Assembly (NCBI GenBank): GCA_021325635.1
Contig: JAJPGV010000049.1
Coordinates: 1-64,000, forward strand
From: Chloroflexota bacterium
GTDB taxonomy: Bacteria > Chloroflexota > JAJPGV01
Length of the DNA stretch: 64,000 nt
Direction: 5' to 3'
Under the pieces are notes generated by a model. It worked only from the letters and a program-made list of their open reading frames with translations, was not told where the DNA came from and did no database searches. Positions 1-64,000 of this stretch are shown here, in pieces (position 1 is the stretch's first letter; the number at the start of each line of letters is the position of its first letter). Made by a program: the position numbers and the translations under genes.

Positions 1-765
1 AGGCCCTTTCAGGTGCCCGACGGCCTAACGTTAGATCCCTTGCGCTCTTGGGGTGGAGTAAAAGCCGCATACTACTCCGCCGCATTCGTCCTTCGGTCGG
101 TCATCGCGGACGAACTTGATACAGATCCTGAAGAAATCGATGTGAGCAATGTGCGCCAGGTGGAACTCGCCGATGGAACTCGAGCAGGTGAAATCGTGCT
201 CAATGACCATCTTCCAAACGGCGCCGGTTACGTTGCGTGGGTGAGCCAAAACTGGCACGCAGTCCTCGCCGGATCTGTTGACCTCAATGCTCCTGCGAAT
301 AAGCCGGCTGGGGCGCTGATTACTCCGGAGCATCGGGCCAGCTGTGAGTCGTCCGGGTATGACTGTCTCCGGCAGTACCGAAACATGAGCTATCACGGGC
401 TCCTCGATTGGCGCCTTGGGCTTACCCTACTTCGCTGCCTCGGATCACCGAACTTTGTCGCCGGGCTGGACGGCAACTTCGGGGTTCCGGATCTCGACGG
501 CTGGATGACGTTTGCATTCCAGCGCCGGGATTCCTTCTGCCAAACCTTCAGCTGTGCAGCACATGACTTCGGACCGTTGCCTGGTTTCACATTCGGGCCC
601 CTTGCCACCCCGGTCGTGATCATCCATCCGCTGTGGGATTTCCGTAGACCGGTAGGGATCCTCGCTGAGGCTGTGGCTGAATGTGGAGCTCAGCCGGGAC
701 GCTTTCTCGATACTTTCAACTTGCTTCGGAGGGAAAGCTGGTGCTACCAGCTACTGGGGCGCTGA
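1..765 (+). CDS. DUF1998/MZB-domain protein (DrmB-like), C-terminal fragment; open at window start
   Basis: Frame open from base 1; 'IVLNDHLPNGAGYV' resembles DUF1998 C-termini of DISARM DrmB/helicase-associated proteins. Confidence 0.65.
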   Translation, partial: RPFQVPDGLTLDPLRSWGGVKAAYYSAAFVLRSVIADELDTDPEEIDVSNVRQVELADGTRAGEIVLNDHLPNGAGYVAWVSQNWHAVLAGSVDLNAPANKPAGALITPEHRASCESSGYDCLRQYRNMSYHGLLDWRLGLTLLRCLGSPNFVAGLDGNFGVPDLDGWMTFAFQRRDSFCQTFSCAAHDFGPLPGFTFGPLATPVVIIHPLWDFRRPVGILAEAVAECGAQPGRFLDTFNLLRRESWCYQLLGR

Positions 766-1895
766 AGCCGGGGGAATTACAGACTCCGCTCCACATCGCG
801 CCACTGCGCGCCGTGTCGCCCAGTCATTTCACATCTTTGCAGACTTGCGCCTTGAAAGAGGTGTGGGCAGGCAACGGCAACTCACCGCTCTTGCCACCGA
901 GCCCTGCCGCCCATCTCGGTTCGATCGTTCACAAGCTGCTTGAGGAGGCAGGACAGGGTAAGTTCGCCACCACCGGCGCTGCGGGAATAGCAGAGCGCTG
1001 GTGCGAGCTCTTGGCGGCGACGGAGGACCGATTGCAGCAGCGCTGGCTCGACAGGCACCTGATCCCGCTCCAATCGTCCGTGCCACAGTTTGAAGTCCGG
1101 CGTCTTCAAGCGTGTAAAGCTGCCGGGGTTCTGAACGACCGTAGGAAGGAACACGAAGGTTCCGGGGCGACGGTGGATCCTGCTTATGGATTCGAGCTTC
1201 CGTTGGAATCGTCGGATGGCCTGATCAGAGGCAGAATCGATGCCATTCTGCCTTCGCCGGAGGGCCCCATACTCCAGGATTACAAATCGGGAGCCATCTT
1301 TGAGATCGCCGGCTCGGATGAGCTGGTCCTCAAGAACGAGTACGCCGACCAGCTCAAGATCTATGGCGCCCTGTACCATGAACGGACAGGAGTTTGGCCG
1401 CACCGGCTTGAGGTCCTTCCGGTTTCCACGGCCCCCTACGAGGTCTCCTTCACCCCAGCGGAATGCGAGGAGCTGGCTCACGCGGCAAGAGCGGCCGTGG
1501 CCAAGGTCAACGACCTAATCGCAACGTGTAACGGCCATGAGCTGGAAGCCAGCTTGGCTAATCCTTCACCTTCAGCCTGCTGCTATTGTCCATACCGGCC
1601 GGCCTGCCATGCGTACAGCTCGGCCACACAGCCGGCCATTGGTAGCTGGCCGGCAGACGCCTCGGGTGAGTTTCGTGAGCTGCGGCTCCTGGGCAACGGT
1701 AAACGCCTCCTCTTACTTTCGAGCGGGGAAGCTCAGCTCGCAATCCGCGGTCTGAGCTCCGACCCGCAACGGCATCCCGCCCTGTCGTTCCTGCAGGAAG
1801 GCGACGAAGTCGGTGCCTACTCGCTCAAACCAGCCGGCCCGGGTTCTTTCGCGGAAGGACCTCTGTCCGTCATCTACCGACAGGCGAAAACTTAG
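681..1895 (+). CDS. PD-(D/E)XK nuclease family protein (RecB/Cas4-like)
   Basis: 'IRGRIDAILPSPEGPILQDYKSG' nuclease core, then QLKIYGALY and C-terminal Cys cluster CCYCPYRPAC; start overlaps upstream gene. Confidence 0.75.
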   Translation: MWSSAGTLSRYFQLASEGKLVLPATGALKPGELQTPLHIAPLRAVSPSHFTSLQTCALKEVWAGNGNSPLLPPSPAAHLGSIVHKLLEEAGQGKFATTGAAGIAERWCELLAATEDRLQQRWLDRHLIPLQSSVPQFEVRRLQACKAAGVLNDRRKEHEGSGATVDPAYGFELPLESSDGLIRGRIDAILPSPEGPILQDYKSGAIFEIAGSDELVLKNEYADQLKIYGALYHERTGVWPHRLEVLPVSTAPYEVSFTPAECEELAHAARAAVAKVNDLIATCNGHELEASLANPSPSACCYCPYRPACHAYSSATQPAIGSWPADASGEFRELRLLGNGKRLLLLSSGEAQLAIRGLSSDPQRHPALSFLQEGDEVGAYSLKPAGPGSFAEGPLSVIYRQAKT

Positions 1896-2703
1896 AGGTC
1901 GTAGCACAGCCGCGAGCAAGCGGACATGCGAGACAGCTCGGGTGAACCCGCGTGCAAACGATGTTGCCTAGGTCCAGCAGCGCATAGAGTATGTGCCTTC
2001 CCTGACCGTGAGCTATCGCGCGGCCGAATAGCTGACCAACAATCTCGCGAACGCGGGCGTTCTTGCGCAGCTCACCACGGACAACTGTTATGCCTGCGTA
2101 ACGGCTAATTACGCGACTTATGTTGCCGTCCACTGGCGCTGCGGGCCGTTCGAGCGAAACAGCGACTGCCCCCGCTAGGTACTGGCCTAGAACGCATACA
2201 TCGTCGACACCCGCCATCACCACTCGTGCGGCTTGTCTGAGCTTTCTAAGGCGCTGGTTTGGAAGGCCGAGGCCTGCGACGATTTTCAATACGGCTTCAT
2301 CGGACAGCGCGTTGAGCGCCGCGGCGGTCGGAGCCACGAGGATGAGCTGCTCGTAAACGGGAGCTACTGCCGGCGCCCTGGTTTTTTGGAGAAGAACCTC
2401 CGCCACGAGTAGCTCGTAGAGGTCCGCGCTTCGACGCCAGGGATATTCGACGCGATTACTCTGGCCCCATTGTTGCAAGCCCTCAAATAGGGATTCGACG
2501 CCGAATGCGCCGAGTCCCGGTTGCTCGGCTGGTACTAGCTGCCTGGCGGCTTTCTCGGAGTGCTTGCTATCATCGGGGCGTTTTGAGCGTGCGGATGGAA
2601 CTGTAGTGCTAGAGTATCCTCGGCCGGTTCTCAGCTTGTTTTCGGGCTGCGGTGGAATGGACCTAGGCTTTGAAAGGGCTGGCTTCGACGTGCGGCTAGC
2701 CAT
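1870..2703 (-). CDS. HhH-GPD DNA glycosylase, MutY/Mig-like (candidate T/G mismatch glycosylase); true start probably near 2560
   Basis: 'YPWRRSADLYELLVAEVLLQKT', HhH 'LGQYLAGAV...APVDGNISRVISRY', 4Fe-4S C-x6-C-x2-C-x5-C (CTRVHPSCLACPLARGC). Confidence 0.8.
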   Translation of the reverse strand: MASRTSKPALSKPRSIPPQPENKLRTGRGYSSTTVPSARSKRPDDSKHSEKAARQLVPAEQPGLGAFGVESLFEGLQQWGQSNRVEYPWRRSADLYELLVAEVLLQKTRAPAVAPVYEQLILVAPTAAALNALSDEAVLKIVAGLGLPNQRLRKLRQAARVVMAGVDDVCVLGQYLAGAVAVSLERPAAPVDGNISRVISRYAGITVVRGELRKNARVREIVGQLFGRAIAHGQGRHILYALLDLGNIVCTRVHPSCLACPLARGCATTSKFSPVGR

Positions 2704-3871
2704 CGACCTAGATGATGCCGCAAGGAAAACTTACGAAGCCCACCACAACGGCACGGTTCTGCCGGGCGACCTTTCCAGGATGTCCGCCAAGCAGATTGGT
2801 GACGAGTGGGACAAGATCAGCCGCGAGCCTCCGATAGGAATCATTGGCGGGCCCCCTTGCCAATATTTTTCCGCAGCTAACAGGCATTCGAAAGAAGATG
2901 ATCCCCGCCGCGATCTGCCGAGGCATTACGCAGAGATCATTCGCGGTCTGAACCGCCGCTATGGCCTTTATTTTTTCGTATTCGAGAACGTTGTGGGTTT
3001 GACTCAGACGGCGCACAAGGACGACTACGCTTCATTCCTCGCCCTGTTCGAAGGTGCCGGTTTCCGCTGTTTCAAACAGGTGCTCGACGCACAACATTTC
3101 GGCGTGCCGCAAATTCGGCCGCGGGTATTCGTGGTGGGCTTGAACCCGGCAAAATGGGACCGCGGTTGTGATTTCCAGCCGCCGGGAGCTACGCGGAAGA
3201 AGCCTCTGACTGTTGCTTCAGTCCTAAACCGCGTCCGAAGACCGCCGAGGTTCTTTGAACGTGGCCTTACGCCAGAGGAGCTGGCTAAGGACTATCACCC
3301 GAATCACTGGACGATGCAGCCAAGGTCGAAGAAGTTCAAAGAAAAGACGCTCACAGACTGGGCGACCAAAGCGCGGTCATTTCGCGTACTAGACCGAAGC
3401 AAACCGAGTTGGACCGTCGCTTACGGCCATCGGGAAATTCACGTACACCCCGATGGTAAGCGGCGAGTGAGCGTTCTCGAGGCCATGCTTTTTCAAGGCT
3501 TCGACAAGGAGTACGTCCTCCACGGGAATCTTTCCGAACAGGTGCGCCAGGTGTCAGATGCTGTGCCGCCCCCGCTTGCGGAAGCGGTCGCTAGGGCCGT
3601 CGCGGTTTCATTGCATTCGGCCTCAACGCCCCAAATGAATCTGGAGGCCGAGCGCTTGCTCATGGAAGCGGCGGTCGACAAGCCGGTCGTGCAGATCATG
3701 CTCGAAGGTGAAACCGTCGAGGCTGCAACTCAAGCGTTTAAAGTGGCCGGCCGGAAGCTTGGTCTGCGCGTGGACGTTCGGGCCGACGGAAGCCATCATT
3801 TATTTGTCAAGGCGGTGCCGCGTCGGCCTCGCAACTCACGACGAAAGGAACCGCCGGCCCTGGCGGCGTAA
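2564..3871 (+). CDS. DNA (cytosine-5-)-methyltransferase
   Basis: Motif I SLFSGCGGMDLGFERAGF, motif IV GGPPCQYFSAANR, FENVVGL, motif VIII QIRPRVFVVG; TTG start. Confidence 0.93.
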   Translation: MLSSGRFERADGTVVLEYPRPVLSLFSGCGGMDLGFERAGFDVRLAIDLDDAARKTYEAHHNGTVLPGDLSRMSAKQIGDEWDKISREPPIGIIGGPPCQYFSAANRHSKEDDPRRDLPRHYAEIIRGLNRRYGLYFFVFENVVGLTQTAHKDDYASFLALFEGAGFRCFKQVLDAQHFGVPQIRPRVFVVGLNPAKWDRGCDFQPPGATRKKPLTVASVLNRVRRPPRFFERGLTPEELAKDYHPNHWTMQPRSKKFKEKTLTDWATKARSFRVLDRSKPSWTVAYGHREIHVHPDGKRRVSVLEAMLFQGFDKEYVLHGNLSEQVRQVSDAVPPPLAEAVARAVAVSLHSASTPQMNLEAERLLMEAAVDKPVVQIMLEGETVEAATQAFKVAGRKLGLRVDVRADGSHHLFVKAVPRRPRNSRRKEPPALAA

Positions 3872-5122
3872 GCGCCGGGGAAGCAAGAGGTCTTCCGCCG
3901 ACCCGCTGCTGGGTGCATTCGGGAGAGTCCCGGCCGTCGAGGGCGGAAAATCTTTCGCTAACCAGGCTTTTACGGCCTTTGCGGTGGCGATGCCTTTGGA
4001 GCGGAGTAGGTCAACAAGATCTCCTCCTGCAAGCACAATGATCGGATGCTGATCATCCCGAATCTCCTCGTATGCCTGTTGCTGGACATATGAGGTAGTG
4101 ACCATCACACCGAACTCTCTGTGCCGAATACGTGAAATCAGGCGCGATGTTTCACGCACGCCGACGCTAGCGCTGGGTGCGTAGCATTTTGCCTCTAGCG
4201 CAAACGTCAGGTGAATTGGATCCGCCGCAGGACCAAGGCTGTACCGACCGATTGCATCTCGGCCACCATCGCGGGTTGGGCGAGTTAGCTCCGAACTCGT
4301 CACGTTTGGGGTAAACATCCTCCACAATAAATCCGCGCATCGTTCGAAGTCGACCGGCCGCTCGCGGAAATGTTCGTGGATTTCAGCAAGCATCCGCAGG
4401 CCCTCTTTGCTCGACGGTAGCTGCTGTTTCTTTGTCCTGTACGAGAGCGTCTTAGGGGCCTGCAAGCGCTGGTACGAACCTGAATTGACCCAGTTCGCCC
4501 AAGCGGGCGGACAGCCAGGTCCCAATCGCTGGTCGTCCTGGAGGGCAGCAAGCCATTTTCGAGGAACTGTCGGAACGTCCAACAATGTGAAAGTGGCGCG
4601 ATAGTTCTGAAACCTGAGCCCACCCACTGTGCGCCAAATCGCTACAAGATCCTCGTCTTGCGAAATCGCGATCCCTCCCGGTGCCGCCAGTCCGCGAAAC
4701 TGAACGTCTCGGCCTGTTCCGATTCTGCTGAAGACGAAGAAGGGTGGGACCGCGAGACGGTCCTCTAGCGTTCCGAGGTGTAGCGCGTCAAAGCTCATCC
4801 GAAGCAGCTCGTTACCGTGGCGGGAAGTGTCGTGAATAGCGCGACCTGGCCGCTTGTTATCGCCGTAGTACTGGAAAATGCCGGTTTCGACATCGAGAAA
4901 GTCCGGCCAATCGGGATCGTCTCCAGTCGAATAGAGCACGGCCATTCGGTAATGTCCCGTCTTAGCTCGGGCCACCCGAAAACCGCCTTGATTACCACAT
5001 GGCATGAGCTTGGCGAGCGGGTCTGCCCTAACGTCTTTGTGCGGGCCTGCGCGGTAGATCGCATCAACCACCAGGTCCGCCTCGCCTAAGGTGCCGAACG
5101 AGAACTCCACTGGTTGGGCCAT
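3836..5122 (-). CDS. Mrr-like restriction endonuclease
   Basis: C-terminal 'TRDGGRDAIGRY...FALEAKCYAPS' (D-ExK) and following Mrr-like region; N-terminal domain with 'LDVETGIFQYYGDNKRPG'. Confidence 0.7.
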   Translation of the reverse strand: MAQPVEFSFGTLGEADLVVDAIYRAGPHKDVRADPLAKLMPCGNQGGFRVARAKTGHYRMAVLYSTGDDPDWPDFLDVETGIFQYYGDNKRPGRAIHDTSRHGNELLRMSFDALHLGTLEDRLAVPPFFVFSRIGTGRDVQFRGLAAPGGIAISQDEDLVAIWRTVGGLRFQNYRATFTLLDVPTVPRKWLAALQDDQRLGPGCPPAWANWVNSGSYQRLQAPKTLSYRTKKQQLPSSKEGLRMLAEIHEHFRERPVDFERCADLLWRMFTPNVTSSELTRPTRDGGRDAIGRYSLGPAADPIHLTFALEAKCYAPSASVGVRETSRLISRIRHREFGVMVTTSYVQQQAYEEIRDDQHPIIVLAGGDLVDLLRSKGIATAKAVKAWLAKDFPPSTAGTLPNAPSSGSAEDLLLPRRLRRQGRRFLSS

Positions 5123-5176
5123 CGGGCTGGACTTTAGATCAGATTGACCGCGCGTCCCACGTCATGCGCTCGTTGC

Positions 5177-5196
5177 AATAGTACACATGTTCTATT
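5177..5196. promoter_or_regulatory. LexA-like palindrome AATAGTACACATGTTCTATT
   Basis: Near-perfect inverted repeat; one mismatch from a GAAC-N4-GTTC core; between divergent endonuclease and helicase genes. Confidence 0.5.
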
Positions 5197-7244
5197 CTGA
5201 GCCAGTGAGCAGGCTCGTCCTGGCAGATTTGAACCCGGCGCAGCACCGTGCCTCCACCTACGGCGAAGGGCCGCTACTGGTGATCGCCGGCGCCGGCACC
5301 GGCAAGACCAAGACCCTGGCGGCGCGGGTCGCCTATCTGATAGATCGAGGGGTCCCTCCGGAGCGTATTCTGCTCCTGACCTTCAGCCGTCGCGCCGCGC
5401 AGGAGATGCTGACTCGAGCCGGACAGCTCGTCGGGCGTGGCCAGGCCTCAAAGGTGTGGGGCGGAACCTTCCATGCGGTGGCCAACCGCCTGCTGCGCGT
5501 GCATGGCCACGCCGTCGGGCTGCCGCCGAACTTCACCGTCCTGGACCAGTCCGATGCTGCTGACCTGATGAACCTGCTCAGGACCGAGCTGGGGCTGGCC
5601 GAAACGAGCCGCCGCTTTCCGAAGAAGGACACCCTGGCGGCGATTTACAGCCGGACGGTCAATACGAATGTGAAGTTGAGCCAGGTGCTCGAGGTGGCCT
5701 TCCCCTGGTGCGCCGACGACATCGAGGGCATGCGCGGCATCTTCCAGGGCTACGTCAAGCGCAAGCGCGAGCAGGCCGTTCTCGACTACGACGATCTGCT
5801 GCTGTTCTGGAAGGCGCTGCTGCACGCGCCGACGATCAGCGACCTGATTGCCGGCAGCTTCGACCACGTGCTGGTGGACGAGTACCAGGACACGAATGCG
5901 TTGCAGGCTGACGTCCTGGTGGCCATGCGGCGCAGCATCGGCAACATCACCGTCGTGGGCGATGACGCCCAGGCCATCTACTCGTTTCGGGCGGCGACGG
6001 TTCGGAACATCCTTGCATTTCCACAACAGTTCCCCGGCGCCGAGATTGTGAAGCTGGAGCAGAACTACCGCTCGATCGCGCCCGTGCTTGCGGTCGCTAA
6101 CGCTGTCATGAGCGAGGCGCACCAGCAATACGACAAGGAGCTGCGGTCCAGACGAACGGGTGAGCAGCGCCCGAGGCTGGTCACGTGCCTGGACGAAACG
6201 CAGCAGGCCCAGGTGGTCTGCGATCGCGTGATCCAACACCTCGAGCAGGGCATCGCGCTCAACCGTCAGGCAGTGCTGTTCCGTACCGGCCACCACAGCG
6301 ACCTGCTCGAGGTCGAGTTGACCAGACGCAACATCCCGTTCGTGAAGTACGGCGGGCTGAAGTTCATCGAGGCCGCGCATGTGAAGGACATGTTGGCCTT
6401 CCTGCGGATCCTGGAGAACCCGGCCGATGATCTGGCGTGGTTTCGTGTGCTGCAACTGCTGGACGGCATGGGGCCGCGACACGCCCAAACTGTCCTGGAC
6501 CAGCTACGTGGCCAGCAAGGACTAGGAGAGGACCGGCCGAACAGCCCTCTGGAGCGCTTTCTCGTGGAGCGGGTGGATGCGCCTCCGGCAGCCGCCGAGC
6601 AACTGGACGAACTCCGGCACGCGCTGCGCGATGCCCGCGCGCTTGGGCCTGGGCAGCGCGTGGAACGGCTGCGGCATTTCTACGACCCCATATTCGAGCG
6701 CGTCTACGACAACGCCGGAGTTCGGGTACGCGATTTGGAGCAGTTGGAGCAGCTGGCCGGAACGTACGCCACCACTCGCGAGTTCCTCACCGACCTGACC
6801 CTCGATCCGCCGTCATCAACCAGCGACCTGGCGGGATCACCGTTGCTGGAAGAGGATTACCTGATCCTCTCAACTATCCATTCGGCCAAAGGGTGCGAAT
6901 GGGATGTGGTCCACGTCATCCACGCCGCCGACGGCAACATCCCGAGCGACATGGCCACCGGCAACGCTGAGGAGATCGATGAGGAGCGCCGGCTGTTCTA
7001 TGTGGCGCTGACGCGAGCTAAGGATTGGCTCCACGTCTACTTCCCGCTGCGCTACTACCACCGCCGCCGTGGCCGCAGTGATGCCCACTCGTACGCGCAG
7101 CTGACGCGCTTCATCTCGCCGAGGGTCAAAGGCCTCTTTGATCTGGAGGCGGTCTACGACGAGCAGCACAGCCCTGAGTCAACGGCATCGGTCTCGGCGC
7201 CTGTGACTGTCGATGCTCTGCTGAACGAGCTCTGGGCAGACTAA
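5187..7244 (+). CDS. UvrD/PcrA-like ATP-dependent DNA helicase; GTG at ~5205 is the likelier start
   Basis: Walker A AGAGTGKTKTLAARV, LVDEYQDTN, VVGDDAQAIYSFRAA, LSTIHSAKGCEW, LFYVALTRAKD. Confidence 0.95.
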   Translation: MFYSEPVSRLVLADLNPAQHRASTYGEGPLLVIAGAGTGKTKTLAARVAYLIDRGVPPERILLLTFSRRAAQEMLTRAGQLVGRGQASKVWGGTFHAVANRLLRVHGHAVGLPPNFTVLDQSDAADLMNLLRTELGLAETSRRFPKKDTLAAIYSRTVNTNVKLSQVLEVAFPWCADDIEGMRGIFQGYVKRKREQAVLDYDDLLLFWKALLHAPTISDLIAGSFDHVLVDEYQDTNALQADVLVAMRRSIGNITVVGDDAQAIYSFRAATVRNILAFPQQFPGAEIVKLEQNYRSIAPVLAVANAVMSEAHQQYDKELRSRRTGEQRPRLVTCLDETQQAQVVCDRVIQHLEQGIALNRQAVLFRTGHHSDLLEVELTRRNIPFVKYGGLKFIEAAHVKDMLAFLRILENPADDLAWFRVLQLLDGMGPRHAQTVLDQLRGQQGLGEDRPNSPLERFLVERVDAPPAAAEQLDELRHALRDARALGPGQRVERLRHFYDPIFERVYDNAGVRVRDLEQLEQLAGTYATTREFLTDLTLDPPSSTSDLAGSPLLEEDYLILSTIHSAKGCEWDVVHVIHAADGNIPSDMATGNAEEIDEERRLFYVALTRAKDWLHVYFPLRYYHRRRGRSDAHSYAQLTRFISPRVKGLFDLEAVYDEQHSPESTASVSAPVTVDALLNELWAD

Positions 7245-7251
7245 CCCTTAG

Positions 7252-7965
7252 TCAGAACAGAGGCAGCGCGTGCTGGTCGGCAGGTGAGGATGCCGCCTGT
7301 CGCAGCTCGGGGCCGTCGTTCTTGACGTCGTTGACCAGACTGGAAACCGGTTCGGCGGTCATGAGTTCGACGGGCAAAGCGGCGAGGCAGCCCATCAAGG
7401 CCACCTCCCCGGCATCGCTCGCCAGCCACAGTGCCTCGTGCTCGGGCTGCAGGATGACCGGCATGCGGTTGTGGATGGGCGCGATCAGATCGTTTGGTGC
7501 CGTGGTGAGGATCGTGCAGGAGATGAGCCATTCGTCGTCGATCTTGCAGGCATCCCAGAGACCTGCGAAGCCGAACAGTGCCCAATCTCGGCGGCCGATG
7601 GCGTACGGCTGTTTGGGCTGGCTGCCGCGCGCCTGCCACTCGTAAAACCACGAGCTGGGGATTATGCAGCGCCGCTTGGCCAGCAGGCTGCGATAGGCGG
7701 AGCGTTCCAGGAGCGTCTCGGATTTCAGATTGATGGGCCTGGGTTTGCTCGGGTCGGACACTGACCAGCTGCTTACCAATCCCCAGCGCATTGGCCGGAT
7801 GACCCTGTCACCTTCTTTCCCGATGGCTACCGCGAGGACATCCTGGCTGGGGGCAATGTTGTAGCGTGGCTTGAACAGCTCCGGGTCCTCGAACCCAGGC
7901 AGCACCCGTGCCGAGAAGCGGGTCTCAGAGAATTCGGGCGTCTCTAAGCCGAACCGGCCACACAC
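7252..7965 (-). CDS. SOS response-associated peptidase (SRAP/HMCES family)
   Basis: MCGRFGLETP N-terminus (catalytic Cys2), PRYNIAPSQDV, RPMRWGLVSSW, CIIPSSWFYEW. Confidence 0.93.
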   Translation of the reverse strand: MCGRFGLETPEFSETRFSARVLPGFEDPELFKPRYNIAPSQDVLAVAIGKEGDRVIRPMRWGLVSSWSVSDPSKPRPINLKSETLLERSAYRSLLAKRRCIIPSSWFYEWQARGSQPKQPYAIGRRDWALFGFAGLWDACKIDDEWLISCTILTTAPNDLIAPIHNRMPVILQPEHEALWLASDAGEVALMGCLAALPVELMTAEPVSSLVNDVKNDGPELRQAASSPADQHALPLF

Positions 7966-8061
7966 CCTGGCGAGTGTACCCGCCGGGACGGAGCTCGTGT
8001 CCTTGTTGCCTTACGATCGGGCTCGTATCCCAAATCGCACGCTCACCGACACTAGCCTTTA

Positions 8062-9051
8062 ATGGTGAGCACGGCTGCCGGCGAGGAACAGGTGCCGACA
8101 TTCGTCGACCCGATGCTGGCCAAGCTCAGCGCCACGCTGCCTAAGGACGACGCCAACTGGGCGTTCGAGATGAAGTGGGATGGCATTCGGGCCATCGTAA
8201 GCGTCGACCACTGGAAGGTGCACATCTGTAGCCGCAACCGCATTGATCGGACGCGCGACTATCCAGAGCTTCAGGGCCTGGGCGAGCAGCTGCGAGATCA
8301 CGGCGTGGTCCTCGACGGTGAGATCGTGGCCTTCGATGAGCACGGGAGGCCGACGTTCGAGGCGTGGCAGCAGCGAGGCGGCTACGAGGGCCGGCGCCGC
8401 ATCGCGCCGGACGGCCAGGTGCCCATCGCCTACGTGATCTTCGACCTCCTGTTCATCGATGGCCGCTCGCTCGAGGGGCTGCCGTATACCGAACGCCGCC
8501 AGCTGCTGGAAAGCCTGAAGCTGCAGGGCGACTACTGGTTGGTCCCACCACATTCGATCGGCGCCGGTCCCCACATGCTTCAGATCAGCCGCGACACAGG
8601 GATGGAGGGTGTCGTGGCGAAGCGCCTCAACAGCCGTTACGAGGCGGGCAAGCGAACCGGCGCCTGGCTGAAGGTCAAGAACCACATGCGCCAGGAGTTC
8701 GTCGTCGCCGGCTGGGTTCCGGGCGAAGGCCGGCGCAGCGGACGTATCGGGGCGCTGGTCATCGGCTACTACGAAGGCGACCATCTGATTTCTGCCGGCA
8801 GCGTCGGGACGGGGTTCACGGATCGGATGCTCGATGAGCTGTCCGAGCAGCTTCGCCCTTTTGCGACCGATCACTCGCCGTTTGCCGCCGGCGAAATCCC
8901 TCGCGGATCCCGCTTCGTGGAGCCACGGCTGGTATGTGAGGTGGAGTTCGCCGAGTGGACGTCCAAGACCGGCCAGCTGCGGCATCCGTCATTCAAAGGA
9001 CTGCGTGCAGATAAGAATCCGCGGGACGTTGTCCGGGAGTATCCGGCTTGA
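8062..9051 (+). CDS. ATP-dependent DNA ligase (LigD ligase-domain type)
   Basis: Adenylation motif FEMKWDGIRAIV, LDGEIVAFD, GVVAKRLNSRYEAGKRTGAWLKVKN. Confidence 0.93.
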   Translation: MVSTAAGEEQVPTFVDPMLAKLSATLPKDDANWAFEMKWDGIRAIVSVDHWKVHICSRNRIDRTRDYPELQGLGEQLRDHGVVLDGEIVAFDEHGRPTFEAWQQRGGYEGRRRIAPDGQVPIAYVIFDLLFIDGRSLEGLPYTERRQLLESLKLQGDYWLVPPHSIGAGPHMLQISRDTGMEGVVAKRLNSRYEAGKRTGAWLKVKNHMRQEFVVAGWVPGEGRRSGRIGALVIGYYEGDHLISAGSVGTGFTDRMLDELSEQLRPFATDHSPFAAGEIPRGSRFVEPRLVCEVEFAEWTSKTGQLRHPSFKGLRADKNPRDVVREYPA

Positions 9052-9094
9052 GCAATGTCAATGGAATCTGGGTGCGGCCACGACTGCTACTCAT

Positions 9095-10059
9095 ATGAAC
9101 CGGTCGACAGAACCGAAGCGGCCGAGCGGCCGACACTCAGCCGGAGTCCTCGTCTATCGCGGCGGGGGCCCCCAGATGGAAGTGCTCCTCGTACATCCGT
9201 CTGGCTGGTACAACAAGAAAGCGCCCTGGAGCATCCCCAAGGGCTTGCCCGGAGAAGGCGAGTCCATGGAGCAAGCAGCGCTACGCGAGACGCTTGAAGA
9301 GGCCGGTGTCGCGCTGGATGGGCCGCTCGTTTCGCTGGAGTTCGTGACCTACAAGGGCGGTAAACAGGTGCACGGCTTTTGCGCGCCCTGCCCGGACGGC
9401 GCTGCCGCATGCTGTGCCTCCTGGGAAGTCGACCGGGCTGAGTTCTTCCCTATCAGCGAGGCGAGGCAGCTGCTGCATCCCAGCCAGCAGGAGTTCCTCG
9501 ACCGGCTGGAGCAGCACCTGAGGCATTCCATGAGCAAGACAGCCGACAGCGAAACTCCGGCTGATGCAGGCAAGCCATCGAACATGACTGAAGAGTCACC
9601 ACTCGTCCAGCGAGTGCTCGCGCTGCTGACCGCGAGTGGCATTGAGTACAAGGTGCTGCGCCATAAGCCAGTGTTCACCAGTGAGCAGGCAGCCGCGGTC
9701 CGCGGTACTCCGCTGGAGGACGGCGCTAAGGCGCTGATCTGCCATGCCGACAAGCAGATGGTGCTAATTGTCGTGCCGGCCAACCTCCAGCTTGACACCC
9801 GCGCATTCAAGAGTGCCTACGGGATCAAGAACCTCCGCATGGCGGCAGCGGACGAAGTCGAGGCGCTCGGCGCCGTTGTCGGTGGGGTGCCGCCCTTCGG
9901 ACAGACATAGACCTACAGACTTATGCGGATGAGGGGATCGCCGCGCGAACTACGTTGTCGTTCAATGCCGGGAGCCGGACCACCTCCATGATCCTTGCCG
10001 CGAAGGACTACCTCCAGATCGAGCAGCCGATCATCGGGCGGTTCGCCGTCGCAGAGTGA
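9095..10059 (+). pseudogene. NUDIX hydrolase fused to YbaK/ProX-type deacylase domain, interrupted by an apparent 1-nt frameshift near 9900
   Basis: Nudix box GLPGEGESMEQAALRETLEEAGV; YbaK region GAKALICHADKQMVLIVVP...GGVPPFG; tail DIDLQTYADEGIAARTTLSFNAGSRTTSMILAAKDYL in another frame to the stop at 10059. Confidence 0.8.
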
Positions 10060-10251
10060 CGCCGCGTCACGCTCCCCGAGAGTGAAGCCACGATGCGGAC
10101 CTAGTTAAGCTGAAGCCGACGGTCAGGTCAGCCCTGGCTGGCCCGTGAAGCTTCGGTCGAGCGCGGCCACGGCAGGCTGTGGAAAAAGGCCTCCAGAGCG
10201 CGCTCCCGGGGATAGCGCCAGCGGTAACGCGCTGGTTACCGTCTGGTCTTG

Positions 10252-10275
10252 AATACTGTACAGATGTGCAGTATT
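10252..10275. promoter_or_regulatory. Inverted repeat AATACTG-N10-CAGTATT upstream of small ORF
   Basis: Perfect 7-bp arms immediately before ATG 10276. Confidence 0.5.
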
Positions 10276-10455
10276 ATGGCCCCTATGAAACCCCTGTTCG
10301 TGCTGCATCTCCGGCTCGAGGCCATCGGGGTCATCCCCTGGTCCGTGTTCTCGTTCGATGCACTCGAGCGACTGAAGCGAGACATCGACGCCGGCGAACT
10401 TGGAGCCGCGTCGATTCTCGAGCTCGAAGATAAGCAGCTCCAGGAGGCCGCGTGA
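10276..10455 (+). CDS. Small hypothetical protein (59 aa)
   Basis: ATG follows the palindrome; stop overlaps next start (tgATG). Confidence 0.5.
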   Translation: MAPMKPLFVLHLRLEAIGVIPWSVFSFDALERLKRDIDAGELGAASILELEDKQLQEAA

Positions 10456-10622
10456 TGTCTGAGCTTGTCACGTGCCAATGCTGTCGTGACAGAGTTCCGG
10501 TGACCGAGGCCGCGCCTGCCGGGAAGCGGGCTTGGAAATGCGACGTGTGTGCCCGGACCTGCCCGCTCATCGGGCGGTGTCAGAAGCCGGCCAGCACGCC
10601 AGCCACCTCTGCGGAGGAGTAA
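10455..10622 (+). CDS. Small zinc-finger-like protein (55 aa), not in supplied ORF list
   Basis: MSELVTCQCCRDRVPVTEAAPAGKRAWKCDVCARTC: paired CxxC; coupled to previous ORF. Confidence 0.55.
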   Translation: MSELVTCQCCRDRVPVTEAAPAGKRAWKCDVCARTCPLIGRCQKPASTPATSAEE

Positions 10623-10623
10623 C

Positions 10624-10980
10624 GTGGCGGCGGCGAAGTGGTACAGAGGCTGGATCGCCGTCGGAGGCGAATGCCGGGTAATGGCATCGACTGGCGGTAT
10701 GCCGTGGGTTCTGGCCGCCGATCCTGCCGAATTTCCCGACCGAGCGAACGATGCCAAATCGTTCAACTGGGGCGTGCCCAGCCGTGCCACGTACGTGCTT
10801 GCCCGGACACTGCTCGTGGATGCCCTTGGACGCGAAGCCGCCGATCGGCTCGACACAGGTCAGTTCATGGCCGAAGTGCTTGTGCATTTCGCTAAGGGTC
10901 CGGATTGGCAGCTGAACACAAATCAGATTGCGCGCTGGGCAGAGTCAACACCGTCCAAAACGAGTGAGGTTGCCGAGTAG
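10624..10980 (+). CDS. DUF6166-like protein
   Basis: GTG start; 'FNWGVPSRATYVLARTLLVDALGREAADRL' recalls this family. Confidence 0.5.
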   Translation: MAAAKWYRGWIAVGGECRVMASTGGMPWVLAADPAEFPDRANDAKSFNWGVPSRATYVLARTLLVDALGREAADRLDTGQFMAEVLVHFAKGPDWQLNTNQIARWAESTPSKTSEVAE

Positions 10981-11013
10981 CCGCTCCTGCAGGTATGTTG
11001 TCCCCGACTCGCC

Positions 11014-11826
11014 ATGGCTGTTAGTTCGCAAGAACTTTTTGATCGCTACAAGGATTGCGTCGGGTGCGTCTTTGTTCTCGACAATAAGGGGGACGAACAC
11101 ACAGGCGCCGCCTTTTACATCGGCGATGGCTATTTCGCAACGGCTCGCCACGTTGTCGACGAGAAGCAATCCATCACCTTGAGCTCACCGACGCAGATGC
11201 TGACGAACACCGGATCCACGCCCAAGCGGATATTGCTTCCCAGCACAGCGCATGCTGACGTAGCGATTATTGAAGGCCAACCCGAGTCCATCCCGATACG
11301 CCACGTCTGGGTCGGCGACAACGTGAAGCAGCTGAAAGAAATCGTCGGAGGCGCTGTCCCCCTGGGTGGTGAGACCGTGGATTGGCTCGATCCGAAGCTG
11401 ATGCTGTCGAAGGCCGTTGCCTTTGGTTATCCGCCCATACCGGTTACGACCACTACCGGGCTTGTCGTGGTCACGACCGAAGTGAATGCCCTGGTCACCA
11501 AATACAACGCACCGCACCAGCACTTTGTCGTCTCCATGATCCCTCGGAAGGGTTTCAGCGGAGGACCTCTGATTAGCGAATACGGCTACTTACTCGGGAT
11601 CATCATTGAGGGTTTGCAGGAGCAGGACCAAGCGCCTGAAACCGGCTTCGCGGTGGCAGTGAGCGTCGATCCCCTTCTGGATCTCCTGTGGGAGCACGGG
11701 ATCAAACTGAGCGGCGAAAACGGTGATCTGCTCGAGCAGCTGTGGAACCCTGGCTTCTATGAGAGCGAGGGGGTTGGGTTTGGCTCTGCCAGTGGGAAGG
11801 CGGAACTTGTAATCGCGTTGTCGTAG
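11014..11826 (+). CDS. Trypsin-like serine protease domain protein
   Basis: Triad context ARHVV (H), HADVAIIE (D), KGFSGGPL (S). Confidence 0.85.
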   Translation: MAVSSQELFDRYKDCVGCVFVLDNKGDEHTGAAFYIGDGYFATARHVVDEKQSITLSSPTQMLTNTGSTPKRILLPSTAHADVAIIEGQPESIPIRHVWVGDNVKQLKEIVGGAVPLGGETVDWLDPKLMLSKAVAFGYPPIPVTTTTGLVVVTTEVNALVTKYNAPHQHFVVSMIPRKGFSGGPLISEYGYLLGIIIEGLQEQDQAPETGFAVAVSVDPLLDLLWEHGIKLSGENGDLLEQLWNPGFYESEGVGFGSASGKAELVIALS

Positions 11827-11852
11827 CAGTTTTCTGCCAGGCACAGTAGGTG

Positions 11853-13664
11853 CTAGCCTGCTCCGAACAGGGTTACCCACGTAGCGAAATCGCCGAGGTA
11901 TATCCGAGGCCGGAACTCGTTGACCCACTCACGGTAGGCCTTCAGCAGATTTGATTCGAGATAGGAACGGCTTTGCAGGAGACCAGGGTTTGCGAGGGCC
12001 TGCGAGAGCGGGTCCGATTCATCCAGTAGTTGGGCGAATAGTCGCTCGACGGGTGTTCCGTCCTGGCCGATTTTGAAGAAGAACATGCCGACATGCGGAC
12101 GCTTGCCACGTGCGCCATCCCATTGCAGGAGGGCGATAAGTGCATCGAACTGTTCGAGTAACTCCGCCAGTTGCTCCTCTACGGGTATCCAGGTCTTCAA
12201 CAGGCGGCGTAGACGTTGTGCAAGGTAGAGGTTGGCTCCCCAATTGTTGACGCTCCTGTCCAGTCGGGCTGCTGGGGACCCACGCAGAACAGTGGTGGGA
12301 TGAAGGCGAACCCACAATGGCTCCGGCTGGCCGCCGACGGCTCGGACTCGAACCGTCAGAAGATCGCGGAGCGCCGTGTGTCTTCCGGCCGCCATCATGG
12401 CAATGCCAGCCGTGTACAGGCACAGCAGCGCCGGATAACCCAACAAACCAACCAGGACCGGATCGCCGTCGACATTAGCTGGAGGGGTGAGTTGCGCAAA
12501 GCACATCTGTAGAAGGGGAAGCTCCTGGTCCCCTGCGCCAAAGGTGCCGATGATGGCTACGATCGGCAGAACAGCCTCGAGCGCCGTCTCCAACCGGCTT
12601 AGTCGATCACGGTAGAACCTGTCGTCGAAGTCGGGTTCATCCCTGAGGCCATACGGCTGGTTGGTCTGACTCCGGATCTCAGCGACGACGCCATCGCAGA
12701 GATGCGTGAGCAGCTCGCGAAGCTCGATGCGATTGGTACCCGGTGCACGCAGAAGGCGCTTTGCCTGAGCTAGAGCGAGGGCTGGGCTCACGGGCGATTG
12801 CGCCCGCGCTGACGCAAGGTCGAGCACGTGTTGCTCGATTCCCGTCCATAGCGCATCAGCACTTACCCCGCTTATGACCTGGGCATCCCGCCGCTGGATG
12901 ACATCCTGCGACAGCGGCGACGCCGTAGTGTGCACGAGCCAAAACCATGAGTACCGTCGCGTGGCGCCACGCATAAGGACCTCGCGCAGTGCGATATCCC
13001 AGTCCGCCGACCAGCCGCATACGACGGCCCCGTACTCGTCGAACACCCGTTGAAGCAGCCGTTTCATAGCGGGTGCATAGACGCTGAGCTCGCCCTGTGT
13101 ATTGAGCAGGCGCGTATCGAGGTAGTCGCCGCTCACCTTAATCACCGTGCATCGAGCCTTATCCAGGGGCTCCGCCCCGCGGATGAGATCTGGATGGTAA
13201 ATAACTGACGGTACGACGCCCTCGTCCACGAGCGCGGTTTCATGCAACCGTTCCTGGTTCGTGGTGACGATCACACGGATATAGCCGTCCCGGGACAAGC
13301 GGGCGATAGCTCTGTGCGCCTCCGTCGGCATCTTCAAGCCCTGTTCGCGCTCCTCCGGGGTTGGCTCAAAAAACGGTTTCAGCAGAGCCTGGCGCTCAGC
13401 CGTAGTGCGGGCAAGCCGCCGCATAACCTCGCCATAAATCGCCTCTCCGATGTTGCCTCTCCACCATTCAGGGGGGTCGCTGCCGGCGTCCGCCCCATTT
13501 CGCTTCGCGTAGGTGCGGATCAGCTGATCCATGACTTGCTGGCCTGTCGGAATGCCGGCTTCGCGCGAAATTCCAGAGCCAGTCAGTGCGACGTACGTTC
13601 CAGGGCTGTGGAATACGGCGAGGGCCGCATTAACAATCGCTTCGCCGGTGAATCCGCTAGCCAC
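11853..13664 (-). CDS. SIR2-like domain protein
   Basis: GSGISREAGIPTGQQV motif, VIVTTNQERLHE, VIKVSGDYLDTR, VVCGWSADWD. Confidence 0.85.
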   Translation of the reverse strand: MASGFTGEAIVNAALAVFHSPGTYVALTGSGISREAGIPTGQQVMDQLIRTYAKRNGADAGSDPPEWWRGNIGEAIYGEVMRRLARTTAERQALLKPFFEPTPEEREQGLKMPTEAHRAIARLSRDGYIRVIVTTNQERLHETALVDEGVVPSVIYHPDLIRGAEPLDKARCTVIKVSGDYLDTRLLNTQGELSVYAPAMKRLLQRVFDEYGAVVCGWSADWDIALREVLMRGATRRYSWFWLVHTTASPLSQDVIQRRDAQVISGVSADALWTGIEQHVLDLASARAQSPVSPALALAQAKRLLRAPGTNRIELRELLTHLCDGVVAEIRSQTNQPYGLRDEPDFDDRFYRDRLSRLETALEAVLPIVAIIGTFGAGDQELPLLQMCFAQLTPPANVDGDPVLVGLLGYPALLCLYTAGIAMMAAGRHTALRDLLTVRVRAVGGQPEPLWVRLHPTTVLRGSPAARLDRSVNNWGANLYLAQRLRRLLKTWIPVEEQLAELLEQFDALIALLQWDGARGKRPHVGMFFFKIGQDGTPVERLFAQLLDESDPLSQALANPGLLQSRSYLESNLLKAYREWVNEFRPRIYLGDFATWVTLFGAG

Positions 13665-13840
13665 GACGGTATGAACCCTATCCCATCAAACGGAGCTCGC
13701 CACCGTTGCAGGACAAGGCCACCGCCTCACGCTCGCGTCTCGGAAGCTGCCCCGCAGAGCGCTTTGGTTGTTTACCTGACCAGGCAAGCGCACGGCGCGA
13801 TATGCTTTCTAGATCAAGTGGTCTAGGAGCAGATCACCGA

Positions 13841-14374
13841 ATGGCGATCAATTTGAAAGAATATGTGGAGATGCGCGTCGCAGCGGGTTTTTGCGAGCAT
13901 CTGACGCGCACCGGGGTGGCTCTCAGCAACTTGCGACACAACCCAAACGATCCGCCTGATGCATTAATCGATTGTCCGGAAGGCGTCTGCGGAATCGAGC
14001 ATGCCGCGGCTCACTATAACGGCCGGGAGGCGGCGAATATCTCTGCTGTCCTCCGCAACACCCCGGCAAAGTCAGAGCGGTGGCTCAGGCCAGGAGAGGA
14101 TTGGAGAGTTGCCGCCCGTCGAATGCCGGTTCTTGTTAACTTCACTGACGACCTCATCTCAAACCTGCAAAGAACCCTTGAGGTTCACGCCCAAAAGCAA
14201 TACGGCATACCGACGTACTTGGTGCTCGACGCGACCATGGCTTCTCTAACAGTCGCTGATGAGGGACCCAGCCTTGCAGCTGAGCTCGTCTTACCTCCAA
14301 ACAGCACGTTTCTGGCCGTTTACCTAGCGCTCACAACGAACGGAACTGCCGATATGGAGTTCTTTCAGGTTTAA
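13841..14374 (+). CDS. Hypothetical protein, possibly PD-(D/E)XK-like
   Basis: 'DALIDCPEGVCGIEHAA' followed by helix/strand pattern 'LEVHAQKQYGIPTYLVLDA'. Confidence 0.4.
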   Translation: MAINLKEYVEMRVAAGFCEHLTRTGVALSNLRHNPNDPPDALIDCPEGVCGIEHAAAHYNGREAANISAVLRNTPAKSERWLRPGEDWRVAARRMPVLVNFTDDLISNLQRTLEVHAQKQYGIPTYLVLDATMASLTVADEGPSLAAELVLPPNSTFLAVYLALTTNGTADMEFFQV

Positions 14375-14384
14375 CGAGGCCATA

Positions 14385-14999
14385 TTGGTTGAAACATCAT
14401 CGACCAACGCAGCGGCAGGGAGAAACTGCCTAAACTGCGGCTTCTTGTGCCGCCGCGACACCGTGAATCCGCACCTGTCGGAATATCGGGAGATCACTCA
14501 AGAGGACCGTGCATCGGCACGTTTCATCCGGCACGAGAGGATGGACGGGCCGTTGTTCGTCTGGTGCTACCGGAGCATCCCTATCGCGGACGAGATCTGC
14601 AGCCGTTCAGGATTCGATCAGCATCCTCTTCCGGATGCACCAGATCGGCCGGCAAAGCAAAATGCGGCAGCGCTCGAGGTATTCGCGGCTCACGAGGGGT
14701 GCTCTCGTTGGTTCGAATACTTACCAGGGCTTGACCCAAAAGAACACCTTGCCGAGCTTCGCCTACATGAGTTTCATGAAGCTCTGGCGCAGCAGCGGCG
14801 GGATTCAGACAGAGCGCTGGCCGCGTCGAATACTGCCTCCAACTGGAGGATCGCTATAGCGAGCATGGTGGTAGCCGCAATCCTCGCGGGTGCCCAGATC
14901 TGGATTGCGAGCCATCCGCCCGTGACGCAGCCCGATCGTGGCTATCCGACTCCGTCCGTATCCTCTGCCCCTCCAACTCAGACTGACCAGTCAAAGTAG
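14385..14999 (+). CDS. Hypothetical protein with one predicted TM segment
   Basis: ORF with TM-like WRIAIASMVVAAILAGAQIWIA; N-terminal CLNCGFLC. Confidence 0.5.
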   Translation: MVETSSTNAAAGRNCLNCGFLCRRDTVNPHLSEYREITQEDRASARFIRHERMDGPLFVWCYRSIPIADEICSRSGFDQHPLPDAPDRPAKQNAAALEVFAAHEGCSRWFEYLPGLDPKEHLAELRLHEFHEALAQQRRDSDRALAASNTASNWRIAIASMVVAAILAGAQIWIASHPPVTQPDRGYPTPSVSSAPPTQTDQSK

Positions 15000-15130
15000 G
15001 AGACCTCATTGAAGCATTTTGGCGACGCGCGGAGAGTTCGGGGTGATCTCAAGGGCACGACACCTGACTCAGGCCGTGTCAGCAAATTCGCCAGACTATC
15101 GCGGCCCGAGCAGGCCCGCAACCAGACAAC

Positions 15131-16075
15131 ATGACCAAACACCCTCTGGATGGTTGCCTAGCGAAGTTGAGCCGGGCTCAGACACACTACCAGCAGCTAG
15201 GTGACGAGGTTGCTCGGTTCTTAGAGTTGAAGCCTTATCGCGTCGTTATCAAGACCGACTACGCGTCTCGGACAAAGAGAGGAGTCGTGACAGTTGGACA
15301 AGCCCTACCGGACACGATCAGCCTTCTCGCCGGCGACCTGGTCCATAACCTTCGGTCTGCCCTCGACCTTCTCGCATGTCGCCTCGTGGAGCTGAATACC
15401 GGGGATCACACCTTGCGACGCCGCGCGAAACCTCAGTTCCCTATCTTTTGTGACCCTGACGAGTACTCGATTAGGGGGGCTGCCATGGTTCGCGGAGCCC
15501 CTGATGCTGCTTGCGCCCTGATCGAGCAACTCCAGCCTTTTTCACCAAAGAACGGCCCTTGGGATAATCCTTGCGCCTCAACGCCCAAGCGTCATCCACT
15601 GTGGGTCTTGCATTCGCTAGACATCGTTGACAAGCACAACGACCTCAATGTCGTCGGCTGCGCTAGATCCGTGCCCTACATCAATATCAGCAATGGCGGA
15701 ATGCAGTGGCTCGGCGGGTCGGGCGGGCTCACGTCGATTGGAATCACTTACAAAGGTGAGATGCTCTCGCCAGAACTCCACATGCCGAGCAAGGTCAACT
15801 GGCCGATCCAGGAAGGCGCGGAGTTGTGGCTCGTCAAGTTCCCGCAGCATGACATCGCGATGCAAGTTGAAGACGGCTCGAGCTTCGACCTCGCCATAGA
15901 GCAGCAAGACCCGCCAGATGTGCCTCAAACGCTGATGGAGACGATGACCACCCTCGGAAACACCGTCATCAACGTCGTGAACGCCTTCGCCCCGTTCTTT
16001 CCGCCATTACCCTCACCGCCAAAAGACGACAAGTGCGAGGGCTTATCGCAGTCTGGAGACGCGCAGTCCCGCTAG
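15131..16075 (+). CDS. Hypothetical protein
   Basis: 314-aa ORF; 'AGDLVHNLRSALDLLA' conserved-looking segment. Confidence 0.6.
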   Translation: MTKHPLDGCLAKLSRAQTHYQQLGDEVARFLELKPYRVVIKTDYASRTKRGVVTVGQALPDTISLLAGDLVHNLRSALDLLACRLVELNTGDHTLRRRAKPQFPIFCDPDEYSIRGAAMVRGAPDAACALIEQLQPFSPKNGPWDNPCASTPKRHPLWVLHSLDIVDKHNDLNVVGCARSVPYINISNGGMQWLGGSGGLTSIGITYKGEMLSPELHMPSKVNWPIQEGAELWLVKFPQHDIAMQVEDGSSFDLAIEQQDPPDVPQTLMETMTTLGNTVINVVNAFAPFFPPLPSPPKDDKCEGLSQSGDAQSR

Positions 16076-16256
16076 TGCCTTGGCGCTGGACGTATGAAGG
16101 TCGGTAACGAGGACGGCGGTGGAGTGCGCCATGTGCGCTCCCGTGGCTGGGTGTTCTTGGACCAGCAACTAAAGCAACCACTTTCGCGTGGCCGCTGCCT
16201 CTACTGCCGTTGTGGCCTTGCGTGCGGCGCCGCCTCACGGCAGCGGCATTACCCGC

Positions 16257-17432
16257 CTAAGCTGCCCCTGTTGGCTGGACTGATCGGAGCATGGCGATAG
16301 TCAGAAGCCAGACGTCCATCAGTCTGAAATGTTCCTGAACCACGAGCCGCTGCAAAGCGTCGAGCGTGATTTCGCCAGCCGAGTTGCCAAAGTTCTCTCG
16401 GACCCGCTTCGACCAGTAATGCAGTTCACCCTCGCGCATATCGCGCAAACCAAGACTGGTGTATTCCTCGGCATTCCTCTTCCAATCGGCCCAATACCGC
16501 GGTGTTTCAGCCCCCGTAGCCCCAATCAGCTGGTCGAGGTGATTGATGCGGCCCGCCCACCGGTTTGGCCAGCCCTTCGGGTGCCTGGCATCAAACCACG
16601 GAGCAAGGATGTTGTTGAGGATTTTGTCCCAGCCTGCCCGAATGCGAATTACCAGATTTTTTAGGTGTAACTCCATGCGCAAGTCGGCAAAGCTCAGCAC
16701 GCGCCGGTAAACCATCCCTTGCTGATTGACGGGTGCCACGGGCGGCGTGCGCTCCTTCTGTGCCGCACCGACTAGAAGCCACTCCTCCAGGATCCAGGTG
16801 GCGTTGACCAAGTAGTCCTCAATCCCCGCAAAGAATTTGTCCAGAATTAGGTGCTCCGGGGCATGCACCGCATCGAAGAAGCGCCCGTATTCAAGCGCCG
16901 TCAAGTCGTCTACTTTCGCGTTGCCCGGTCCGTACTTCCCCATCTGAATGCGCGTCACTTCGCCGGTGGCCGGGTCGGCGTGCTCGATGGCTTCAGGATG
17001 CCGAAGGTAATTCCAGGGGCACCGTTCCGGGTCGAGTTCCCATCGACCAAGCTCCTCTTGATGGCGTATGCAAGACTCCAGCAGACCACGACGATCTTCA
17101 GGTACCAGCGGCACAATCGTGCGCACTGCTTGGAGCCGATTGTCGGGTTCAACGAAATCGAAGGCGATTCCGAGGAGGCGTGGATGCAGCCCTCGGTCCA
17201 AGAACCCTGCTCGATTGACCGACAGCACAGCTAGATTCAGCGCACGACCTGGAGCCAATGGTCCCAGTGTTTCATTGGCCCCGCCCGGTGCTTGAGTCGG
17301 AGTTGTCGCTCGATGCCCGACAGGTTTAGCTTGTGGCCTGGCTGTCGAATTGCCCGGTTTCTTATTTCTTCGCGGTTTCTGAGGCTTGGGTGTCAAGCGC
17401 TTGTTCTTTGGCATGACAATCGACATTGGCAT
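16257..17432 (-). CDS. Hypothetical protein (391 aa, helical)
   Basis: Long ORF with consistent composition; no recognised motif. Confidence 0.55.
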   Translation of the reverse strand: MPMSIVMPKNKRLTPKPQKPRRNKKPGNSTARPQAKPVGHRATTPTQAPGGANETLGPLAPGRALNLAVLSVNRAGFLDRGLHPRLLGIAFDFVEPDNRLQAVRTIVPLVPEDRRGLLESCIRHQEELGRWELDPERCPWNYLRHPEAIEHADPATGEVTRIQMGKYGPGNAKVDDLTALEYGRFFDAVHAPEHLILDKFFAGIEDYLVNATWILEEWLLVGAAQKERTPPVAPVNQQGMVYRRVLSFADLRMELHLKNLVIRIRAGWDKILNNILAPWFDARHPKGWPNRWAGRINHLDQLIGATGAETPRYWADWKRNAEEYTSLGLRDMREGELHYWSKRVRENFGNSAGEITLDALQRLVVQEHFRLMDVWLLTIAMLRSVQPTGAA

Positions 17433-17510
17433 ATCCGGCGCGAATGGCGCCTGAACAACCTAAATTTTGACGTGCGAGATTAGTAATCCAGCATCGTTGT
17501 CGCCCGCCGC

Positions 17511-17534
17511 CAGCAGCAGCAGCAGCAGCAGCAG
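17511..17534. repeat. (CAG)8 trinucleotide microsatellite
   Basis: Eight uninterrupted CAG units. Confidence 0.97.
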
Positions 17535-17573
17535 CCAGCACCAAATCACAGCCGTCTTGCTGTTTTCGGGCAG

Positions 17574-17605
17574 CAAAAAAGACCGGCTCATGCAGCCAGT
17601 CTTTC
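17574..17605 (-). terminator. Rho-independent terminator for the minus-strand module
   Basis: Minus strand AAAGACTGGCT-GCATG-AGCCGGTCTTTTTT: 11-bp stem (one wobble) plus U tract. Confidence 0.8.
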
Positions 17606-17651
17606 TTGCCCTCTCCCCAGCCCGCGTCGCGAGCCGAGGCCATGATACTGC

Positions 17652-17861
17652 TCAGTGCCGGCTGATCCGGGCCAGCTCGGCCGCGGCGTCGCGCAGCTCA
17701 CCGGCCTGCCAGACGCCGAGGATATTGCGCCGGTGATCGCAGACCTGAACCTTCTGCCGGCAGCTCACCACCGGCATGAGGGCCGCGATCTCGTCCAGCT
17801 CGATCTCGTCGAACCGGAGCGTGTGCGGCCCCCCAGGCGTGAGCCAGAGGCTAGCCTTCAT
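17652..17861 (-). CDS. Small hypothetical protein (69 aa)
   Basis: ORF from MKASLWLTPGG; overlaps preceding small gene. Confidence 0.5.
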   Translation of the reverse strand: MKASLWLTPGGPHTLRFDEIELDEIAALMPVVSCRQKVQVCDHRRNILGVWQAGELRDAAAELARISRH

Positions 17862-18012
17862 GTTCCTGCAGCTGCCTGCGCAGCGCCTCAATCGCGGCGT
17901 TGAGCGCTTCATATTCCGGGCCGAAGTTCTCATCGGCATCGAGCCAGGCGGACCATGCTTCCAGCAAGCGCCGGATGAGCCGTTCCAGCTCTTCCTGGTA
18001 GCCGTCGACCAT
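17851..18012 (-). CDS. Small hypothetical protein (53 aa), not in supplied ORF list
   Basis: MVDGYQEELERLIRRLLEAW...QEHEG*; packed between flanking genes. Confidence 0.5.
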   Translation of the reverse strand: MVDGYQEELERLIRRLLEAWSAWLDADENFGPEYEALNAAIEALRRQLQEHEG

Positions 18013-18752
18013 CAGGCGGCCTGCCGGTAGCGGCCGATGCCTTTGCGCTTATCGCGCCGCCGCTTGAGCCGTTCCTCGCGCTCGCGCAGGAGGATGCTGA
18101 CGTGCTCGCGTCGCCATGGATCGGCCGCGTTTCGTATGCGCGGCAGTTCTTCAGCCGGGACGTAAAGGTGCGGACCACGAAAGGCGCCGCGATACGTGCC
18201 AGCGCGAACGGCCTTGCGCACGCGGTGCGGCGACTCGCCGGTGAGCCATTCGATGTCGACCAGGGAATACCAACGGTGCTGCTGCGCGATGTCGCGCCAC
18301 CAGCCCTCCGGCATCCGATCGACGTCGATGTACTGGCCGTGCCGTCGCATGAACTCCTCGAGCGCCTCCTCGGTGATGTGCCAGGTCCTGTTCGGACCGA
18401 CGGCATAGCTACGCCGTCCTCGCAGCAGGCCGTCCTCTATCCAACGAACGACGGCCTTAGGGTCTATGGCGAAGATCCTGGCCACTCGCGTGGCGGTCAG
18501 GCCGGTGTTGCGCTTGCGCAGTCGCAGCCGCTTTGCCTTGAGCCGAATGCCAAGCACGGGGCGGCCGAGCTTCTCAGCCAGGCGATCGTCCGGCATGCGG
18601 CCATACCACTCTTCCAAATAGCTGACTTCGTCGGCGCTCCAATGTCGGCTGCGATTCCAAACCGGAAGCACCTTCTTGCAGGTGCAGAAGCCAAGGGGAT
18701 GGGCTTTCGAACTCATGGAAGTCTCCTCTCCCCGCTGTCGTGGAATTCCCAC
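18012..18752 (-). CDS. HTH DNA-binding protein
   Basis: 'SADEVSYLEEWYGRMPDDRLAEKLGRPVLGIRLKAKRLRL' SANT/HTH-like and excisionase-like 'TATRVARIFAIDPKAVVRWIEDGLL'. Confidence 0.65.
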   Translation of the reverse strand: MGIPRQRGEETSMSSKAHPLGFCTCKKVLPVWNRSRHWSADEVSYLEEWYGRMPDDRLAEKLGRPVLGIRLKAKRLRLRKRNTGLTATRVARIFAIDPKAVVRWIEDGLLRGRRSYAVGPNRTWHITEEALEEFMRRHGQYIDVDRMPEGWWRDIAQQHRWYSLVDIEWLTGESPHRVRKAVRAGTYRGAFRGPHLYVPAEELPRIRNAADPWRREHVSILLREREERLKRRRDKRKGIGRYRQAA

Positions 18753-18813
18753 CTCAGCGGTTGAAAAACGTACGGGAATGCGCGAGCCGAAGGCTCGCTG
18801 TCAGTTCTCGGGG

Positions 18814-19995
18814 CTAGTCAGCCCAGGGGCTGAGCACGACGGTCTCGCCGAACGGCGCCGTGCGAGTCGCCGCTTCGGTGGTGACCCACAGAACCGGGTA
18901 GTCTGGCTCAACCGGCGCCGGCCCTTCGAGATCGGTGAAGTAGATCACCGCGACCGGTGGGTCGTCGGCCAGCGCGTCGAAGACCGGCTGAAAGCGGGTG
19001 CCGCCGCCGCCCTTCGGGTGCAGATCGACCACCGGGTCGTCCGGTGTGAATGATTCGATCGACTGGACCTTGCTGTCGCAGTACACGACCTCCAGCACCT
19101 CAGGCCGGACTTCGTGCAGGATTGCAGTCATCTGACCGCCGAACAGGTCGAGCAGGTCCTGACCGATGCTGGCGCTGGTGTCTATGGCCGTGACCAACCG
19201 CGGGATGCTCTCGCGCACCACGCCCGGGAGGTACAGGCCGGCGGCGACGAAGCGCCGGTTCGGTCTCGTCCAGGAGTAGTCGGACGGCATCAGCCGCTCG
19301 ACGAAGCGCTGCGTGACCGCGCGCCAATCGGCGGCCGGCCGCCGCGCATCCTTGACGGACCGCTCCAGGCCCCCCTCCATCTTGCCGGCCTTCCTCGCCA
19401 CCGTCGTGGCCTGTTCGGCCGCAATCTGCCAGTCAGTCGCCGTCATCCTTGGGGCCGACGGCTGCGGCTCGGCCGCTCCTTGCGACTGCGCATGGTCGGT
19501 CTGCTGAGGCTGGGGTGCCTTGGTGAAGTCAGGCTGCGGCGGCTTATCGCCGCCGGTTCCGCCGGGAGGGGGCTGCTGGCCGTCGCGCGACAGCCGGGCG
19601 TAGATGGTCTCCGCGCTCAGGCCGGCATACTGCGGGTCGATGGCCATGCCGTCCGGCAGCCGAAAGCCCTGTTGGACAAGCATGGGGTTGATAGCGAAGT
19701 CGGAGGCCAGGTTCCACAGCTTCAAATCGCGGCTGCCCACCCGGTACGGGTGCAGCAGCGCGCAGTGCAGCACCTCGTGCGCGACCAGCGCCATCAGCTC
19801 GGTGTCTGTGCGCTCATCGACCCAGGCGGCGTTGAACACGAGCCGGCTGCCATCGGTGCTCATCGTCTCCGTCAGCTCGGGCGCCTCCTGCACCTGCAGG
19901 CGCAGGCTGAGCGATCCGAACCACGGCTGGTCCAGCAGCAGACGGGAGCGAGCGCGGGTCAAGCGCTCGCCCGCCGTCCCTCTGGCTGAGGTCAC
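18814..19995 (-). CDS. DUF2201-type putative metallopeptidase with vWA-like domain (CobT-like)
   Basis: HEVLHCALLHPYR, AIDTSASIGQDL (MIDAS-like), GGGGTRFQPVF; GTG start overlaps upstream stop (GTGA). Confidence 0.75.
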   Translation of the reverse strand: MTSARGTAGERLTRARSRLLLDQPWFGSLSLRLQVQEAPELTETMSTDGSRLVFNAAWVDERTDTELMALVAHEVLHCALLHPYRVGSRDLKLWNLASDFAINPMLVQQGFRLPDGMAIDPQYAGLSAETIYARLSRDGQQPPPGGTGGDKPPQPDFTKAPQPQQTDHAQSQGAAEPQPSAPRMTATDWQIAAEQATTVARKAGKMEGGLERSVKDARRPAADWRAVTQRFVERLMPSDYSWTRPNRRFVAAGLYLPGVVRESIPRLVTAIDTSASIGQDLLDLFGGQMTAILHEVRPEVLEVVYCDSKVQSIESFTPDDPVVDLHPKGGGGTRFQPVFDALADDPPVAVIYFTDLEGPAPVEPDYPVLWVTTEAATRTAPFGETVVLSPWAD

Positions 19996-20861
19996 GCCGC
20001 GTAGGCCTGGACGCGGCTCAGGATGTCCTCGGCCGCGGCGGCCGTCCGCTCCCGCGCCAGCTTCGAACAGCGCAGCGTCTGCGGTGAGGAGTTGCACAGC
20101 TCTGCCTTCATGCGCTCGGTGAACTCGGCGATGGCCGGGTTGTTCCGAACGTTGAGGCTGGGCAGGATATCCACCAGGTCACGGACGTTCTGCACCAGGC
20201 TGTCGCGGAACGCGCCGCTCACGCCGTCGGCGCTGACGGTGTAGGCCCGCAGCCGCTCCGCCATGTGGCCGACCACATCCCGGATGCGTTCCCAGACGTC
20301 CTTCATGGCCGCGTCGAGCGCCTGGTTCACCTGTTCCTCGATGGACGCCTGGACGCGCGCCGTCTCGGCGTCGCCGAGCTGGACTCGGAAGTCCTGCTGC
20401 GACGGCAGCGGGAAGATGTTGTAGCCAAAGGCGAAGCGGTCGCGCACGCACTGCACCGGCGGGTAGTCCTCTGGCCGGAACAAACCATTCAGGCGCCGCC
20501 GTGCCTCGTCGACGTAGTCCGGGTAGTCGCGCACGAAGTCGTCGAGCGCCGGCTCCCACTGGGCCTCGTACTGGCGCATCACTTCCGTGTAGGCGAAATA
20601 TCCTTCCGCGGAGAGCATGCGGGCGCCGTTGTCCAGCCAGGGCAGCGTGCGCCGGCGGTGCTCCTGCCCGGCGGCGGTGGCGATCTGGCGCAACTGCTCC
20701 AATGCCTCCCTCCCGATCAGGAGCTTGTGATAGCGGCCCATGCTGGCGTCGGAGCCGTGGAGATCGGCCACCTGCTGGGTGACCTTGCGGTCGTGCTTGG
20801 CCGCGGTCCACTGCTTGATGGTGAGGTCGACGAGCATTGCTCGTTCGGTTATCGAAGTCAC
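19992..20861 (-). CDS. Hypothetical protein between MoxR and vWA genes (DUF3150-like)
   Basis: GTG start with SD aggagg; position between MoxR and vWA genes. Confidence 0.6.
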   Translation of the reverse strand: MTSITERAMLVDLTIKQWTAAKHDRKVTQQVADLHGSDASMGRYHKLLIGREALEQLRQIATAAGQEHRRRTLPWLDNGARMLSAEGYFAYTEVMRQYEAQWEPALDDFVRDYPDYVDEARRRLNGLFRPEDYPPVQCVRDRFAFGYNIFPLPSQQDFRVQLGDAETARVQASIEEQVNQALDAAMKDVWERIRDVVGHMAERLRAYTVSADGVSGAFRDSLVQNVRDLVDILPSLNVRNNPAIAEFTERMKAELCNSSPQTLRCSKLARERTAAAAEDILSRVQAYAA

Positions 20862-20871
20862 GGAAAGCCTC

Positions 20872-21870
20872 CTACATGACGTCGGCGTGGGCGATGGCCC
20901 AGGCCGTGAACTCGGGCGTGCTCTGCAGCCCGGCGTCGCGAGCCACCGCGTCTTTGACGGCGAACACGCTGTACTCGACCGGCAGCCGGTCCAGGTACTG
21001 GATGACTCGGCCCAGGTTGTCCGGCTTGGCCCGGTGGGACAGAGCGCTGGAGACGGCGTAGAGCGTGGCCACGTCGTCCGGCACCTGCGCGTTGGCCGGG
21101 TCGAGGAGGATGGCGTCGATGTTCGGCAGCGAGCGGTACAGCCGTGCGAAGGCGGTGAACTCGACTGCCGCCTCATGGCCCACGCTGCCTGAGACCAGCG
21201 CCAGCTCGACATCGGCCGAGACTTGTTGTCCGGCAATGGTGCTGACGAACTGCCATGAGCGCGGCGTCGGAAACGCCCGCGAGTCGCGGCTGAACTGGTG
21301 CAGCAGCGCCGGCCGGAAGCGCAGGAAGGCGATGATCGACGGCTCGATTCCGGCGCCCAGCGCCCAGCGGCACCAGTCGTCCAGGTCCGGCTCGACATTG
21401 AGATGGGTGAAGCGATTGGCCAGCGCCGACGGCATGCGGGATATGCCACCGCCGTCGGACTCCCGGTTGCAGGCCGCCACCACCCGCCAGCCGTCCGGCA
21501 GAATGTAGTCGCCCAGCCTGCGGTCCAGCACCAGCTGGAAGCAAGCGTTCTGGACCAGCGTCGGTGCGCGGTTCAGCTCGTCCAGGAACAGCACGCCGCT
21601 GCCGTCGCGCGGCAGGAACTCGGGTGCGGCCCAGTGGGTCCGGCCGTCGCCGTTCAGGTGCGGCAGGCCGCGCAGATCGACCGGATCGAGCAGGACGGCC
21701 CGCAGGTCGTAGCAGGCCAGGCTCTCAGTGGCCGCGGTCTGCTGGACCAGCTGTGACTTGCCGATGCCGGGCGAGCCCCACAGGCAGGCCGGCTGATTGG
21801 CGTGCAGGCAGGCGACCAGGGCCGCCGCCGCTTCGGAGGGCTTGAGGGTGACCTCGGCCACCGCGGTCAT
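20872..21870 (-). CDS. MoxR/CobS-like AAA+ ATPase
   Basis: Walker A GSPGIGKSQLVQQ, Walker B VLFLDELNRAP, VVAACN. Confidence 0.9.
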   Translation of the reverse strand: MTAVAEVTLKPSEAAAALVACLHANQPACLWGSPGIGKSQLVQQTAATESLACYDLRAVLLDPVDLRGLPHLNGDGRTHWAAPEFLPRDGSGVLFLDELNRAPTLVQNACFQLVLDRRLGDYILPDGWRVVAACNRESDGGGISRMPSALANRFTHLNVEPDLDDWCRWALGAGIEPSIIAFLRFRPALLHQFSRDSRAFPTPRSWQFVSTIAGQQVSADVELALVSGSVGHEAAVEFTAFARLYRSLPNIDAILLDPANAQVPDDVATLYAVSSALSHRAKPDNLGRVIQYLDRLPVEYSVFAVKDAVARDAGLQSTPEFTAWAIAHADVM

Positions 21871-22065
21871 CTACGCGGCCTCCTCTGGCCGGCTCAGGCA
21901 CTGGCGGCCGGACTCCGTGAGCGCGTAAAAGTACTCAGGCTCCTCGCACTCTTCGAGGTACCGCTGGATGGCGTCCGCGGCTAAGTGGGTCATGGGCCGC
22001 TTCTGGATCTGGGCGGCCTGGTAGAGCCGCGGGATCAGGGACTCGGGGATCTTCGGTGAGTACAT
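21871..22065 (-). CDS. Small hypothetical protein (64 aa)
   Basis: MYSPKIPESLIPRLYQAAQIQKRPMTHLAADAIQRYLEE; SD upstream. Confidence 0.6.
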   Translation of the reverse strand: MYSPKIPESLIPRLYQAAQIQKRPMTHLAADAIQRYLEECEEPEYFYALTESGRQCLSRPEEAA

Positions 22066-22171
22066 GGCGAACGCTCCTCGGTGGTGATGTGGTTCGCTCG
22101 CGAGACGCGACTTTCCCGGGGCGGGACGGGCGGAGGGCCGGTCTTCCGGACGCTCCTGCGACAGGCGGCGG

Positions 22172-22618
22172 CTAGCGCTCGGCACTGCCGGATGCGGCGG
22201 CGGGCAGCAGGTCTTCCAGCTCCTTGAGCCGGACCACGTTGCCGCGCTGCCAGGCGGTGTGTAGCGCCTGCTTGTGCTGCTCCTTGAGGGCGTCGAGCTG
22301 GGCCTGCAGCCGGGCGATGTCGGCGTCGATGGCGTCCAGTTGCTCGGCTTCTTGCGGCCGCAGGCGGCGCAGCACCGACTTCACGCCCTCGGCCGTGGCC
22401 GCGACGCGGAAGACGTAGCTGCTGACCTGGGGCGAACGGATGTCCAGCTTGCGGCGGTCGATGCGGCCGGTGCCGGTCGAGTGGCCGAAGCGGAACCCGC
22501 CCAGGTTGCTGTAGGTGGTCTTGCGGATCTCGGGGTGCTCGACTGCGAGCTCCGAGGCCTGGAAGATGCGCGCCGGCTTCCGCCAGCGGAAGTACAGAAG
22601 GTACTCGGGTTGGGCCAT
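22172..22618 (-). CDS. Hypothetical protein (148 aa)
   Basis: ORF in co-directional block, SD present. Confidence 0.6.
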   Translation of the reverse strand: MAQPEYLLYFRWRKPARIFQASELAVEHPEIRKTTYSNLGGFRFGHSTGTGRIDRRKLDIRSPQVSSYVFRVAATAEGVKSVLRRLRPQEAEQLDAIDADIARLQAQLDALKEQHKQALHTAWQRGNVVRLKELEDLLPAAASGSAER

Positions 22619-22687
22619 ATAGCCTCCTTTGCAAGGCGAGATGCGGCGCTTCGCCCGAGAACGGGCGAGCTGAGGAGGACGCAGCCG

Positions 22688-23158
22688 CTACAGCAGCGGC
22701 AGGCTGAGCTGGGTCGGGGCCTCTGCAGCGACCGGGAGCTCCTCCGGCTCTGGAGGTTGGAGAACCGCCTCCGCGCGCCTGACCGCCGGCTTCTGACGAC
22801 GAACCGGTCGCTCGGGTTGAGTGTCGAGTTGCTCGGCCAGGGCCACTCGGTAGCCACGGGCCAGCAGCCGCGCCAGGGAGCTGTCGACCGAGTGCTGCGG
22901 CACGCCGGCCATGGGCACGCGTTCGCCTCTGGCCACCGGCCGCGAGGTGAGCGTGATCCGCAGGTCGCGGGCGACCAGGCGGGCGTCGTCGGCGAAGGTC
23001 TCGTAGAAGTCGCCCAGGCGGAAGAACAGGATGGTGTCGGGGTGCTGGCGCTTCAGCGCCCGGTACTGCTCCCACACCGGTGAGCCCTTGCGGGGCTGCC
23101 CGTCCGCGTTGGATTCGCCGGCCACAGAGGACGACTTGCGGATGACTCGGGAGTTCAC
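22688..23158 (-). CDS. Stand-alone MutS domain I-like (mismatch-recognition) protein
   Basis: 'YRALKRQHPDTILFFRLGDFYETFADDARLVARDLRITLTSR...VPMAGVPQHSVDSSLARLLARGYRVALAEQLD' matches MutS N-terminal domain incl. F-x-E motif; no core/ATPase. Confidence 0.85.
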   Translation of the reverse strand: MNSRVIRKSSSVAGESNADGQPRKGSPVWEQYRALKRQHPDTILFFRLGDFYETFADDARLVARDLRITLTSRPVARGERVPMAGVPQHSVDSSLARLLARGYRVALAEQLDTQPERPVRRQKPAVRRAEAVLQPPEPEELPVAAEAPTQLSLPLL

Positions 23159-23871
23159 GCCGATCGCGGCTGCTTGGCCAGCGCCCCGGCCATGGCCCGC
23201 AGCACCCTGGCCAGCTCGGCCGTGTCGAGCTGGTCGAGCGGCTTGCCGGCTCGGGATTCCACGGCCTCGCGGGTCTTGGCCTGGTCCATGCCCAGCTGCG
23301 CGCCGAGCCCGAGCACCGTCGTACGCAAATCGGCCAGCTCTCCGGCTTCACGCGCACGCCTGCGCCCAGGCCGCTCGTAGAGGGCATTGGCAAACTGATC
23401 GCCGAAGTGGCGCAGCGCCCGCTTCATGGCGTCGGTCACGGCCGCCTTGATGGCAGTCTCGTGTGCCTCGGCGGTGTCGTCGGCCGTCGTGGCCGAGCCG
23501 ACGTCTGCCTTGGGCACACAGCCGCGTACCCGAATCCGTACGGTGGCGGTGTAGATGCCCAGGCTGGAGATGGCGCCGTTCTTGGCCTCGACGTGCCGCA
23601 GCTCGTGATAACTGACCGGCGAGACCAGTTCGGCGCCCCAGTTATCCGGGCCGAACAGCCGGTTCGCCTGGTTGATAGCCTGGTAACCCTCGAGGTAGCG
23701 CACCATGTGCCCGTTCGGCCCCTTGCGCCGGGCGATGAGCCTGGGATCGAGCTTCTCACCCAGCAGCGCCAGGACCGAGGGCGGTAGCCCACGTTCCGGC
23801 GAGACTGAGGGCGACGCCCCGTCCGGGGCTGGGTCGCTCACGGCTTTCAGGCCGCGGCGCGGACTGGCCAT
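23155..23871 (-). CDS. Rad52/Rad22-family single-strand annealing protein
   Basis: 'GHMVRYLEGYQAINQANRLFGPDNWGAEL...TAHETAIKAAVTDAMKRALRHFGDQFANALYE'-type Rad52 signature. Confidence 0.85.
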   Translation of the reverse strand: MASPRRGLKAVSDPAPDGASPSVSPERGLPPSVLALLGEKLDPRLIARRKGPNGHMVRYLEGYQAINQANRLFGPDNWGAELVSPVSYHELRHVEAKNGAISSLGIYTATVRIRVRGCVPKADVGSATTADDTAEAHETAIKAAVTDAMKRALRHFGDQFANALYERPGRRRAREAGELADLRTTVLGLGAQLGMDQAKTREAVESRAGKPLDQLDTAELARVLRAMAGALAKQPRSA

Positions 23872-24908
23872 GGGTTCAGCGCTCGAAGAAAGCGCTCGCG
23901 GCCATCCGGCAGCGGCGCCAGCTCGGAAACGTCCTTCACGCCCGGCAGTTCGACGGGCAGCGCTCGCTGGCCGAAGGTGTCGACCAGCAGCTGCGCCGCC
24001 TCCCGGCCGGCCACGTCGCTGTTGAGCGCCAGGTAGAAGTGCTCGAAGCGCGACAGCGCGTTGAGCACCCGCGGGCGAACGCGCGTGCCCAGCAGTGCCA
24101 GGCCGCCCATGCCCCAGCTGCGCAGGGTGAGCCAGTCAAAGACCGACTCGACCACGATCGGGCAGGCCTCGCCAACGGCGCTCTCCCAGCCCAGCAGCGG
24201 CTTGCGTCCACGGCCGGGCAGGCCCAGGTACTTGGGCGTCTCGGCCCGTGGCTCGCCAAGCACCCGCCCGATGAGCCAGATCGGCTGCGCGGACCGGAGC
24301 TCCGGGACTACGATGCGTCCGGCGAAGGTCTCTCGCCCGCCGGGCTTCAAGAGGCCGACTCGGAACGCCGCCCGAAGGGGCAGCCGCCGCCAGGCCAGGT
24401 AGCGTGCCAGCTCATCGCCGGCCACGTAGCCGACGCGGCAGCGTTCGATCGTGCTCCGGTGGAGGCCCCGCTCGCTAAGGTAGCCGAGTGCCTGCACGTC
24501 ATCGAGCAGGCTGTGGTGATAGAGCGTGACCGCGGCGGCCAGACAGGCGCGCTCGGCCAGGCCCCATTGCGGCGCGGTGGTCCGCGTGATGGGCGCGGGC
24601 CGGTTGGCCCGCTGAATGGGTGCCGTCCCCTGCAGGCGGGCAACCGCCTCGGGAAAGCTCAGGTTGTCCAGAAGCCGCACGAAGCGGATCACGTCGCCAC
24701 CGGCGCCGCAGCGAAAGCAGTGAAAGAAGTCGTCACTGGCGTCGGTGAAGCAGCAGATGGACAGGTTCGGACGGCCCTGGTCGTGATGGAACGGACAGCG
24801 TCCGGTGTACGAGCTGCCTGTCCGGCACAGCTCGAGGCCGCAGCGGGCGGCCACCTCAGCCAGCGGATTGGCTCGTTTGAGCGTGCGGATGTCGTCAATG
24901 GAGAGCAT
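23847..24908 (-). CDS. DnaG-like primase (CHC2 zinc finger + Toprim)
   Basis: CPFHHDQ...FHCFRCGAGGDVIRFV zinc finger; Toprim-like region FYLALNSDVAGREAAQ. Confidence 0.85.
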   Translation of the reverse strand: MLSIDDIRTLKRANPLAEVAARCGLELCRTGSSYTGRCPFHHDQGRPNLSICCFTDASDDFFHCFRCGAGGDVIRFVRLLDNLSFPEAVARLQGTAPIQRANRPAPITRTTAPQWGLAERACLAAAVTLYHHSLLDDVQALGYLSERGLHRSTIERCRVGYVAGDELARYLAWRRLPLRAAFRVGLLKPGGRETFAGRIVVPELRSAQPIWLIGRVLGEPRAETPKYLGLPGRGRKPLLGWESAVGEACPIVVESVFDWLTLRSWGMGGLALLGTRVRPRVLNALSRFEHFYLALNSDVAGREAAQLLVDTFGQRALPVELPGVKDVSELAPLPDGRERFLRALNPWPVRAAA

Positions 24909-24942
24909 GTCTGTGCCTCCTGTGAAGGGATGAGCGCGGCGG

Positions 24943-26802
24943 CTAGGCCGCGCGAATCGACGGCGCATTGAGCGCCGTCTGCAGAAAGCGCGACGGCTGC
25001 CGGAGCTCTGCCAGGTCGCCTCGCCGGCGCCTGCGGCAGCAGGTCAGGAACAGTCGCTCGCGCGCCCTGGTCATGGCCACGTAGGCCACGCGCAGCTCGT
25101 CTTCGAGTGCGCTCTGCGTCGCGTCCTCGATTGCCCGGGCATGGGGCAGCAGCCCCTCTTCGGCGCCAACAACGAACACGATCGGGAACTCCCGCCCTTT
25201 GGCGCGATGGATGGTGCTCAGCAGGACCGCGTCGGCGCCGCCGCTCACCGGCTCCATGTCCGGCGCGAGCGCCAGATCGACGAGCCAGGCTTCGAGCCCA
25301 TCGGCTGCCTCTTGCAGTAGATCGCGGAGCGACGCGAGCCGCTTGAGGCGGTCCTCGCCGTCGGCCAGCTGCGTCAGCCAGTCGGCCAGGCCACCCTCCT
25401 CCAGGACCAGGTCCAGGACAGCCGCTGGCCTTAGCGTCTGAGGCGCTGTGTGGAGCGCCCGAAGAAAGGCGACCAGCCCTTCTGCCGCGCCGACGGCGGC
25501 TTCGCCAAAGTCGGCCGCCAGAGCCGGCAGCTCGTCGATGCCGCACGGCTCCATCTCGACCCGCTGCGCCAGCCGCGCCAGTCCTCTCGGCGGCACATTG
25601 ACGATGCGAGCCAGCGCCGCCGCGTCGGCGGGATTGACCGCCAGGCGCAGATACGCCAGCGCCTGTTGGATCTCCTGATGGCCGAACAGCTCGCCGTCGC
25701 CGGCCATGCGGTAGGGAATGCCGGCTTCGCGGAAGGCGACGACCAGCTCGCCCGCCTGGGCATTGGTGCGGTACAGCACCGCGACGTCGGCAGGGCAGTC
25801 GATCAGTCCGCGATTGAGCAGCCGCAGGATTTCGCCGGCCACGAACACCGCCTCGGCATGTTCGTCGGCCGCCTGGTGGACCACCGGGTCCGGCCCATCA
25901 GGATTCGCCGTGCGCAGCACCTGCGCTTCGGACAGCGCCTCGCCGATGTGGTTGGCGACCGCCACGATGCGCCCGGTGGACCGAAAGCTCTCGTCGAGCG
26001 TCCGCTCGCGCAGCTCGGGGAAGTCGTCCCGAAAGCGCTTGAAGATGTGCGCTCCGGCGCCCTTGTACGCATACAAGGTTTGCGCCAGGTCGCCAACCGC
26101 CGCGAGGTTGCGATGGCCTTCGGCGATGCGCCGCAGCAGGTCGTACTGCGACGGCGAGACGTCCTGCAGCTCGTCGGCGAAGACGTACCGAAAGGTGTCG
26201 CGATACAGCTGTACCGACTCCGGCTGGCGGCTGAACAGCCGCAGCGGCAGCACCAGCATCGACGGGAAGTCGACCGCACTGCGGCGGCGAAGCCGGCCTT
26301 CGTACTCGCTCACCAGCGCACGAGCCAGGGCGATGTCGAGACTCGAGCAGCCGTCGAGGCGAAAGCGATCCACCTCCTGCGCCAGCTCGGCCAGGGTGAT
26401 GCGCTTCAGATCGACGCCGGCGTCCAGCGCGCACTCCCGCAGGATCTGTCGCGCCTCGTGCTGATTGCAGACGGTCAGCGGCCGGCTGCCGAAACCCAGC
26501 TCCTCCTGCCACTGCCGGATGATCTTCAGTCCGAGCGCGTGGAAGGTGCTGACCTCGACCTTCCTGGCCTGGTGGCCGAGCAGGTTTTCGAGCCGCTCCC
26601 GCAGCTGGATGGCCGCCACCCGGGTGAAGGCCATGGCCAGGATGCTGGCCGGGTCGCTGCCCTTGACCGACACCAGGTAGGCGATGCGCGCCGCGATGAG
26701 CGTGGTTTTGCCGCAGCCGGGACCGGCGACGACGAGCAGCGGCCCGTCCGGCGCCAGCACGATTCCGCGCTGCTGATCTGACAGCCGGGTGAGGTCCAGC
26801 AA
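24943..26802 (-). CDS. UvrD-like superfamily 1 DNA helicase
   Basis: GPGCGKTTLIAARIAYL, FADELQDVSPSQ, LLSTIHRAKGREFPIVF, VAYVAMTRARERLFLT. Confidence 0.93.
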   Translation of the reverse strand: MLDLTRLSDQQRGIVLAPDGPLLVVAGPGCGKTTLIAARIAYLVSVKGSDPASILAMAFTRVAAIQLRERLENLLGHQARKVEVSTFHALGLKIIRQWQEELGFGSRPLTVCNQHEARQILRECALDAGVDLKRITLAELAQEVDRFRLDGCSSLDIALARALVSEYEGRLRRRSAVDFPSMLVLPLRLFSRQPESVQLYRDTFRYVFADELQDVSPSQYDLLRRIAEGHRNLAAVGDLAQTLYAYKGAGAHIFKRFRDDFPELRERTLDESFRSTGRIVAVANHIGEALSEAQVLRTANPDGPDPVVHQAADEHAEAVFVAGEILRLLNRGLIDCPADVAVLYRTNAQAGELVVAFREAGIPYRMAGDGELFGHQEIQQALAYLRLAVNPADAAALARIVNVPPRGLARLAQRVEMEPCGIDELPALAADFGEAAVGAAEGLVAFLRALHTAPQTLRPAAVLDLVLEEGGLADWLTQLADGEDRLKRLASLRDLLQEAADGLEAWLVDLALAPDMEPVSGGADAVLLSTIHRAKGREFPIVFVVGAEEGLLPHARAIEDATQSALEDELRVAYVAMTRARERLFLTCCRRRRRGDLAELRQPSRFLQTALNAPSIRAA

Positions 26803-26805
26803 CGC

Positions 26806-27105
26806 TCACACGTTCAGCCCGTTGAGCTGCAGCCAGCGCACGTGAAAGGCCGCGTCACGGACCTGGACCAGCACGTTCTCGCCGGGTTGCTCAGGCAGCA
26901 CGCTGGCGATGAGCTGGTACTCGGCGTCGGCGCTGTCTTCGTAGGCCGGGAACAGCGACTTCGCCTCCGTGTACTGCCGCAGGCGGCCGACCACGGCCGC
27001 GATGGCCGCGTCGACGAACGGGTTGGCCCCGTAGCGGGCGACCACGGCCGCGTAGCCCTGGCCCCACATGCCCACCGTGGCTCTGTCATAACGGTTGAGC
27101 TCCAC
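26806..27105 (-). CDS. Small hypothetical protein (99 aa)
   Basis: ORF immediately upstream of helicase gene in operon. Confidence 0.6.
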   Translation of the reverse strand: MELNRYDRATVGMWGQGYAAVVARYGANPFVDAAIAAVVGRLRQYTEAKSLFPAYEDSADAEYQLIASVLPEQPGENVLVQVRDAAFHVRWLQLNGLNV

Positions 27106-27213
27106 TTGCTACCGTCCTTTCGCTGCCGTCACTCGAAACCTCTTTCCGCATGTGGCTTCGGCCCCCGGGCGGCGGACCACCCGGGGGCTGATAACCACAC
27201 AACGCGGGCAGAG

Positions 27214-28251
27214 TTAGAGCGGCTGCGCTCCCGCCATCAGCCGGGCATTGGGGAACGATCCGGCCTGGCAGTGCGGAGTCATGCCGAGGGCGCTGATGAC
27301 GACATGCGGTCCATCGGGCCGTTCCCGGGCGGCGACGCACGCCTTGCCGAAGCCCCCCGAACAGCGCACGGGATCGGCCAGCTCGCGCACCTGACACAGG
27401 CGGGCGCAGGCCCGCAGCCAGACCGAGAACAGCTCCTTGACGAGCTCGCCGTCGAGGCCGCTGACGTCCAGCGTCTCCAGACGGGCGACCGCGGTCACCG
27501 GATCGCGGCGATACTCGCGGCGGGCCGACCACAGCGCCTCCTCGGCCGCCGACATCTTGACGGCCAGCTCGCGCTGCGCGATAGTGGCCGCGAGCGAAGC
27601 AACCTCAGGGTTGTCGGGGTATTCGTTACCAGCGGGCCCCAACAACGCCTTGGCTTCCTCGAGATGCCCGGCCTGGAGCGCCCCACGCGCTCCGGACAGG
27701 GCGGCGGAGAATCGCCTGGCCCGCTCGGCCTCGGCGGCTCTCTTCTGTTCCACCTCTTGCAACCGCCGGCGCTCGGTCAGCAGCCGCTCGAGATCCATGC
27801 TGGCCGCCAGCCGATCGATCTCGGTGCGTTTGTCGATGGCTACGTGGGCGGCCTGGGCTTCGGCCCGCTCAGCCAGCTGGATAAGCCGCTGGGCGGCCTC
27901 GCGCGCTTCGTGCTCGAAGGCGTTCGCGACCAGTTCGTGGGCCTGGCGCCGGACCTGACGGGCTCGGCGGCAGACGGCCTCTGCTTCGGACTGCTGGGCG
28001 ACCAGGGCGTCGTAGCGTTCCAGCTCGCTCAGCGCCAGCCGGCGCGCTTCGTCGTCGCGGCGGGCGATGGTCGCCAGCGTGGCGCCGGCCCGCTGCAGCT
28101 CGGCCAAGAGGTCGGCCGGCTCGGGCGTGTCGGTCTGCGCTGACGGCTGCGCTGCGTCCTTGATCCCTTCGCGGGCATCGGGTTGAAGGTCCTCCGGCTG
28201 GAAGACCCGGGCCAGCTCTTCAAAGCTGTTGAGGGTGATCTGCTTGGACAT
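27214..28251 (-). CDS. Coiled-coil hypothetical protein
   Basis: 345 aa, heptad-rich, Ala/Arg/Glu rich. Confidence 0.65.
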   Translation of the reverse strand: MSKQITLNSFEELARVFQPEDLQPDAREGIKDAAQPSAQTDTPEPADLLAELQRAGATLATIARRDDEARRLALSELERYDALVAQQSEAEAVCRRARQVRRQAHELVANAFEHEAREAAQRLIQLAERAEAQAAHVAIDKRTEIDRLAASMDLERLLTERRRLQEVEQKRAAEAERARRFSAALSGARGALQAGHLEEAKALLGPAGNEYPDNPEVASLAATIAQRELAVKMSAAEEALWSARREYRRDPVTAVARLETLDVSGLDGELVKELFSVWLRACARLCQVRELADPVRCSGGFGKACVAARERPDGPHVVISALGMTPHCQAGSFPNARLMAGAQPL

Positions 28252-28286
28252 GTCAGTTCTCTCCTTCGGAACTCAGAACTCGTGCT

Positions 28287-28847
28287 TCACACCGCCGGCG
28301 GCTGGGGAAGGTCGGCCGACACATCCCGCAGCGGTCGCAGTGGACTGGGTGGCAGCGGCGTTCGGCGCTCGGCCGGGCCGTCGTCGCCGGGCTCGAGCCG
28401 GATGGGCACCCGGATGTCGATGCCGGGCGCCTGCTGCAGGGCCAGGCCGACTAGCTGCTCCGTCAGCGCCGCCAGCACCTCGTCGGTGGTCAGGCGCTTG
28501 CCGTTGACCTGCAGCGCCAGCCGGACCAACGCGAAGCGCGGCCGGTTTGGGCGCTGAGCCAGCTGACAGCAGCCGGCCAGCTCGCGATCGGCCGGGATCG
28601 CCTGCTGGACGATCACGACTACGTCGGACGGCAGCAGTTCGCCGAAGACCCTCTGCAGCCGCCGCACCGTGCGGGCGAGCTCGCGTTTGAGACAGCGACG
28701 GCGGGTCTTGTCGGCCAGCACCACTTCGATAGGGAAGCGGCACAGCGGCAGGTGCCGGCGCACGAAGCGAAGTACTGCTGCGAGTGCGCCGATGACCGGC
28801 CGCAGCCGGACGACCACCGGATGGACTTTGCGTGAACGTTTGGCCAT
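28287..28847 (-). CDS. Hypothetical protein (186 aa)
   Basis: ORF from MAKRSRKVHPVVV with SD aggagg. Confidence 0.6.
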   Translation of the reverse strand: MAKRSRKVHPVVVRLRPVIGALAAVLRFVRRHLPLCRFPIEVVLADKTRRRCLKRELARTVRRLQRVFGELLPSDVVVIVQQAIPADRELAGCCQLAQRPNRPRFALVRLALQVNGKRLTTDEVLAALTEQLVGLALQQAPGIDIRVPIRLEPGDDGPAERRTPLPPSPLRPLRDVSADLPQPPAV

Positions 28848-29099
28848 GGAATTTCCTCCTGGAAATGAACAGCGCCGGCCCGGCATTCGGGTCGGCGCTC
28901 AGCTGCTGGTGAACGGGATGGTGTGGGCTCTGTTCAGGGCGCGTGAATCACGGGACTCCTCCTTTCTGAGGTGATGGGGTTATCGACCCTAAACGGTGTG
29001 GAACTGGAAATGCCGCGTTGTGAGCGGTGGATCAATGGCTGTTTGGCGACCCCTCGTGCTCGCCGGAATAGCCCTTGGGTGCGCTGCGTACGGTGGTTC

Positions 29100-29188
29100 G
29101 GAGCGTTGCCAGAGAGGTCTATGGGCGCCGCCTGATACGCGTGCTGGGGGCTTTCGGTCCCGCATCCGTTCGAATCGGATACGCTCCG
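29100..29188 (+). tRNA. Class II (Ser-like body) tRNA with apparent GAU anticodon loop; non-canonical
   Basis: Perfect acceptor GGAGCGT/ACGCTCC, discriminator G, D-arm CCA-GAGAGGTCTA-TGG, T-arm ATCCG-TTCGAAT-CGGAT, long variable arm; anticodon loop CTGATAC on a bulged stem; no encoded CCA. Confidence 0.75.
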
Positions 29189-29258
29189 CCCCGCGCGCCA
29201 TCTCGGTGCCCGCGTCGACCGTTGCCGTGATGAGGACCGGTACCTGGCCATGGCCGGC

Positions 29259-29570
29259 TCAGTCCCATTCGAGGGCTTCGGGTTCGGCACCGGTCCAGCC
29301 GCAGGCGCGGCATTCGAGGCCGCCGTCGTGGCCGCCCTCGTAGTCGTAATCGTCAATCACGCCATCGATGTGCATGACTCCGTCGCGGTCGATACCGCGA
29401 ACCGGGCGCATGGCCGGCACGTCCTCGAGGTGGTACAGCCGCTCGGCAAGACAGGCGGGGCATAGGGCCGCGCGGTAGCCGTAGCCGTTGTCCTCGTCCA
29501 CGCCCGGGATCGGCGAGAGCGGGGCTCCGCCTGGGATCGCGCTGTCGCGCTGTGATTCGTCCGGACGCAC
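29259..29570 (-). CDS. Zinc-ribbon hypothetical protein
   Basis: CPACLAERL...CRACGWTG paired CxxC. Confidence 0.6.
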   Translation of the reverse strand: MRPDESQRDSAIPGGAPLSPIPGVDEDNGYGYRAALCPACLAERLYHLEDVPAMRPVRGIDRDGVMHIDGVIDDYDYEGGHDGGLECRACGWTGAEPEALEWD

Positions 29571-29593
29571 GTCCAGACCTGATCAGCGGAAGG

Positions 29594-29881
29594 CTAGAAG
29601 GCGTGCTCCCGGCGGCTGGTCATGCTCATGGGGTCGAAGTCGTCCCAGTGGCGCTCGTCGACGTCGCGCAGCCGGCCGAAGCCAAGCTGGCGCGAGCCCA
29701 CGGCGTAGCGGCAGCGGGTCCGCACGAAGGAGGCGCCGTCCTCTGTTTCGAGCCGCTCGTTGTCGCGCATCTCACGATCGAGCTTGCTGGCGAGCTGGCG
29801 CGCTCGCTGGCGGTCGCACAGTCCCTCGCGAACGAAGAACTCGCTGAAGATGCTGGTGAACGAAATGCCGTAGCTGTCCAT
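29594..29881 (-). CDS. Small hypothetical protein (95 aa)
   Basis: MDSYGISFTSIFSEFFVREG..., SD present. Confidence 0.6.
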   Translation of the reverse strand: MDSYGISFTSIFSEFFVREGLCDRQRARQLASKLDREMRDNERLETEDGASFVRTRCRYAVGSRQLGFGRLRDVDERHWDDFDPMSMTSRREHAF

Positions 29882-29915
29882 GGCAGAACCTCCGAAACTG
29901 AATGGCTGGCGGCGC

Positions 29916-30110
29916 TCAGGCCGCTTTGTCGGACTGCTCGGAACCGGCACGCGGAGCCGGACCGCCGTCCTCGTGGAACCGGCCGTACTCGAACCGCAGC
30001 CTGAGATCGATCAGATTCGAGGCTTGCGGCTGCGAGAAGCCCCGGGCCATGAGGTCCTTCTCCATGTCCGAGGGCTCACGTGTCCAGAAATCTCTCCACA
30101 GGTTGCTCAT
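29916..30110 (-). CDS. Small hypothetical protein; first gene of minus-strand module
   Basis: MSNLWRDFWTREPSDMEKDLMARG with SD aggaggagg. Confidence 0.6.
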   Translation of the reverse strand: MSNLWRDFWTREPSDMEKDLMARGFSQPQASNLIDLRLRFEYGRFHEDGGPAPRAGSEQSDKAA

Positions 30111-30551
30111 TTCCTCCTCCTGGATGGGTGGATATGGCGCGTGCCGGGAACCGGCAGCTGACGGGATCGCAGTCCGAATGAACTGCTGCGTGACTCTGCT
30201 TTCGGCCGTTCAGGAGAGCAAGCTCGTTGTGAATCCCGAAACGGTGCGCGGCGGAGTCGAACCGTGTGCCTTCGTGACTGCAGCGGGAGAGCAGGCTCGA
30301 TCCAGCTGTCAGACGAGGGAAGGACGCCTCACCGGCTTTTGAGACTGAAGCCGGCCAAACACTGAACATGCCCGCAGCGTAGGGATCGCGGCGTGACGGC
30401 AACGTGACCTGGCCGTGACCCGGCTAGACACTTTCAGGGGTCTCGGCCAGAGCAAGAGACGTGGTGGTGTGACGCGCAGTCACCAGCTGCGGCAGAGGTC
30501 CATCGCTACTTGGTCAGATCGGCCATCGCGCCGCTGTAGACTGGCCGCGTT

Positions 30552-31595
30552 ATGTGTGGTCCAGCTGCGGATTTCAGCGACTATCTGGCCGCCCGATCGG
30601 CCTTCCGCTATCCACCCATCGCCGGCGCGGCCGAATGGCCCTGGGACGGGCAGCGCGTGCAGCTGCAGCCAGTCGACGAAGCCGACGTGCTCATCGTCGT
30701 CGACAACTCGGTGGACATGCTGGCCGCGGGCAGCGATCGGGTGCGTCGGCCGGAACCGAGCTGGGACAACTTCGAGCGTCCACCGATGCGCGCGGAGCAC
30801 GGGCTGTCGCTGCTGCTGACGGTACGGCGTGACGGTCATGAATCGCAGATCCTGTACGACGCCGGTGTTGGCCGCGACACAGCACTCCACAACATGGACC
30901 GCCTGGAGATCCGGCCCAATCAGCTGCGGGCCATGGTGCTGTCGCACGGCCACGCCGATCACCACGGCGGGATGGAGGGGCTCGTCGCTCGCTACGGCCG
31001 CGGCCTACCGCTCGTGATCCATCCGGATGCCTGGAATGAACGCAAGATGGTCCTGCCCACGGGCGCGGAAGTGCACATGCCGCCGCCGAGTCGCGGCGAC
31101 CTGGACGCTGAAGGTGTGCAGCTGGTCGAAGAGCGCGGCCCCACGTTGCTGCTGGATGACTGCGTGCTGGTGACCGGGCAGGTTGAACGGACGACCGGCT
31201 ACGAGCCGGGCTTTCCGCCACAGCACGTACGCACCGCGGACGGCGGTTGGCAGCACGATCCATGGGTCTGGGATGACCAGGCGATGGTGGTCAACATCCG
31301 CGACAAAGGACTGCTCGTCCTGTCAGGCTGCGGCCACGCCGGCATGGTGAATATCCTGCGCTACGCCCGCAAGCTCACGGGCGTCGACAAGGTCCACGGC
31401 TTCGTCGGTGGCATGCACCTGACGGGTGGGCTCTTTGAGAAGATCATCGCGCCGACCATCGAGGAGCTGACGGCGATGTCCATTGGCACGGTCGTGCCCT
31501 GCCACTGCAGCGGCTGGAAAGCACAGCAGCAGCTCGCCCTGCGCTTGCCCGATGCCTATGTTCAGTCGAGCGTCGGCAGCACTGTTCGCTTTTAG
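30552..31595 (+). CDS. MBL-fold metallohydrolase
   Basis: LSHGHADHHGGMEGL metal-binding motif, LSGCGHAGMVNIL, GGMHLTGG. Confidence 0.9.
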   Translation: MCGPAADFSDYLAARSAFRYPPIAGAAEWPWDGQRVQLQPVDEADVLIVVDNSVDMLAAGSDRVRRPEPSWDNFERPPMRAEHGLSLLLTVRRDGHESQILYDAGVGRDTALHNMDRLEIRPNQLRAMVLSHGHADHHGGMEGLVARYGRGLPLVIHPDAWNERKMVLPTGAEVHMPPPSRGDLDAEGVQLVEERGPTLLLDDCVLVTGQVERTTGYEPGFPPQHVRTADGGWQHDPWVWDDQAMVVNIRDKGLLVLSGCGHAGMVNILRYARKLTGVDKVHGFVGGMHLTGGLFEKIIAPTIEELTAMSIGTVVPCHCSGWKAQQQLALRLPDAYVQSSVGSTVRF

Positions 31596-32166
31596 TCCCG
31601 TTCAGTGCGAAGGCGCGTAGCCGCACTGTTCACCCGCTGAGGGTGTTACAGCGGGTCACAGCCTGATCGGACAACCGCAAGGCAGGCGCCGCGAAGGGGA
31701 AAAAGTCGTTTGACGTGCCCTCCGAAGGTCACCTGGTTCCGTGCTCGAACGGCGGGGCTGGCGGGGAGGGATGTATATACCAATCAATTAAGTACTTCCT
31801 TCCTGATCACCCATCTCCCAGTCCGACGCCTCTCCTCGATAGTCATCTCCTCCTCTCCGGGTCATCCCTCCAACTCCTCCGGCCGGTGTCCTTCTCTCTT
31901 ACGCTCAGTTCCTCTCTCGTGCTGCAGCTCCGGAGATATGCCCAACCTACCTCTGGTCCTGTCATCGGCTTGTCTTACTCCGACGCTGGCACTGCTGGTC
32001 TTCATCGCGTGTCTTTACCTACATGCCGAGGTCTACCCAGCCGTTGGCTTTGACGCTCCGTTGGCCGGACGTGGCCTGAGTGTTGCCCGGGCGCGGGCCA
32101 GCCGCTACACTCCCTGTGCTCGCCAGCAACCAGCGAGCATTCCAGCACGAGAGGAGGTGGCCGGAC

Positions 32167-32259
32167 CTGGAGCCAGGCGACTGTAAGCACCAACCGCGAA
32201 CGAACGCCGTGCGCGCCGCGGGCGCCGGCCATCGCCCCGGAGGACGCTTCCTCCGCTAG
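32167..32259 (+). other. Candidate upstream leader peptide ORF 1 (CTG start, MEPGDCKHQPRTNAVRAAGAGHRPGGRFLR)
   Basis: SD GGAGG at 32153-32157; resembles leader ORF 2 in peptide, stop and downstream CGCCTCCGCG. Confidence 0.4.
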
Positions 32260-32324
32260 GCTGGCCGCCTCCGCGCAGCGCGTGTTCCCCAACATTCATC
32301 TGCGAACCGCGAAAGGAGGTGAGA

Positions 32325-32429
32325 GTGTCCGTGGATCCCGACCCTGGTAGTCGCTGCCAGCGTAACGCTGGTCGCCGTCCCGTGCCGCGCGGTCGCTCGT
32401 CATCTCCCAAGGAGCGGCTGCTTCCGTAG
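32325..32429 (+). other. Candidate leader peptide ORF 2 (GTG start, MSVDPDPGSRCQRNAGRRPVPRGRSSSPKERLLP)
   Basis: Strong SD aaaggaggtgag 5 nt upstream; acidic/Pro N-terminus then Arg-rich; ends 94 nt before transporter start. Confidence 0.6.
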
Positions 32430-32523
32430 CCTGACTCGCCTCCGCGTGGCCTGCCCTGCACAAGGGCGCTCCGTCTGCTCCTGAGCGGACGGACGGAACA
32501 CCAACACGTACGGAGGTGAGCCC

Positions 32524-33798
32524 ATGGCTCTCAAATTTCCAATCCGCCTGCGCCGGCGCTCGCGGCTGCTGGCCTACCTGTCCATGCTCGGCCCGGGCCT
32601 TATCGCGGCCACGGCCGGGGACGACCCGGGCGGCATCGCCACCTACTCCTCGGTCGGCGCCAAGTACGGCTACGGCTTCCTGTGGGTGCTGGTGGTCATC
32701 ACCATCAGCCTGGCGGTGGTCCAGGAGATGTCGGCGCGCATGGGCGCCGTCACCGGCAAGGGCTTCTCCGACCTGGTGCGCGAGCGCTTCGGCATCCACT
32801 GGACGGCGCTGGTGATGCTGTCGCTGTTCGTGGCCAACGCAGTGCTCATCGTCTCGGAGTTCGCCGGCATGGGCGCGGCGGCGGAGCTGTTCGGCATCCC
32901 GCGCTGGCCGGTCATCGCCGTCATGGCGGTAGTGCTGTGGTGGCTGGTGGTCAAAGGCAACTACCAGCGCGTCGAGGTGGTGTTCCTGCTGATGACGCTG
33001 GTCTTCCTGGGCTACCCCGTCGCCGCCATCCTGGCCCGGCCGGACTGGCTGGAGGTCGGGCGCCAGCTGGTGACGCCCAGCTTCCAGTTCAGCAGCGACT
33101 ACCTGCTGCTGTTCGTGGCCACGGTCGGCACGACCATCAGCCCCTACATGCAGCTGTACCTGCAGTCGGCGGTAGCGGACCGCGGATCGAGCGCCGAGCA
33201 CATCACCCGGGAACGGGTGGATGCCTACACCGGCGCCATCTTCAGCGACGTCATCGCGGGGTTCATCATCGTCGCCACCGGCGCGACCCTGTTCGTGCAG
33301 CACATCGACGTCAACAGCGCGCAGGACGCCGCGCAGGCCCTGGCGCCGCTGGCCGGACGGTTCGCCGGCAACCTGTTCGGGCTCGGTATGTTCGGGGCGG
33401 CCGTGCTGGCGGCGGCCGTGCTGCCGCTGACGACGACCTACTCCATCACCGAGGCCATGGGCTTCGAGCGCGGCATCTCACGGACGTTCTCCGAGGCGCC
33501 GGTGTTCCTGGGCCTGTACACCGGCCTGATCGCCTTCGGCGCCATCGTGGCCATGCTGCCGGGCATCGACGTCATCCAGCTGCTGATCGTCACCTACGTG
33601 GTCAACGGCCTGCTGCTGCCGATCGAGCTGGTCACCATGGTGCGGCTGGTCAACGACCGACAGGTGATGGGCCGCCACGCCAACGGGCTGGTCCGCAACG
33701 TCCTGGCGTACGGGACGGTCGGCGGCGTCAGCCTGCTGTCGCTGGCCTACCTGGCGATCACCGTGCTGGGCCTATTTGGCCTCGGGCCAGGAACGTAG
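32524..33798 (+). CDS. Nramp-family divalent metal transporter (divergent: DPGG, SPY)
   Basis: GPGLIAATAGDDPGGIATYS TM1 motif, ~11 hydrophobic segments, TTISPYMQLYLQS; SD cggagg. Confidence 0.93.
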   Translation: MALKFPIRLRRRSRLLAYLSMLGPGLIAATAGDDPGGIATYSSVGAKYGYGFLWVLVVITISLAVVQEMSARMGAVTGKGFSDLVRERFGIHWTALVMLSLFVANAVLIVSEFAGMGAAAELFGIPRWPVIAVMAVVLWWLVVKGNYQRVEVVFLLMTLVFLGYPVAAILARPDWLEVGRQLVTPSFQFSSDYLLLFVATVGTTISPYMQLYLQSAVADRGSSAEHITRERVDAYTGAIFSDVIAGFIIVATGATLFVQHIDVNSAQDAAQALAPLAGRFAGNLFGLGMFGAAVLAAAVLPLTTTYSITEAMGFERGISRTFSEAPVFLGLYTGLIAFGAIVAMLPGIDVIQLLIVTYVVNGLLLPIELVTMVRLVNDRQVMGRHANGLVRNVLAYGTVGGVSLLSLAYLAITVLGLFGLGPGT

Positions 33799-33862
33799 CG
33801 CAACGCCGCCGAAGCCGGTGAGTCCGCTGCACCGGACACAAGAGGCCTGTGCCGGCCCTCGG

Positions 33863-34345
33863 TCAGCCGCGCAGCGGCTGCCGCGTGATTTCGATGAGCG
33901 CGCCGTCCGGATCGTGGAAGTACATCGAGTCGGTCACCTGCTCAGGACCGAGGTTCTCGATGCCGCGCTCCTTGACCCGGCGGCAGATGGCCTCGAACTG
34001 CTCGGGCTGGACCGAGATGGCAATGTGGTGCATGCCGCCAATGGACTCCTGGGTGGGCGGCATGGGGTGCTCCGGGAAGTCGAAAAAAGCCAGCCGGTTG
34101 CCGTTGCCAATGTCGAAGAAGAAGTGGGTCGAGCTGGGCAGGTCGCGGTTCTGGAACAGCTCGGTCAGCGGGAAGCCCAGCACCTGGGTGTAGAACTCGA
34201 TGGTCCGCTCGATGTCCGAGCAGATGAGCGCCAGGTGGTTGACGCCCACGCCGGTGGTCTGTCGCACCGGAGCATCGGCCTGGAGATAGCGGTGGCGCAG
34301 CTCATGGCGGCGCGCTTCGTAGTCGACGGATACGGACATCGGCAA
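33863..34345 (-). CDS. VOC (glyoxalase/dioxygenase-fold) protein
   Basis: NHLALICSDIERTIEFYTQVLGFPL, GMHHIAISV, DPDGALIEITR. Confidence 0.9.
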   Translation of the reverse strand: MPMSVSVDYEARRHELRHRYLQADAPVRQTTGVGVNHLALICSDIERTIEFYTQVLGFPLTELFQNRDLPSSTHFFFDIGNGNRLAFFDFPEHPMPPTQESIGGMHHIAISVQPEQFEAICRRVKERGIENLGPEQVTDSMYFHDPDGALIEITRQPLRG

Positions 34346-34455
34346 GCCTCCCGTTGTCGGATGGCCTCATTCTAGGCAGCTTGGCCGCGCCGCCGTGTCA
34401 TTGCCATGCGCGATCTGCGCCGCGGCGCGCAGGATCTGGGCGAGGTCATCACGCG

Positions 34456-34975
34456 TCATCGGAAGGCTCGCGGGTAACGGCCAAATGACTCCAGCGTTCG
34501 CGTTCGCTCATTATCGGTCAGGACGCCGGCGAACGGACTGTTCTGTCTGAGCTCTCGTGCTCTGGGCGAGCGGGACGTGAGGGCATCGAGAACTCGCTCC
34601 ACAGGGCCGCGCAGCAGCGTGTCCCACTCCTTCAGCCAGCGTGCGGCCTGGCCGCGAGGGTGGCCCTCTTGCAGCCGGCCGAGATTGGCGCGGGCTTTCT
34701 CGAGCACCGCTGGCGGGTCGGCCACGAGCTTGCCGGCCAGCGCATAGCCCAGCCACAGACTCCGCTCCTGGTCACGCGTCAGACGCTGGGTCCGGGTGCG
34801 GAGCGACTCGAGGTCGGCGCGACGCACACGTCGATGCCGCCCGACGCTGACGAAGGGCAGATCGCCGCCCTCGCACAGGTCGACGACGTGCTGCCGCGAG
34901 ACGTTCAGCAGTTTGGCTGCCTCACCGGTCGTGAGCAGCTCGTCGCTGTCGGCTGCTTGCGCCAGCTCATACATC
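34456..34975 (-). CDS. Excisionase-family HTH DNA-binding protein
   Basis: 'LLTTGEAAKLLNVSRQHVVDLCEGGDLPFVSVGRHRRVRRADLESL'; likely start at MYELAQAADSDE. Confidence 0.85.
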
Positions 34976-35010
34976 GTGGAGCGCACGATATCACCGTAGC
35001 TTATAGACAC

Positions 35011-35048
35011 AACTAACACAAGTACAATGGCTATTAATTGTGTTTGTT
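35011..35048. promoter_or_regulatory. Inverted repeat AACTAACACAA...TTGTGTTTGTT over promoter region of HTH gene
   Basis: 10/11 bp arms in AT-rich gap; minus-strand -10-like TATAAG adjacent. Confidence 0.5.
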
Positions 35049-35157
35049 GCGAATAGTGAAAGACGGCCTCGAGCCGTAGCGGATGGTAACGTGCGGTGCA
35101 GTGTTCCGAGGACGCTGGGATGACTGACGGGCTTCTGCCGCCAGGCATGCGCAGCGC

Positions 35158-35442
35158 ATGATCGAGGTCGAACGATCATCCTGTGTCCCTGACGGCTGGG
35201 CGTTCAGCGTGCGAGTCGTCGAGCCCGACGGTCAGACCGAGCACCGGGTGACCCTGGCCTGCGCCGACTACGAACGGCTGACCGGCCTGGCCGTGAAACC
35301 GGAGCTGCTGGTCGAAAAGACGTTCGAGTTCCTGCTGGCATGCGAGGCCAAGGACGCCATTCTGCGGCAGTTCGACCTGAGCGTTGTGGCCCGCTACTTC
35401 CCTACGTACGAGACGGAGCTGAAGCGAGCGCTGACGAGCTGA
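35158..35442 (+). CDS. Small hypothetical protein (94 aa)
   Basis: MIEVERSSCVPDGWAFSVRVVEPDGQTEHRVTLACADYERLTG. Confidence 0.65.
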   Translation: MIEVERSSCVPDGWAFSVRVVEPDGQTEHRVTLACADYERLTGLAVKPELLVEKTFEFLLACEAKDAILRQFDLSVVARYFPTYETELKRALTS

Positions 35443-35675
35443 TGTGGATACGACTGGCACAGGTCTGGTCCCAGAGCCGTCGCCACGACCACATCGGCGC
35501 AGGTTCGAGAGATCACGTGTTTCTACGCTCTTATGGAGATTTCTCCAAGGGCAACGCTCCCCCCACCGGAAGCCCGACTCGCTCCTGCCCGGCTTCGGCG
35601 TCGGCGAACATACCCGCCTTCAGTCTCAGGTCGCGGTTGCGCACCGCCAGGTTGATGGCGCGCGTGGTCATCGGC

Positions 35676-36065
35676 TTACTTCAGAGGGTCAACCCGGTCG
35701 GCATTGATGTACCGCCCGCCTTCGGCGTGCCACTCGAACCGCCCCACGACCGTGACGTCACGGCCAAGGTACGGCGCGGCCAGAGCTGGCGGCTGGATCA
35801 AGACCCGATTCGGCTGACTGTCTTCAATCACATAGTGGAGACCCACGTAGCCGCCTTCGAACTCGCGCACAACGCCGTGGGTCTGCACGTATTTGCCGGA
35901 GTAGGCCTCCTGCTTGGCAGCCAGCTGTGCCAGCGAAACGGAGCCATCGCCACGATGCGTGCCGGACCAGATCGCCAGGGGTAAGACGATCAACGCGGCC
36001 AGCGCGAGCAGGAACAAAAGACGCAACGGCTCGCGCCCGTGGGCTGGAGCAATCGTGGCGGCCAT
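35676..36065 (-). CDS. Membrane-anchored OB-fold-like hypothetical protein
   Basis: N-terminal TM, then small beta-rich domain 'KYVQTHGVVREFEGGYVGLHYVIED...RDVTVVGRFEWHAEGGRYINADRV'. Confidence 0.55.
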   Translation of the reverse strand: MAATIAPAHGREPLRLLFLLALAALIVLPLAIWSGTHRGDGSVSLAQLAAKQEAYSGKYVQTHGVVREFEGGYVGLHYVIEDSQPNRVLIQPPALAAPYLGRDVTVVGRFEWHAEGGRYINADRVDPLK

Positions 36066-36071
36066 CTCAGC

Positions 36072-36449
36072 TCACTCCACGACCAGCTTGCCGCGCAGCA
36101 TGCCCATCTGGCACGTGAACTCGTATTCACCCGGCTTTTCCGGCAGGAACTCAAGCGGGACTGTCTCTCCTTCCGGCAGCCTGGCGCTCTTGCCGAAGTC
36201 GCCGAAGACCACCATCTCCGAGCAGGCGGCGGTCTCCTCACGGCGGAAGTTCAGCCGCACCGGTTTTCCGTGCTGGACCACGATGAGGTCGGGTGTGTAA
36301 CCGCCTTTGACCAGGACCATCGCTTCTTGGTAGCCGGACGACGTGGTCGCGGCTCGCAGGCCGCCCCGGCGCGGGCCCCAGAAGAACCAGGCGATGCCCA
36401 CGACGAGGACTAGGCCGGCAAAGGTGACGGCAATCTGGATGGTCGTCAT
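36072..36449 (-). CDS. Membrane-anchored cupredoxin-domain protein
   Basis: [34 protein letters not shown]...[16 protein letters not shown]. Confidence 0.85.
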
Positions 36450-39019
36450 GGCATACCTCCGTAAGGCCGCGGTTGCCACCTTCGGAGCCGGTTGGCATTG
36501 GTGACCACGCTGATGGAGCTCGTGGCCATGGCGGCCGCGGCAATCAGCGGGCTCAGCAGGAGACCCGTGAACGGATAGAGCAGGCCCATCGCGATCGGGA
36601 TGCCCAGGCTGTTGTAGCCGAAAGCCCAGATCAGGTTCTCGTAGACGTTGCGCATGGTCGCCTTGGACACCTGAATGGCGGTCACCACCGCCCGCAGGTT
36701 GCCGCTGATGAGCGTCACGTCGGCGGCCTCGATGGCGACGTCCGTGCCGGTGCCGATGGCGAACCCCACGTCCGCCTGAGCCAGGGCCGGGGCATCGTTG
36801 ATGCCGTCACCCACCATGCCGACCTTCCTGCCTTCGAGCTGCAGCTTCTGGACTTCGTGGGCCTTGTCCTGCGGCAGGACCTCCGCCAGCACCCGATCGA
36901 CGCCGACCATGCGGCCGATGGCCTCGGCCGTACGGCGATTGTCGCCAGTGAGCATCACCACCTCGAGGCCCATCTGCTTGAGCGCCGCGATGGCCTCGGC
37001 CGAGTCATCTTTGACTGTGTCGGCGGCAGCGACGATGCCCGCCGCGACTTCGTCGAGGGCCATGAACATGGGCGTCTTGCCGTCCTCGGCCATGCGCTGC
37101 GCCTCGCCCTGCAAGCGTCCCAGCGTGATGCCGCGATCGGCCATGAGCCGGGTATTGCCCAGCAGCACGCTTCGGCCGTCAACCGTCGCCTTCGCTCCAT
37201 GGCCCGGAATGGCCTCAAAATCGCTTGCCTCGAGCTGCGACAGCTGTCGTAGCCGCGCGCCTTCGACAATCGCTCCGGCCAGTGGGTGCTCGGAATTGCG
37301 TTCCACGGCCGCAGCGATGGCCAGCAGCTCGTCTTCGTCGAAGCCGGTCTCAGCCACGACGTCGGTTAACTCGGGGTTGCCTTTGGTGATGGTCCCGGTC
37401 TTATCCAGCACGATCGTTTGCAGCCGCTGTGCCGACTGGAGCGCGTCGCCCGAGCGGATGAGGATGCCCTGCTCGGCGCCCTTGCCGATGCCGACCGTCA
37501 GGCTCGTGGGCGTCGCCAGACCGAGCGCGCACGGGCAGGCGATGATGAGTGTGGTCACGAATACGATGAGCGCGTAGACCGGCGCCGGCTGGGGCCCGAA
37601 ATCGAACCAGACGACCGCCGCGATCACGGCCAGGATCATGACCGTCGGCACGAAGTACTGCGACACCTGGTCGACGACCCGCTGGATGGGCGCCTTGGAG
37701 CCCTGCGCGTCCTGGACCAGCCGGATGATCTGGGCCAGCGCGGTGTCCTTGCCCACTTTAGTGGCCTCAAAGCGGAAGCTGCCGGTCTGGTTGATGGTTG
37801 CCCCAATGACTTCGTCACCGGCGTGTTTCTCCACCGGGATCGACTCGCCGGTAATCATGCTCTCGTCCACCGAGGAGCTGCCATCCGTCAGAACGCCGTC
37901 CACCGGCACTTTCTCACCCGGCCGGACGACGACCGTATCGCCGACCAGCACCTCCTCGACGGCAATGTCGAGCTCCCGCCCATCGCGCAGCACGCGCGCC
38001 GTCTTGGCCTGTAGCCCGACGAGCTTCTTGATAGCCTCGCTGGTGCGGCCCTTGGCCTTGACTTCCAGGGCGAGTCCGAGCACCACCAGGGCAATGACCA
38101 CGGCCGCTACGTCGTAGAACTCCTCGGCCAGCTCCATCCGCGGGAAGACCTGTGGCGCCACAACGGCCACACTGGAATAGAGCCAGGCGGCGGAGGTGCC
38201 GATGGCGATCAGCGTATTCATGTTGGCTTGTCGATGCCGCAGGCCGGCCCACATGCCGCTGAAGAACTGGCTGCCCGACCAGAACATGACCGGCAGGGTC
38301 ATGACGCCAAGGGCACCCCATACCAACCGACGAGCGTCGCTACCCATGGTCAGCCACTCGCGCAGCACAGGGAAGAACTGCGGGTAGGAGAACACTATGA
38401 CGGGCACCGAGATGGCCGCCGCGAACCAGAACTTGGTCAGCAACGAGCGGTATTCGCGCTCGCGGTCGCGCTGCTCCTGGTCGACGGCCGTCTCGCCGCG
38501 AGCCACTCCTTCGCGCACGTCATAACCGGCGCTGGTGATGGCCTGGCGCAACGCACTCGCATCTATGAATGCCGGCACGTACTCGACGTGTGCACGCTCG
38601 GTCGCCAGGTTCACGGTGGCGGCCAGCACTCCGGGAGTCTGCGCCAGGGCGTGTTCGATGGTGCTCACGCACGATGCGCAGTGCATGCCCTGGATGCCGA
38701 GATCGAGGCTGGCGCTGCCGATGGAGTACCCGGCAGATCGCGCCGCCCTGGCCAGGGCAGAGACGCTCGCGCGGTCGGGGTCATAGTCGACGCGGGCCAA
38801 CCTGGCCGTGGGATTGACATTGACGACCGCCACGCCGGGAACCGCCTGCAGGTGTTCGCTCAGGTGCTCGGCCGCTTGCCGTCCATCCAGTCCCGGCACC
38901 GCCAACTCGATACGCCGCAGGCGGGCATCCCTTTCGAGCCGCGCAATGGTTGAGCCCGCCGGTGCGTCGATGGGCGAGGTTTCAACTGCCATGCCCGTGC
39001 TCCATGTGCTTGGTCTCAA
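36446..39019 (-). CDS. copA: Copper-translocating P-type ATPase
   Basis: [56 protein letters not shown]. Confidence 0.96.
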
Positions 39020-39085
39020 CCTCAGGGTGGCGGGCGTGGCTGAAGCTCGCGTGAACGCAGCCTGACGGTTTCCTGAATGGCGGCG

Positions 39086-40213
39086 CTATTTCGGCAGCGC
39101 CGACCCGCCGCGCAGCTGCAGGAACCACAGCAGGTTGTCTCGCGCCACGATGCCGTCGAGATGGCCGTCCGTCATGACCGGCAGCTGGTTGACGTTGTCC
39201 TCGGCCATGCGCTCCATGATGGCGGTCAGTTCCTCGTCTGGGCGCGCCGTCTTGACCCGCTCAAGCGGGATCATTACGTCCTGGACGTGGGTCGTCGTCC
39301 AGCGCTCACGCGCCACGTCGCGAATGTTGTGCAGCGTCAGCAGACCATAGAGGCGCCCCTCTTCCTCGACCGGGAAACAGCGCCGGCCGCTAGGCAGTAC
39401 TACGTGCTCGACCACGGCATCCAGCGTCAGGGTTCGGGGCAGACTGGGACAGTCCGTCATCATGATTTCGCGGGCGGTGTGCCCGGTTAGCACGTCGCGA
39501 AGGGCGACGGCCTGGTAGCTCTGGCCTGCGGCATCCTTGAGGAACCAGCCGATGAAGGCGATCCACAGACCGCTCGCCCAATCGCCGCTGAAGATCTGAA
39601 AGACGCCCCAGAAGATGAAGAGGTAGGCCACCCCGGCCCCTACGTTGGCCACGATGCGAGTGGCCCGCTTGAGATCGCCGGTCGTCCGCCAGATGATCGC
39701 CCGCAGCACCCTCCCGCCGTCCAGCGGGAAGCCGGGGACCAGGTTGAACAGGCCCAGAATGAGGTTGATGCGCGCCAGCCAGCCAAAGGTGGCATGAAAC
39801 GCGCCCTCCCAGGAAAGACTCGTCCACCACAGTGCCCCCAGCAACGCCGCCAGAAGGAGGCTGCTGAGCGGGCCCACCACGGCCATGAAGAACTCATCGC
39901 GCGGCCGACGGGGCTCGCCGCTGATGTGCGAGGCGCCGCCAAAGATGAACAGGGTGATGTCGTGCACCGGCACGCCCTGCAGGCGCGACACAGTGCTGTG
40001 GGCCAGCTCGTGGATGAGAACGGAGACGAAGAACAGGAGACTGGTGGCGATGCCCATCAGCCAGTAGGTGACCGGGCCCCATCCTGGATGCGCCTGCGGC
40101 AGGTAGCCGGCCGCCAGCGACCAGGCCACCAGGACGAAGATGATGAACCACGAATAGTCGAGCCGGATGTCGACGCCGAGCACCCGGCCGACGCGCAAGG
40201 TTCCTCCGTTCAT
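39086..40213 (-). CDS. Site-2 protease family (M50) metalloprotease with CBS domains
   Basis: LIHELAHSTVSR, NLVPGFPLDGGRVLRAI, C-terminal CBS-like repeats. Confidence 0.92.
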   Translation of the reverse strand: MNGGTLRVGRVLGVDIRLDYSWFIIFVLVAWSLAAGYLPQAHPGWGPVTYWLMGIATSLLFFVSVLIHELAHSTVSRLQGVPVHDITLFIFGGASHISGEPRRPRDEFFMAVVGPLSSLLLAALLGALWWTSLSWEGAFHATFGWLARINLILGLFNLVPGFPLDGGRVLRAIIWRTTGDLKRATRIVANVGAGVAYLFIFWGVFQIFSGDWASGLWIAFIGWFLKDAAGQSYQAVALRDVLTGHTAREIMMTDCPSLPRTLTLDAVVEHVVLPSGRRCFPVEEEGRLYGLLTLHNIRDVARERWTTTHVQDVMIPLERVKTARPDEELTAIMERMAEDNVNQLPVMTDGHLDGIVARDNLLWFLQLRGGSALPK

Positions 40214-40875
40214 GCGGCCGCTCCCTCACTGCGGGTGGGCCGGTGCAGGCCCGGCCGCGGGATGAAGCCCGGCGTTCGCGCCGCGTAGCGCCGGTAAGCA
40301 TCGCCGAACTGCTCTGCCGCTTCTCGCTCCTCGCGGTGCGCCAGGCGCACGTACATGGCCACCAGCACAGGGAACATCACCAGCGTGACCAGTGTGGGCC
40401 ACTGCAGCAGGAACCCAACCATGATCAGGATGAAGCCGTCGTACTGAGGGTGCCGCACCTGGGCGTACGGCCCGCTGATCGCCACCCGGCCCTTACGTTG
40501 GGCGGTGAACAGCACCTTCCACGCGGCCGACAGCAGGATGAAGCCGCCGAAGATAGCTACGTAGCTCAGCAGATGCAGCGGGCTGGTGTGAGGATCGCCC
40601 TTATAGCCCAGCAGCGTTTCGGGTAAATGCCCAGCCTCGTGTGAGAACGGGTCCACGCCCGGAAAGCGGCTCTGCAACCAGCCGGACAGCAGATAGATGG
40701 TCAGCGGAAAGCCATACATCTCGGTGAACAGCGCGAGCAAGAAGCCGCTGAACGCGCCGAAGGATCGCCAGTCACGGCTGGTGCGCGGGCGGAAAAAGCT
40801 GAACGCGAACAGCACGAAGACGGCGGTGTTGATGAGCACCAGTGGCCACAGCCCGTAGGCCGGCGTGTTGGTCAT
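40210..40875 (-). CDS. Isoprenylcysteine carboxyl methyltransferase-like membrane protein
   Basis: GPYAQVRHPQYDGFILIMVGFLLQWPT, REEREAAEQFGDAYRRYAAR. Confidence 0.85.
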   Translation of the reverse strand: MTNTPAYGLWPLVLINTAVFVLFAFSFFRPRTSRDWRSFGAFSGFLLALFTEMYGFPLTIYLLSGWLQSRFPGVDPFSHEAGHLPETLLGYKGDPHTSPLHLLSYVAIFGGFILLSAAWKVLFTAQRKGRVAISGPYAQVRHPQYDGFILIMVGFLLQWPTLVTLVMFPVLVAMYVRLAHREEREAAEQFGDAYRRYAARTPGFIPRPGLHRPTRSEGAAA

Positions 40876-41099
40876 TTGGTGCCTCCGGAATCCTCATGCC
40901 CGCCATGTCCACTGTGGCCGCCGTGCATGAACAGCATCATCAGCGGGCACAGCAGGAAGACCAGGTACGGCAGCGCCGCGAACAAGTGCTCCGTATGCTC
41001 GGTGATCAGATAGAAGCCGGCGACCGCCAGGAAGCCGACCAGGATTAGGCCGGTCGGGGAGCGCCACCAGCTCGGTTGCGGTCCTGCTTGCTGTTGCAT
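40872..41099 (-). CDS. DUF2933-type small membrane protein
   Basis: FYLITEHTEHLFAALPYLVFLLCPLMMLFMHGGHSGHGGH. Confidence 0.85.
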   Translation of the reverse strand: MQQQAGPQPSWWRSPTGLILVGFLAVAGFYLITEHTEHLFAALPYLVFLLCPLMMLFMHGGHSGHGGHEDSGGTK

Positions 41100-41110
41100 C
41101 GTTTCGCCTC

Positions 41111-41398
41111 CTACCGTTGGTTGGCCGTGTTAAAGCCGTGATCCCGCAGCGCTTGAAGCAGCTGCTGTTCACCACAGATGGCCGAGTCGAACTGGACGTA
41201 GGCCATCTCCGTGGCGGGGTTGACGTAGGCCCGGACCACGCCTCGGACCCGAGCGAGCGCACGCTCGGCTGTGAGCGCGCCTCCCCCACCGCACGTCAGC
41301 CCGAAAACGGGGATGGTCGTGCGCGAAGTCGCGGTAACGCCCGGTGTAGTTGCGACTGGCTGCGTGCCCGGCGCGGAGGCCCGTTGTCGTGCCCACAT
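41111..41398 (-). CDS. Heavy-metal-associated (HMA)-like protein with CGGG instead of CxxC
   Basis: FGLTCGGGGALTAERALARVRGVVRAYVNPATEMAYVQFDSAICGEQQLLQALRDHGF. Confidence 0.7.
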   Translation of the reverse strand: MWARQRASAPGTQPVATTPGVTATSRTTIPVFGLTCGGGGALTAERALARVRGVVRAYVNPATEMAYVQFDSAICGEQQLLQALRDHGFNTANQR

Positions 41399-41487
41399 GA
41401 TCTCTGCCTTACAACCCGATGCTCGCGCTCCTGACTGAACGTCACCTGAAGATGCCCTGAAGACTCGGTGAAGGAAACGCGCAGGGC

Positions 41488-42941
<1,454 letters not shown>

Positions 42942-42945
<4 letters not shown>

Positions 42946-43616
42946 GTTTCGCGCAGGACGTACCCCGTGCCGCGCAGGGTGTGGATGAGTCGCGGCTCGC
43001 CGTCCTCCTCCAGCTTGTGCCGGAGCTGCTTCACGAACGCCTCAAGGACGTTGGTGTTGCCGCCGAAGTCGTAGCTCCAAACGCGGTCCAGCAGGTAGTC
43101 GCGCGGCAGCACGCGGTTCGGGTGCTCCAGGAACTCGTGCAGCAGGCCGTACTCGGTGCTGGTCAGGTCGATATCGCGTTCGCCTCGACGAGCCCGGTGG
43201 GTGCCCGTATCGAGGGACAGGTCGGCGAACCTCAGCATCGGCGGCCGGTCGGCTTCGCGCCGGCGAAGCACCGCCCGCAGGTGCGCAACCAGGACATCGA
43301 AGGTGAAGGGCTTGGTCACGTAATCGTCGGCGCCGCGCGCCAAGCCCTGGATCTCGTCGGCCGCCGCGTCTTTGGCTGTGAGCAGCAGCACCGGCAGCTG
43401 CGGGTCTGCCGCCCGCAATCGATCCAGCACTTCGAGACCGTCGAGTCCCGGCATCATTAAGTCGAGCACGACGGCGTCGGGCGGCGTGTCACGCGCAATG
43501 CGCAGACCTTCCTCGCCCGAGGCAGCCGTATCCACCGCAAAGCCTTCGTACGACAGGCCCCTTTTAAGGACGCTGGTGACGGCCGGATCGTCATCGATGA
43601 CCAGAGTTCGCTGCAT
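42942..43616 (-). CDS. OmpR-family response regulator
   Basis: MQRTLVIDDDPAV, PDAVVLDLMMPGLDG, winged-helix C-terminus; ATGA overlap with kinase. Confidence 0.95.
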
Positions 43617-43790
43617 GGGCTCTCTCCTGAATAGTGGGCGGAACGCCAAACCGGCCTGAACAGCGGCTAAAACGCGCGTAAATGTGATCAGCCGAAAGCG
43701 TCGCCCTGCGGGTGTCCGGTCACCTTGGGCGAGAACGATCCGCCCAGCGAGACGGTCGATCTCTCCAGACTCTGGCACAACCGTCGGCAC

Positions 43791-44165
43791 TTAGCTCTCC
43801 AACGTCCGGCGCATCTCGTCGTACTGCTCGCGGTTCAGCTCACCGGCAGCGAAGCGCCGCTTCAAGATGTCGAGCGGCGATTCGCCTGCGCCAGGCCGGT
43901 GGTGGTCGCCAGACAGCGCTCGCACCAGCAGGATGATGCCGATGATCACGGCCGCCCAGAAGGCCAGCATCGCCAGACCGCCCAACCCCATGCCCAGGCC
44001 CCACATCCAACCCGGCCCCCCGGCGAACGCCCCGGAACGGCCGAAGCCCCACATCATCCCCGGTCCCATCATGCCGGGCCCCAGGACGCCCATGCCCACG
44101 GCGGGCACGAGCAGGACCACCGCGACCAGTACGACCAGCGTAATGACAAGTCCTCGATTGGTCAT
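43791..44165 (-). CDS. SHOCT-domain membrane protein
   Basis: C-terminal 'SPLDILKRRFAAGELNREQYDEMRRTLE'. Confidence 0.85.
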   Translation of the reverse strand: MTNRGLVITLVVLVAVVLLVPAVGMGVLGPGMMGPGMMWGFGRSGAFAGGPGWMWGLGMGLGGLAMLAFWAAVIIGIILLVRALSGDHHRPGAGESPLDILKRRFAAGELNREQYDEMRRTLES

Positions 44166-44235
44166 CTGTCAAAACCTCCTCGGGTCTTACCCGCTAAGCG
44201 AAAGCCAGCCGATCCTCTGAGCGTTCCCCATCTCT

Positions 44236-44733
44236 TCATGTCGCACACGTAGTGACCCGGACCTGGCGGGGTTGCCAGCGCCGAAGCTGATATGCCAGGT
44301 AGACGACGCCGGCGGCGTTCATCGACACCCCGAGCCACAGCAACGGCGTGCGGTACGCGTTCAAGAAGATCGCGCCACCGGAGAGGCCGAGCACCGGCAG
44401 CAGATCACTGACGTGGTGCGCGCAGCAGGCCAGCATCGCCAGCGAGCTCATGCCCGAGCTGGTGGCCACGCCAGCCGCCTGCCCCTGCATCCGCAATCCA
44501 CGCATGTAGCTGAACAGCCCGACCTGGACGCCGAAGCCGAGGGCGATCGCCACTACGAACCGGACATCGTCGCCGACCTGCTGTGTGGCGTGTGCCCAGC
44601 CCTGCGCCAGGGTGAGGACGCCCAGGTAGAACGCCACCAATACGGCCGCCGCGGCGGCGCCGATGGCGACCGGCCAGACAAGCCGGCGGCCGGGATACGC
44701 GATGTGCAGAGGAGCGGGAGCTACGTGCTCCAC
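44236..44733 (-). CDS. Integral membrane hypothetical protein
   Basis: Several hydrophobic segments; within copper island. Confidence 0.7.
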   Translation of the reverse strand: MEHVAPAPLHIAYPGRRLVWPVAIGAAAAAVLVAFYLGVLTLAQGWAHATQQVGDDVRFVVAIALGFGVQVGLFSYMRGLRMQGQAAGVATSSGMSSLAMLACCAHHVSDLLPVLGLSGGAIFLNAYRTPLLWLGVSMNAAGVVYLAYQLRRWQPRQVRVTTCAT

Positions 44734-45203
44734 GTGAAGGTCCTCTCGGGCACGCCCGCGACGTCGCGGATGACCAGTTCAACGTTGTTCACGCCTGCGC
44801 TGATCGTCGGCGTCCCATCGGCTCCTGCCGTGGGGAACGTCAGCGTGCCTGAACGGTGGTGACCGCCCTTGGGCGCATCCCAACCGCTGGGCTGGAGCGC
44901 CGGACCCTTGTCGACACGCAGGCTCGCCAACTGCCGCAAGTCCACGCCATCCAGATCCACGGAGTGGGTGTTCATCGCTACGACGAACGATGGACCCGCC
45001 GCAGCCCCGAGCCAGGTCACGTCGATGGTCACCTGTCCGCCTTCACTGGTTTGGGTGGGCTTACCGGACGCTAGGCCTCCGGCAGTGGCGGGAGCCGATG
45101 GTTGAGCTTGTTGGTTCGCAGTCCCACATGCGGCTAGCAGCAAGATGAGCGCGACCGCAGCGCCGCCCACCAGGGCACGCCGATCGCCCGATGCTCGACT
45201 CAT
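44721..45203 (-). CDS. Putative secreted lipoprotein
   Basis: Lipobox-like ALILLLAACG; overlaps next membrane protein gene. Confidence 0.75.
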   Translation of the reverse strand: MSRASGDRRALVGGAAVALILLLAACGTANQQAQPSAPATAGGLASGKPTQTSEGGQVTIDVTWLGAAAGPSFVVAMNTHSVDLDGVDLRQLASLRVDKGPALQPSGWDAPKGGHHRSGTLTFPTAGADGTPTISAGVNNVELVIRDVAGVPERTFTWST

Positions 45204-45326
45204 TCGTGGCCTCCCTCTACGAGTCGAAGGTAGGTCTGATAGCTGATGCCGGCCTGAATGGAACCTGATGGTTTCCTGAAGGCAATCCCATCGAAAATAC
45301 TCGTGATCAGCAAGGAGGATTGAGCG

Positions 45327-45473
45327 ATGGCGAAAGACCTCGTTTGCGGGATGGACGTCGATCCCGCCACGGCGACCCATAAGACGGAGTACCAGGGACA
45401 GACCTACTACTTCTGCTGTCCCGCCTGCAAACGGTCGTTCGAGGCCAACCCGGCGCAGTACCTGAAAGGGTGA
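45327..45473 (+). CDS. YHS-domain protein (48 aa), not in supplied ORF list
   Basis: MAKDLVCGMDVDPATATHKTEYQGQTYYFCCPACKRSFEANPAQYLKG; SD aaggagg. Confidence 0.9.
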   Translation: MAKDLVCGMDVDPATATHKTEYQGQTYYFCCPACKRSFEANPAQYLKG

Positions 45474-46359
45474 GGGCCCAGGCCCGGCGGCACTACTGGC
45501 ACCCTCTCTCCAGCTGCTCATGTCAGCTCCCAGTTGCCGCAGGTTATCGGTCTAGCAGCTAGGCCCTTTGCCATGCTCTGGCAGATCCTCAATATCGGTC
45601 TCGCAATCTGCGCCTGGCGCTTCCTCCGGACAGGCGGACCGGACATGCTGAAGATGATGGACCCCGGCCGACCGCACCCGCCGATCTGGGGCGTCACCGG
45701 TCGCCGGAGCCAAAGTAACGTGCTCTTGGTATTCAGCTAACCGTCAGGTTGCCTTCAGATTCAGGTCAGCTAACAGGCGTAGCGTGATGGCTGGAGGTAA
45801 GCGTGTGATGGCGAACACGGCTGAGCGCGTTGGGATCGGACAACAGATTTTCACGCCGCAGAAGCGATCGGACGAGTGTGGGCTTGTCTCAATCGGCTTT
45901 GATGTCAAGCAGCTGGAGTTTTACGCCTGGCTCGTTGAGCACGGCAAAGAGCCCCAAATAGAGCACACGGCGCGCTTGTCCGTGTCGCGGTTCCGTAGCG
46001 CTGAGGCTCGCTTCGATAGCGGAGGGGATGCGTGGAAGCCAGGTGCGTAGCCCCAGATTGCGGGCAGCGAGCCGCCGCAACCATTCGCCAGCAGACACCG
46101 GTGTGCGTCGATCATTACTGGCAGAGCCGGCACCGACTCGAGAAGCGCGGTTTGAGGCTCGCCGAATTCAAGGGGTCCATGGCGGACCTCCTCCAGCCTG
46201 AGCACAAGTGGCGACCGCTAGCCCTCGCTCTGGCCGATGAAGCCACGGTGCTGCGGCACACCGCACGACAGCTACGTGAAGCAGCCAGCGAAGCCGTCGA
46301 TGAGTTGAAGACCAAGCGCCCGCCCCGGCGGCCTGGATGATAAGACCAGCTAGTCAAAT

Positions 46360-46463
46360 GCCTGCCGCGAGTTGACCATCGTCTCAAGTTTCCAATCCAG
46401 CTGCGCTGGCGCTCGCGGTCTGCCATGTGCTGCGTCGGCACGGGGCCAGCCCTTATCACCCGC
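46360..46463 (+). pseudogene. Relic of Nramp gene 5' end (partial duplication)
   Basis: 46382-46418 matches 32530-32566 at 33/37 nt; peptide LKFPIQLRWRSR...GPALIT vs LKFPIRLRRRSR...GPGLIAAT. Confidence 0.75.
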
Positions 46464-46466
46464 ACA

Positions 46467-47093
46467 ATGAGTCGATACACTCACTATGTGAGTACATCGG
46501 CGCCGGGACTGCTGCCGATATTCCGCTCGGACAATCAGCTCCGGCTGCTCGGCCAGCTGTTCTTGCACCCGCAGCAAGAACAGACCATCGCCGACCTCGA
46601 AGCCGCGGCAGGCATCCCCCAGCAGACCGTCTCCCGCGAAGTGAACCGGCTCCTCGAGGCCGGTTTGCTGCGGGGGCGTCGAGTGGGCCGGCTGCACTTT
46701 GTGCGACCCAACGACGCGAATCCCTACTTTCCGGAGCTCGCTGGCCTGCTGTTGAAGGCGCTCGGTCCGCGATCCGTGCTGGCCGCACACTTACGCGGCG
46801 TTCAGGGCATCGCGGAAGCGTACCTGTTCGGGTCCTGGGCTCGGCGTTACGCGGGCGAGCCCGGTGCGCCGCCGGGCGACATCGACGTGGTCATCATCGG
46901 CGAGCCGGACGTGGACGAGGTCTACAACGCCTGCCGCGACGCGGGGGTCGAGCTGGGCCAGGAAGTCAATCCCGTCGTGCTCAGCCCTGACGAGTGGAAG
47001 GCGCGCCGCTCGGGATTTGTGCGCCAGGTCCGCGGCGGCCCGCTGGTGGCGCTGAGCGATGACGGAGCGCATGGCCAGCCCAAGCGTCGCTGA
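46467..47093 (+). CDS. wHTH-nucleotidyltransferase (MNT-type) protein
   Basis: HTH IADLEAAAGIPQQTVSREVNRLLEAGLL; NTase motif LFGSWARRYAGEPGAPPGDIDVVIIG. Confidence 0.85.
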   Translation: MSRYTHYVSTSAPGLLPIFRSDNQLRLLGQLFLHPQQEQTIADLEAAAGIPQQTVSREVNRLLEAGLLRGRRVGRLHFVRPNDANPYFPELAGLLLKALGPRSVLAAHLRGVQGIAEAYLFGSWARRYAGEPGAPPGDIDVVIIGEPDVDEVYNACRDAGVELGQEVNPVVLSPDEWKARRSGFVRQVRGGPLVALSDDGAHGQPKRR

Positions 47094-47516
47094 TCTGCTC
47101 CGCGCCGGACGCATCGAGACCATCTAGCCGGACGTGGCGCCGGCCTGGTCGCGACTCGACGAAGCGACTGCCCACCTGACGTCGTCGGCGGCGCTGGCCG
47201 CGACAGACCCGGCGCTGGCCTACGTCGCCCTGTACGACGCCGCGCGCAAAGCCATCACGGCGCACATGCAGGCCAATGGCTACCGACCAACCAATAGGAC
47301 CGGGGCGCACCAGGCCGTCGGCCTGTATGCCGAGACCGCGCTGGCCCCAGCGCCAGCCTGCCCCACATAGGGGCGTTCGATCGCATGCGCCAGGTGCGCA
47401 ATCGCAGCGAGTACAACCAGCAGCCCATCACGGCACGCCTGCTCAGTACGGATCTCGGGCACGCCACGGCCATCGTCGCGACGGTCCAAGCCGCGCTGCC
47501 ACCTCGGCCTGCATAA
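47059..47516 (+). pseudogene. HEPN-domain protein gene disrupted by in-frame TAG (47125-47127) and a frameshift (~47340-47365)
   Basis: MTERMASPSVADLLRAGRIETI*PDVAPAWSRLDEATAHL...GAHQAVGLYAE then other frame GAFDRMRQVRNRSEYNQQPIT (HEPN-like RNxxEY). Confidence 0.75.
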
Positions 47517-47986
47517 GCAAACGCCGCCGGGCGCTTCGCCCACAGCCCCCGTTGCCACGGCCGCAAAGACAGCCCGGCGGATCACATGTTTCTGCAGTCT
47601 CTGTAGGCATTTCTCTATAGAGCGCTGGCCACCCAAACGGGGGCATCTGCCGCCTCTCGGCCCTCGGCCAGACTAGCCCGCTCGGTTCACCAGCTGTCCG
47701 TCAGACGGACCTACCGTCGCGCACGGCGCGCCGATTTGAGCACAAACTGAGCACTTCGCGCTAGGCCGAACGGCCTGCCGCCGGCCCATGCCTCCCGCCC
47801 GCATCCGAGCCGGGATCGGGCAGGTCTCTAGGCACTTCTGCTCGCCGGAAGCCGGGTGCCTGGTATGCCGTATGCGGGCTGGCGCAGCTATCCGCGCCCA
47901 CACGGGACTGGGGGGTTGCCGCTAGGAGCGGAGCCGGAGGACACCATGTACAACGCTCCACCTGCAGTCGCCGAAAGCCGCCGCCC

Positions 47987-48691
47987 ATGGCCGTAGCCGG
48001 GGCCCTTTCGCCCACTCGCGCCATCCGCCAATCCCGGCGCATCGACGCCCGCGTGCCGGTCAGCATCCTCATCCTGCTGGCCGCCATCGGCGGGGCGCTG
48101 GTGTTCTTCAGCGCCAACAACGACACCCGCGGCGTGCTGGTCGCCACACACGACCTGCCGGCCGGCGCCACCCTGACGTCCGGCGACCTGGCCATCGCTC
48201 GCGTGCGCGTCGACGACAGCCTCTATCAGGCGGCCATCCAGCAGGCCTCGCTCAGCCAGATCGTCGGCAAGCAGCTGGCCGAGCCGGTGCACGCGCAGCA
48301 GCTGCTGGTGCCGGCCCAGGTGTCCAGCCGGCCGGTCATCGGGCCGAATGACGTGGCCATGACCATCCCGGTCGGGCCCAGCAGCGCCGTCGGCGGACGC
48401 ATCCGGGCCGGCGACAGCGTGCGCGTCATTGCCACCCTCAACAAGCAGAAGCCCGACGCCAAAACGTCCGTCGTGCTCGATCGGGCGCGCGTCTACGACG
48501 TTGGCTACGCGCAGGGCGTCACCTCGGTCACCGGCGCCGCGCCAGCTGACCCGGCCAGAACCGGCCAGATCGCCTGGATCACCATGCTTCTGGGCGCGGA
48601 CGACGCGGTCAAGCTGTCTGAGGCCCGCTGGAATGGCGACCTCGACGTGGTCCTGCTGCCGCCTGACCCACAGCCGCAGAGCAATGGCTGA
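47987..48691 (+). CDS. cpaB: Flp pilus assembly protein CpaB (SAF domain)
   Basis: N-terminal TM; VLVATHDLPAGATLTSGDLAIARV SAF motif; RAGDSVRVIATL. Confidence 0.85.
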   Translation: MAVAGALSPTRAIRQSRRIDARVPVSILILLAAIGGALVFFSANNDTRGVLVATHDLPAGATLTSGDLAIARVRVDDSLYQAAIQQASLSQIVGKQLAEPVHAQQLLVPAQVSSRPVIGPNDVAMTIPVGPSSAVGGRIRAGDSVRVIATLNKQKPDAKTSVVLDRARVYDVGYAQGVTSVTGAAPADPARTGQIAWITMLLGADDAVKLSEARWNGDLDVVLLPPDPQPQSNG

Positions 48692-50042
48692 CCAGGCTTC
48701 GGGCGCCGCCGTGCGCCTGCTGGTCGGGCTGGGCAACGCCGAACGCGAGCGGCGCCTGCTGCCGGGGCTGCTCGAATCGGGCGAGCTGGTGGTGGCCGAG
48801 CGCTGCCTGGCCGGCGACCAGCTGCTGGAGGCGCTGCGCGAGCGCCGGGGCGACGCAGCCCTGGTCGCGCTGGACCTGCACCGCCTGAACGCCGCCCTGC
48901 TGGCAGCCATGCAGGCCACCGGCGTGCCGCTCATCGGGCTGGCCAGCGGCAATCCCGGCCTGGCCGGCGCCGACGGCTGGGCGGCGCTGCTGCCCGCCGA
49001 CGCCGACGCAGGCCAGATGGCGGCCGCCATCAAGGCGGCGCTGCGCGGCGAGCGGCTCGAGCCGGCCGGCGAGCAGCCGGAGCCGGACCTCCAGCCCGCC
49101 CTTGAAGCGCCGCCCGGAGAGGCCGCGCCGGGGGTCATTGGTGTGGCCAGCGGCAAGGGCAGCCCTGGCTGCACGACGGTGGCGGTCAATCTGGCGGCGG
49201 CCCTGGGCGCCGTCGCGCCGACGCTGCTGGTCGACCTGGACGTGGCTGGTCCCAGCGTGTGCGCCGTGCTCGGCCTGGACCCCACCCGCAACCTGTTCAT
49301 GCTGGCCCACTCGGAGCCGCGCAGCGCCCGCGAGTGGACGCGCGCGCTCGAGCAGGAAACGCAGCCTCTCGGCCGCGGCAGCGCGCAGTGCCTGGTCCTG
49401 GCCGGCATCCCCAAGCCCAGCATGCGCGCCGCCATCTCGCTGCCCTTCCTGCAGCGGCTCCTGCCGGAGCTGCGCCAGCGCTACCGCTACATCGTGCTGG
49501 ACGTCGGATCGGTGGGGGTGTCCGGCGCTGACGCGCCGCAGGCCTGGCTGGCCTCGGCGGCCGGCCAGCTGCTGTTCGTAACCGCGCCCAACGTGCTCGG
49601 CGTGTGGCACGCCAAGTCGGCCCTGACCCATGTGCCGGAGCTGGAGCACCAGGCCGTGGCCCTGGTCATCAACCAGCACGACCGCCGCACCCACCACACC
49701 CGCGCCGACATCGAATGGGCCCTGGGCCGCCAGGCGGCGGCCGTCATCCCCTACGACCACCGCGCCATCGAGAAAGCGCTGGCGGCACAGCGGCCGGTCA
49801 TCTTCGACCGCCGCAGCCGCGCCGGCAAGACCCTGCTGGACCTGGCGGAACGGCTGAACGGCGGCTACATCCTGCTGCCCAACGACGCCGCCGTGAAGAC
49901 GCCGGGCTGGGCCAGACCCTGGCCGAAGGTCCAGCTACCGCGCCGCCGCAAAGGGGCTCCGGCACCAGGAGCAGCTCCGAGAGCGGAACCCGACGTCATC
50001 ACACAGGAGGTGGACGATGGCGATCGCGCCCCCGCCCTCTAA
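48684..50042 (+). CDS. Pilus assembly ATPase TadZ/CpaE (MinD-like)
   Basis: GVASGKGSPGCTTVAVNLAAALG deviant Walker A, VDLDVAGPSV, Tad operon context. Confidence 0.85.
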   Translation: MADQASGAAVRLLVGLGNAERERRLLPGLLESGELVVAERCLAGDQLLEALRERRGDAALVALDLHRLNAALLAAMQATGVPLIGLASGNPGLAGADGWAALLPADADAGQMAAAIKAALRGERLEPAGEQPEPDLQPALEAPPGEAAPGVIGVASGKGSPGCTTVAVNLAAALGAVAPTLLVDLDVAGPSVCAVLGLDPTRNLFMLAHSEPRSAREWTRALEQETQPLGRGSAQCLVLAGIPKPSMRAAISLPFLQRLLPELRQRYRYIVLDVGSVGVSGADAPQAWLASAAGQLLFVTAPNVLGVWHAKSALTHVPELEHQAVALVINQHDRRTHHTRADIEWALGRQAAAVIPYDHRAIEKALAAQRPVIFDRRSRAGKTLLDLAERLNGGYILLPNDAAVKTPGWARPWPKVQLPRRRKGAPAPGAAPRAEPDVITQEVDDGDRAPAL

Positions 50043-51377
50043 CAGCGGGGCCTCCCGGACGGGGTCCTCGCGGACGGCGAATCGGGCCTACGCCGACCGC
50101 GCCACCGAACGCGAGCTGCGGCAGGCCATCCGCGTCGAGGTCGACCGGCTGCTCGCCGACCGCCAGCTGCTGGCGCCGGGGCCGCAGGAGGAGGAGCAGA
50201 TTCGAGCGCTCATCCGGGACCGGGTGGCCAGCTACCAGCGGGAGCACGCCGAGATGAACCAGCCGCTGCTGTCGGACGCCAACGGCGTGGCCGAGCGCAT
50301 CTTCAACGACCTGCTGCGCCTCGGCCTGCTGGAGCCCCTGATGCGCGACGACCGGATCGAAGAGGTCACCTGCAACGGGCCCGGAAGAGTGTTCGTGGTC
50401 CAGGACGGCCGCAAGCGCCTGGTCGACGACCTGTTCTTCGACGAGGACGAGGACCTACGTGCGCTAGTCAAGCGCCTCATCGGGCCACTGGCAAGCGCCT
50501 GGACGAGTCCTCGCCCATGGTCGACGCCACCCTGCCCGACGGCTCGCGCCTGAACGCCGCTATCCCGCCGGCCACCAGCTCCTATCTCGGCACCTCGGTC
50601 AGCATCCGAAAATTTATCCTCGGCGCCTACTCGCTTGATGAGTTGACGGCCCGCGGCAGCCTGAGCGAGTCGGCCGCCCAGTTCCTGGACGCCGCCGTCC
50701 AGGGCGGCTGCAACATCGTCGTCAGCGGGCCGACCGGCAGCGGCAAGACGACCATGCTCAACTGCCTGGGCGCCTGCATCGCCTCACTGGACGAACGCGT
50801 CGTGACCTGCGAGGAGGTGGCCGAGCTCGCCCTGGAGCGACACCTGCCCGACTGTGTGTCGCTGCACGCCCGCGGCGGCAACCTCGAAGGTGCCGGCGAG
50901 ATTCGCATCCGCGACCTGGTCAAGAACGCGCTGCGCATGCGGCCCACCCGCATCGTGGTCGGCGAGGTCCGCGGCGCCGAGAGCCTGGACATGCTCATGG
51001 CCATGAACACCGGCCACGAGGGATCGCTGACGACGGTCCACGGCAATTCGCCCCGCGACGCCCTGGAACGCTTGACGACGCTGGCCATGTTCGCCGACGA
51101 GAAGCTCGGCCATGAGGCGCTGACCCGCATGGTCAGCCGCACCATCGACCTGGTGGTCCAGCTGCGCTTCGAACCGCGCACCCGGCGCCGCCGCGTGGAG
51201 TCCATCTTCGAGGTCACCGGTCAGGACACGGGCACCATCACCGGCAACGAGCTGTGGGCCATCGACCCGGCCACCGACCGCCTGACCTGGACCGGCATCC
51301 GGCCGGCGGCCCTGAAGCGCATGGCGGCCAAGGACATCCCCTACGAGCCGCCGCTGGGCGAGGTGCGCGGCGCATGA
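50017..51377 (+). pseudogene. tadA: TadA/CpaF secretion ATPase with apparent 1-nt deletion near 50490
   Basis: N-part to VKRLIGPL in one frame, then GKRLDESSPMVDATLPDGSRLNA...GPTGSGKTTML...VGEVRGAE in next frame. Confidence 0.85.
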
Positions 51378-51490
51378 CCGGCCTCCTGTTCGCCTGTCTG
51401 TCACCGGCGCGCCAAGGTGGTACGCCGGGTCACGGCCATGTCACGTTCGCGTCACACGCGCCTGGATAGCGTGAGGGTCGAGAACACGCC

Positions 51491-52351
51491 ATGCCTGTGC
51501 CGCTGCTGCTGTCCCTGGGTTTCGGGTTCGGCGTTTACCTGCTGTTCGAGGGGCTGACCAGCCCCCGTCGCGAGCGCCAGGAGACCGACCGGCTGCGGCG
51601 GCTGCGCGACTTCCTGCACCGCTCCGGGCTGCACGACGTCAGCCCGCGCGACTTCCTGCTGTTCTCGCTCGGCGCCGGCCTGCTCGGCGCGCTCGTCACC
51701 CAGCAGCTGCTGCGCTGGGCCTTCCTCAGCCCGCTGGCCGGCCTGCTCGGCGCCTGTCTGCCGTATGTCTACTTCGCCCGGCGCGAGCAGCGACGCCGGG
51801 CCGTGTTCCAGGTGGCGCTGGCCGACGCTGTGGCCCAGCTGCGAGATGGCATCCGCACGGGCCTGTCGGTCCAGGAGGCGCTCATCGGCCTGGCCCGCAC
51901 CGGACCGGACGTGCTGCGGGCCGAGTTCTCGGCGCTGGTGCGGGAAAGCCGGCTGGACGGCTTCGAGACCAGCCTCAACGCCCTGCGCGATCGCCTGGCC
52001 GACCCGCTGTTCGACCAGGTCGCGGCCACGCTGGTGCTCAACGAGCAGCTGGGCGGGCGCAATGTCAGCCAGGTGCTCGACCGCCTGGCGGCCTCGACCC
52101 GCGGCCAGCTGCGGGTACAGCAGGACATCCGCGCTCAGCAGGCCCAGAACGCCGTGACCGCCCTGGTCATGGTGCTCATTCCGGTCTTCCTGCTGGTGGC
52201 CATCCGCGTCCTGAACCCCGACTACCTGACGGTCTTCTCCGTCTGGCCGGGGCAGCTGGTGCTCATCGCCTGCTTCATCTCCCTGGTCGTCGGCTACCGA
52301 GCCGTGCGCTGGTGCGCCCAGCTGCCCGGGGAGCCGCGGGTGCTGCGGTGA
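51491..52351 (+). CDS. tadB: TadB-like type II secretion F domain protein
   Basis: T2SSF-like 'LADAVAQLRDGIRTGLSVQEALIGLARTGPDVLRAEFSALVRES' and TM segments. Confidence 0.85.
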   Translation: MPVPLLLSLGFGFGVYLLFEGLTSPRRERQETDRLRRLRDFLHRSGLHDVSPRDFLLFSLGAGLLGALVTQQLLRWAFLSPLAGLLGACLPYVYFARREQRRRAVFQVALADAVAQLRDGIRTGLSVQEALIGLARTGPDVLRAEFSALVRESRLDGFETSLNALRDRLADPLFDQVAATLVLNEQLGGRNVSQVLDRLAASTRGQLRVQQDIRAQQAQNAVTALVMVLIPVFLLVAIRVLNPDYLTVFSVWPGQLVLIACFISLVVGYRAVRWCAQLPGEPRVLR

Positions 52352-53337
52352 ACGTGACCTGGGGTCACATGGCGCTCGACCTGGCGGCGCTGCCGTCCGG
52401 CTGGATCGCCTGGCCGCTGCTGTTTGGCCTGGGCGTGTACTTGCTCCTGATGGCTCAGCCGCTGGGCCGGCCAAAGCCCAGCCTGGCCGAGCTGCTGCGC
52501 CGGCTGGACGTCGACGAGCGCATCCGCGACCAGGCCAACCGCCGCTCCAGCAAGCCTGTCTTCTCGTCGCCGCTCCTGGAGCGCATGCTGCGGCCGGTGC
52601 TGGACGACGCCGGCCTGGCGGTCCGGCAGTGGCTGGGGCGCGTCGGCCTGTCCGGCGGCCGGGACCTTGAGCGCAAGCTGCGCCAGGCCGGCTCGGGCCT
52701 GGAGCCGGCCCAGTTCTTCGGCGAGAAGCTGGCCCTGGGCGTCATCGGGCTGGGCCTGTTCCCGCTGACCGACGCGTTGGGCATCGACCCCTTCGGCAGC
52801 TGGCCGATGTGGGTCTGGGTGGCCGGCCTCGCCGCCGGCTTCTTCGCGCCGGACCTATACCTGGAGCAGCGCCTGGCTCGCCGCCGCTCCCAGGTCCTCA
52901 TGGAACTTCCGGTCCTGTGCGACATGCTGACCATCTGCACCTCGGCCGGCCTGGCCCTGGAGCAGGCCCTGAACGTGGTCGCCCGCCAGAGCGGCGGCCT
53001 CATGGCCCAGGAGCTGCAGCAGGTCAGCCGCGAGGTGGCCCTCGGCCAGCGGCCGCTGCTCGACTCGCTCGACGGCATGGCCGAGCGCAACGGCGTGCCC
53101 GAGCTGAGCCGCTTCGTGAGCCAGCTGCAGGCCGCCCATGAGCAGGGCATCCCGGTCGTCCAGGCGCTGTCCGAGCAGTCCGAGGCGCTGCGCGAGGAGA
53201 AGCGTCAGCGCGTCGTAGCCGAGGGCGGCCGGGCCACTGTGCGCATGCTGCTGCCGGTGGCCGCGTTCATCCTGCCGGTCTATTTCGTGGTCCTGCTTGG
53301 CCCGGCGGTCATGCAGGTGGCGCATCTCGGTGACTGA
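52348..53337 (+). CDS. tadC: TadC-like type II secretion F domain protein
   Basis: MELPVLCDMLTICTSAGLALEQALNVVARQSGGLMAQELQQVSREV; GTG start overlaps tadB. Confidence 0.85.
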   Translation: MNVTWGHMALDLAALPSGWIAWPLLFGLGVYLLLMAQPLGRPKPSLAELLRRLDVDERIRDQANRRSSKPVFSSPLLERMLRPVLDDAGLAVRQWLGRVGLSGGRDLERKLRQAGSGLEPAQFFGEKLALGVIGLGLFPLTDALGIDPFGSWPMWVWVAGLAAGFFAPDLYLEQRLARRRSQVLMELPVLCDMLTICTSAGLALEQALNVVARQSGGLMAQELQQVSREVALGQRPLLDSLDGMAERNGVPELSRFVSQLQAAHEQGIPVVQALSEQSEALREEKRQRVVAEGGRATVRMLLPVAAFILPVYFVVLLGPAVMQVAHLGD

Positions 53338-53389
53338 GACCTGCGGTCGGCGAGCCGGCCAGAAACAACTACTCCCAAAGGAGGCGCGC

Positions 53390-53605
53390 ATGTCCACATC
53401 ACTGTTGAGGGTCTGGGTCAATGCCCAGTCCCGCCTGGAGCTGCTCGGGGAACGCCTGACCCGGCCTCAGCGCGGCGCGGCGATGGTCGAGTACGGCCTG
53501 ATCGTCGCGCTTATCTCGCTGGTCGCCATGGTCGGCGTGAAGTTCCTGGGCACCACCATCGGCAGCGTGTTCCAGAGCATCGCCGGACGCATCGCCGGCG
53601 TGTGA
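53390..53605 (+). CDS. Flp/Fap-type pilin
   Basis: RGAAMVEYGLIVALISLVAMVGVKFLG Flp signature with Glu+5-like; SD aaggagg. Confidence 0.93.
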   Translation: MSTSLLRVWVNAQSRLELLGERLTRPQRGAAMVEYGLIVALISLVAMVGVKFLGTTIGSVFQSIAGRIAGV

Positions 53606-53606
53606 C

Positions 53607-54089
53607 GTGACGTCACGTCACGCCGTCTGGGCACGCCTGCGGCGGCAGCGCGGCGCGGTCATGGCCGAGGCGGCCATCGCCTTCCCGGTGCTGCTCATGG
53701 CGGCCATCGCACTGCTGCAGTTCGCCGTCTTCTATCACGCCCAGAACGTGGTCACGGCCTCGGTCCAGGAGGGCGCCCGCGTGGCCGCCGAGGAGGACCG
53801 CACCGTCGACGACGGCGTGCACTACGCCCAGACGCTCATGACCACCGGCCTGGGCAAGACCGCCGGCGACGTGCAGCTGACCGGCATCGACGGCGGCTAC
53901 GCCGTGGCGGTCGAAGCCAAGGGCAGCCTGCACCTGATCGTGCCCTGGTCGTTCGACGCTCGCCTGCCGCTGTTCGCTCGGGCGGTCGTCAGCAAGGAGA
54001 AGTTCCGTGTTGGGACCGGGCAGTACGACGTAGCCGCGGCTGGCTGTGGCGCAGGTCCCTGTGGCGGAGCCACCGCGGCTCGGCCCTGA
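53607..54089 (+). CDS. TadE-like pseudopilin
   Basis: RGAVMAEAAIAFPVLLMAAIALLQFAVFYHAQNVV. Confidence 0.85.
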   Translation: MTSRHAVWARLRRQRGAVMAEAAIAFPVLLMAAIALLQFAVFYHAQNVVTASVQEGARVAAEEDRTVDDGVHYAQTLMTTGLGKTAGDVQLTGIDGGYAVAVEAKGSLHLIVPWSFDARLPLFARAVVSKEKFRVGTGQYDVAAAGCGAGPCGGATAARP

Positions 54090-54484
54090 TCGAGACCGGG
54101 CTGGTCCTGCCGGTGGTGCTGCTGCTGGTGTTTGGCGTCATCGGCATGGGCCGCATCACCCAGGCGCGTATCGCCGTCAGCGGCGTGGCCCGAGAAGCCG
54201 CGCGAGCGGCGGCGCTGGCCAACAGCGCCTCGGAGGCGTCGAGTCAGGGCGCTGCCCGGGCGCAGGAAGTCGCCTCCGGCTACCGGCTGACCAACGGCTC
54301 GCTGAAAGTCACCGTCGACCCCGGCGCCTTCGACCGCGGCGGTCAGGTTCAGGCCGGCGCGGAGTACGACGTCCAGCTGAAAGACCTGCCGCTCATGCAG
54401 TGGACTAAGGTCCACGTCGAAGGCCACGCCGCCGAGCGCATCGACCTGTACCGCAGCCGCTGGCTGCCGGAGGGGCAGTCGTGA
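54044..54484 (+). CDS. Second TadE-like pseudopilin; start unresolved (no ATG/GTG/TTG upstream of TM)
   Basis: RGSALIETGLVLPVVLLLVFGVIGMGRITQARIAVSGVAREAARAAA; CTG 54044 or 54059 are the only nearby candidates. Confidence 0.75.
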   Translation: MWRRSLWRSHRGSALIETGLVLPVVLLLVFGVIGMGRITQARIAVSGVAREAARAAALANSASEASSQGAARAQEVASGYRLTNGSLKVTVDPGAFDRGGQVQAGAEYDVQLKDLPLMQWTKVHVEGHAAERIDLYRSRWLPEGQS

Positions 54485-54939
54485 AGGCACTGGTCGCGAG
54501 GCTGGTCTGCCGGCTGACCGGGCGGCAGCGCGGCGCAGCCATGGTGTGGCTGGCGGTCATGCTGCCGTTCGTCCTATCTATATGTGGCCTGGCCGTGGAC
54601 GGCGGCGCCATCTTCAAGGCCCGCCGCGATCTGCAGGACGTGGCCGACTCCGCCGCGCGGGCCGGGGCCATGCAGATCGACCAGAATGTCTACCGCGCCA
54701 GCTCCGGCTCGAGCATCGTGATTGACACGTCGGCAGCGCGGGCGACGGCCGGCGATTACCTCACGCAGGCGCCGGACATCGACGCCCAGGTCGCGGCCGA
54801 TCAGGGGCGGGTGACCGTGCAGGTGCGTCGCAAGGTGCCCACCGCCTTTCTGCGCATCGTTCACATTGACTCGGCCCAGATCGGCGCTACCGCAGTGGCC
54901 CTTCCGCGCCACGGCATCCAGCAGGAGCAGCGTCCATGA
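54481..54939 (+). CDS. TadG-like pilus assembly protein
   Basis: RGAAMVWLAVMLPFVLSICGLAVDGGAIFKARRDLQDVADSAARAGA. Confidence 0.9.
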   Translation: MKALVARLVCRLTGRQRGAAMVWLAVMLPFVLSICGLAVDGGAIFKARRDLQDVADSAARAGAMQIDQNVYRASSGSSIVIDTSAARATAGDYLTQAPDIDAQVAADQGRVTVQVRRKVPTAFLRIVHIDSAQIGATAVALPRHGIQQEQRP

Positions 54940-54951
54940 GGAGGTACACGC

Positions 54952-55581
54952 ATGGCTCTGAATGAGACACCCAGCGGCCGGCCGTACTGGCCGATAGCGC
55001 TCGCTCTGGTGGTTGGAGTCGCCGTGCTCGTCACGGCTGGAGTCGTGTTAAGCGGCCGATTTCGAACGCCCGTCGGGGTGCAGCCGGCGCCATCGATACC
55101 GATAGCTACGAGTCCTATTGCGCAGGCGCAAGGCAACACATTAGTTGCGTCCCAGCAGCTTTCAAGTCCGGCAGCCTCATCGGCAGCAGGCGCCCAGCAG
55201 CAGATTGAAGCAGCGTATCTGCGCTACTGGCAGGTCTACTCGGACGCAGTGCTCAACCTCGATCCAAGCCATCTGAATGAGGTGCTCGCCGGCAGGGCGC
55301 TTCAGCTAGTGACTGACGAAATCAACGGGCTCAAAGCGCAAGACAAGCCCGCCAAGATTGACGTACAGCATTCCTACGCGATTGTTCGCTTCGACCAGAC
55401 TAGTGCGACGCTGGTCGACGACTACCTGAGCCGAAGCGTGCTCGTTGACCCGTCGACAAAGCAGCCGCTTCCCCGCTCGGACCCACCGACGCGAGTTCGC
55501 CAGAGCTTCGAATTCCAGAAGGCAGATGGCAACTGGAAAATCTTGGACGGCACCCGCCAGACGTTGCCGAGCTCGCGATGA
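54952..55581 (+). CDS. Hypothetical membrane-anchored protein (NTF2-like)
   Basis: TM then 'AAYLRYWQVYSDAVLNLDPSHLNEVLAG...WKILDG'. Confidence 0.7.
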   Translation: MALNETPSGRPYWPIALALVVGVAVLVTAGVVLSGRFRTPVGVQPAPSIPIATSPIAQAQGNTLVASQQLSSPAASSAAGAQQQIEAAYLRYWQVYSDAVLNLDPSHLNEVLAGRALQLVTDEINGLKAQDKPAKIDVQHSYAIVRFDQTSATLVDDYLSRSVLVDPSTKQPLPRSDPPTRVRQSFEFQKADGNWKILDGTRQTLPSSR

Positions 55582-56642
55582 CGCCATTTCCGAGGTCCGC
55601 AATCGCGGTGGGTTTGCTGCTCAGCTTCACGTCGCCTGGTGTTGCTAGCGCCGAGGGTCCAGGCAGCTCCAGCTTCACTGAGAACGCAAACTGGCCACAG
55701 CCTCACTTCCAGGCCAAGGTCGAATCCCGTTCGGATGGAGTCGACGTTCGGATCTCTGCGCGCGAGACTATCCGGGGGAACTCAGGCAGTCCACAACAAG
55801 CCGCTGGTCCAGCGCCGGCTGCCCCGCCACCCTCGACTGTCCAGAGCAGTCCCGGACCGGTGGCCGCACCTAACTCCACAGTTCGCTCGTGGAGTGACGA
55901 CTTCGGTTTCCATTCCAAATCGGCGGACGGCCACCAGGCTGACCTCACTCCCACGAATGTCAGTTCGGCGTCGCAAGGAATGTGGTCCTCGGAGTTTCAG
56001 GGGCATCCATCGCAGATGCCTTACGTGCTGACGATCGACAACCAGTTCCAAGACATCGTTTGGATCCCATACCAGCCGGATCCCCAATTGCAGTTCGGCC
56101 CTGCGCCAGAACCCCCACCCAACACGCCGGGGGCAGGCTGCGGCGGCTGTACCGATGCCCGCCAGGTCGCGCTGGACATGGTGACGCACATTCCGTTGCC
56201 GCCGATCAAGCTTCGCGTGAATCCCGACGTCGGCCTGGTTGGCATGGCGGGCTGGTTCTGGGTCGATGGCTATCGCGGCGAGACCATTCAGGAATCCCGA
56301 ACGGTCACCGTTCCGCCTCCCGCGCCGGGCCTGCCACCAAGTTCTTTCACCGTGACTGTCCGGCTGTGGGGAGAGGACTACTCCTGGGCCTTCGGAGACG
56401 GCAAGACCCTTGAGACCACTTCGCTCGGCAAGGCGTATCCAACGGAGAGCGACATCCAGCACAACTACCAGCACTCGTCTTTGCCGTTCGCCGACGGCTT
56501 CCCGGTCTTCCTGACAGTCCACTTCCACGCCGAGTTCTCAGTTAACGGCGGTGCTCCACAGGGGCTGCCGCCCATCCAGCACACCTGGCAGGCCAACCAC
56601 CCGGTCCAGGAGATTCAGGCTGTGCTGAACCGCCAGCCATAG
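55578..56642 (+). CDS. Secreted hypothetical protein of Tad locus, PKD-like segment
   Basis: Signal-like N-terminus; 'YSWAFGDGKTLETTSLGKAYPTESDIQHNYQHSS'. Confidence 0.7.
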   Translation: MTPFPRSAIAVGLLLSFTSPGVASAEGPGSSSFTENANWPQPHFQAKVESRSDGVDVRISARETIRGNSGSPQQAAGPAPAAPPPSTVQSSPGPVAAPNSTVRSWSDDFGFHSKSADGHQADLTPTNVSSASQGMWSSEFQGHPSQMPYVLTIDNQFQDIVWIPYQPDPQLQFGPAPEPPPNTPGAGCGGCTDARQVALDMVTHIPLPPIKLRVNPDVGLVGMAGWFWVDGYRGETIQESRTVTVPPPAPGLPPSSFTVTVRLWGEDYSWAFGDGKTLETTSLGKAYPTESDIQHNYQHSSLPFADGFPVFLTVHFHAEFSVNGGAPQGLPPIQHTWQANHPVQEIQAVLNRQP

Positions 56643-56656
56643 AAGTGGAGGACCCG

Positions 56657-59600
56657 ATGTCTACTGCAGCAATCGACCACACCGACCGCCAGGGAATGCC
56701 TCTCGCCGGTCTCATGGGCATTCTCGCCGCCAGCGCGGGAGCGCTCTACGCGTCGGGAGAATTTCCGCACCTTCCCTCGAAGCTGCCCTCCCTGCTGGAA
56801 CTCAAAGTGACGCTGCAAAGCAGCGATGCTCCGCTCGCGGCGTTTGGCTACGTGTTCTCAACCCTGGCCTGGCTGGTCTGGGCCTGGATAGCCGGTACCC
56901 TGCTGCTTCAGGTCGCTTTACTGGCGCTCGAGCGGCTGCCGCACGTCGGCGCCGAGGCCGCTGCCCTGCGCCATGTCGTAGGCCGCTTCACACTGCCGGT
57001 GGTACGCCGCTCGGCAGAGGCCGCATTCGGAGCGTTGCTCATGGCTTCGGTCGCGGTGCAGAGCGCTCCCGCGGCTATGGCCGCCTCCCCATGGGCTGTG
57101 GTGTCATTGGCCGCCGTCCACAGCAGCAACCAGGCTGTAATACATCCAGCTCCGAACCCGCAGCCTGCGCGCGAGATCGAGTACATCGTGCAGCATGGCG
57201 ACAACCTGTGGGCCATTTCCCAGCGCTTCTACGGGACCGGGACGGAATTCCAGCGCATCGTGGACGCGAACATCGGCCGCAAGATGCCGGACAGCGGCGT
57301 GTTCACCAACAAAGGTCAGATCTACGCCGGCTGGGTGCTGCGCATCCCGCTGCCGAGCGAAGCCATCCAGCAGGAGAGCGGCCACACCTATTACGTTGCC
57401 GAAGCCGGGGACACACTGTCGGGCATCGCCGCGCGGTTCCTGGGAGACGAAAACCGGTACCAGGAGATCTTCGATCTCAACGCCGTCAAGGCGCGGCTCG
57501 ACGACGGACGGACGCTCAGCGATCCTCGCCTAATCTGGCCAGGGCTGCGGCTGGAGCTGCCCCTCTCGCAGCCGGCTCAGCCCCCGGTTGAGAGCCCGCC
57601 GCCACCGGCTCCTCCCGCCGAGCAGGTAGCCGGGATCAGTACGACCGCGACCGAAACAGCCACTCTGGAAGCGTCCCCCACACCCGCCGAGACGGCGGTC
57701 GAGCAGCCGACCTCGATCGTGCTGGTGCCTTCCAGTGCAACGGCGTCCGTGAGCTGGCCACTGGCCGCGGGCGGGTTGGGCGGAGTGGGCGCCGTTACCC
57801 TCGGCGCGGTGGCGCTGGGGCGGCACTTCCGGCGCAGCCTCAGCGAAGCGCCCGTGTCAGACGAGGTGGAGGTCGCCATGACCGACGGCTTCGCCGAGGC
57901 GGACACAAGCCGCGCATTCAAGAGCCATGTGGCCGGCGCGGGCATCGAGCCGCTCCAGCTGCTGGTGGATCAAGCGCTGGCGCTCATCCAGTCACAGGGC
58001 GTGCCCGACGTTGCGCTGGTTGCCGCACGCCAGGGACGCAGCACCGTGGGGCTGACCTTCTCGTGCGCAGTCATGGACCAGCAGCGGATGCTGCAGCTCG
58101 GCTCCGAGTTCGGCAAACGTCTCGGCAGTTCGGCCCAGTCAATCGTCAATCAGGACCACGACGTTTCGTGGCATATCTCGGGATTCAAGCTGGCCATGCT
58201 GCCGGGAACCCCGCCCGACACGCTGCCCTCAAGACCAATGCTCGTCCCAGTCGGGGTCCTGCCCAGCCGCCAGGTGCTGCATCCCAGCTGGCTGGAAGTC
58301 GGTCATTTGCTGCTCGCCAGCCAGGCGGGCGGGGGTGCCGACACGCTGTTGACCGCCTTGTTGAGCTCACTCGCGGCGCGGCGGCGGCCGGAGCAGATGC
58401 AGCTCCGGATTGTGGCGGGGACGCCAGGAGTGCCGCCCGGGCTGACGCAGTTCCCGCACGTGAGCGGCCGCCCAATCAAGCCCGCGGACGAAGCCGCGCT
58501 TGCCGCGCTGTTCGAGGATCTTCACGTCGAGCTGGCGCGGCGCACGATGGCGGCGGCCGATGGAGCGCAGAGCACGGATGCCGAGACCGTGCTGGTCATC
58601 CAAGAGCTGGCCGACCTGCCTAACGCCAGTCAGTGGCTGGAGCAGATAGGCAGCCAGGGCCGCGCCTACGGCATGCGCATCATCGCCGCCACTGACCAGC
58701 CGCACCGGCTCGATATCGATGTCCTGCCTCACTTCAGCAGCCGGTTGGTCCTCCAGACCGTCGACGGCGAGCAGAGCGTGCAGCTGCTGGGCGAGCCCGA
58801 CGCGGCCGAGCTTCGACCAGGCGAGGCGTTGTTCCGGCTCGATGGCCGGGCGCCCGTTCGGATGCGCGGCTTCCGCCTCGCACCGGAGTATCTTGACGAG
58901 CTCGCCGGGCTCATGCGCGAGGCGTACTCGGCGGCGGCAGCGGCGGACTTGCCGCCGGACGCAGACGACAGCGATCCGATCGCCGTCTTGGAACTCGACC
59001 CCATGGATGGCCAGAGCGAGCCAGAAAAGGAATCGGTGCCGCCGGCGGAGGCCGAACTCGAAGGCGAGGCGCAGCCGGTTGGCGAGCTCTCATTAGATGA
59101 CGAGCCCGAGCCCGAGGCGGCGACTGCACCCTCCCCATTGAAGCCGCTGATTGAGTTCTTCCCGGAACCTGCTCCTCAGCCGCTCATCCGCATCGAGGGC
59201 TTCGGAACGCTGCGCGTCACGAGCCGGGGGCGATTGCTGGTGCCCCAGAGCTCGACCGGCGCGCAGTACAAATCCTGGGAGCTTCTGGCCTTCCTCGGCT
59301 CGCGACCGAACGGATCGGCTACCAAAGAACGAATCCTGGATGGTCTATGGCCGGAACAGCTTCCCGACAAGGCGGAAGCGGCGCTTCGCCAGCTCAAGCA
59401 CCGGATGCGGACGACGCTCGAGGAGCAGGTGCCGGAGCTGCATGGCGACGTGCTCCGTTCCGAACGTGATGGCACCTGCGCGCTGAACGCCGAGGTCGTC
59501 ACGTCTGATGTCCAGCGGTTCACGGAGCTGTGCCGCTCGATCCCACGGCTGAACCCCGCTGAGGTTAGCCGAGCCTATGACGAGCTGTCCCAGCTCTATC

Positions 59601-60034
59601 AGGGCGACCTGCTGACCGAGCCGTGCTACGAGTGGGTCCACCAGCGAGAGGGCATGGGCGTCTGCCTCCAGGAGCGCTACCGGGACGAGTTCGAGCGCAC
59701 GACCAAGTACGTGGCGCGATTCCACCTCGACAGCGGTCGCCCTGATCTGGCAGTACCACTCTACAAACGGCTGCTGCTGCTGGAGCCGACGCTGGAGGAC
59801 ATCGCCCGCGAGCTGTACCGCTGCTATGCACGGCTGGGCGATAGGACGGCGCTGCTTCGAGAACACCGCCACCTCGAGCAGGCGCTCCAGCAGATGGCGA
59901 CCGACTCTGACGAGCCGGCCAGCCCCGAGCTGTACGAGCCGGAGCCCCAGACCCTTGCCGCTTATGAGGAGGCGCTGCGCATGATCGAGAGTGGAGCGGC
60001 GGAGGTCGGACCGTCCGCGCTCAAGGCGGGTTAA
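56657..60034 (+). CDS. LysM-LysM / degenerate FtsK-like / winged-helix-BTAD multidomain protein
   Basis: Two LysM-like units, LLLASQAGGGADTLLTALL...VLVIQELADL...MRIIAATDQP, C-terminal DNA-binding plus BTAD-like TPR. Confidence 0.8.
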   Translation: MSTAAIDHTDRQGMPLAGLMGILAASAGALYASGEFPHLPSKLPSLLELKVTLQSSDAPLAAFGYVFSTLAWLVWAWIAGTLLLQVALLALERLPHVGAEAAALRHVVGRFTLPVVRRSAEAAFGALLMASVAVQSAPAAMAASPWAVVSLAAVHSSNQAVIHPAPNPQPAREIEYIVQHGDNLWAISQRFYGTGTEFQRIVDANIGRKMPDSGVFTNKGQIYAGWVLRIPLPSEAIQQESGHTYYVAEAGDTLSGIAARFLGDENRYQEIFDLNAVKARLDDGRTLSDPRLIWPGLRLELPLSQPAQPPVESPPPPAPPAEQVAGISTTATETATLEASPTPAETAVEQPTSIVLVPSSATASVSWPLAAGGLGGVGAVTLGAVALGRHFRRSLSEAPVSDEVEVAMTDGFAEADTSRAFKSHVAGAGIEPLQLLVDQALALIQSQGVPDVALVAARQGRSTVGLTFSCAVMDQQRMLQLGSEFGKRLGSSAQSIVNQDHDVSWHISGFKLAMLPGTPPDTLPSRPMLVPVGVLPSRQVLHPSWLEVGHLLLASQAGGGADTLLTALLSSLAARRRPEQMQLRIVAGTPGVPPGLTQFPHVSGRPIKPADEAALAALFEDLHVELARRTMAAADGAQSTDAETVLVIQELADLPNASQWLEQIGSQGRAYGMRIIAATDQPHRLDIDVLPHFSSRLVLQTVDGEQSVQLLGEPDAAELRPGEALFRLDGRAPVRMRGFRLAPEYLDELAGLMREAYSAAAAADLPPDADDSDPIAVLELDPMDGQSEPEKESVPPAEAELEGEAQPVGELSLDDEPEPEAATAPSPLKPLIEFFPEPAPQPLIRIEGFGTLRVTSRGRLLVPQSSTGAQYKSWELLAFLGSRPNGSATKERILDGLWPEQLPDKAEAALRQLKHRMRTTLEEQVPELHGDVLRSERDGTCALNAEVVTSDVQRFTELCRSIPRLNPAEVSRAYDELSQLYQGDLLTEPCYEWVHQREGMGVCLQERYRDEFERTTKYVARFHLDSGRPDLAVPLYKRLLLLEPTLEDIARELYRCYARLGDRTALLREHRHLEQALQQMATDSDEPASPELYEPEPQTLAAYEEALRMIESGAAEVGPSALKAG

Positions 60035-60037
60035 GGC

Positions 60038-60466
60038 TTGGCTCTCTCCAGCGTCAGCGCTACGGCGATCTTCTCCATGCTCCTGATCGCACTGGTGTGT
60101 GACGTCAGGTCACGCACGATACCCGGTCTGCTCACGTTTGGTGGCCTCGCGGCTGGCTTGATTGCATCGCCGCTTGTCCACGGTGGCCTGCTCACTGGCA
60201 TTCTGGGCGCCGCGGCCGCCTTCGGGGCTGTGGCGCTATTCGTGTGGCGCGGGCTGCTCGGTGAAGGCGACGCACTTCTCCTCGCCGCAATCGGTGCTTG
60301 GAGCAACTGGCAGTTCGCCCTGACTGCCGTCTTCTGGACAAGCCTCGTCGGCGCGGCTCTGGCGCTTGGTTTTCTGTTGGTCAAACGTCGACGTGACGGG
60401 TCGCGCGAGTATCCCTACGTGCCAGCAATCGCCGTCGGCACGCTGCTCGCGGCAGTAGTCAGATGA
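60038..60466 (+). CDS. A24 prepilin peptidase (TadV/CpaA-like)
   Basis: CDVRSRTIPGLLT and GEGDALLLAAIGA aspartate motifs. Confidence 0.88.
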   Translation: MALSSVSATAIFSMLLIALVCDVRSRTIPGLLTFGGLAAGLIASPLVHGGLLTGILGAAAAFGAVALFVWRGLLGEGDALLLAAIGAWSNWQFALTAVFWTSLVGAALALGFLLVKRRRDGSREYPYVPAIAVGTLLAAVVR

Positions 60467-60469
60467 GCT

Positions 60470-60772
60470 TCAATGGCTCAAGGCGGGGTGCACAATGCGC
60501 TGCAGCAGAGCACCCAGCGCAATGAGCCCCAGGGTTGCTAACCAGATCAGCCGGTAGGACCGCTTGCGCGCCCGCACGCGGTAAGAGCCAAGCGGCAGCG
60601 AGCGCAGCGTGCGCGGATTGTGGTCCAGGTCTTGCACTATGAGCTCCCCCTGAAGCCCGACGGCGACAGGCAGTCCAAGCCTAGCAAAAACCGGTTGCAC
60701 GCTTGGGGAGTCCGGACGGCTGGGTACACGCCATCGGCCCGCCTGGCATCCCGCTTGCGACGCCGCCTGCAT
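60470..60772 (-). CDS. Small hypothetical membrane protein
   Basis: C-terminal TM LIWLATLGLIALGALL. Confidence 0.5.
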   Translation of the reverse strand: MQAASQAGCQAGRWRVPSRPDSPSVQPVFARLGLPVAVGLQGELIVQDLDHNPRTLRSLPLGSYRVRARKRSYRLIWLATLGLIALGALLQRIVHPALSH

Positions 60773-60971
60773 GGATCAACAGCACCGGCCGACGGGTAAG
60801 CGCGAACGCATCAACCCGACCGGCACGCCCGGCGGTTCTCACTTCGTTCGGCGCGACGCCCAGGGGCACTTCACCTCCAACCAGGTCGACGCGGGCCGCT
60901 CGGTCGCCGCTGACCGCAGGCGCCACGCGAAGCACGGCGCTCCGAAGGGCATGAAGGACGGCGGCGACTAG
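60772..60971 (+). CDS. Small basic hypothetical protein
   Basis: GSHFVRRDAQGHFTSNQVDAGRSVAADRRRHAKHGA pattern of a common small basic family. Confidence 0.6.
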
Positions 60972-60990
60972 CGATGCGAAACAGTCGCGC

Positions 60991-61409
60991 ATGCCCGTGA
61001 CGCTCCGCGGCGCGCTGGTCGTCCAGAGTGTGCACTACCTGACGCAGGGCCTCTGGCCGGTATTGCACCTGGCGAGTTTCTCAGCGTCACGGGACTCAAA
61101 CAGGACACCTGGCTCGTGAAGGCTTTCGGGCTTTTGACTGCGATGCTGGGGTTCGGGCTCTTGCGCGGCGTTCAGCGCGATGCGTGTGCTTGGCGCGAGG
61201 CCGCCATCGCAGGCGCCGCCACCCTGGCATGTGTGGACGTTTACTATGTTCGCAAACGTCGGACCTCACCCGCCTATCTGCTGGGTGGCGTCGCGGAGAG
61301 CGGCATTCTTGTCCTTCTAGGACTGGCCCGGCAGCATCTCGGAAGAGCCGTTGTTCGAACACCTAATTCCGGAGTGTGTTCTCTGATGTGTGCACCACGC
61401 CTCCCATGA
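60991..61409 (+). pseudogene. Small membrane protein with apparent frameshift near 61080
   Basis: MPVTLRGALVVQSVHYLTQGLWPVLHLASF | SVTGLKQDTWLVKAFGLLTAMLGFGLL read across two frames. Confidence 0.6.
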
Positions 61410-61938
61410 ACCAGGACACACACGGAGCGTCAAGCACCGACACCGGTGAATGCTTGGCAGCGCGGCACGATATCGTTTCAGGGCGTTCCCTCTGTTCAGC
61501 CGACCACACCGAGTGCGTGTCCCAGAAGCGGTGGGCCGCTGAAAGGACGCATCCATGTTGGGGACAAGCCTTCCCATTGGCGAAGACGCCAACTACACAC
61601 CCACCGAACTGCGGACAGCGGCTCACGAGTCGGCGCTGCTCGTGAATGGCTCACGTACCGTCATTGCCAGCGGCCGCGTGCTCCTCGCCTCGGCGCGCCG
61701 AAGATGCGATAAACACTCCGCCCGGTCGTTGTCGCTCCGGCACCCGAAGCGTCTCCGTCGGAGTGAGTGCACCACACCTCGCAGACAAGCGCCCGACACG
61801 TGTACGGCGCTCGCTACCGGTGAACGCACATCGCTCAACCCATTTCGCATCTCTTGCTCCGGAGCACGGCGAGGTTTCGATAGGCGAGCATCATCGCCGC
61901 TGTAGCCCAATCCGAGGGGGTGATGTAGCCTGAGCACG

Positions 61939-64000
61939 GTGCAGGCCCTCACATCACAGCCTGGCGCTGCCCCGATCACGCCAGCCGCCCAGTGTCATTT
62001 GCTGCTCGTAGATGACGATGACAGCGTCCGGATAACACTGGCTGAGGTGCTCCGTGGCGCCGGCTACCACGTCGAGGCGGTCGCCGACGTTACGGAGGCC
62101 ATGCGACTGCTCGACCGGCCCGAGACATCGTTCGACGTGATCGTCGCGGACCTCCGTCTGCAGGCGCTGGATGACGGGTTTGCGGTCATCCGGAGGGCCC
62201 GGAGTCGCGATCCCGATGTAGTCAGCATCGTCCTCACGGGTTACGTATCAACGCAGACGACCATCGACGCGCTCCATGAGGGAGTCACGAATTTCCTGGC
62301 CAAGCCCTGCAATATCGAGGAGCTGAAGCTGGCCATCGAGCGCGGGCTGGAACGGCGCCGGCTCGTACAAGAGGTTCGCCAATCGCGCCAGGAGGCCGCT
62401 GCCCACGCTGAAACGGAGCAGGCGCGCCGCGAGCTGCAGGCCATCTTCATGCAGTCGCCGGTCGGCAAGTTCGTGCTTCGCGGCCGGGATCACGTCTTCG
62501 AGCTGAGCAACCCCGCCAACGACCGCCTGACAGGGAATCGAGCCCTTCTCGGCCGTCCCGCGCGCGAGGCGTTTCCCGAACTCGCCAGCCAGGGCGTGTT
62601 GGAGTTGCTGGATGAGGTGTACCTGACCGGCAAGACCGTCCAGCGGACCGAGCTGCCGATCCGCTTCGACCGAGACGGCACTGGCCAGGTGGAGGACTAC
62701 TTCTTCAACGTCGTTTACCAGCCGCTCCTGAACGCAGGCGGCGAGATCACCGGTGTGCTGGGCCACGTACTGGACGTGACCGAGCAGGTCCGCGCCAGGC
62801 AGGCCATCGAGGCCGCACGGAGGCGCTTTGAGATCCTGGCGAAAGTCGGGCGGGCCCTGGCAGCCTCACTGGAGTACGAGCCGCTGCTCCAAGAGATCGC
62901 GCGATCGGTCGTTCCTGACTTCGCCGACTGGTGTGTCGTCGACGTCATCGAAGGAGCGGAACCGCAGGACAGGCACGTAGCCGTGGTCCACGTCGATCCC
63001 GCAAAGCAGCCAGCCGCGGAGGAAGTCCAGCGCCGCTTCGGCGCGCTGGATGACGCCGGCAACCCACTGCGCCATACCCTGGACACGGGCGAGTCGCGGT
63101 GGGTTGCCGAACTCACCGAATCCATGGTCCTGGCTGACACCCGCTCACCGGCGTACGCGGAACTCGTCGGGCGCCTGCAGCCCAGGTCGTTAATCACCGT
63201 CGCCCTGGAGACGGGGCAGCGCCGGCTCGGCCTGATGTCCTTTCTCCTTTCCGAATCGGAGCGCCGCTACACGCAGGATGATCTGGCTTTGGCCGAGTTA
63301 ATTGGCGGCCGTGCGGCGCTCGCGGTGCAGAACGCCCAGAACTTCAGGGCGATCCTGCGGGCTCGCGAGGACGCCCGGGAGCGCGAGCGGGAATTCGAGA
63401 CGCTGGCCGACCGCTCACCCAACCTCATTACGCGCGTCGACCGAGACCTCCGGCTGATGTACGTCAGCCGCGCAGCCGAGCTCATTTCCGGGCGTCCGCG
63501 GGATCACTACATCGGTCACACGGTCGATGAGCTGGCCATTCCCCAATCCGTGGCGGAGGCCTGGGCAGAAGCAGTGCGGAAAGCCTTCGACAGCGGTCAG
63601 CCGCAGGAGCTCGAGTTTGACTACCCGACGGTGTCGGGGACCCGCTTCTTCCGCTGTCAGGTCGTCCCCGAGGTCGATCCCAACGGCAGGCTGCAGTCGG
63701 TCATGTCGGTCATGAGCGACCTGACGGAGCACAAGCGGGTCGAAGACTGGAACCGCTACCTAGCCCGGGCCGGCACAGAACTGGCCGGGTCACTCAGTTC
63801 TGAATCAACGCTGCAGCGCATCGCGCAATTGGCCGTGCCCGTGCTGGCCGACTGGTGCTCCGTGGAGCTGGCTCTTCCAGAGGGCGGCTTCCGGACTGTG
63901 GCGCTGGCCCACGTGGATCCCGACAAGGTGCGGTGGGCGTGGGACCTGCAGACGCGCTACCCACCAGACCCGGAGGCTCCACGAGGCGTTCCGCAAGTGC
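61939..64000 (+). CDS. Response-regulator/PAS/GAF multidomain sensor protein, truncated at window end
   Basis: GTG start; HLLLVDDDDSVRITLAEVLRGAGYHVEAV...VIVADLRL...VLTGY...FLAKPCN REC, then PAS- and GAF-like repeats; frame open to end. Confidence 0.85.
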   Translation, partial: MQALTSQPGAAPITPAAQCHLLLVDDDDSVRITLAEVLRGAGYHVEAVADVTEAMRLLDRPETSFDVIVADLRLQALDDGFAVIRRARSRDPDVVSIVLTGYVSTQTTIDALHEGVTNFLAKPCNIEELKLAIERGLERRRLVQEVRQSRQEAAAHAETEQARRELQAIFMQSPVGKFVLRGRDHVFELSNPANDRLTGNRALLGRPAREAFPELASQGVLELLDEVYLTGKTVQRTELPIRFDRDGTGQVEDYFFNVVYQPLLNAGGEITGVLGHVLDVTEQVRARQAIEAARRRFEILAKVGRALAASLEYEPLLQEIARSVVPDFADWCVVDVIEGAEPQDRHVAVVHVDPAKQPAAEEVQRRFGALDDAGNPLRHTLDTGESRWVAELTESMVLADTRSPAYAELVGRLQPRSLITVALETGQRRLGLMSFLLSESERRYTQDDLALAELIGGRAALAVQNAQNFRAILRAREDAREREREFETLADRSPNLITRVDRDLRLMYVSRAAELISGRPRDHYIGHTVDELAIPQSVAEAWAEAVRKAFDSGQPQELEFDYPTVSGTRFFRCQVVPEVDPNGRLQSVMSVMSDLTEHKRVEDWNRYLARAGTELAGSLSSESTLQRIAQLAVPVLADWCSVELALPEGGFRTVALAHVDPDKVRWAWDLQTRYPPDPEAPRGVPQV

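What the first reader, a model, noticed from the sequence alone, without database searches (positions are those of the whole stretch)
1..7244. DISARM-like defence cluster with non-canonical parts: DUF1998 + PD-(D/E)XK + Mig-type glycosylase + C5 methylase + Mrr-like nuclease + UvrD
Sequence shows these six products back-to-back with overlapping ends. Class 2 DISARM is known to combine a C5 methylase with DrmA helicase, DrmB (DUF1998) and DrmC (PLD nuclease). Here a PD-(D/E)XK protein follows the DUF1998 gene, and a mismatch glycosylase plus an Mrr-like nuclease are interleaved. That could be a new DISARM variant or an RM/DISARM hybrid. The helicase expected upstream lies outside the window.
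Basis: partly seen in the sequence, partly recalled or inferred. Interest (0 to 1): 0.75.

Follow-up and report, generated by a model that had tools for sequence, protein, structure and literature searches.

The report
Druantia defence locus with methylase, repair
The first 5 kb of this window is the tail of a bacterial anti-phage defence system of the Druantia family (not DISARM), which comes with its own DNA-marking enzyme, an enzyme predicted to repair the mutations that marking causes, and a neighbouring enzyme predicted to cut wrongly marked DNA.

Summary
All six ORFs exist, but two are on the minus strand, and window base 1 is a contig end, so the first gene is only a C-terminal fragment.

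It is Druantia, not DISARM. The fragment matches DruE (PADLOC E=4e-57), with no DrmB hit. The closest complete relative (68% identity) is a single 1917-aa DruE with helicase and DUF1998 fused, in a DruF4-DruL4-DruE-DruK-[glycosylase::C5-methylase] locus.

- PD-(D/E)XK gene: DruK, a RecB/Cas4-type nuclease with four invariant Cys.
- C5 methylase: DruM, 45-49% identical to six methylases, all in Druantia loci (found through DruE), at most 33% to 25 others.
- Glycosylase: Mig-type. Methylase-bearing DruE loci carry a T:G-repair gene (Mig, EndoIII-like or Vsr) in 18/25 cases; methylase-free loci 0/30.
- "Mrr" gene: an AspBHI orthologue (5mC-dependent nuclease), mC pocket kept. 10/13 orthologues sampled have a C5 methylase within 8 kb; one (Bradyrhizobium) lies directly before DruM-Vsr-DruF-DruE-DruK.
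- UvrD: an unrelated neighbour.

Verdict: a methylase-bearing type II/IV-intermediate Druantia, a new variant of a known kind. No function was tested here.

The parts
1..765 (+). DruE C-terminus (last 254 aa; MZB/DUF1998 region plus a nuclease-like tail domain without catalytic residues), cut by the contig end
   Evidence: PADLOC DruE2 3.8e-57 at positions 1632-1880 of 1887, no DrmB; 68% and 64% identical to DruE of L026 and L016; contig base 1
681..1895 (+). DruK: RecB/Cas4-family PD-(D/E)XK nuclease with four invariant Cys (start may be GTG 741)
   Evidence: PDDEXK_1 1.5e-16, PADLOC DruK 1.4e-20; invariant C56, C300, C303, C309, D187, K202, near-invariant D200; fold like AdnA nuclease, ACE1, Dna2, Cas4
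1870..2703 (-). Mig-type HhH-GPD DNA glycosylase, probable T:G mismatch repair (start may be TTG 2478)
   Evidence: HhH-GPD 7.6e-12; Cys pattern C-x6-C-x2-C-x5-C, catalytic-position Tyr and Asp kept; relatives match 1KEA. The window copy scores higher to MutY structures than to 1KEA and its hairpin is two residues short
2564..3871 (+). DruM: C5 cytosine DNA methylase
   Evidence: DNA_methylase 3.4e-50; DruM2 3.9e-73; 45-49% identical to six methylases in Druantia loci, at most 33% to 25 others
3836..5122 (-). AspBHI orthologue (MspJI family, 5mC-dependent endonuclease), probable companion
   Evidence: RE_AspBHI_N 1.4e-61 and Mrr_cat; 4OC8 392 bits; mC pocket and catalytic residues kept; next to DruM also in Bradyrhizobium
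5187..7244 (+). UvrD/PcrA-like helicase: neighbour, judged NOT part of the system
   Evidence: no counterpart in relatives; GC step at 5 kb

Best explanation
This is the right-hand end of a Druantia system intermediate between types II and IV (inferred full gene set DruF-DruL-DruE-DruK plus the C5 methylase DruM), with an added T:G mismatch glycosylase and, beside it, an AspBHI-type 5mC-dependent nuclease. Proposed working: DruM methylates a specific cytosine motif in host DNA as a self mark (enzyme class shown by sequence; role inferred). Mig repairs the T:G mismatches that arise when 5mC deaminates (inferred from residues and association). The DruF/DruL/DruE complex engages phage DNA that lacks the mark or exposes ssDNA, and DruE translocates (inferred from DruE of Druantia III, PMC13192584). 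DruK is the likely DNA-cutting subunit, because DruE's own C-terminal nuclease-like domain has no PD-(D/E)XK residues (inferred). AspBHI cuts DNA carrying 5mC in contexts other than DruM's, so that phages methylated to escape are still attacked (inferred, least certain).
For: DruE models 3.8e-57, DruK 1.4e-20, DruM2 3.9e-73. Closest complete relative L026: DruF4 9.8e-153, DruL4 8.3e-46, DruK, glycosylase::methylase fusion and a 1917-aa DruE scoring 1808 bits to DruE2. DruM lineage confined to Druantia loci in what was sampled. T:G-repair gene in 18/25 methylase-bearing DruE loci against 0/30 without methylase; repair type and methylase lineage exchanged between sister DruE loci. AspBHI pocket and active site intact; C5 methylase near 10 of 13 AspBHI homologues and AspBHI-DruM-Vsr-DruF-DruE-DruK in Bradyrhizobium. 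The five genes share a low-GC block.
Against: The window lacks DruF, DruL and most of DruE, and they were not found in the assembly. 30 of 55 DruE loci have no methylase in the fetched flanks, so DruM is not essential to the family. 7 of 25 methylase loci have no detected repair gene. The window's glycosylase has a shortened hairpin. Only 1 of 39 other DruE genomes or records tested has AspBHI. The models used for counting were seeded from the same loci.
Confidence: 0.75

Rival explanations
1. DISARM variant or DISARM/restriction-modification hybrid: C5 methylase, DrmB and nuclease acting with an upstream DrmA.
For: C5 methylase, DUF1998 region and nuclease occur together; DrmMII models match the methylase weakly (4.8e-40).
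Against: No DrmB match; relatives have helicase and DUF1998 in one DruE gene scoring 1808 bits to DruE2 and 32 to DrmA; the nuclease is a RecB/Cas4 type, not PLD; DruM beats DrmMII; DruF4 and DruL4 stand upstream in relatives.
Confidence: 0.02
2. Two unrelated units side by side: a Druantia end (DruE-DruK) and a stand-alone methylase/glycosylase/AspBHI cassette that landed next to it.
For: AspBHI homologues usually have a C5 methylase nearby whatever the system (10 of 13); defence genes cluster in islands; orientations alternate.
Against: The window methylase belongs to a lineage found only in Druantia loci here and is at most 33% identical to AspBHI-linked methylases; sister loci L025 and L026 keep DruE-DruK with a convergent glycosylase::methylase gene in the same place. 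For AspBHI alone this rival remains quite possible.
Confidence: 0.15
3. A decayed Druantia remnant: a broken DruE tail with accessory genes kept as an orphan methylase/repair set.
For: DruF and the DruE N-terminus are absent from the assembly; the glycosylase hairpin is shortened; L033 shows a split DruK.
Against: The DruE frame is open up to the contig end, and the DruE-tail, DruK, DruM and AspBHI frames are intact with conserved residues.
Confidence: 0.08

Closest known systems
Druantia type IV (PADLOC: DruE, DruF, DruL; PMC8565338)
   Same: DruE; in the closest relatives DruF4 and DruL4 as well.
   Different: Type IV was defined as lacking DruM; this clade has DruM, DruK and a T:G-repair enzyme.
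Druantia type II (DruM-DruF-DruG-DruE)
   Same: C5 methylase DruM with DruF and DruE.
   Different: DruL instead of DruG in relatives; DruK and a repair glycosylase added.
DISARM class 2
   Same: C5 methylase beside a YprA-family helicase with DUF1998.
   Different: Helicase and DUF1998 fused (DruE type); no DrmB, DrmA or PLD nuclease.
AspBHI / MspJI family 5mC-dependent endonucleases
   Same: Full-length homology, same mC pocket and active site.
   Different: Stands beside an apparently active C5 methylase in a Druantia locus; sequence context not known.
Mig.MthI with its C5 methylase, and Dcm-Vsr pairs
   Same: A T:G mismatch repair enzyme encoded beside a C5 methylase.
   Different: Attached to Druantia, and in relatives fused to the methylase on either side.

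Membership tests
Druantia | DruE: large YprA-family SF2 helicase with C-terminal DUF1998 | tested here: met
   C-terminus matches DruE 3.8e-57; the helicase part lies beyond the contig end but is present in L026
Druantia type IV | DruF and DruL upstream of DruE | tested here: inconclusive
   present in L026, L034; outside the window and not found in the assembly
Druantia type IV | absence of DruM (original definition, PMC8565338) | tested here: not met
   DruM2 3.9e-73
Druantia type II | DruM present | tested here: met
Druantia type II | DruG present | not tested
   no DruG hit among the relatives' genes scanned; the window's upstream side is missing
DISARM | separate DrmB gene carrying DUF1998 | tested here: not met
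   no DrmB match; fused in relatives
DISARM | PLD nuclease DrmC | tested here: not met
   the nuclease is PDDEXK_1/DruK
DISARM | DrmA helicase | tested here: inconclusive
   upstream lies beyond the contig; relatives have DruE
MspJI/AspBHI family | SRA-like domain with mC pocket and Mrr_cat active site | tested here: met
MspJI/AspBHI family | 5mC-dependent cleavage | not testable with these tools
   needs biochemistry
Mig-type T:G mismatch glycosylase | HhH-GPD fold, 4Fe-4S cysteines, catalytic-position Tyr and Asp | tested here: met
   hairpin two residues short, MutY structures score higher
Mig-type T:G mismatch glycosylase | T:G substrate | not testable with these tools
   needs biochemistry

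The most novel reading that the evidence does not exclude
A recurrent 'mark, mend and police' module (C5 methylase, a T:G mismatch-repair enzyme of exchangeable origin, and an AspBHI-type 5mC-dependent nuclease) plugs into otherwise unrelated ATPase/helicase defence systems (Druantia, MZA). AspBHI would be an integral arm that destroys phage DNA methylated in the wrong context.
Probability: 0.3. Interest if true: 0.65.

Novelty: new variant of a known kind. Interest (0 to 1): 0.45.

Why it matters
I found no known mechanism for methylase-bearing Druantia systems (types II and IV). The repeated attachment of T:G-repair enzymes to DruM, exchanged between close relatives and found fused to the methylase on either side, implies that DruM really methylates the host chromosome. 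That points to methylation-based self-recognition, which is directly testable. The link to a 5mC-dependent nuclease raises a concrete compatibility question (DruM motif against AspBHI context) and suggests an anti-escape role similar to BREX paired with type IV restriction. Rules that require type IV to lack DruM would misclassify this clade.

Tried and rejected
DISARM: rejected.

UvrD as a component: rejected.

MZB Pfam search in the own genome: no hit; the DruE model was needed.

DruK alone as query in genome contigs gave nothing, so DruE tails were used.

Reverse search with DruM (does this methylase lineage occur without Druantia?): 1/400 phylum genomes, which is the window itself, and none in plasmids or viral contigs; too rare to count independently.

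HhH::DruM fusion in plasmids: none. AspBHI in viral contigs: none. One AspBHI hit in a record named Bacteriophage sp., not followed.

Foldseek of the DruE tail: only weak MrfA similarity. The 'inactivated Vsr' reading rests on topology (alpha-beta-beta-beta-alpha-beta) and on PMC12458937, not on a confident structural hit.

Caveats: the Vsr, Mig and DruM models used for counting were seeded from the same loci; flanks are about 10 kb and some contigs are short; AspBHI homologues were not sampled evenly.

Full report
What is there. Window base 1 is the first base of contig C17. ORFs: 1-765 (+, open at the contig end), 681-1895 (+), 1870-2703 (-), 2564-3871 (+), 3836-5122 (-), 5187-7244 (+). Domains: weak MZB; PDDEXK_1; HhH-GPD; DNA_methylase; RE_AspBHI_N + Mrr_cat; UvrD. 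The first five form one block of 0.57-0.61 GC. From 5 kb GC is 0.63-0.65, and the window from 20 to 40 kb averages 0.67.

The first gene is DruE, not DrmB. PADLOC models place the 254 aa at the extreme C-terminus of DruE (3.8e-57, positions 1632-1880 of 1887) with no DrmB match. A scan of genome contigs with an alignment of the fragment gave 40 relatives. The best, a Thermomicrobiales MAG (L026, 68%), has a single 1917-aa gene scoring 1808 bits to DruE2 and only 32 to DrmA. It is preceded by DruF4 (9.8e-153) and DruL4 (8.3e-46) and followed by a DruK-type nuclease and a methylase. The window's own upstream genes lie beyond the contig end and were not found in the assembly; the DruF search rang in no control genome, so its negative is weak.

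DruK. The PD-(D/E)XK gene matches PADLOC DruK (1.4e-20). Across 15 homologues the four cysteines C56/C300/C303/C309 and H84, D187, K202, Q224 and Y228 are invariant and D200 nearly so, the pattern of Fe-S RecB-family nucleases (AddB, Cas4; established knowledge). The AF2 model (pLDDT 86) matches the AdnA nuclease domain, an Argonaute-associated Cas4 protein, Dna2 and Cas4. DruE's own tail ends in an alpha-beta-beta-beta-alpha-beta domain with a conserved HPLW motif and no PD-(D/E)XK residues. This agrees with the published view that type I/II DruE carries an inactivated Vsr-like nuclease (PMC12458937). That DruK supplies the cutting activity is my inference.

DruM and T:G repair. The methylase is 45-49% identical to six methylases, all in DruF-DruL-DruE or DruL-DruE loci (L034, L037, L046, L047, L048, L050), and at most 33% to 25 other C5 methylases, including those beside AspBHI. 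Because those six loci were found through DruE this is ascertained, but the reverse search found no other member of the lineage in 400 genomes of the phylum or in 72,556 plasmids. Of 55 DruE loci, 25 have a methylase in the fetched flanks and 18 of these also have a T:G-repair gene; none of the 30 without methylase has one (Fisher 3e-9). The repair enzyme varies: Mig-type, separate (window, L034, L037, L050, L055); Mig fused behind DruM (L048); an EndoIII-type glycosylase fused in front of DruM (L016/L025, L026); Vsr (ten loci, including L014 and L051). On the DruE tree the window is sister to L026 and next to L016, which carry the EndoIII-type fusion and a different methylase lineage (the pairing with L026 has 85% SH-aLRT, the wider group 98%). 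The methylase-repair unit has therefore been exchanged while DruE-DruK stayed. Repeated recruitment of unrelated 5mC-deamination repair enzymes is best explained if DruM methylates the host genome.

AspBHI. The minus-strand gene is an orthologue of AspBHI (392 bits over nearly the full length). Pocket residues equivalent to W69, D71, Y82, Y83 and D85 (PMC4499157) and the catalytic D...EAK are kept in the window, and also in eight further homologues except that the Y83 position is F or W in some. Close AspBHI homologues are rare: 3 of 398 and 3 of 400 genomes. Of 13 loci examined, 10 have a C5 methylase within the fetched flanks, seven of them within about 2 kb and three at 6-8 kb; several also have Vsr, and several lie in MZA-type loci. 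In Bradyrhizobium ivorense AspBHI lies directly upstream of DruM-Vsr-DruF-DruE-DruK. Against integral membership: of 39 other DruE genomes or records tested only that one has it. Adjacency of MspJI to a cytosine methylase, thought inactive, was noted before (PMC3874153). I treat AspBHI as a probable companion, not as a core gene.

UvrD has no full-length counterpart beside any relative and belongs, by composition, with the following chromosomal genes (SRAP, ATP-dependent ligase).

How it probably works. DruM marks host DNA and Mig limits the mutational cost. DruF/DruL/DruE recognise and engage unmarked or ssDNA-containing phage DNA, and DruK cuts. AspBHI attacks DNA methylated in other contexts. 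DruE of Druantia III loads on ssDNA-containing intermediates, and its authors propose that subtype-specific partners set the trigger (PMC13192584). Every step in the window itself is inferred from sequence and neighbourhood; none was tested.

Novelty. Type IV was defined by lacking DruM (PMC8565338) and type II by DruM-F-G-E (PMC13316683). This clade combines DruL with DruM and adds DruK and a repair enzyme. PADLOC already holds DruK models, so DruK as a Druantia protein is not new. I found no paper in the held library describing T:G repair enzymes or AspBHI with Druantia, but most subscription papers are missing from it. Hence: new variant of a known kind, moderate interest.

Noticed in passing
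window 11856-13664 (-) and 11014-11826 (+): A SIR2-like candidate defence protein (PADLOC PDC-S65, 2.3e-149) next to a trypsin-like peptidase, in a second low-GC block at 11-18 kb.
   Followed up: partly
window 7252-9910: SRAP (HMCES-like) protein, ATP-dependent DNA ligase, and an ORF joining NUDIX and tRNA-editing domains follow UvrD: a DNA-repair neighbourhood.
   Followed up: no
L016 1792-3636, L026 11477-13330, L048 10853-12712: DNA glycosylase fused to a C5 methylase: EndoIII-type in front (L016, L026), Mig-type behind (L048), all beside DruE.
   Followed up: partly
L091, L089, L073 (Rhizobium, Ensifer, Thalassospira plasmids): AspBHI homologues sit with MZA-type defence genes (Z1, AIPR, PD-(D/E)XK) and a C5 methylase, in L091 also Vsr.
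   Followed up: partly
L057 12482-16138: Z1 and DUF4420 genes (MZA-like) lie between DruK and the DruM-Vsr pair of an Anaeromyxobacter Druantia locus.
   Followed up: no
L033 10729-11942: DruK split into two frames in a SAR202 MAG: frameshift or sequencing error.
   Followed up: no
PDB 9WAE and six further entries: A solved 1970-aa chain named only 'Helicase' matches the L026 DruE at 762 bits, so a type I/II/IV-like DruE structure probably exists; no paper for it was found in the held library.
   Followed up: no
MT836681.1 922-2073 (-): A 9-kb record named Bacteriophage sp. encodes an AspBHI homologue 49% identical to the window's.
   Followed up: no
PADLOC PDLC03398: This model, labelled 'Type II nicking endonuclease', matches Mig-type DNA glycosylases; the label looks misleading.
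   Followed up: no

Follow-up and report, generated by a model that had tools for sequence, protein, structure and literature searches.

Sensing of Mg2+ through MgtL-type intrinsic ribosome destabilisation has been described for enterobacteria. The EPDP motif of the MgtL leader peptide, encoded ahead of mgtA in E. coli and Salmonella, causes ribosomes to dissociate at low Mg2+ and thereby switches on mgtA (PMC11282234), and in the mgtQ uORF, located between mgtC and mgtB of Salmonella, Asp2 and Glu5 together with an SD-sequestering stem control the translation of mgtB (PMC8092293). Two further systems are close to the locus described here, namely the M-box-controlled NrmT genes of Clostridium acetobutylicum, having a Mg2+-responsive 5' leader (PMC4072509), and the pe20 M-box leader of M. 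tuberculosis, in which an SD/anti-SD/anti-anti-SD arrangement extends over the serial uORF1 and uORF2 (PMC12810186).

In a 64,000-nucleotide stretch of DNA from a Chloroflexota bacterium, herein called the window, two SD-led short ORFs were read in the sequence at 32145-32524, directly ahead of a 424-aa Nramp-like gene. Like MgtL, these are short ORFs with an acidic/Pro N-terminus followed by an Arg-rich part, preceding what is here a probable Mg2+ transporter gene; unlike MgtL, to which they are unrelated, the peptides occur in tandem, in another phylum and with another transporter family, and with predicted anti-SD stems in place of a demonstrated Rho-dependent terminator. With mgtQ they share acidic residues near the start, a strong SD, a predicted stem sequestering the SD of the transporter gene and possible alternative pairings, but mgtQ is a single intergenic ORF of 8 aa whereas here two ORFs of 30-32 aa lie in series. 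By analogy, the present leader would thus combine features of MgtL and mgtQ in doubled form. The C. acetobutylicum genes belong to the same superfamily branch, but their M-box is an RNA aptamer, none of which was found here, and the pe20 leader is M-box-driven, with no acidic/Pro drop-off motif reported for its peptides. In the open-access library searched we found no leader peptides ahead of NRMT genes. Acidic/Pro leader peptides responding to Mg2+ are already known as a kind; within the reach of our searches, what is new is their occurrence in tandem, on this transporter family and in this phylum.

Results

Both leader ORFs recur at a second locus in the same genome

Five Nramp homologues are encoded in the genome (4.64 Mb in 63 contigs). 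One of them, on the separate contig C24, shares 79% protein identity with the window transporter. A sequence-only reading had proposed that tandem, related leaders precede the Nramp-like gene, and both SD-led ORFs were indeed found again ahead of the C24 paralogue with their order kept, MEPGD... being first and MDPDPGSR... second, so that the acidic/Pro N-termini (MEPGD in ORF 1, MDPDP in ORF 2) are present in both genome copies. The features of the locus are collected in Table 1.

Table 1. Features of the tandem leader and the transporter gene in the window, and of the paralogous leader on contig C24
Feature	Position	Strand	Details
SD of leader ORF 1	32153..32157	+	GGAGG; paralogue has AAAGGGGGTGG at the equivalent place
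Leader ORF 1	32167..32259	+	CTG start (paralogue TTG); peptide MEPGDCKHQPRTNAVRAAGAGHRPGGRFLR
Hairpin GGAGGA/UCCUCC, end of ORF 1	32238..32254	+	Within conserved 44-nt block
Anti-SD 1 (CGCCTCC)	32266..32272	+	Pairs with SD2 in predicted folds of both copies
SD of leader ORF 2 (SD2)	32315..32319	+	GGAGG within AAAGGAGGTGAG
Leader ORF 2	32331..32429	+	GTG start; peptide MDPDPGSRCQRNAGRRPVPRGRSSSPKERLLP
Hairpin CCAGCG-TAA-CGCTGG inside ORF 2	32357..32371	+	From sequence comparison with the paralogue
Anti-SD 2 (CTCGCCTCCG)	32435..32444	+	Predicted to pair with the transporter SD
Hairpin TCCGTCTGCTC/GAGCGGACGGA	32470..32493	+	Apical part of the stem sequestering the transporter SD
Transporter SD (SD3)	32512..32516	+	GGAGG within ACGGAGGTGAG
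Nramp-related (NRMT-like) transporter	32524..33798	+	424 aa; Pfam PF01566, E 9e-89
Paralogue leader ORF 1	contig C24		TTG start; MEPGDSHRKAISNWRISPCAGAAHPMWRSFLL
Paralogue leader ORF 2	contig C24		GTG start; MDPDPGSRRQPRLVFVVSYADALSPRELLPRA

The upstream unit with a CTG start, as suggested by the earlier reading, corresponds to ORF 1. For ORF 2 that reading had placed the start at 32325 (M-S-V-D-P-D-P-G), an in-frame GTG that would add MS- to the peptide; since this codon is GCG in the paralogue, the shared start is instead the GTG at 32331, giving MDPDPGSR. Three SD boxes (GGAGGTG) follow each other in the window at intervals of 162 and 197 nt, and CGCCTCCGCG is repeated after both leader stop codons (32266-32275 and 32437-32446). 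This post-stop part of the likeness earlier noted between the two units is common to both, but the C..Q.R.NA pattern that went with it is not kept in the paralogue.

Using BLASTN, the two leaders were found to be divergent apart from a few short blocks. One of 51 nt (window 32311-32361; 92% identical, E 2e-16) covers SD2 plus MDPDPGSR, and another of 44 nt (32239-32281; 82%, E 1e-4) the end of ORF 1 with its post-stop box. The former is more conserved than the DNA of the transporter gene itself (79%). Conservation by codon pattern, as anticipated for true peptides, was also seen: all six base differences within 13 conserved N-terminal codons are silent, including the CTG/TTG start of ORF 1, the first five codons of which differ only silently. 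With a silent share of 0.25-0.29 expected by chance this corresponds to roughly 2e-4 to 6e-4 if the differences are independent, a figure that is a guide and no formal test because the 13 codons were picked after seeing the alignment. Also kept in the paralogue are the frame to the stop codon and, in three of the four units, a CGCCTCC post-stop box. Judged from these comparisons the tandem leader ORFs are real and beyond chance, with the second locus as the decisive evidence, and the fact that a second importer copy has kept both peptides suggests that ribosomes translating them help to sense magnesium.

On the plus strand 5' of the leader lies a long pyrimidine-rich, G-poor stretch (31795-31925), preceded by an AT-rich patch near 31770-31795; together these form a possible transcript start or Rho-loading region. 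A scan for promoter and terminator consensus sequences found none, and Rfam at both gathering and permissive thresholds gave nothing relevant in the window.

Each leader ORF is followed by a box complementary to the next SD

Behind each leader ORF lies a pyrimidine box (CGCCUCC or CCGCUCCGCG) whose bases complement the next gene's SD, and folding predicts this anti-SD:SD pairing in every one of the four units. With these predicted pairings the leader resembles a series of two gates, each sequestering an SD, and a box that is an anti-SD points to translational, mgtQ-like control and not to control by a terminator. At the transporter SD, CTCGCCTCCG pairs with CGGAGGTGAG in the window and CTCCGCG with CGCGGAG in the paralogue; the paralogue box CCGCTCCGCG and its SD-side partner have changed together, the bases being different with complementarity kept. 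The near-perfect hairpin earlier noticed before the transporter SD is present and belongs to the larger sequestering stem; its paralogue counterpart is shorter (CTGCTC-GCT-GAGCAG). Inside ORF 2 the paralogue version of the hairpin is CCAGCC-TC-GGCTGG, with one pair altered on both sides, and in the hairpin where ORF 1 ends, the GGAGG arm has the post-stop anti-SD as a possible alternative partner.

The cost of opening the transporter SD was 14.8 kcal/mol in the window, with none of 300 shuffled sequences as high, and 13.6 kcal/mol in the paralogue, with 4% of shuffles as high. The stems from ORF 1 to SD2 were weaker and not clearly above shuffles (68% and 6% as high). We also blocked the ribosome footprint along ORF 2 and recomputed SD accessibility, using equilibrium folding that ignores co-transcriptional order. 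In the window, the transporter SD was predicted to be more open with the ribosome at the motif and closed with the ribosome past codon 15, the latter raising the opening cost by 6.0 kcal/mol compared to early positions (codon-shuffled control 1.2 ± 1.4 kcal/mol; 0/40 as high). The same footprint-blocked folding gave no such effect in the paralogue (1.1 versus 0.3 ± 1.4 for codon-shuffled sequences), so that folding supports a direction of control in the window copy only.

The transporter resembles the Mg2+ branch more than MntH and has no MgtE_N/CBS neighbour

The window transporter matches EleNRMT (7qia) at E 5e-123, compared to about 3e-28 for MntH, and is thus nearer to the Mg2+ branch. NRMT proteins have DxxG-TxxA/T as their binding-site signature (PMC8806188); the window protein has the DxxG, with TTIS in helix 6 where the paralogues have TTVT or TTLT, and the binding-site Met of MntH is absent. 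From its sequence the gene probably encodes an Mg2+ importer. The substrate could be Mn2+: manganese uptake, but not high-affinity magnesium uptake, was complemented by an NrmT from Acidobacterium capsulatum that belongs to the MgtE-fragment branch (PMC4072509).

A link between NRMT and MgtE_N/CBS genes has been known since the same study (PMC4072509). Of 92 homologues that are at least 45% identical and whose upstream sequence is long enough, 71 are preceded by an adjacent MgtE_N/CBS gene, as are the nearest transporters (65% and 61%), directly upstream. None of the three close NRMT copies of this genome has such a neighbour. The third of these copies (72%; L003, G000:C56:117928-119175) lies directly behind a folK-like gene, so named by the look of its translation, and leader ORFs are absent there. 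Just one MgtE_N protein is encoded in the genome (about 411 aa; L165, G000:C60:9351-9656), and its gene stands alone, away from all three NRMT genes, although such genes usually adjoin NRMT. The M-box covariance model (RF00380) gave no match in the window or the genome.

With up to three mismatches allowed, no relatives of the leader were found in a set of 399 further genomes, all related at the level of the phylum and none more closely; the leader is known from two loci in a single genome. About 100 further NRMT or Nramp leaders held no comparable peptides, with a single lead ahead of an Actinomycetota NRMT gene (L089:1-596), where a GTG-start ORF with an SD, MEPVPSPSRLPRGSRRLRDGPRG..., is found 402 nt upstream and ends in a strong hairpin, at the place where relatives have the MgtE_N/CBS gene. 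It is a possible independent MgtL-like leader, but because those relatives carry the MgtE_N/CBS gene and lack such an ORF the evidence amounts to one sequence, and it was dropped as a supporting case. When the MEPVP/MDPDP pattern was sought in 21 NRMT genomes, the other matches entered long frames or apparent coding regions and were likewise rejected.

Discussion

We consider it about an even chance that the leader is a two-step translational attenuator of the MgtL/mgtQ type, with Mg2+-responsive ribosome drop-off acting through SD sequestration. In such a scheme ORF 1 would gate ORF 2 and ORF 2 the transporter, each through the anti-SD on the next SD. At low Mg2+, ribosomes would be destabilised on the acidic/Pro motifs (MEPGD; MDPDP) and leave the mRNA, whereupon the distal half of the ORF would stay unoccupied and could base-pair with the anti-SD or compete for it, and the transporter SD would open. 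With ample Mg2+, ribosomes would traverse the ORF and the anti-SD:SD stem would form. That Mg2+ is the signal, that ribosomes drop off and which way the control runs are all inferred, and control could run in the opposite direction, should full translation open the stem by coupling. The conserved units, the silent changes in the motifs, the predicted SD stems, the position effect in the window, the likeness to EleNRMT, the precedents of MgtL and mgtQ and the lack of an M-box count in favour of the attenuator. Counting against it are the weak CTG start of the window ORF 1, the missing position effect in the paralogue, the SD2 stems that do not clearly exceed shuffles, the occurrence of the leader at two loci of one genome and the possibility that the substrate is Mn2+. 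An attenuator had been proposed by the sequence-only reading, and the conserved tandem, the MgtL-like N-termini and the Mg2+-branch gene agree with that proposal, which had overlooked the post-stop anti-SD boxes.

No more than about 10 nt separate the stop codons from the start of these boxes, which places them where a terminating ribosome has its edge. The SD3 stem is moreover very stable, and a ribosome at the leader stop might simply open the next SD, so that output would track translation capacity with no Mg2+ sensing. Such plain translational coupling seems unlikely to us, leaving unexplained why MEPGD and MDPDPGSR are conserved while the distal peptide drifts. We regard it as similarly improbable that the peptides attenuate in response to another metal (Mn2+) or to stress, in the form of a shortage of EF-P, EttA or charged tRNA-Pro. 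The manganese complementation by the A. capsulatum NrmT (PMC4072509) would agree with this possibility, as would the relief by EttA of acidic/Pro pausing (PMC11282234), but the likeness of the transporter to EleNRMT by far exceeds that to MntH, and it lacks the Met that MntH has in its binding site.

The higher identity of the 51-nt block compared to the gene, extending to the SD-start spacer and to silent sites, might instead reflect a structured metal-sensing RNA in which the ORFs are incidental. This is very improbable in our judgement, considering that Rfam gave no match, that unit 1 keeps its amino acids while wobble bases change and that both ORFs retain frame and stop. As to chance ORFs in GC-rich DNA, an SD followed by M[DE]P is by itself not rare (21 matches in the genome versus 19 in a reversed control), but SD plus MDPD occurs twice versus none in the control, both being the two loci studied here, and with the tandem arrangement and the peptides conserved in the paralogue this disfavoured explanation has hardly any probability left.

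Returning to the attenuator, the genomic context is suggestive of a protein sensor having been swapped for a peptide sensor, as seen in one genome; other NRMT loci exist that have neither the MgtE_N/CBS gene nor such peptides. We propose only tentatively, and hold it to be rather doubtful, that this Chloroflexota lineage replaced the adjacent MgtE_N/CBS protein with serial ribosome-destabilising peptides, forming a two-stage Mg2+ sensor of MgtL-independent origin. If this is true, a two-stage peptide sensor would sharpen the Mg2+ response. A convergent tandem form in so distant a phylum would also make acidic/Pro drop-off a general Mg2+ sensor, and the leader, as a double gate provided by nature, would allow tests of how the threshold depends on the composition of the peptides.
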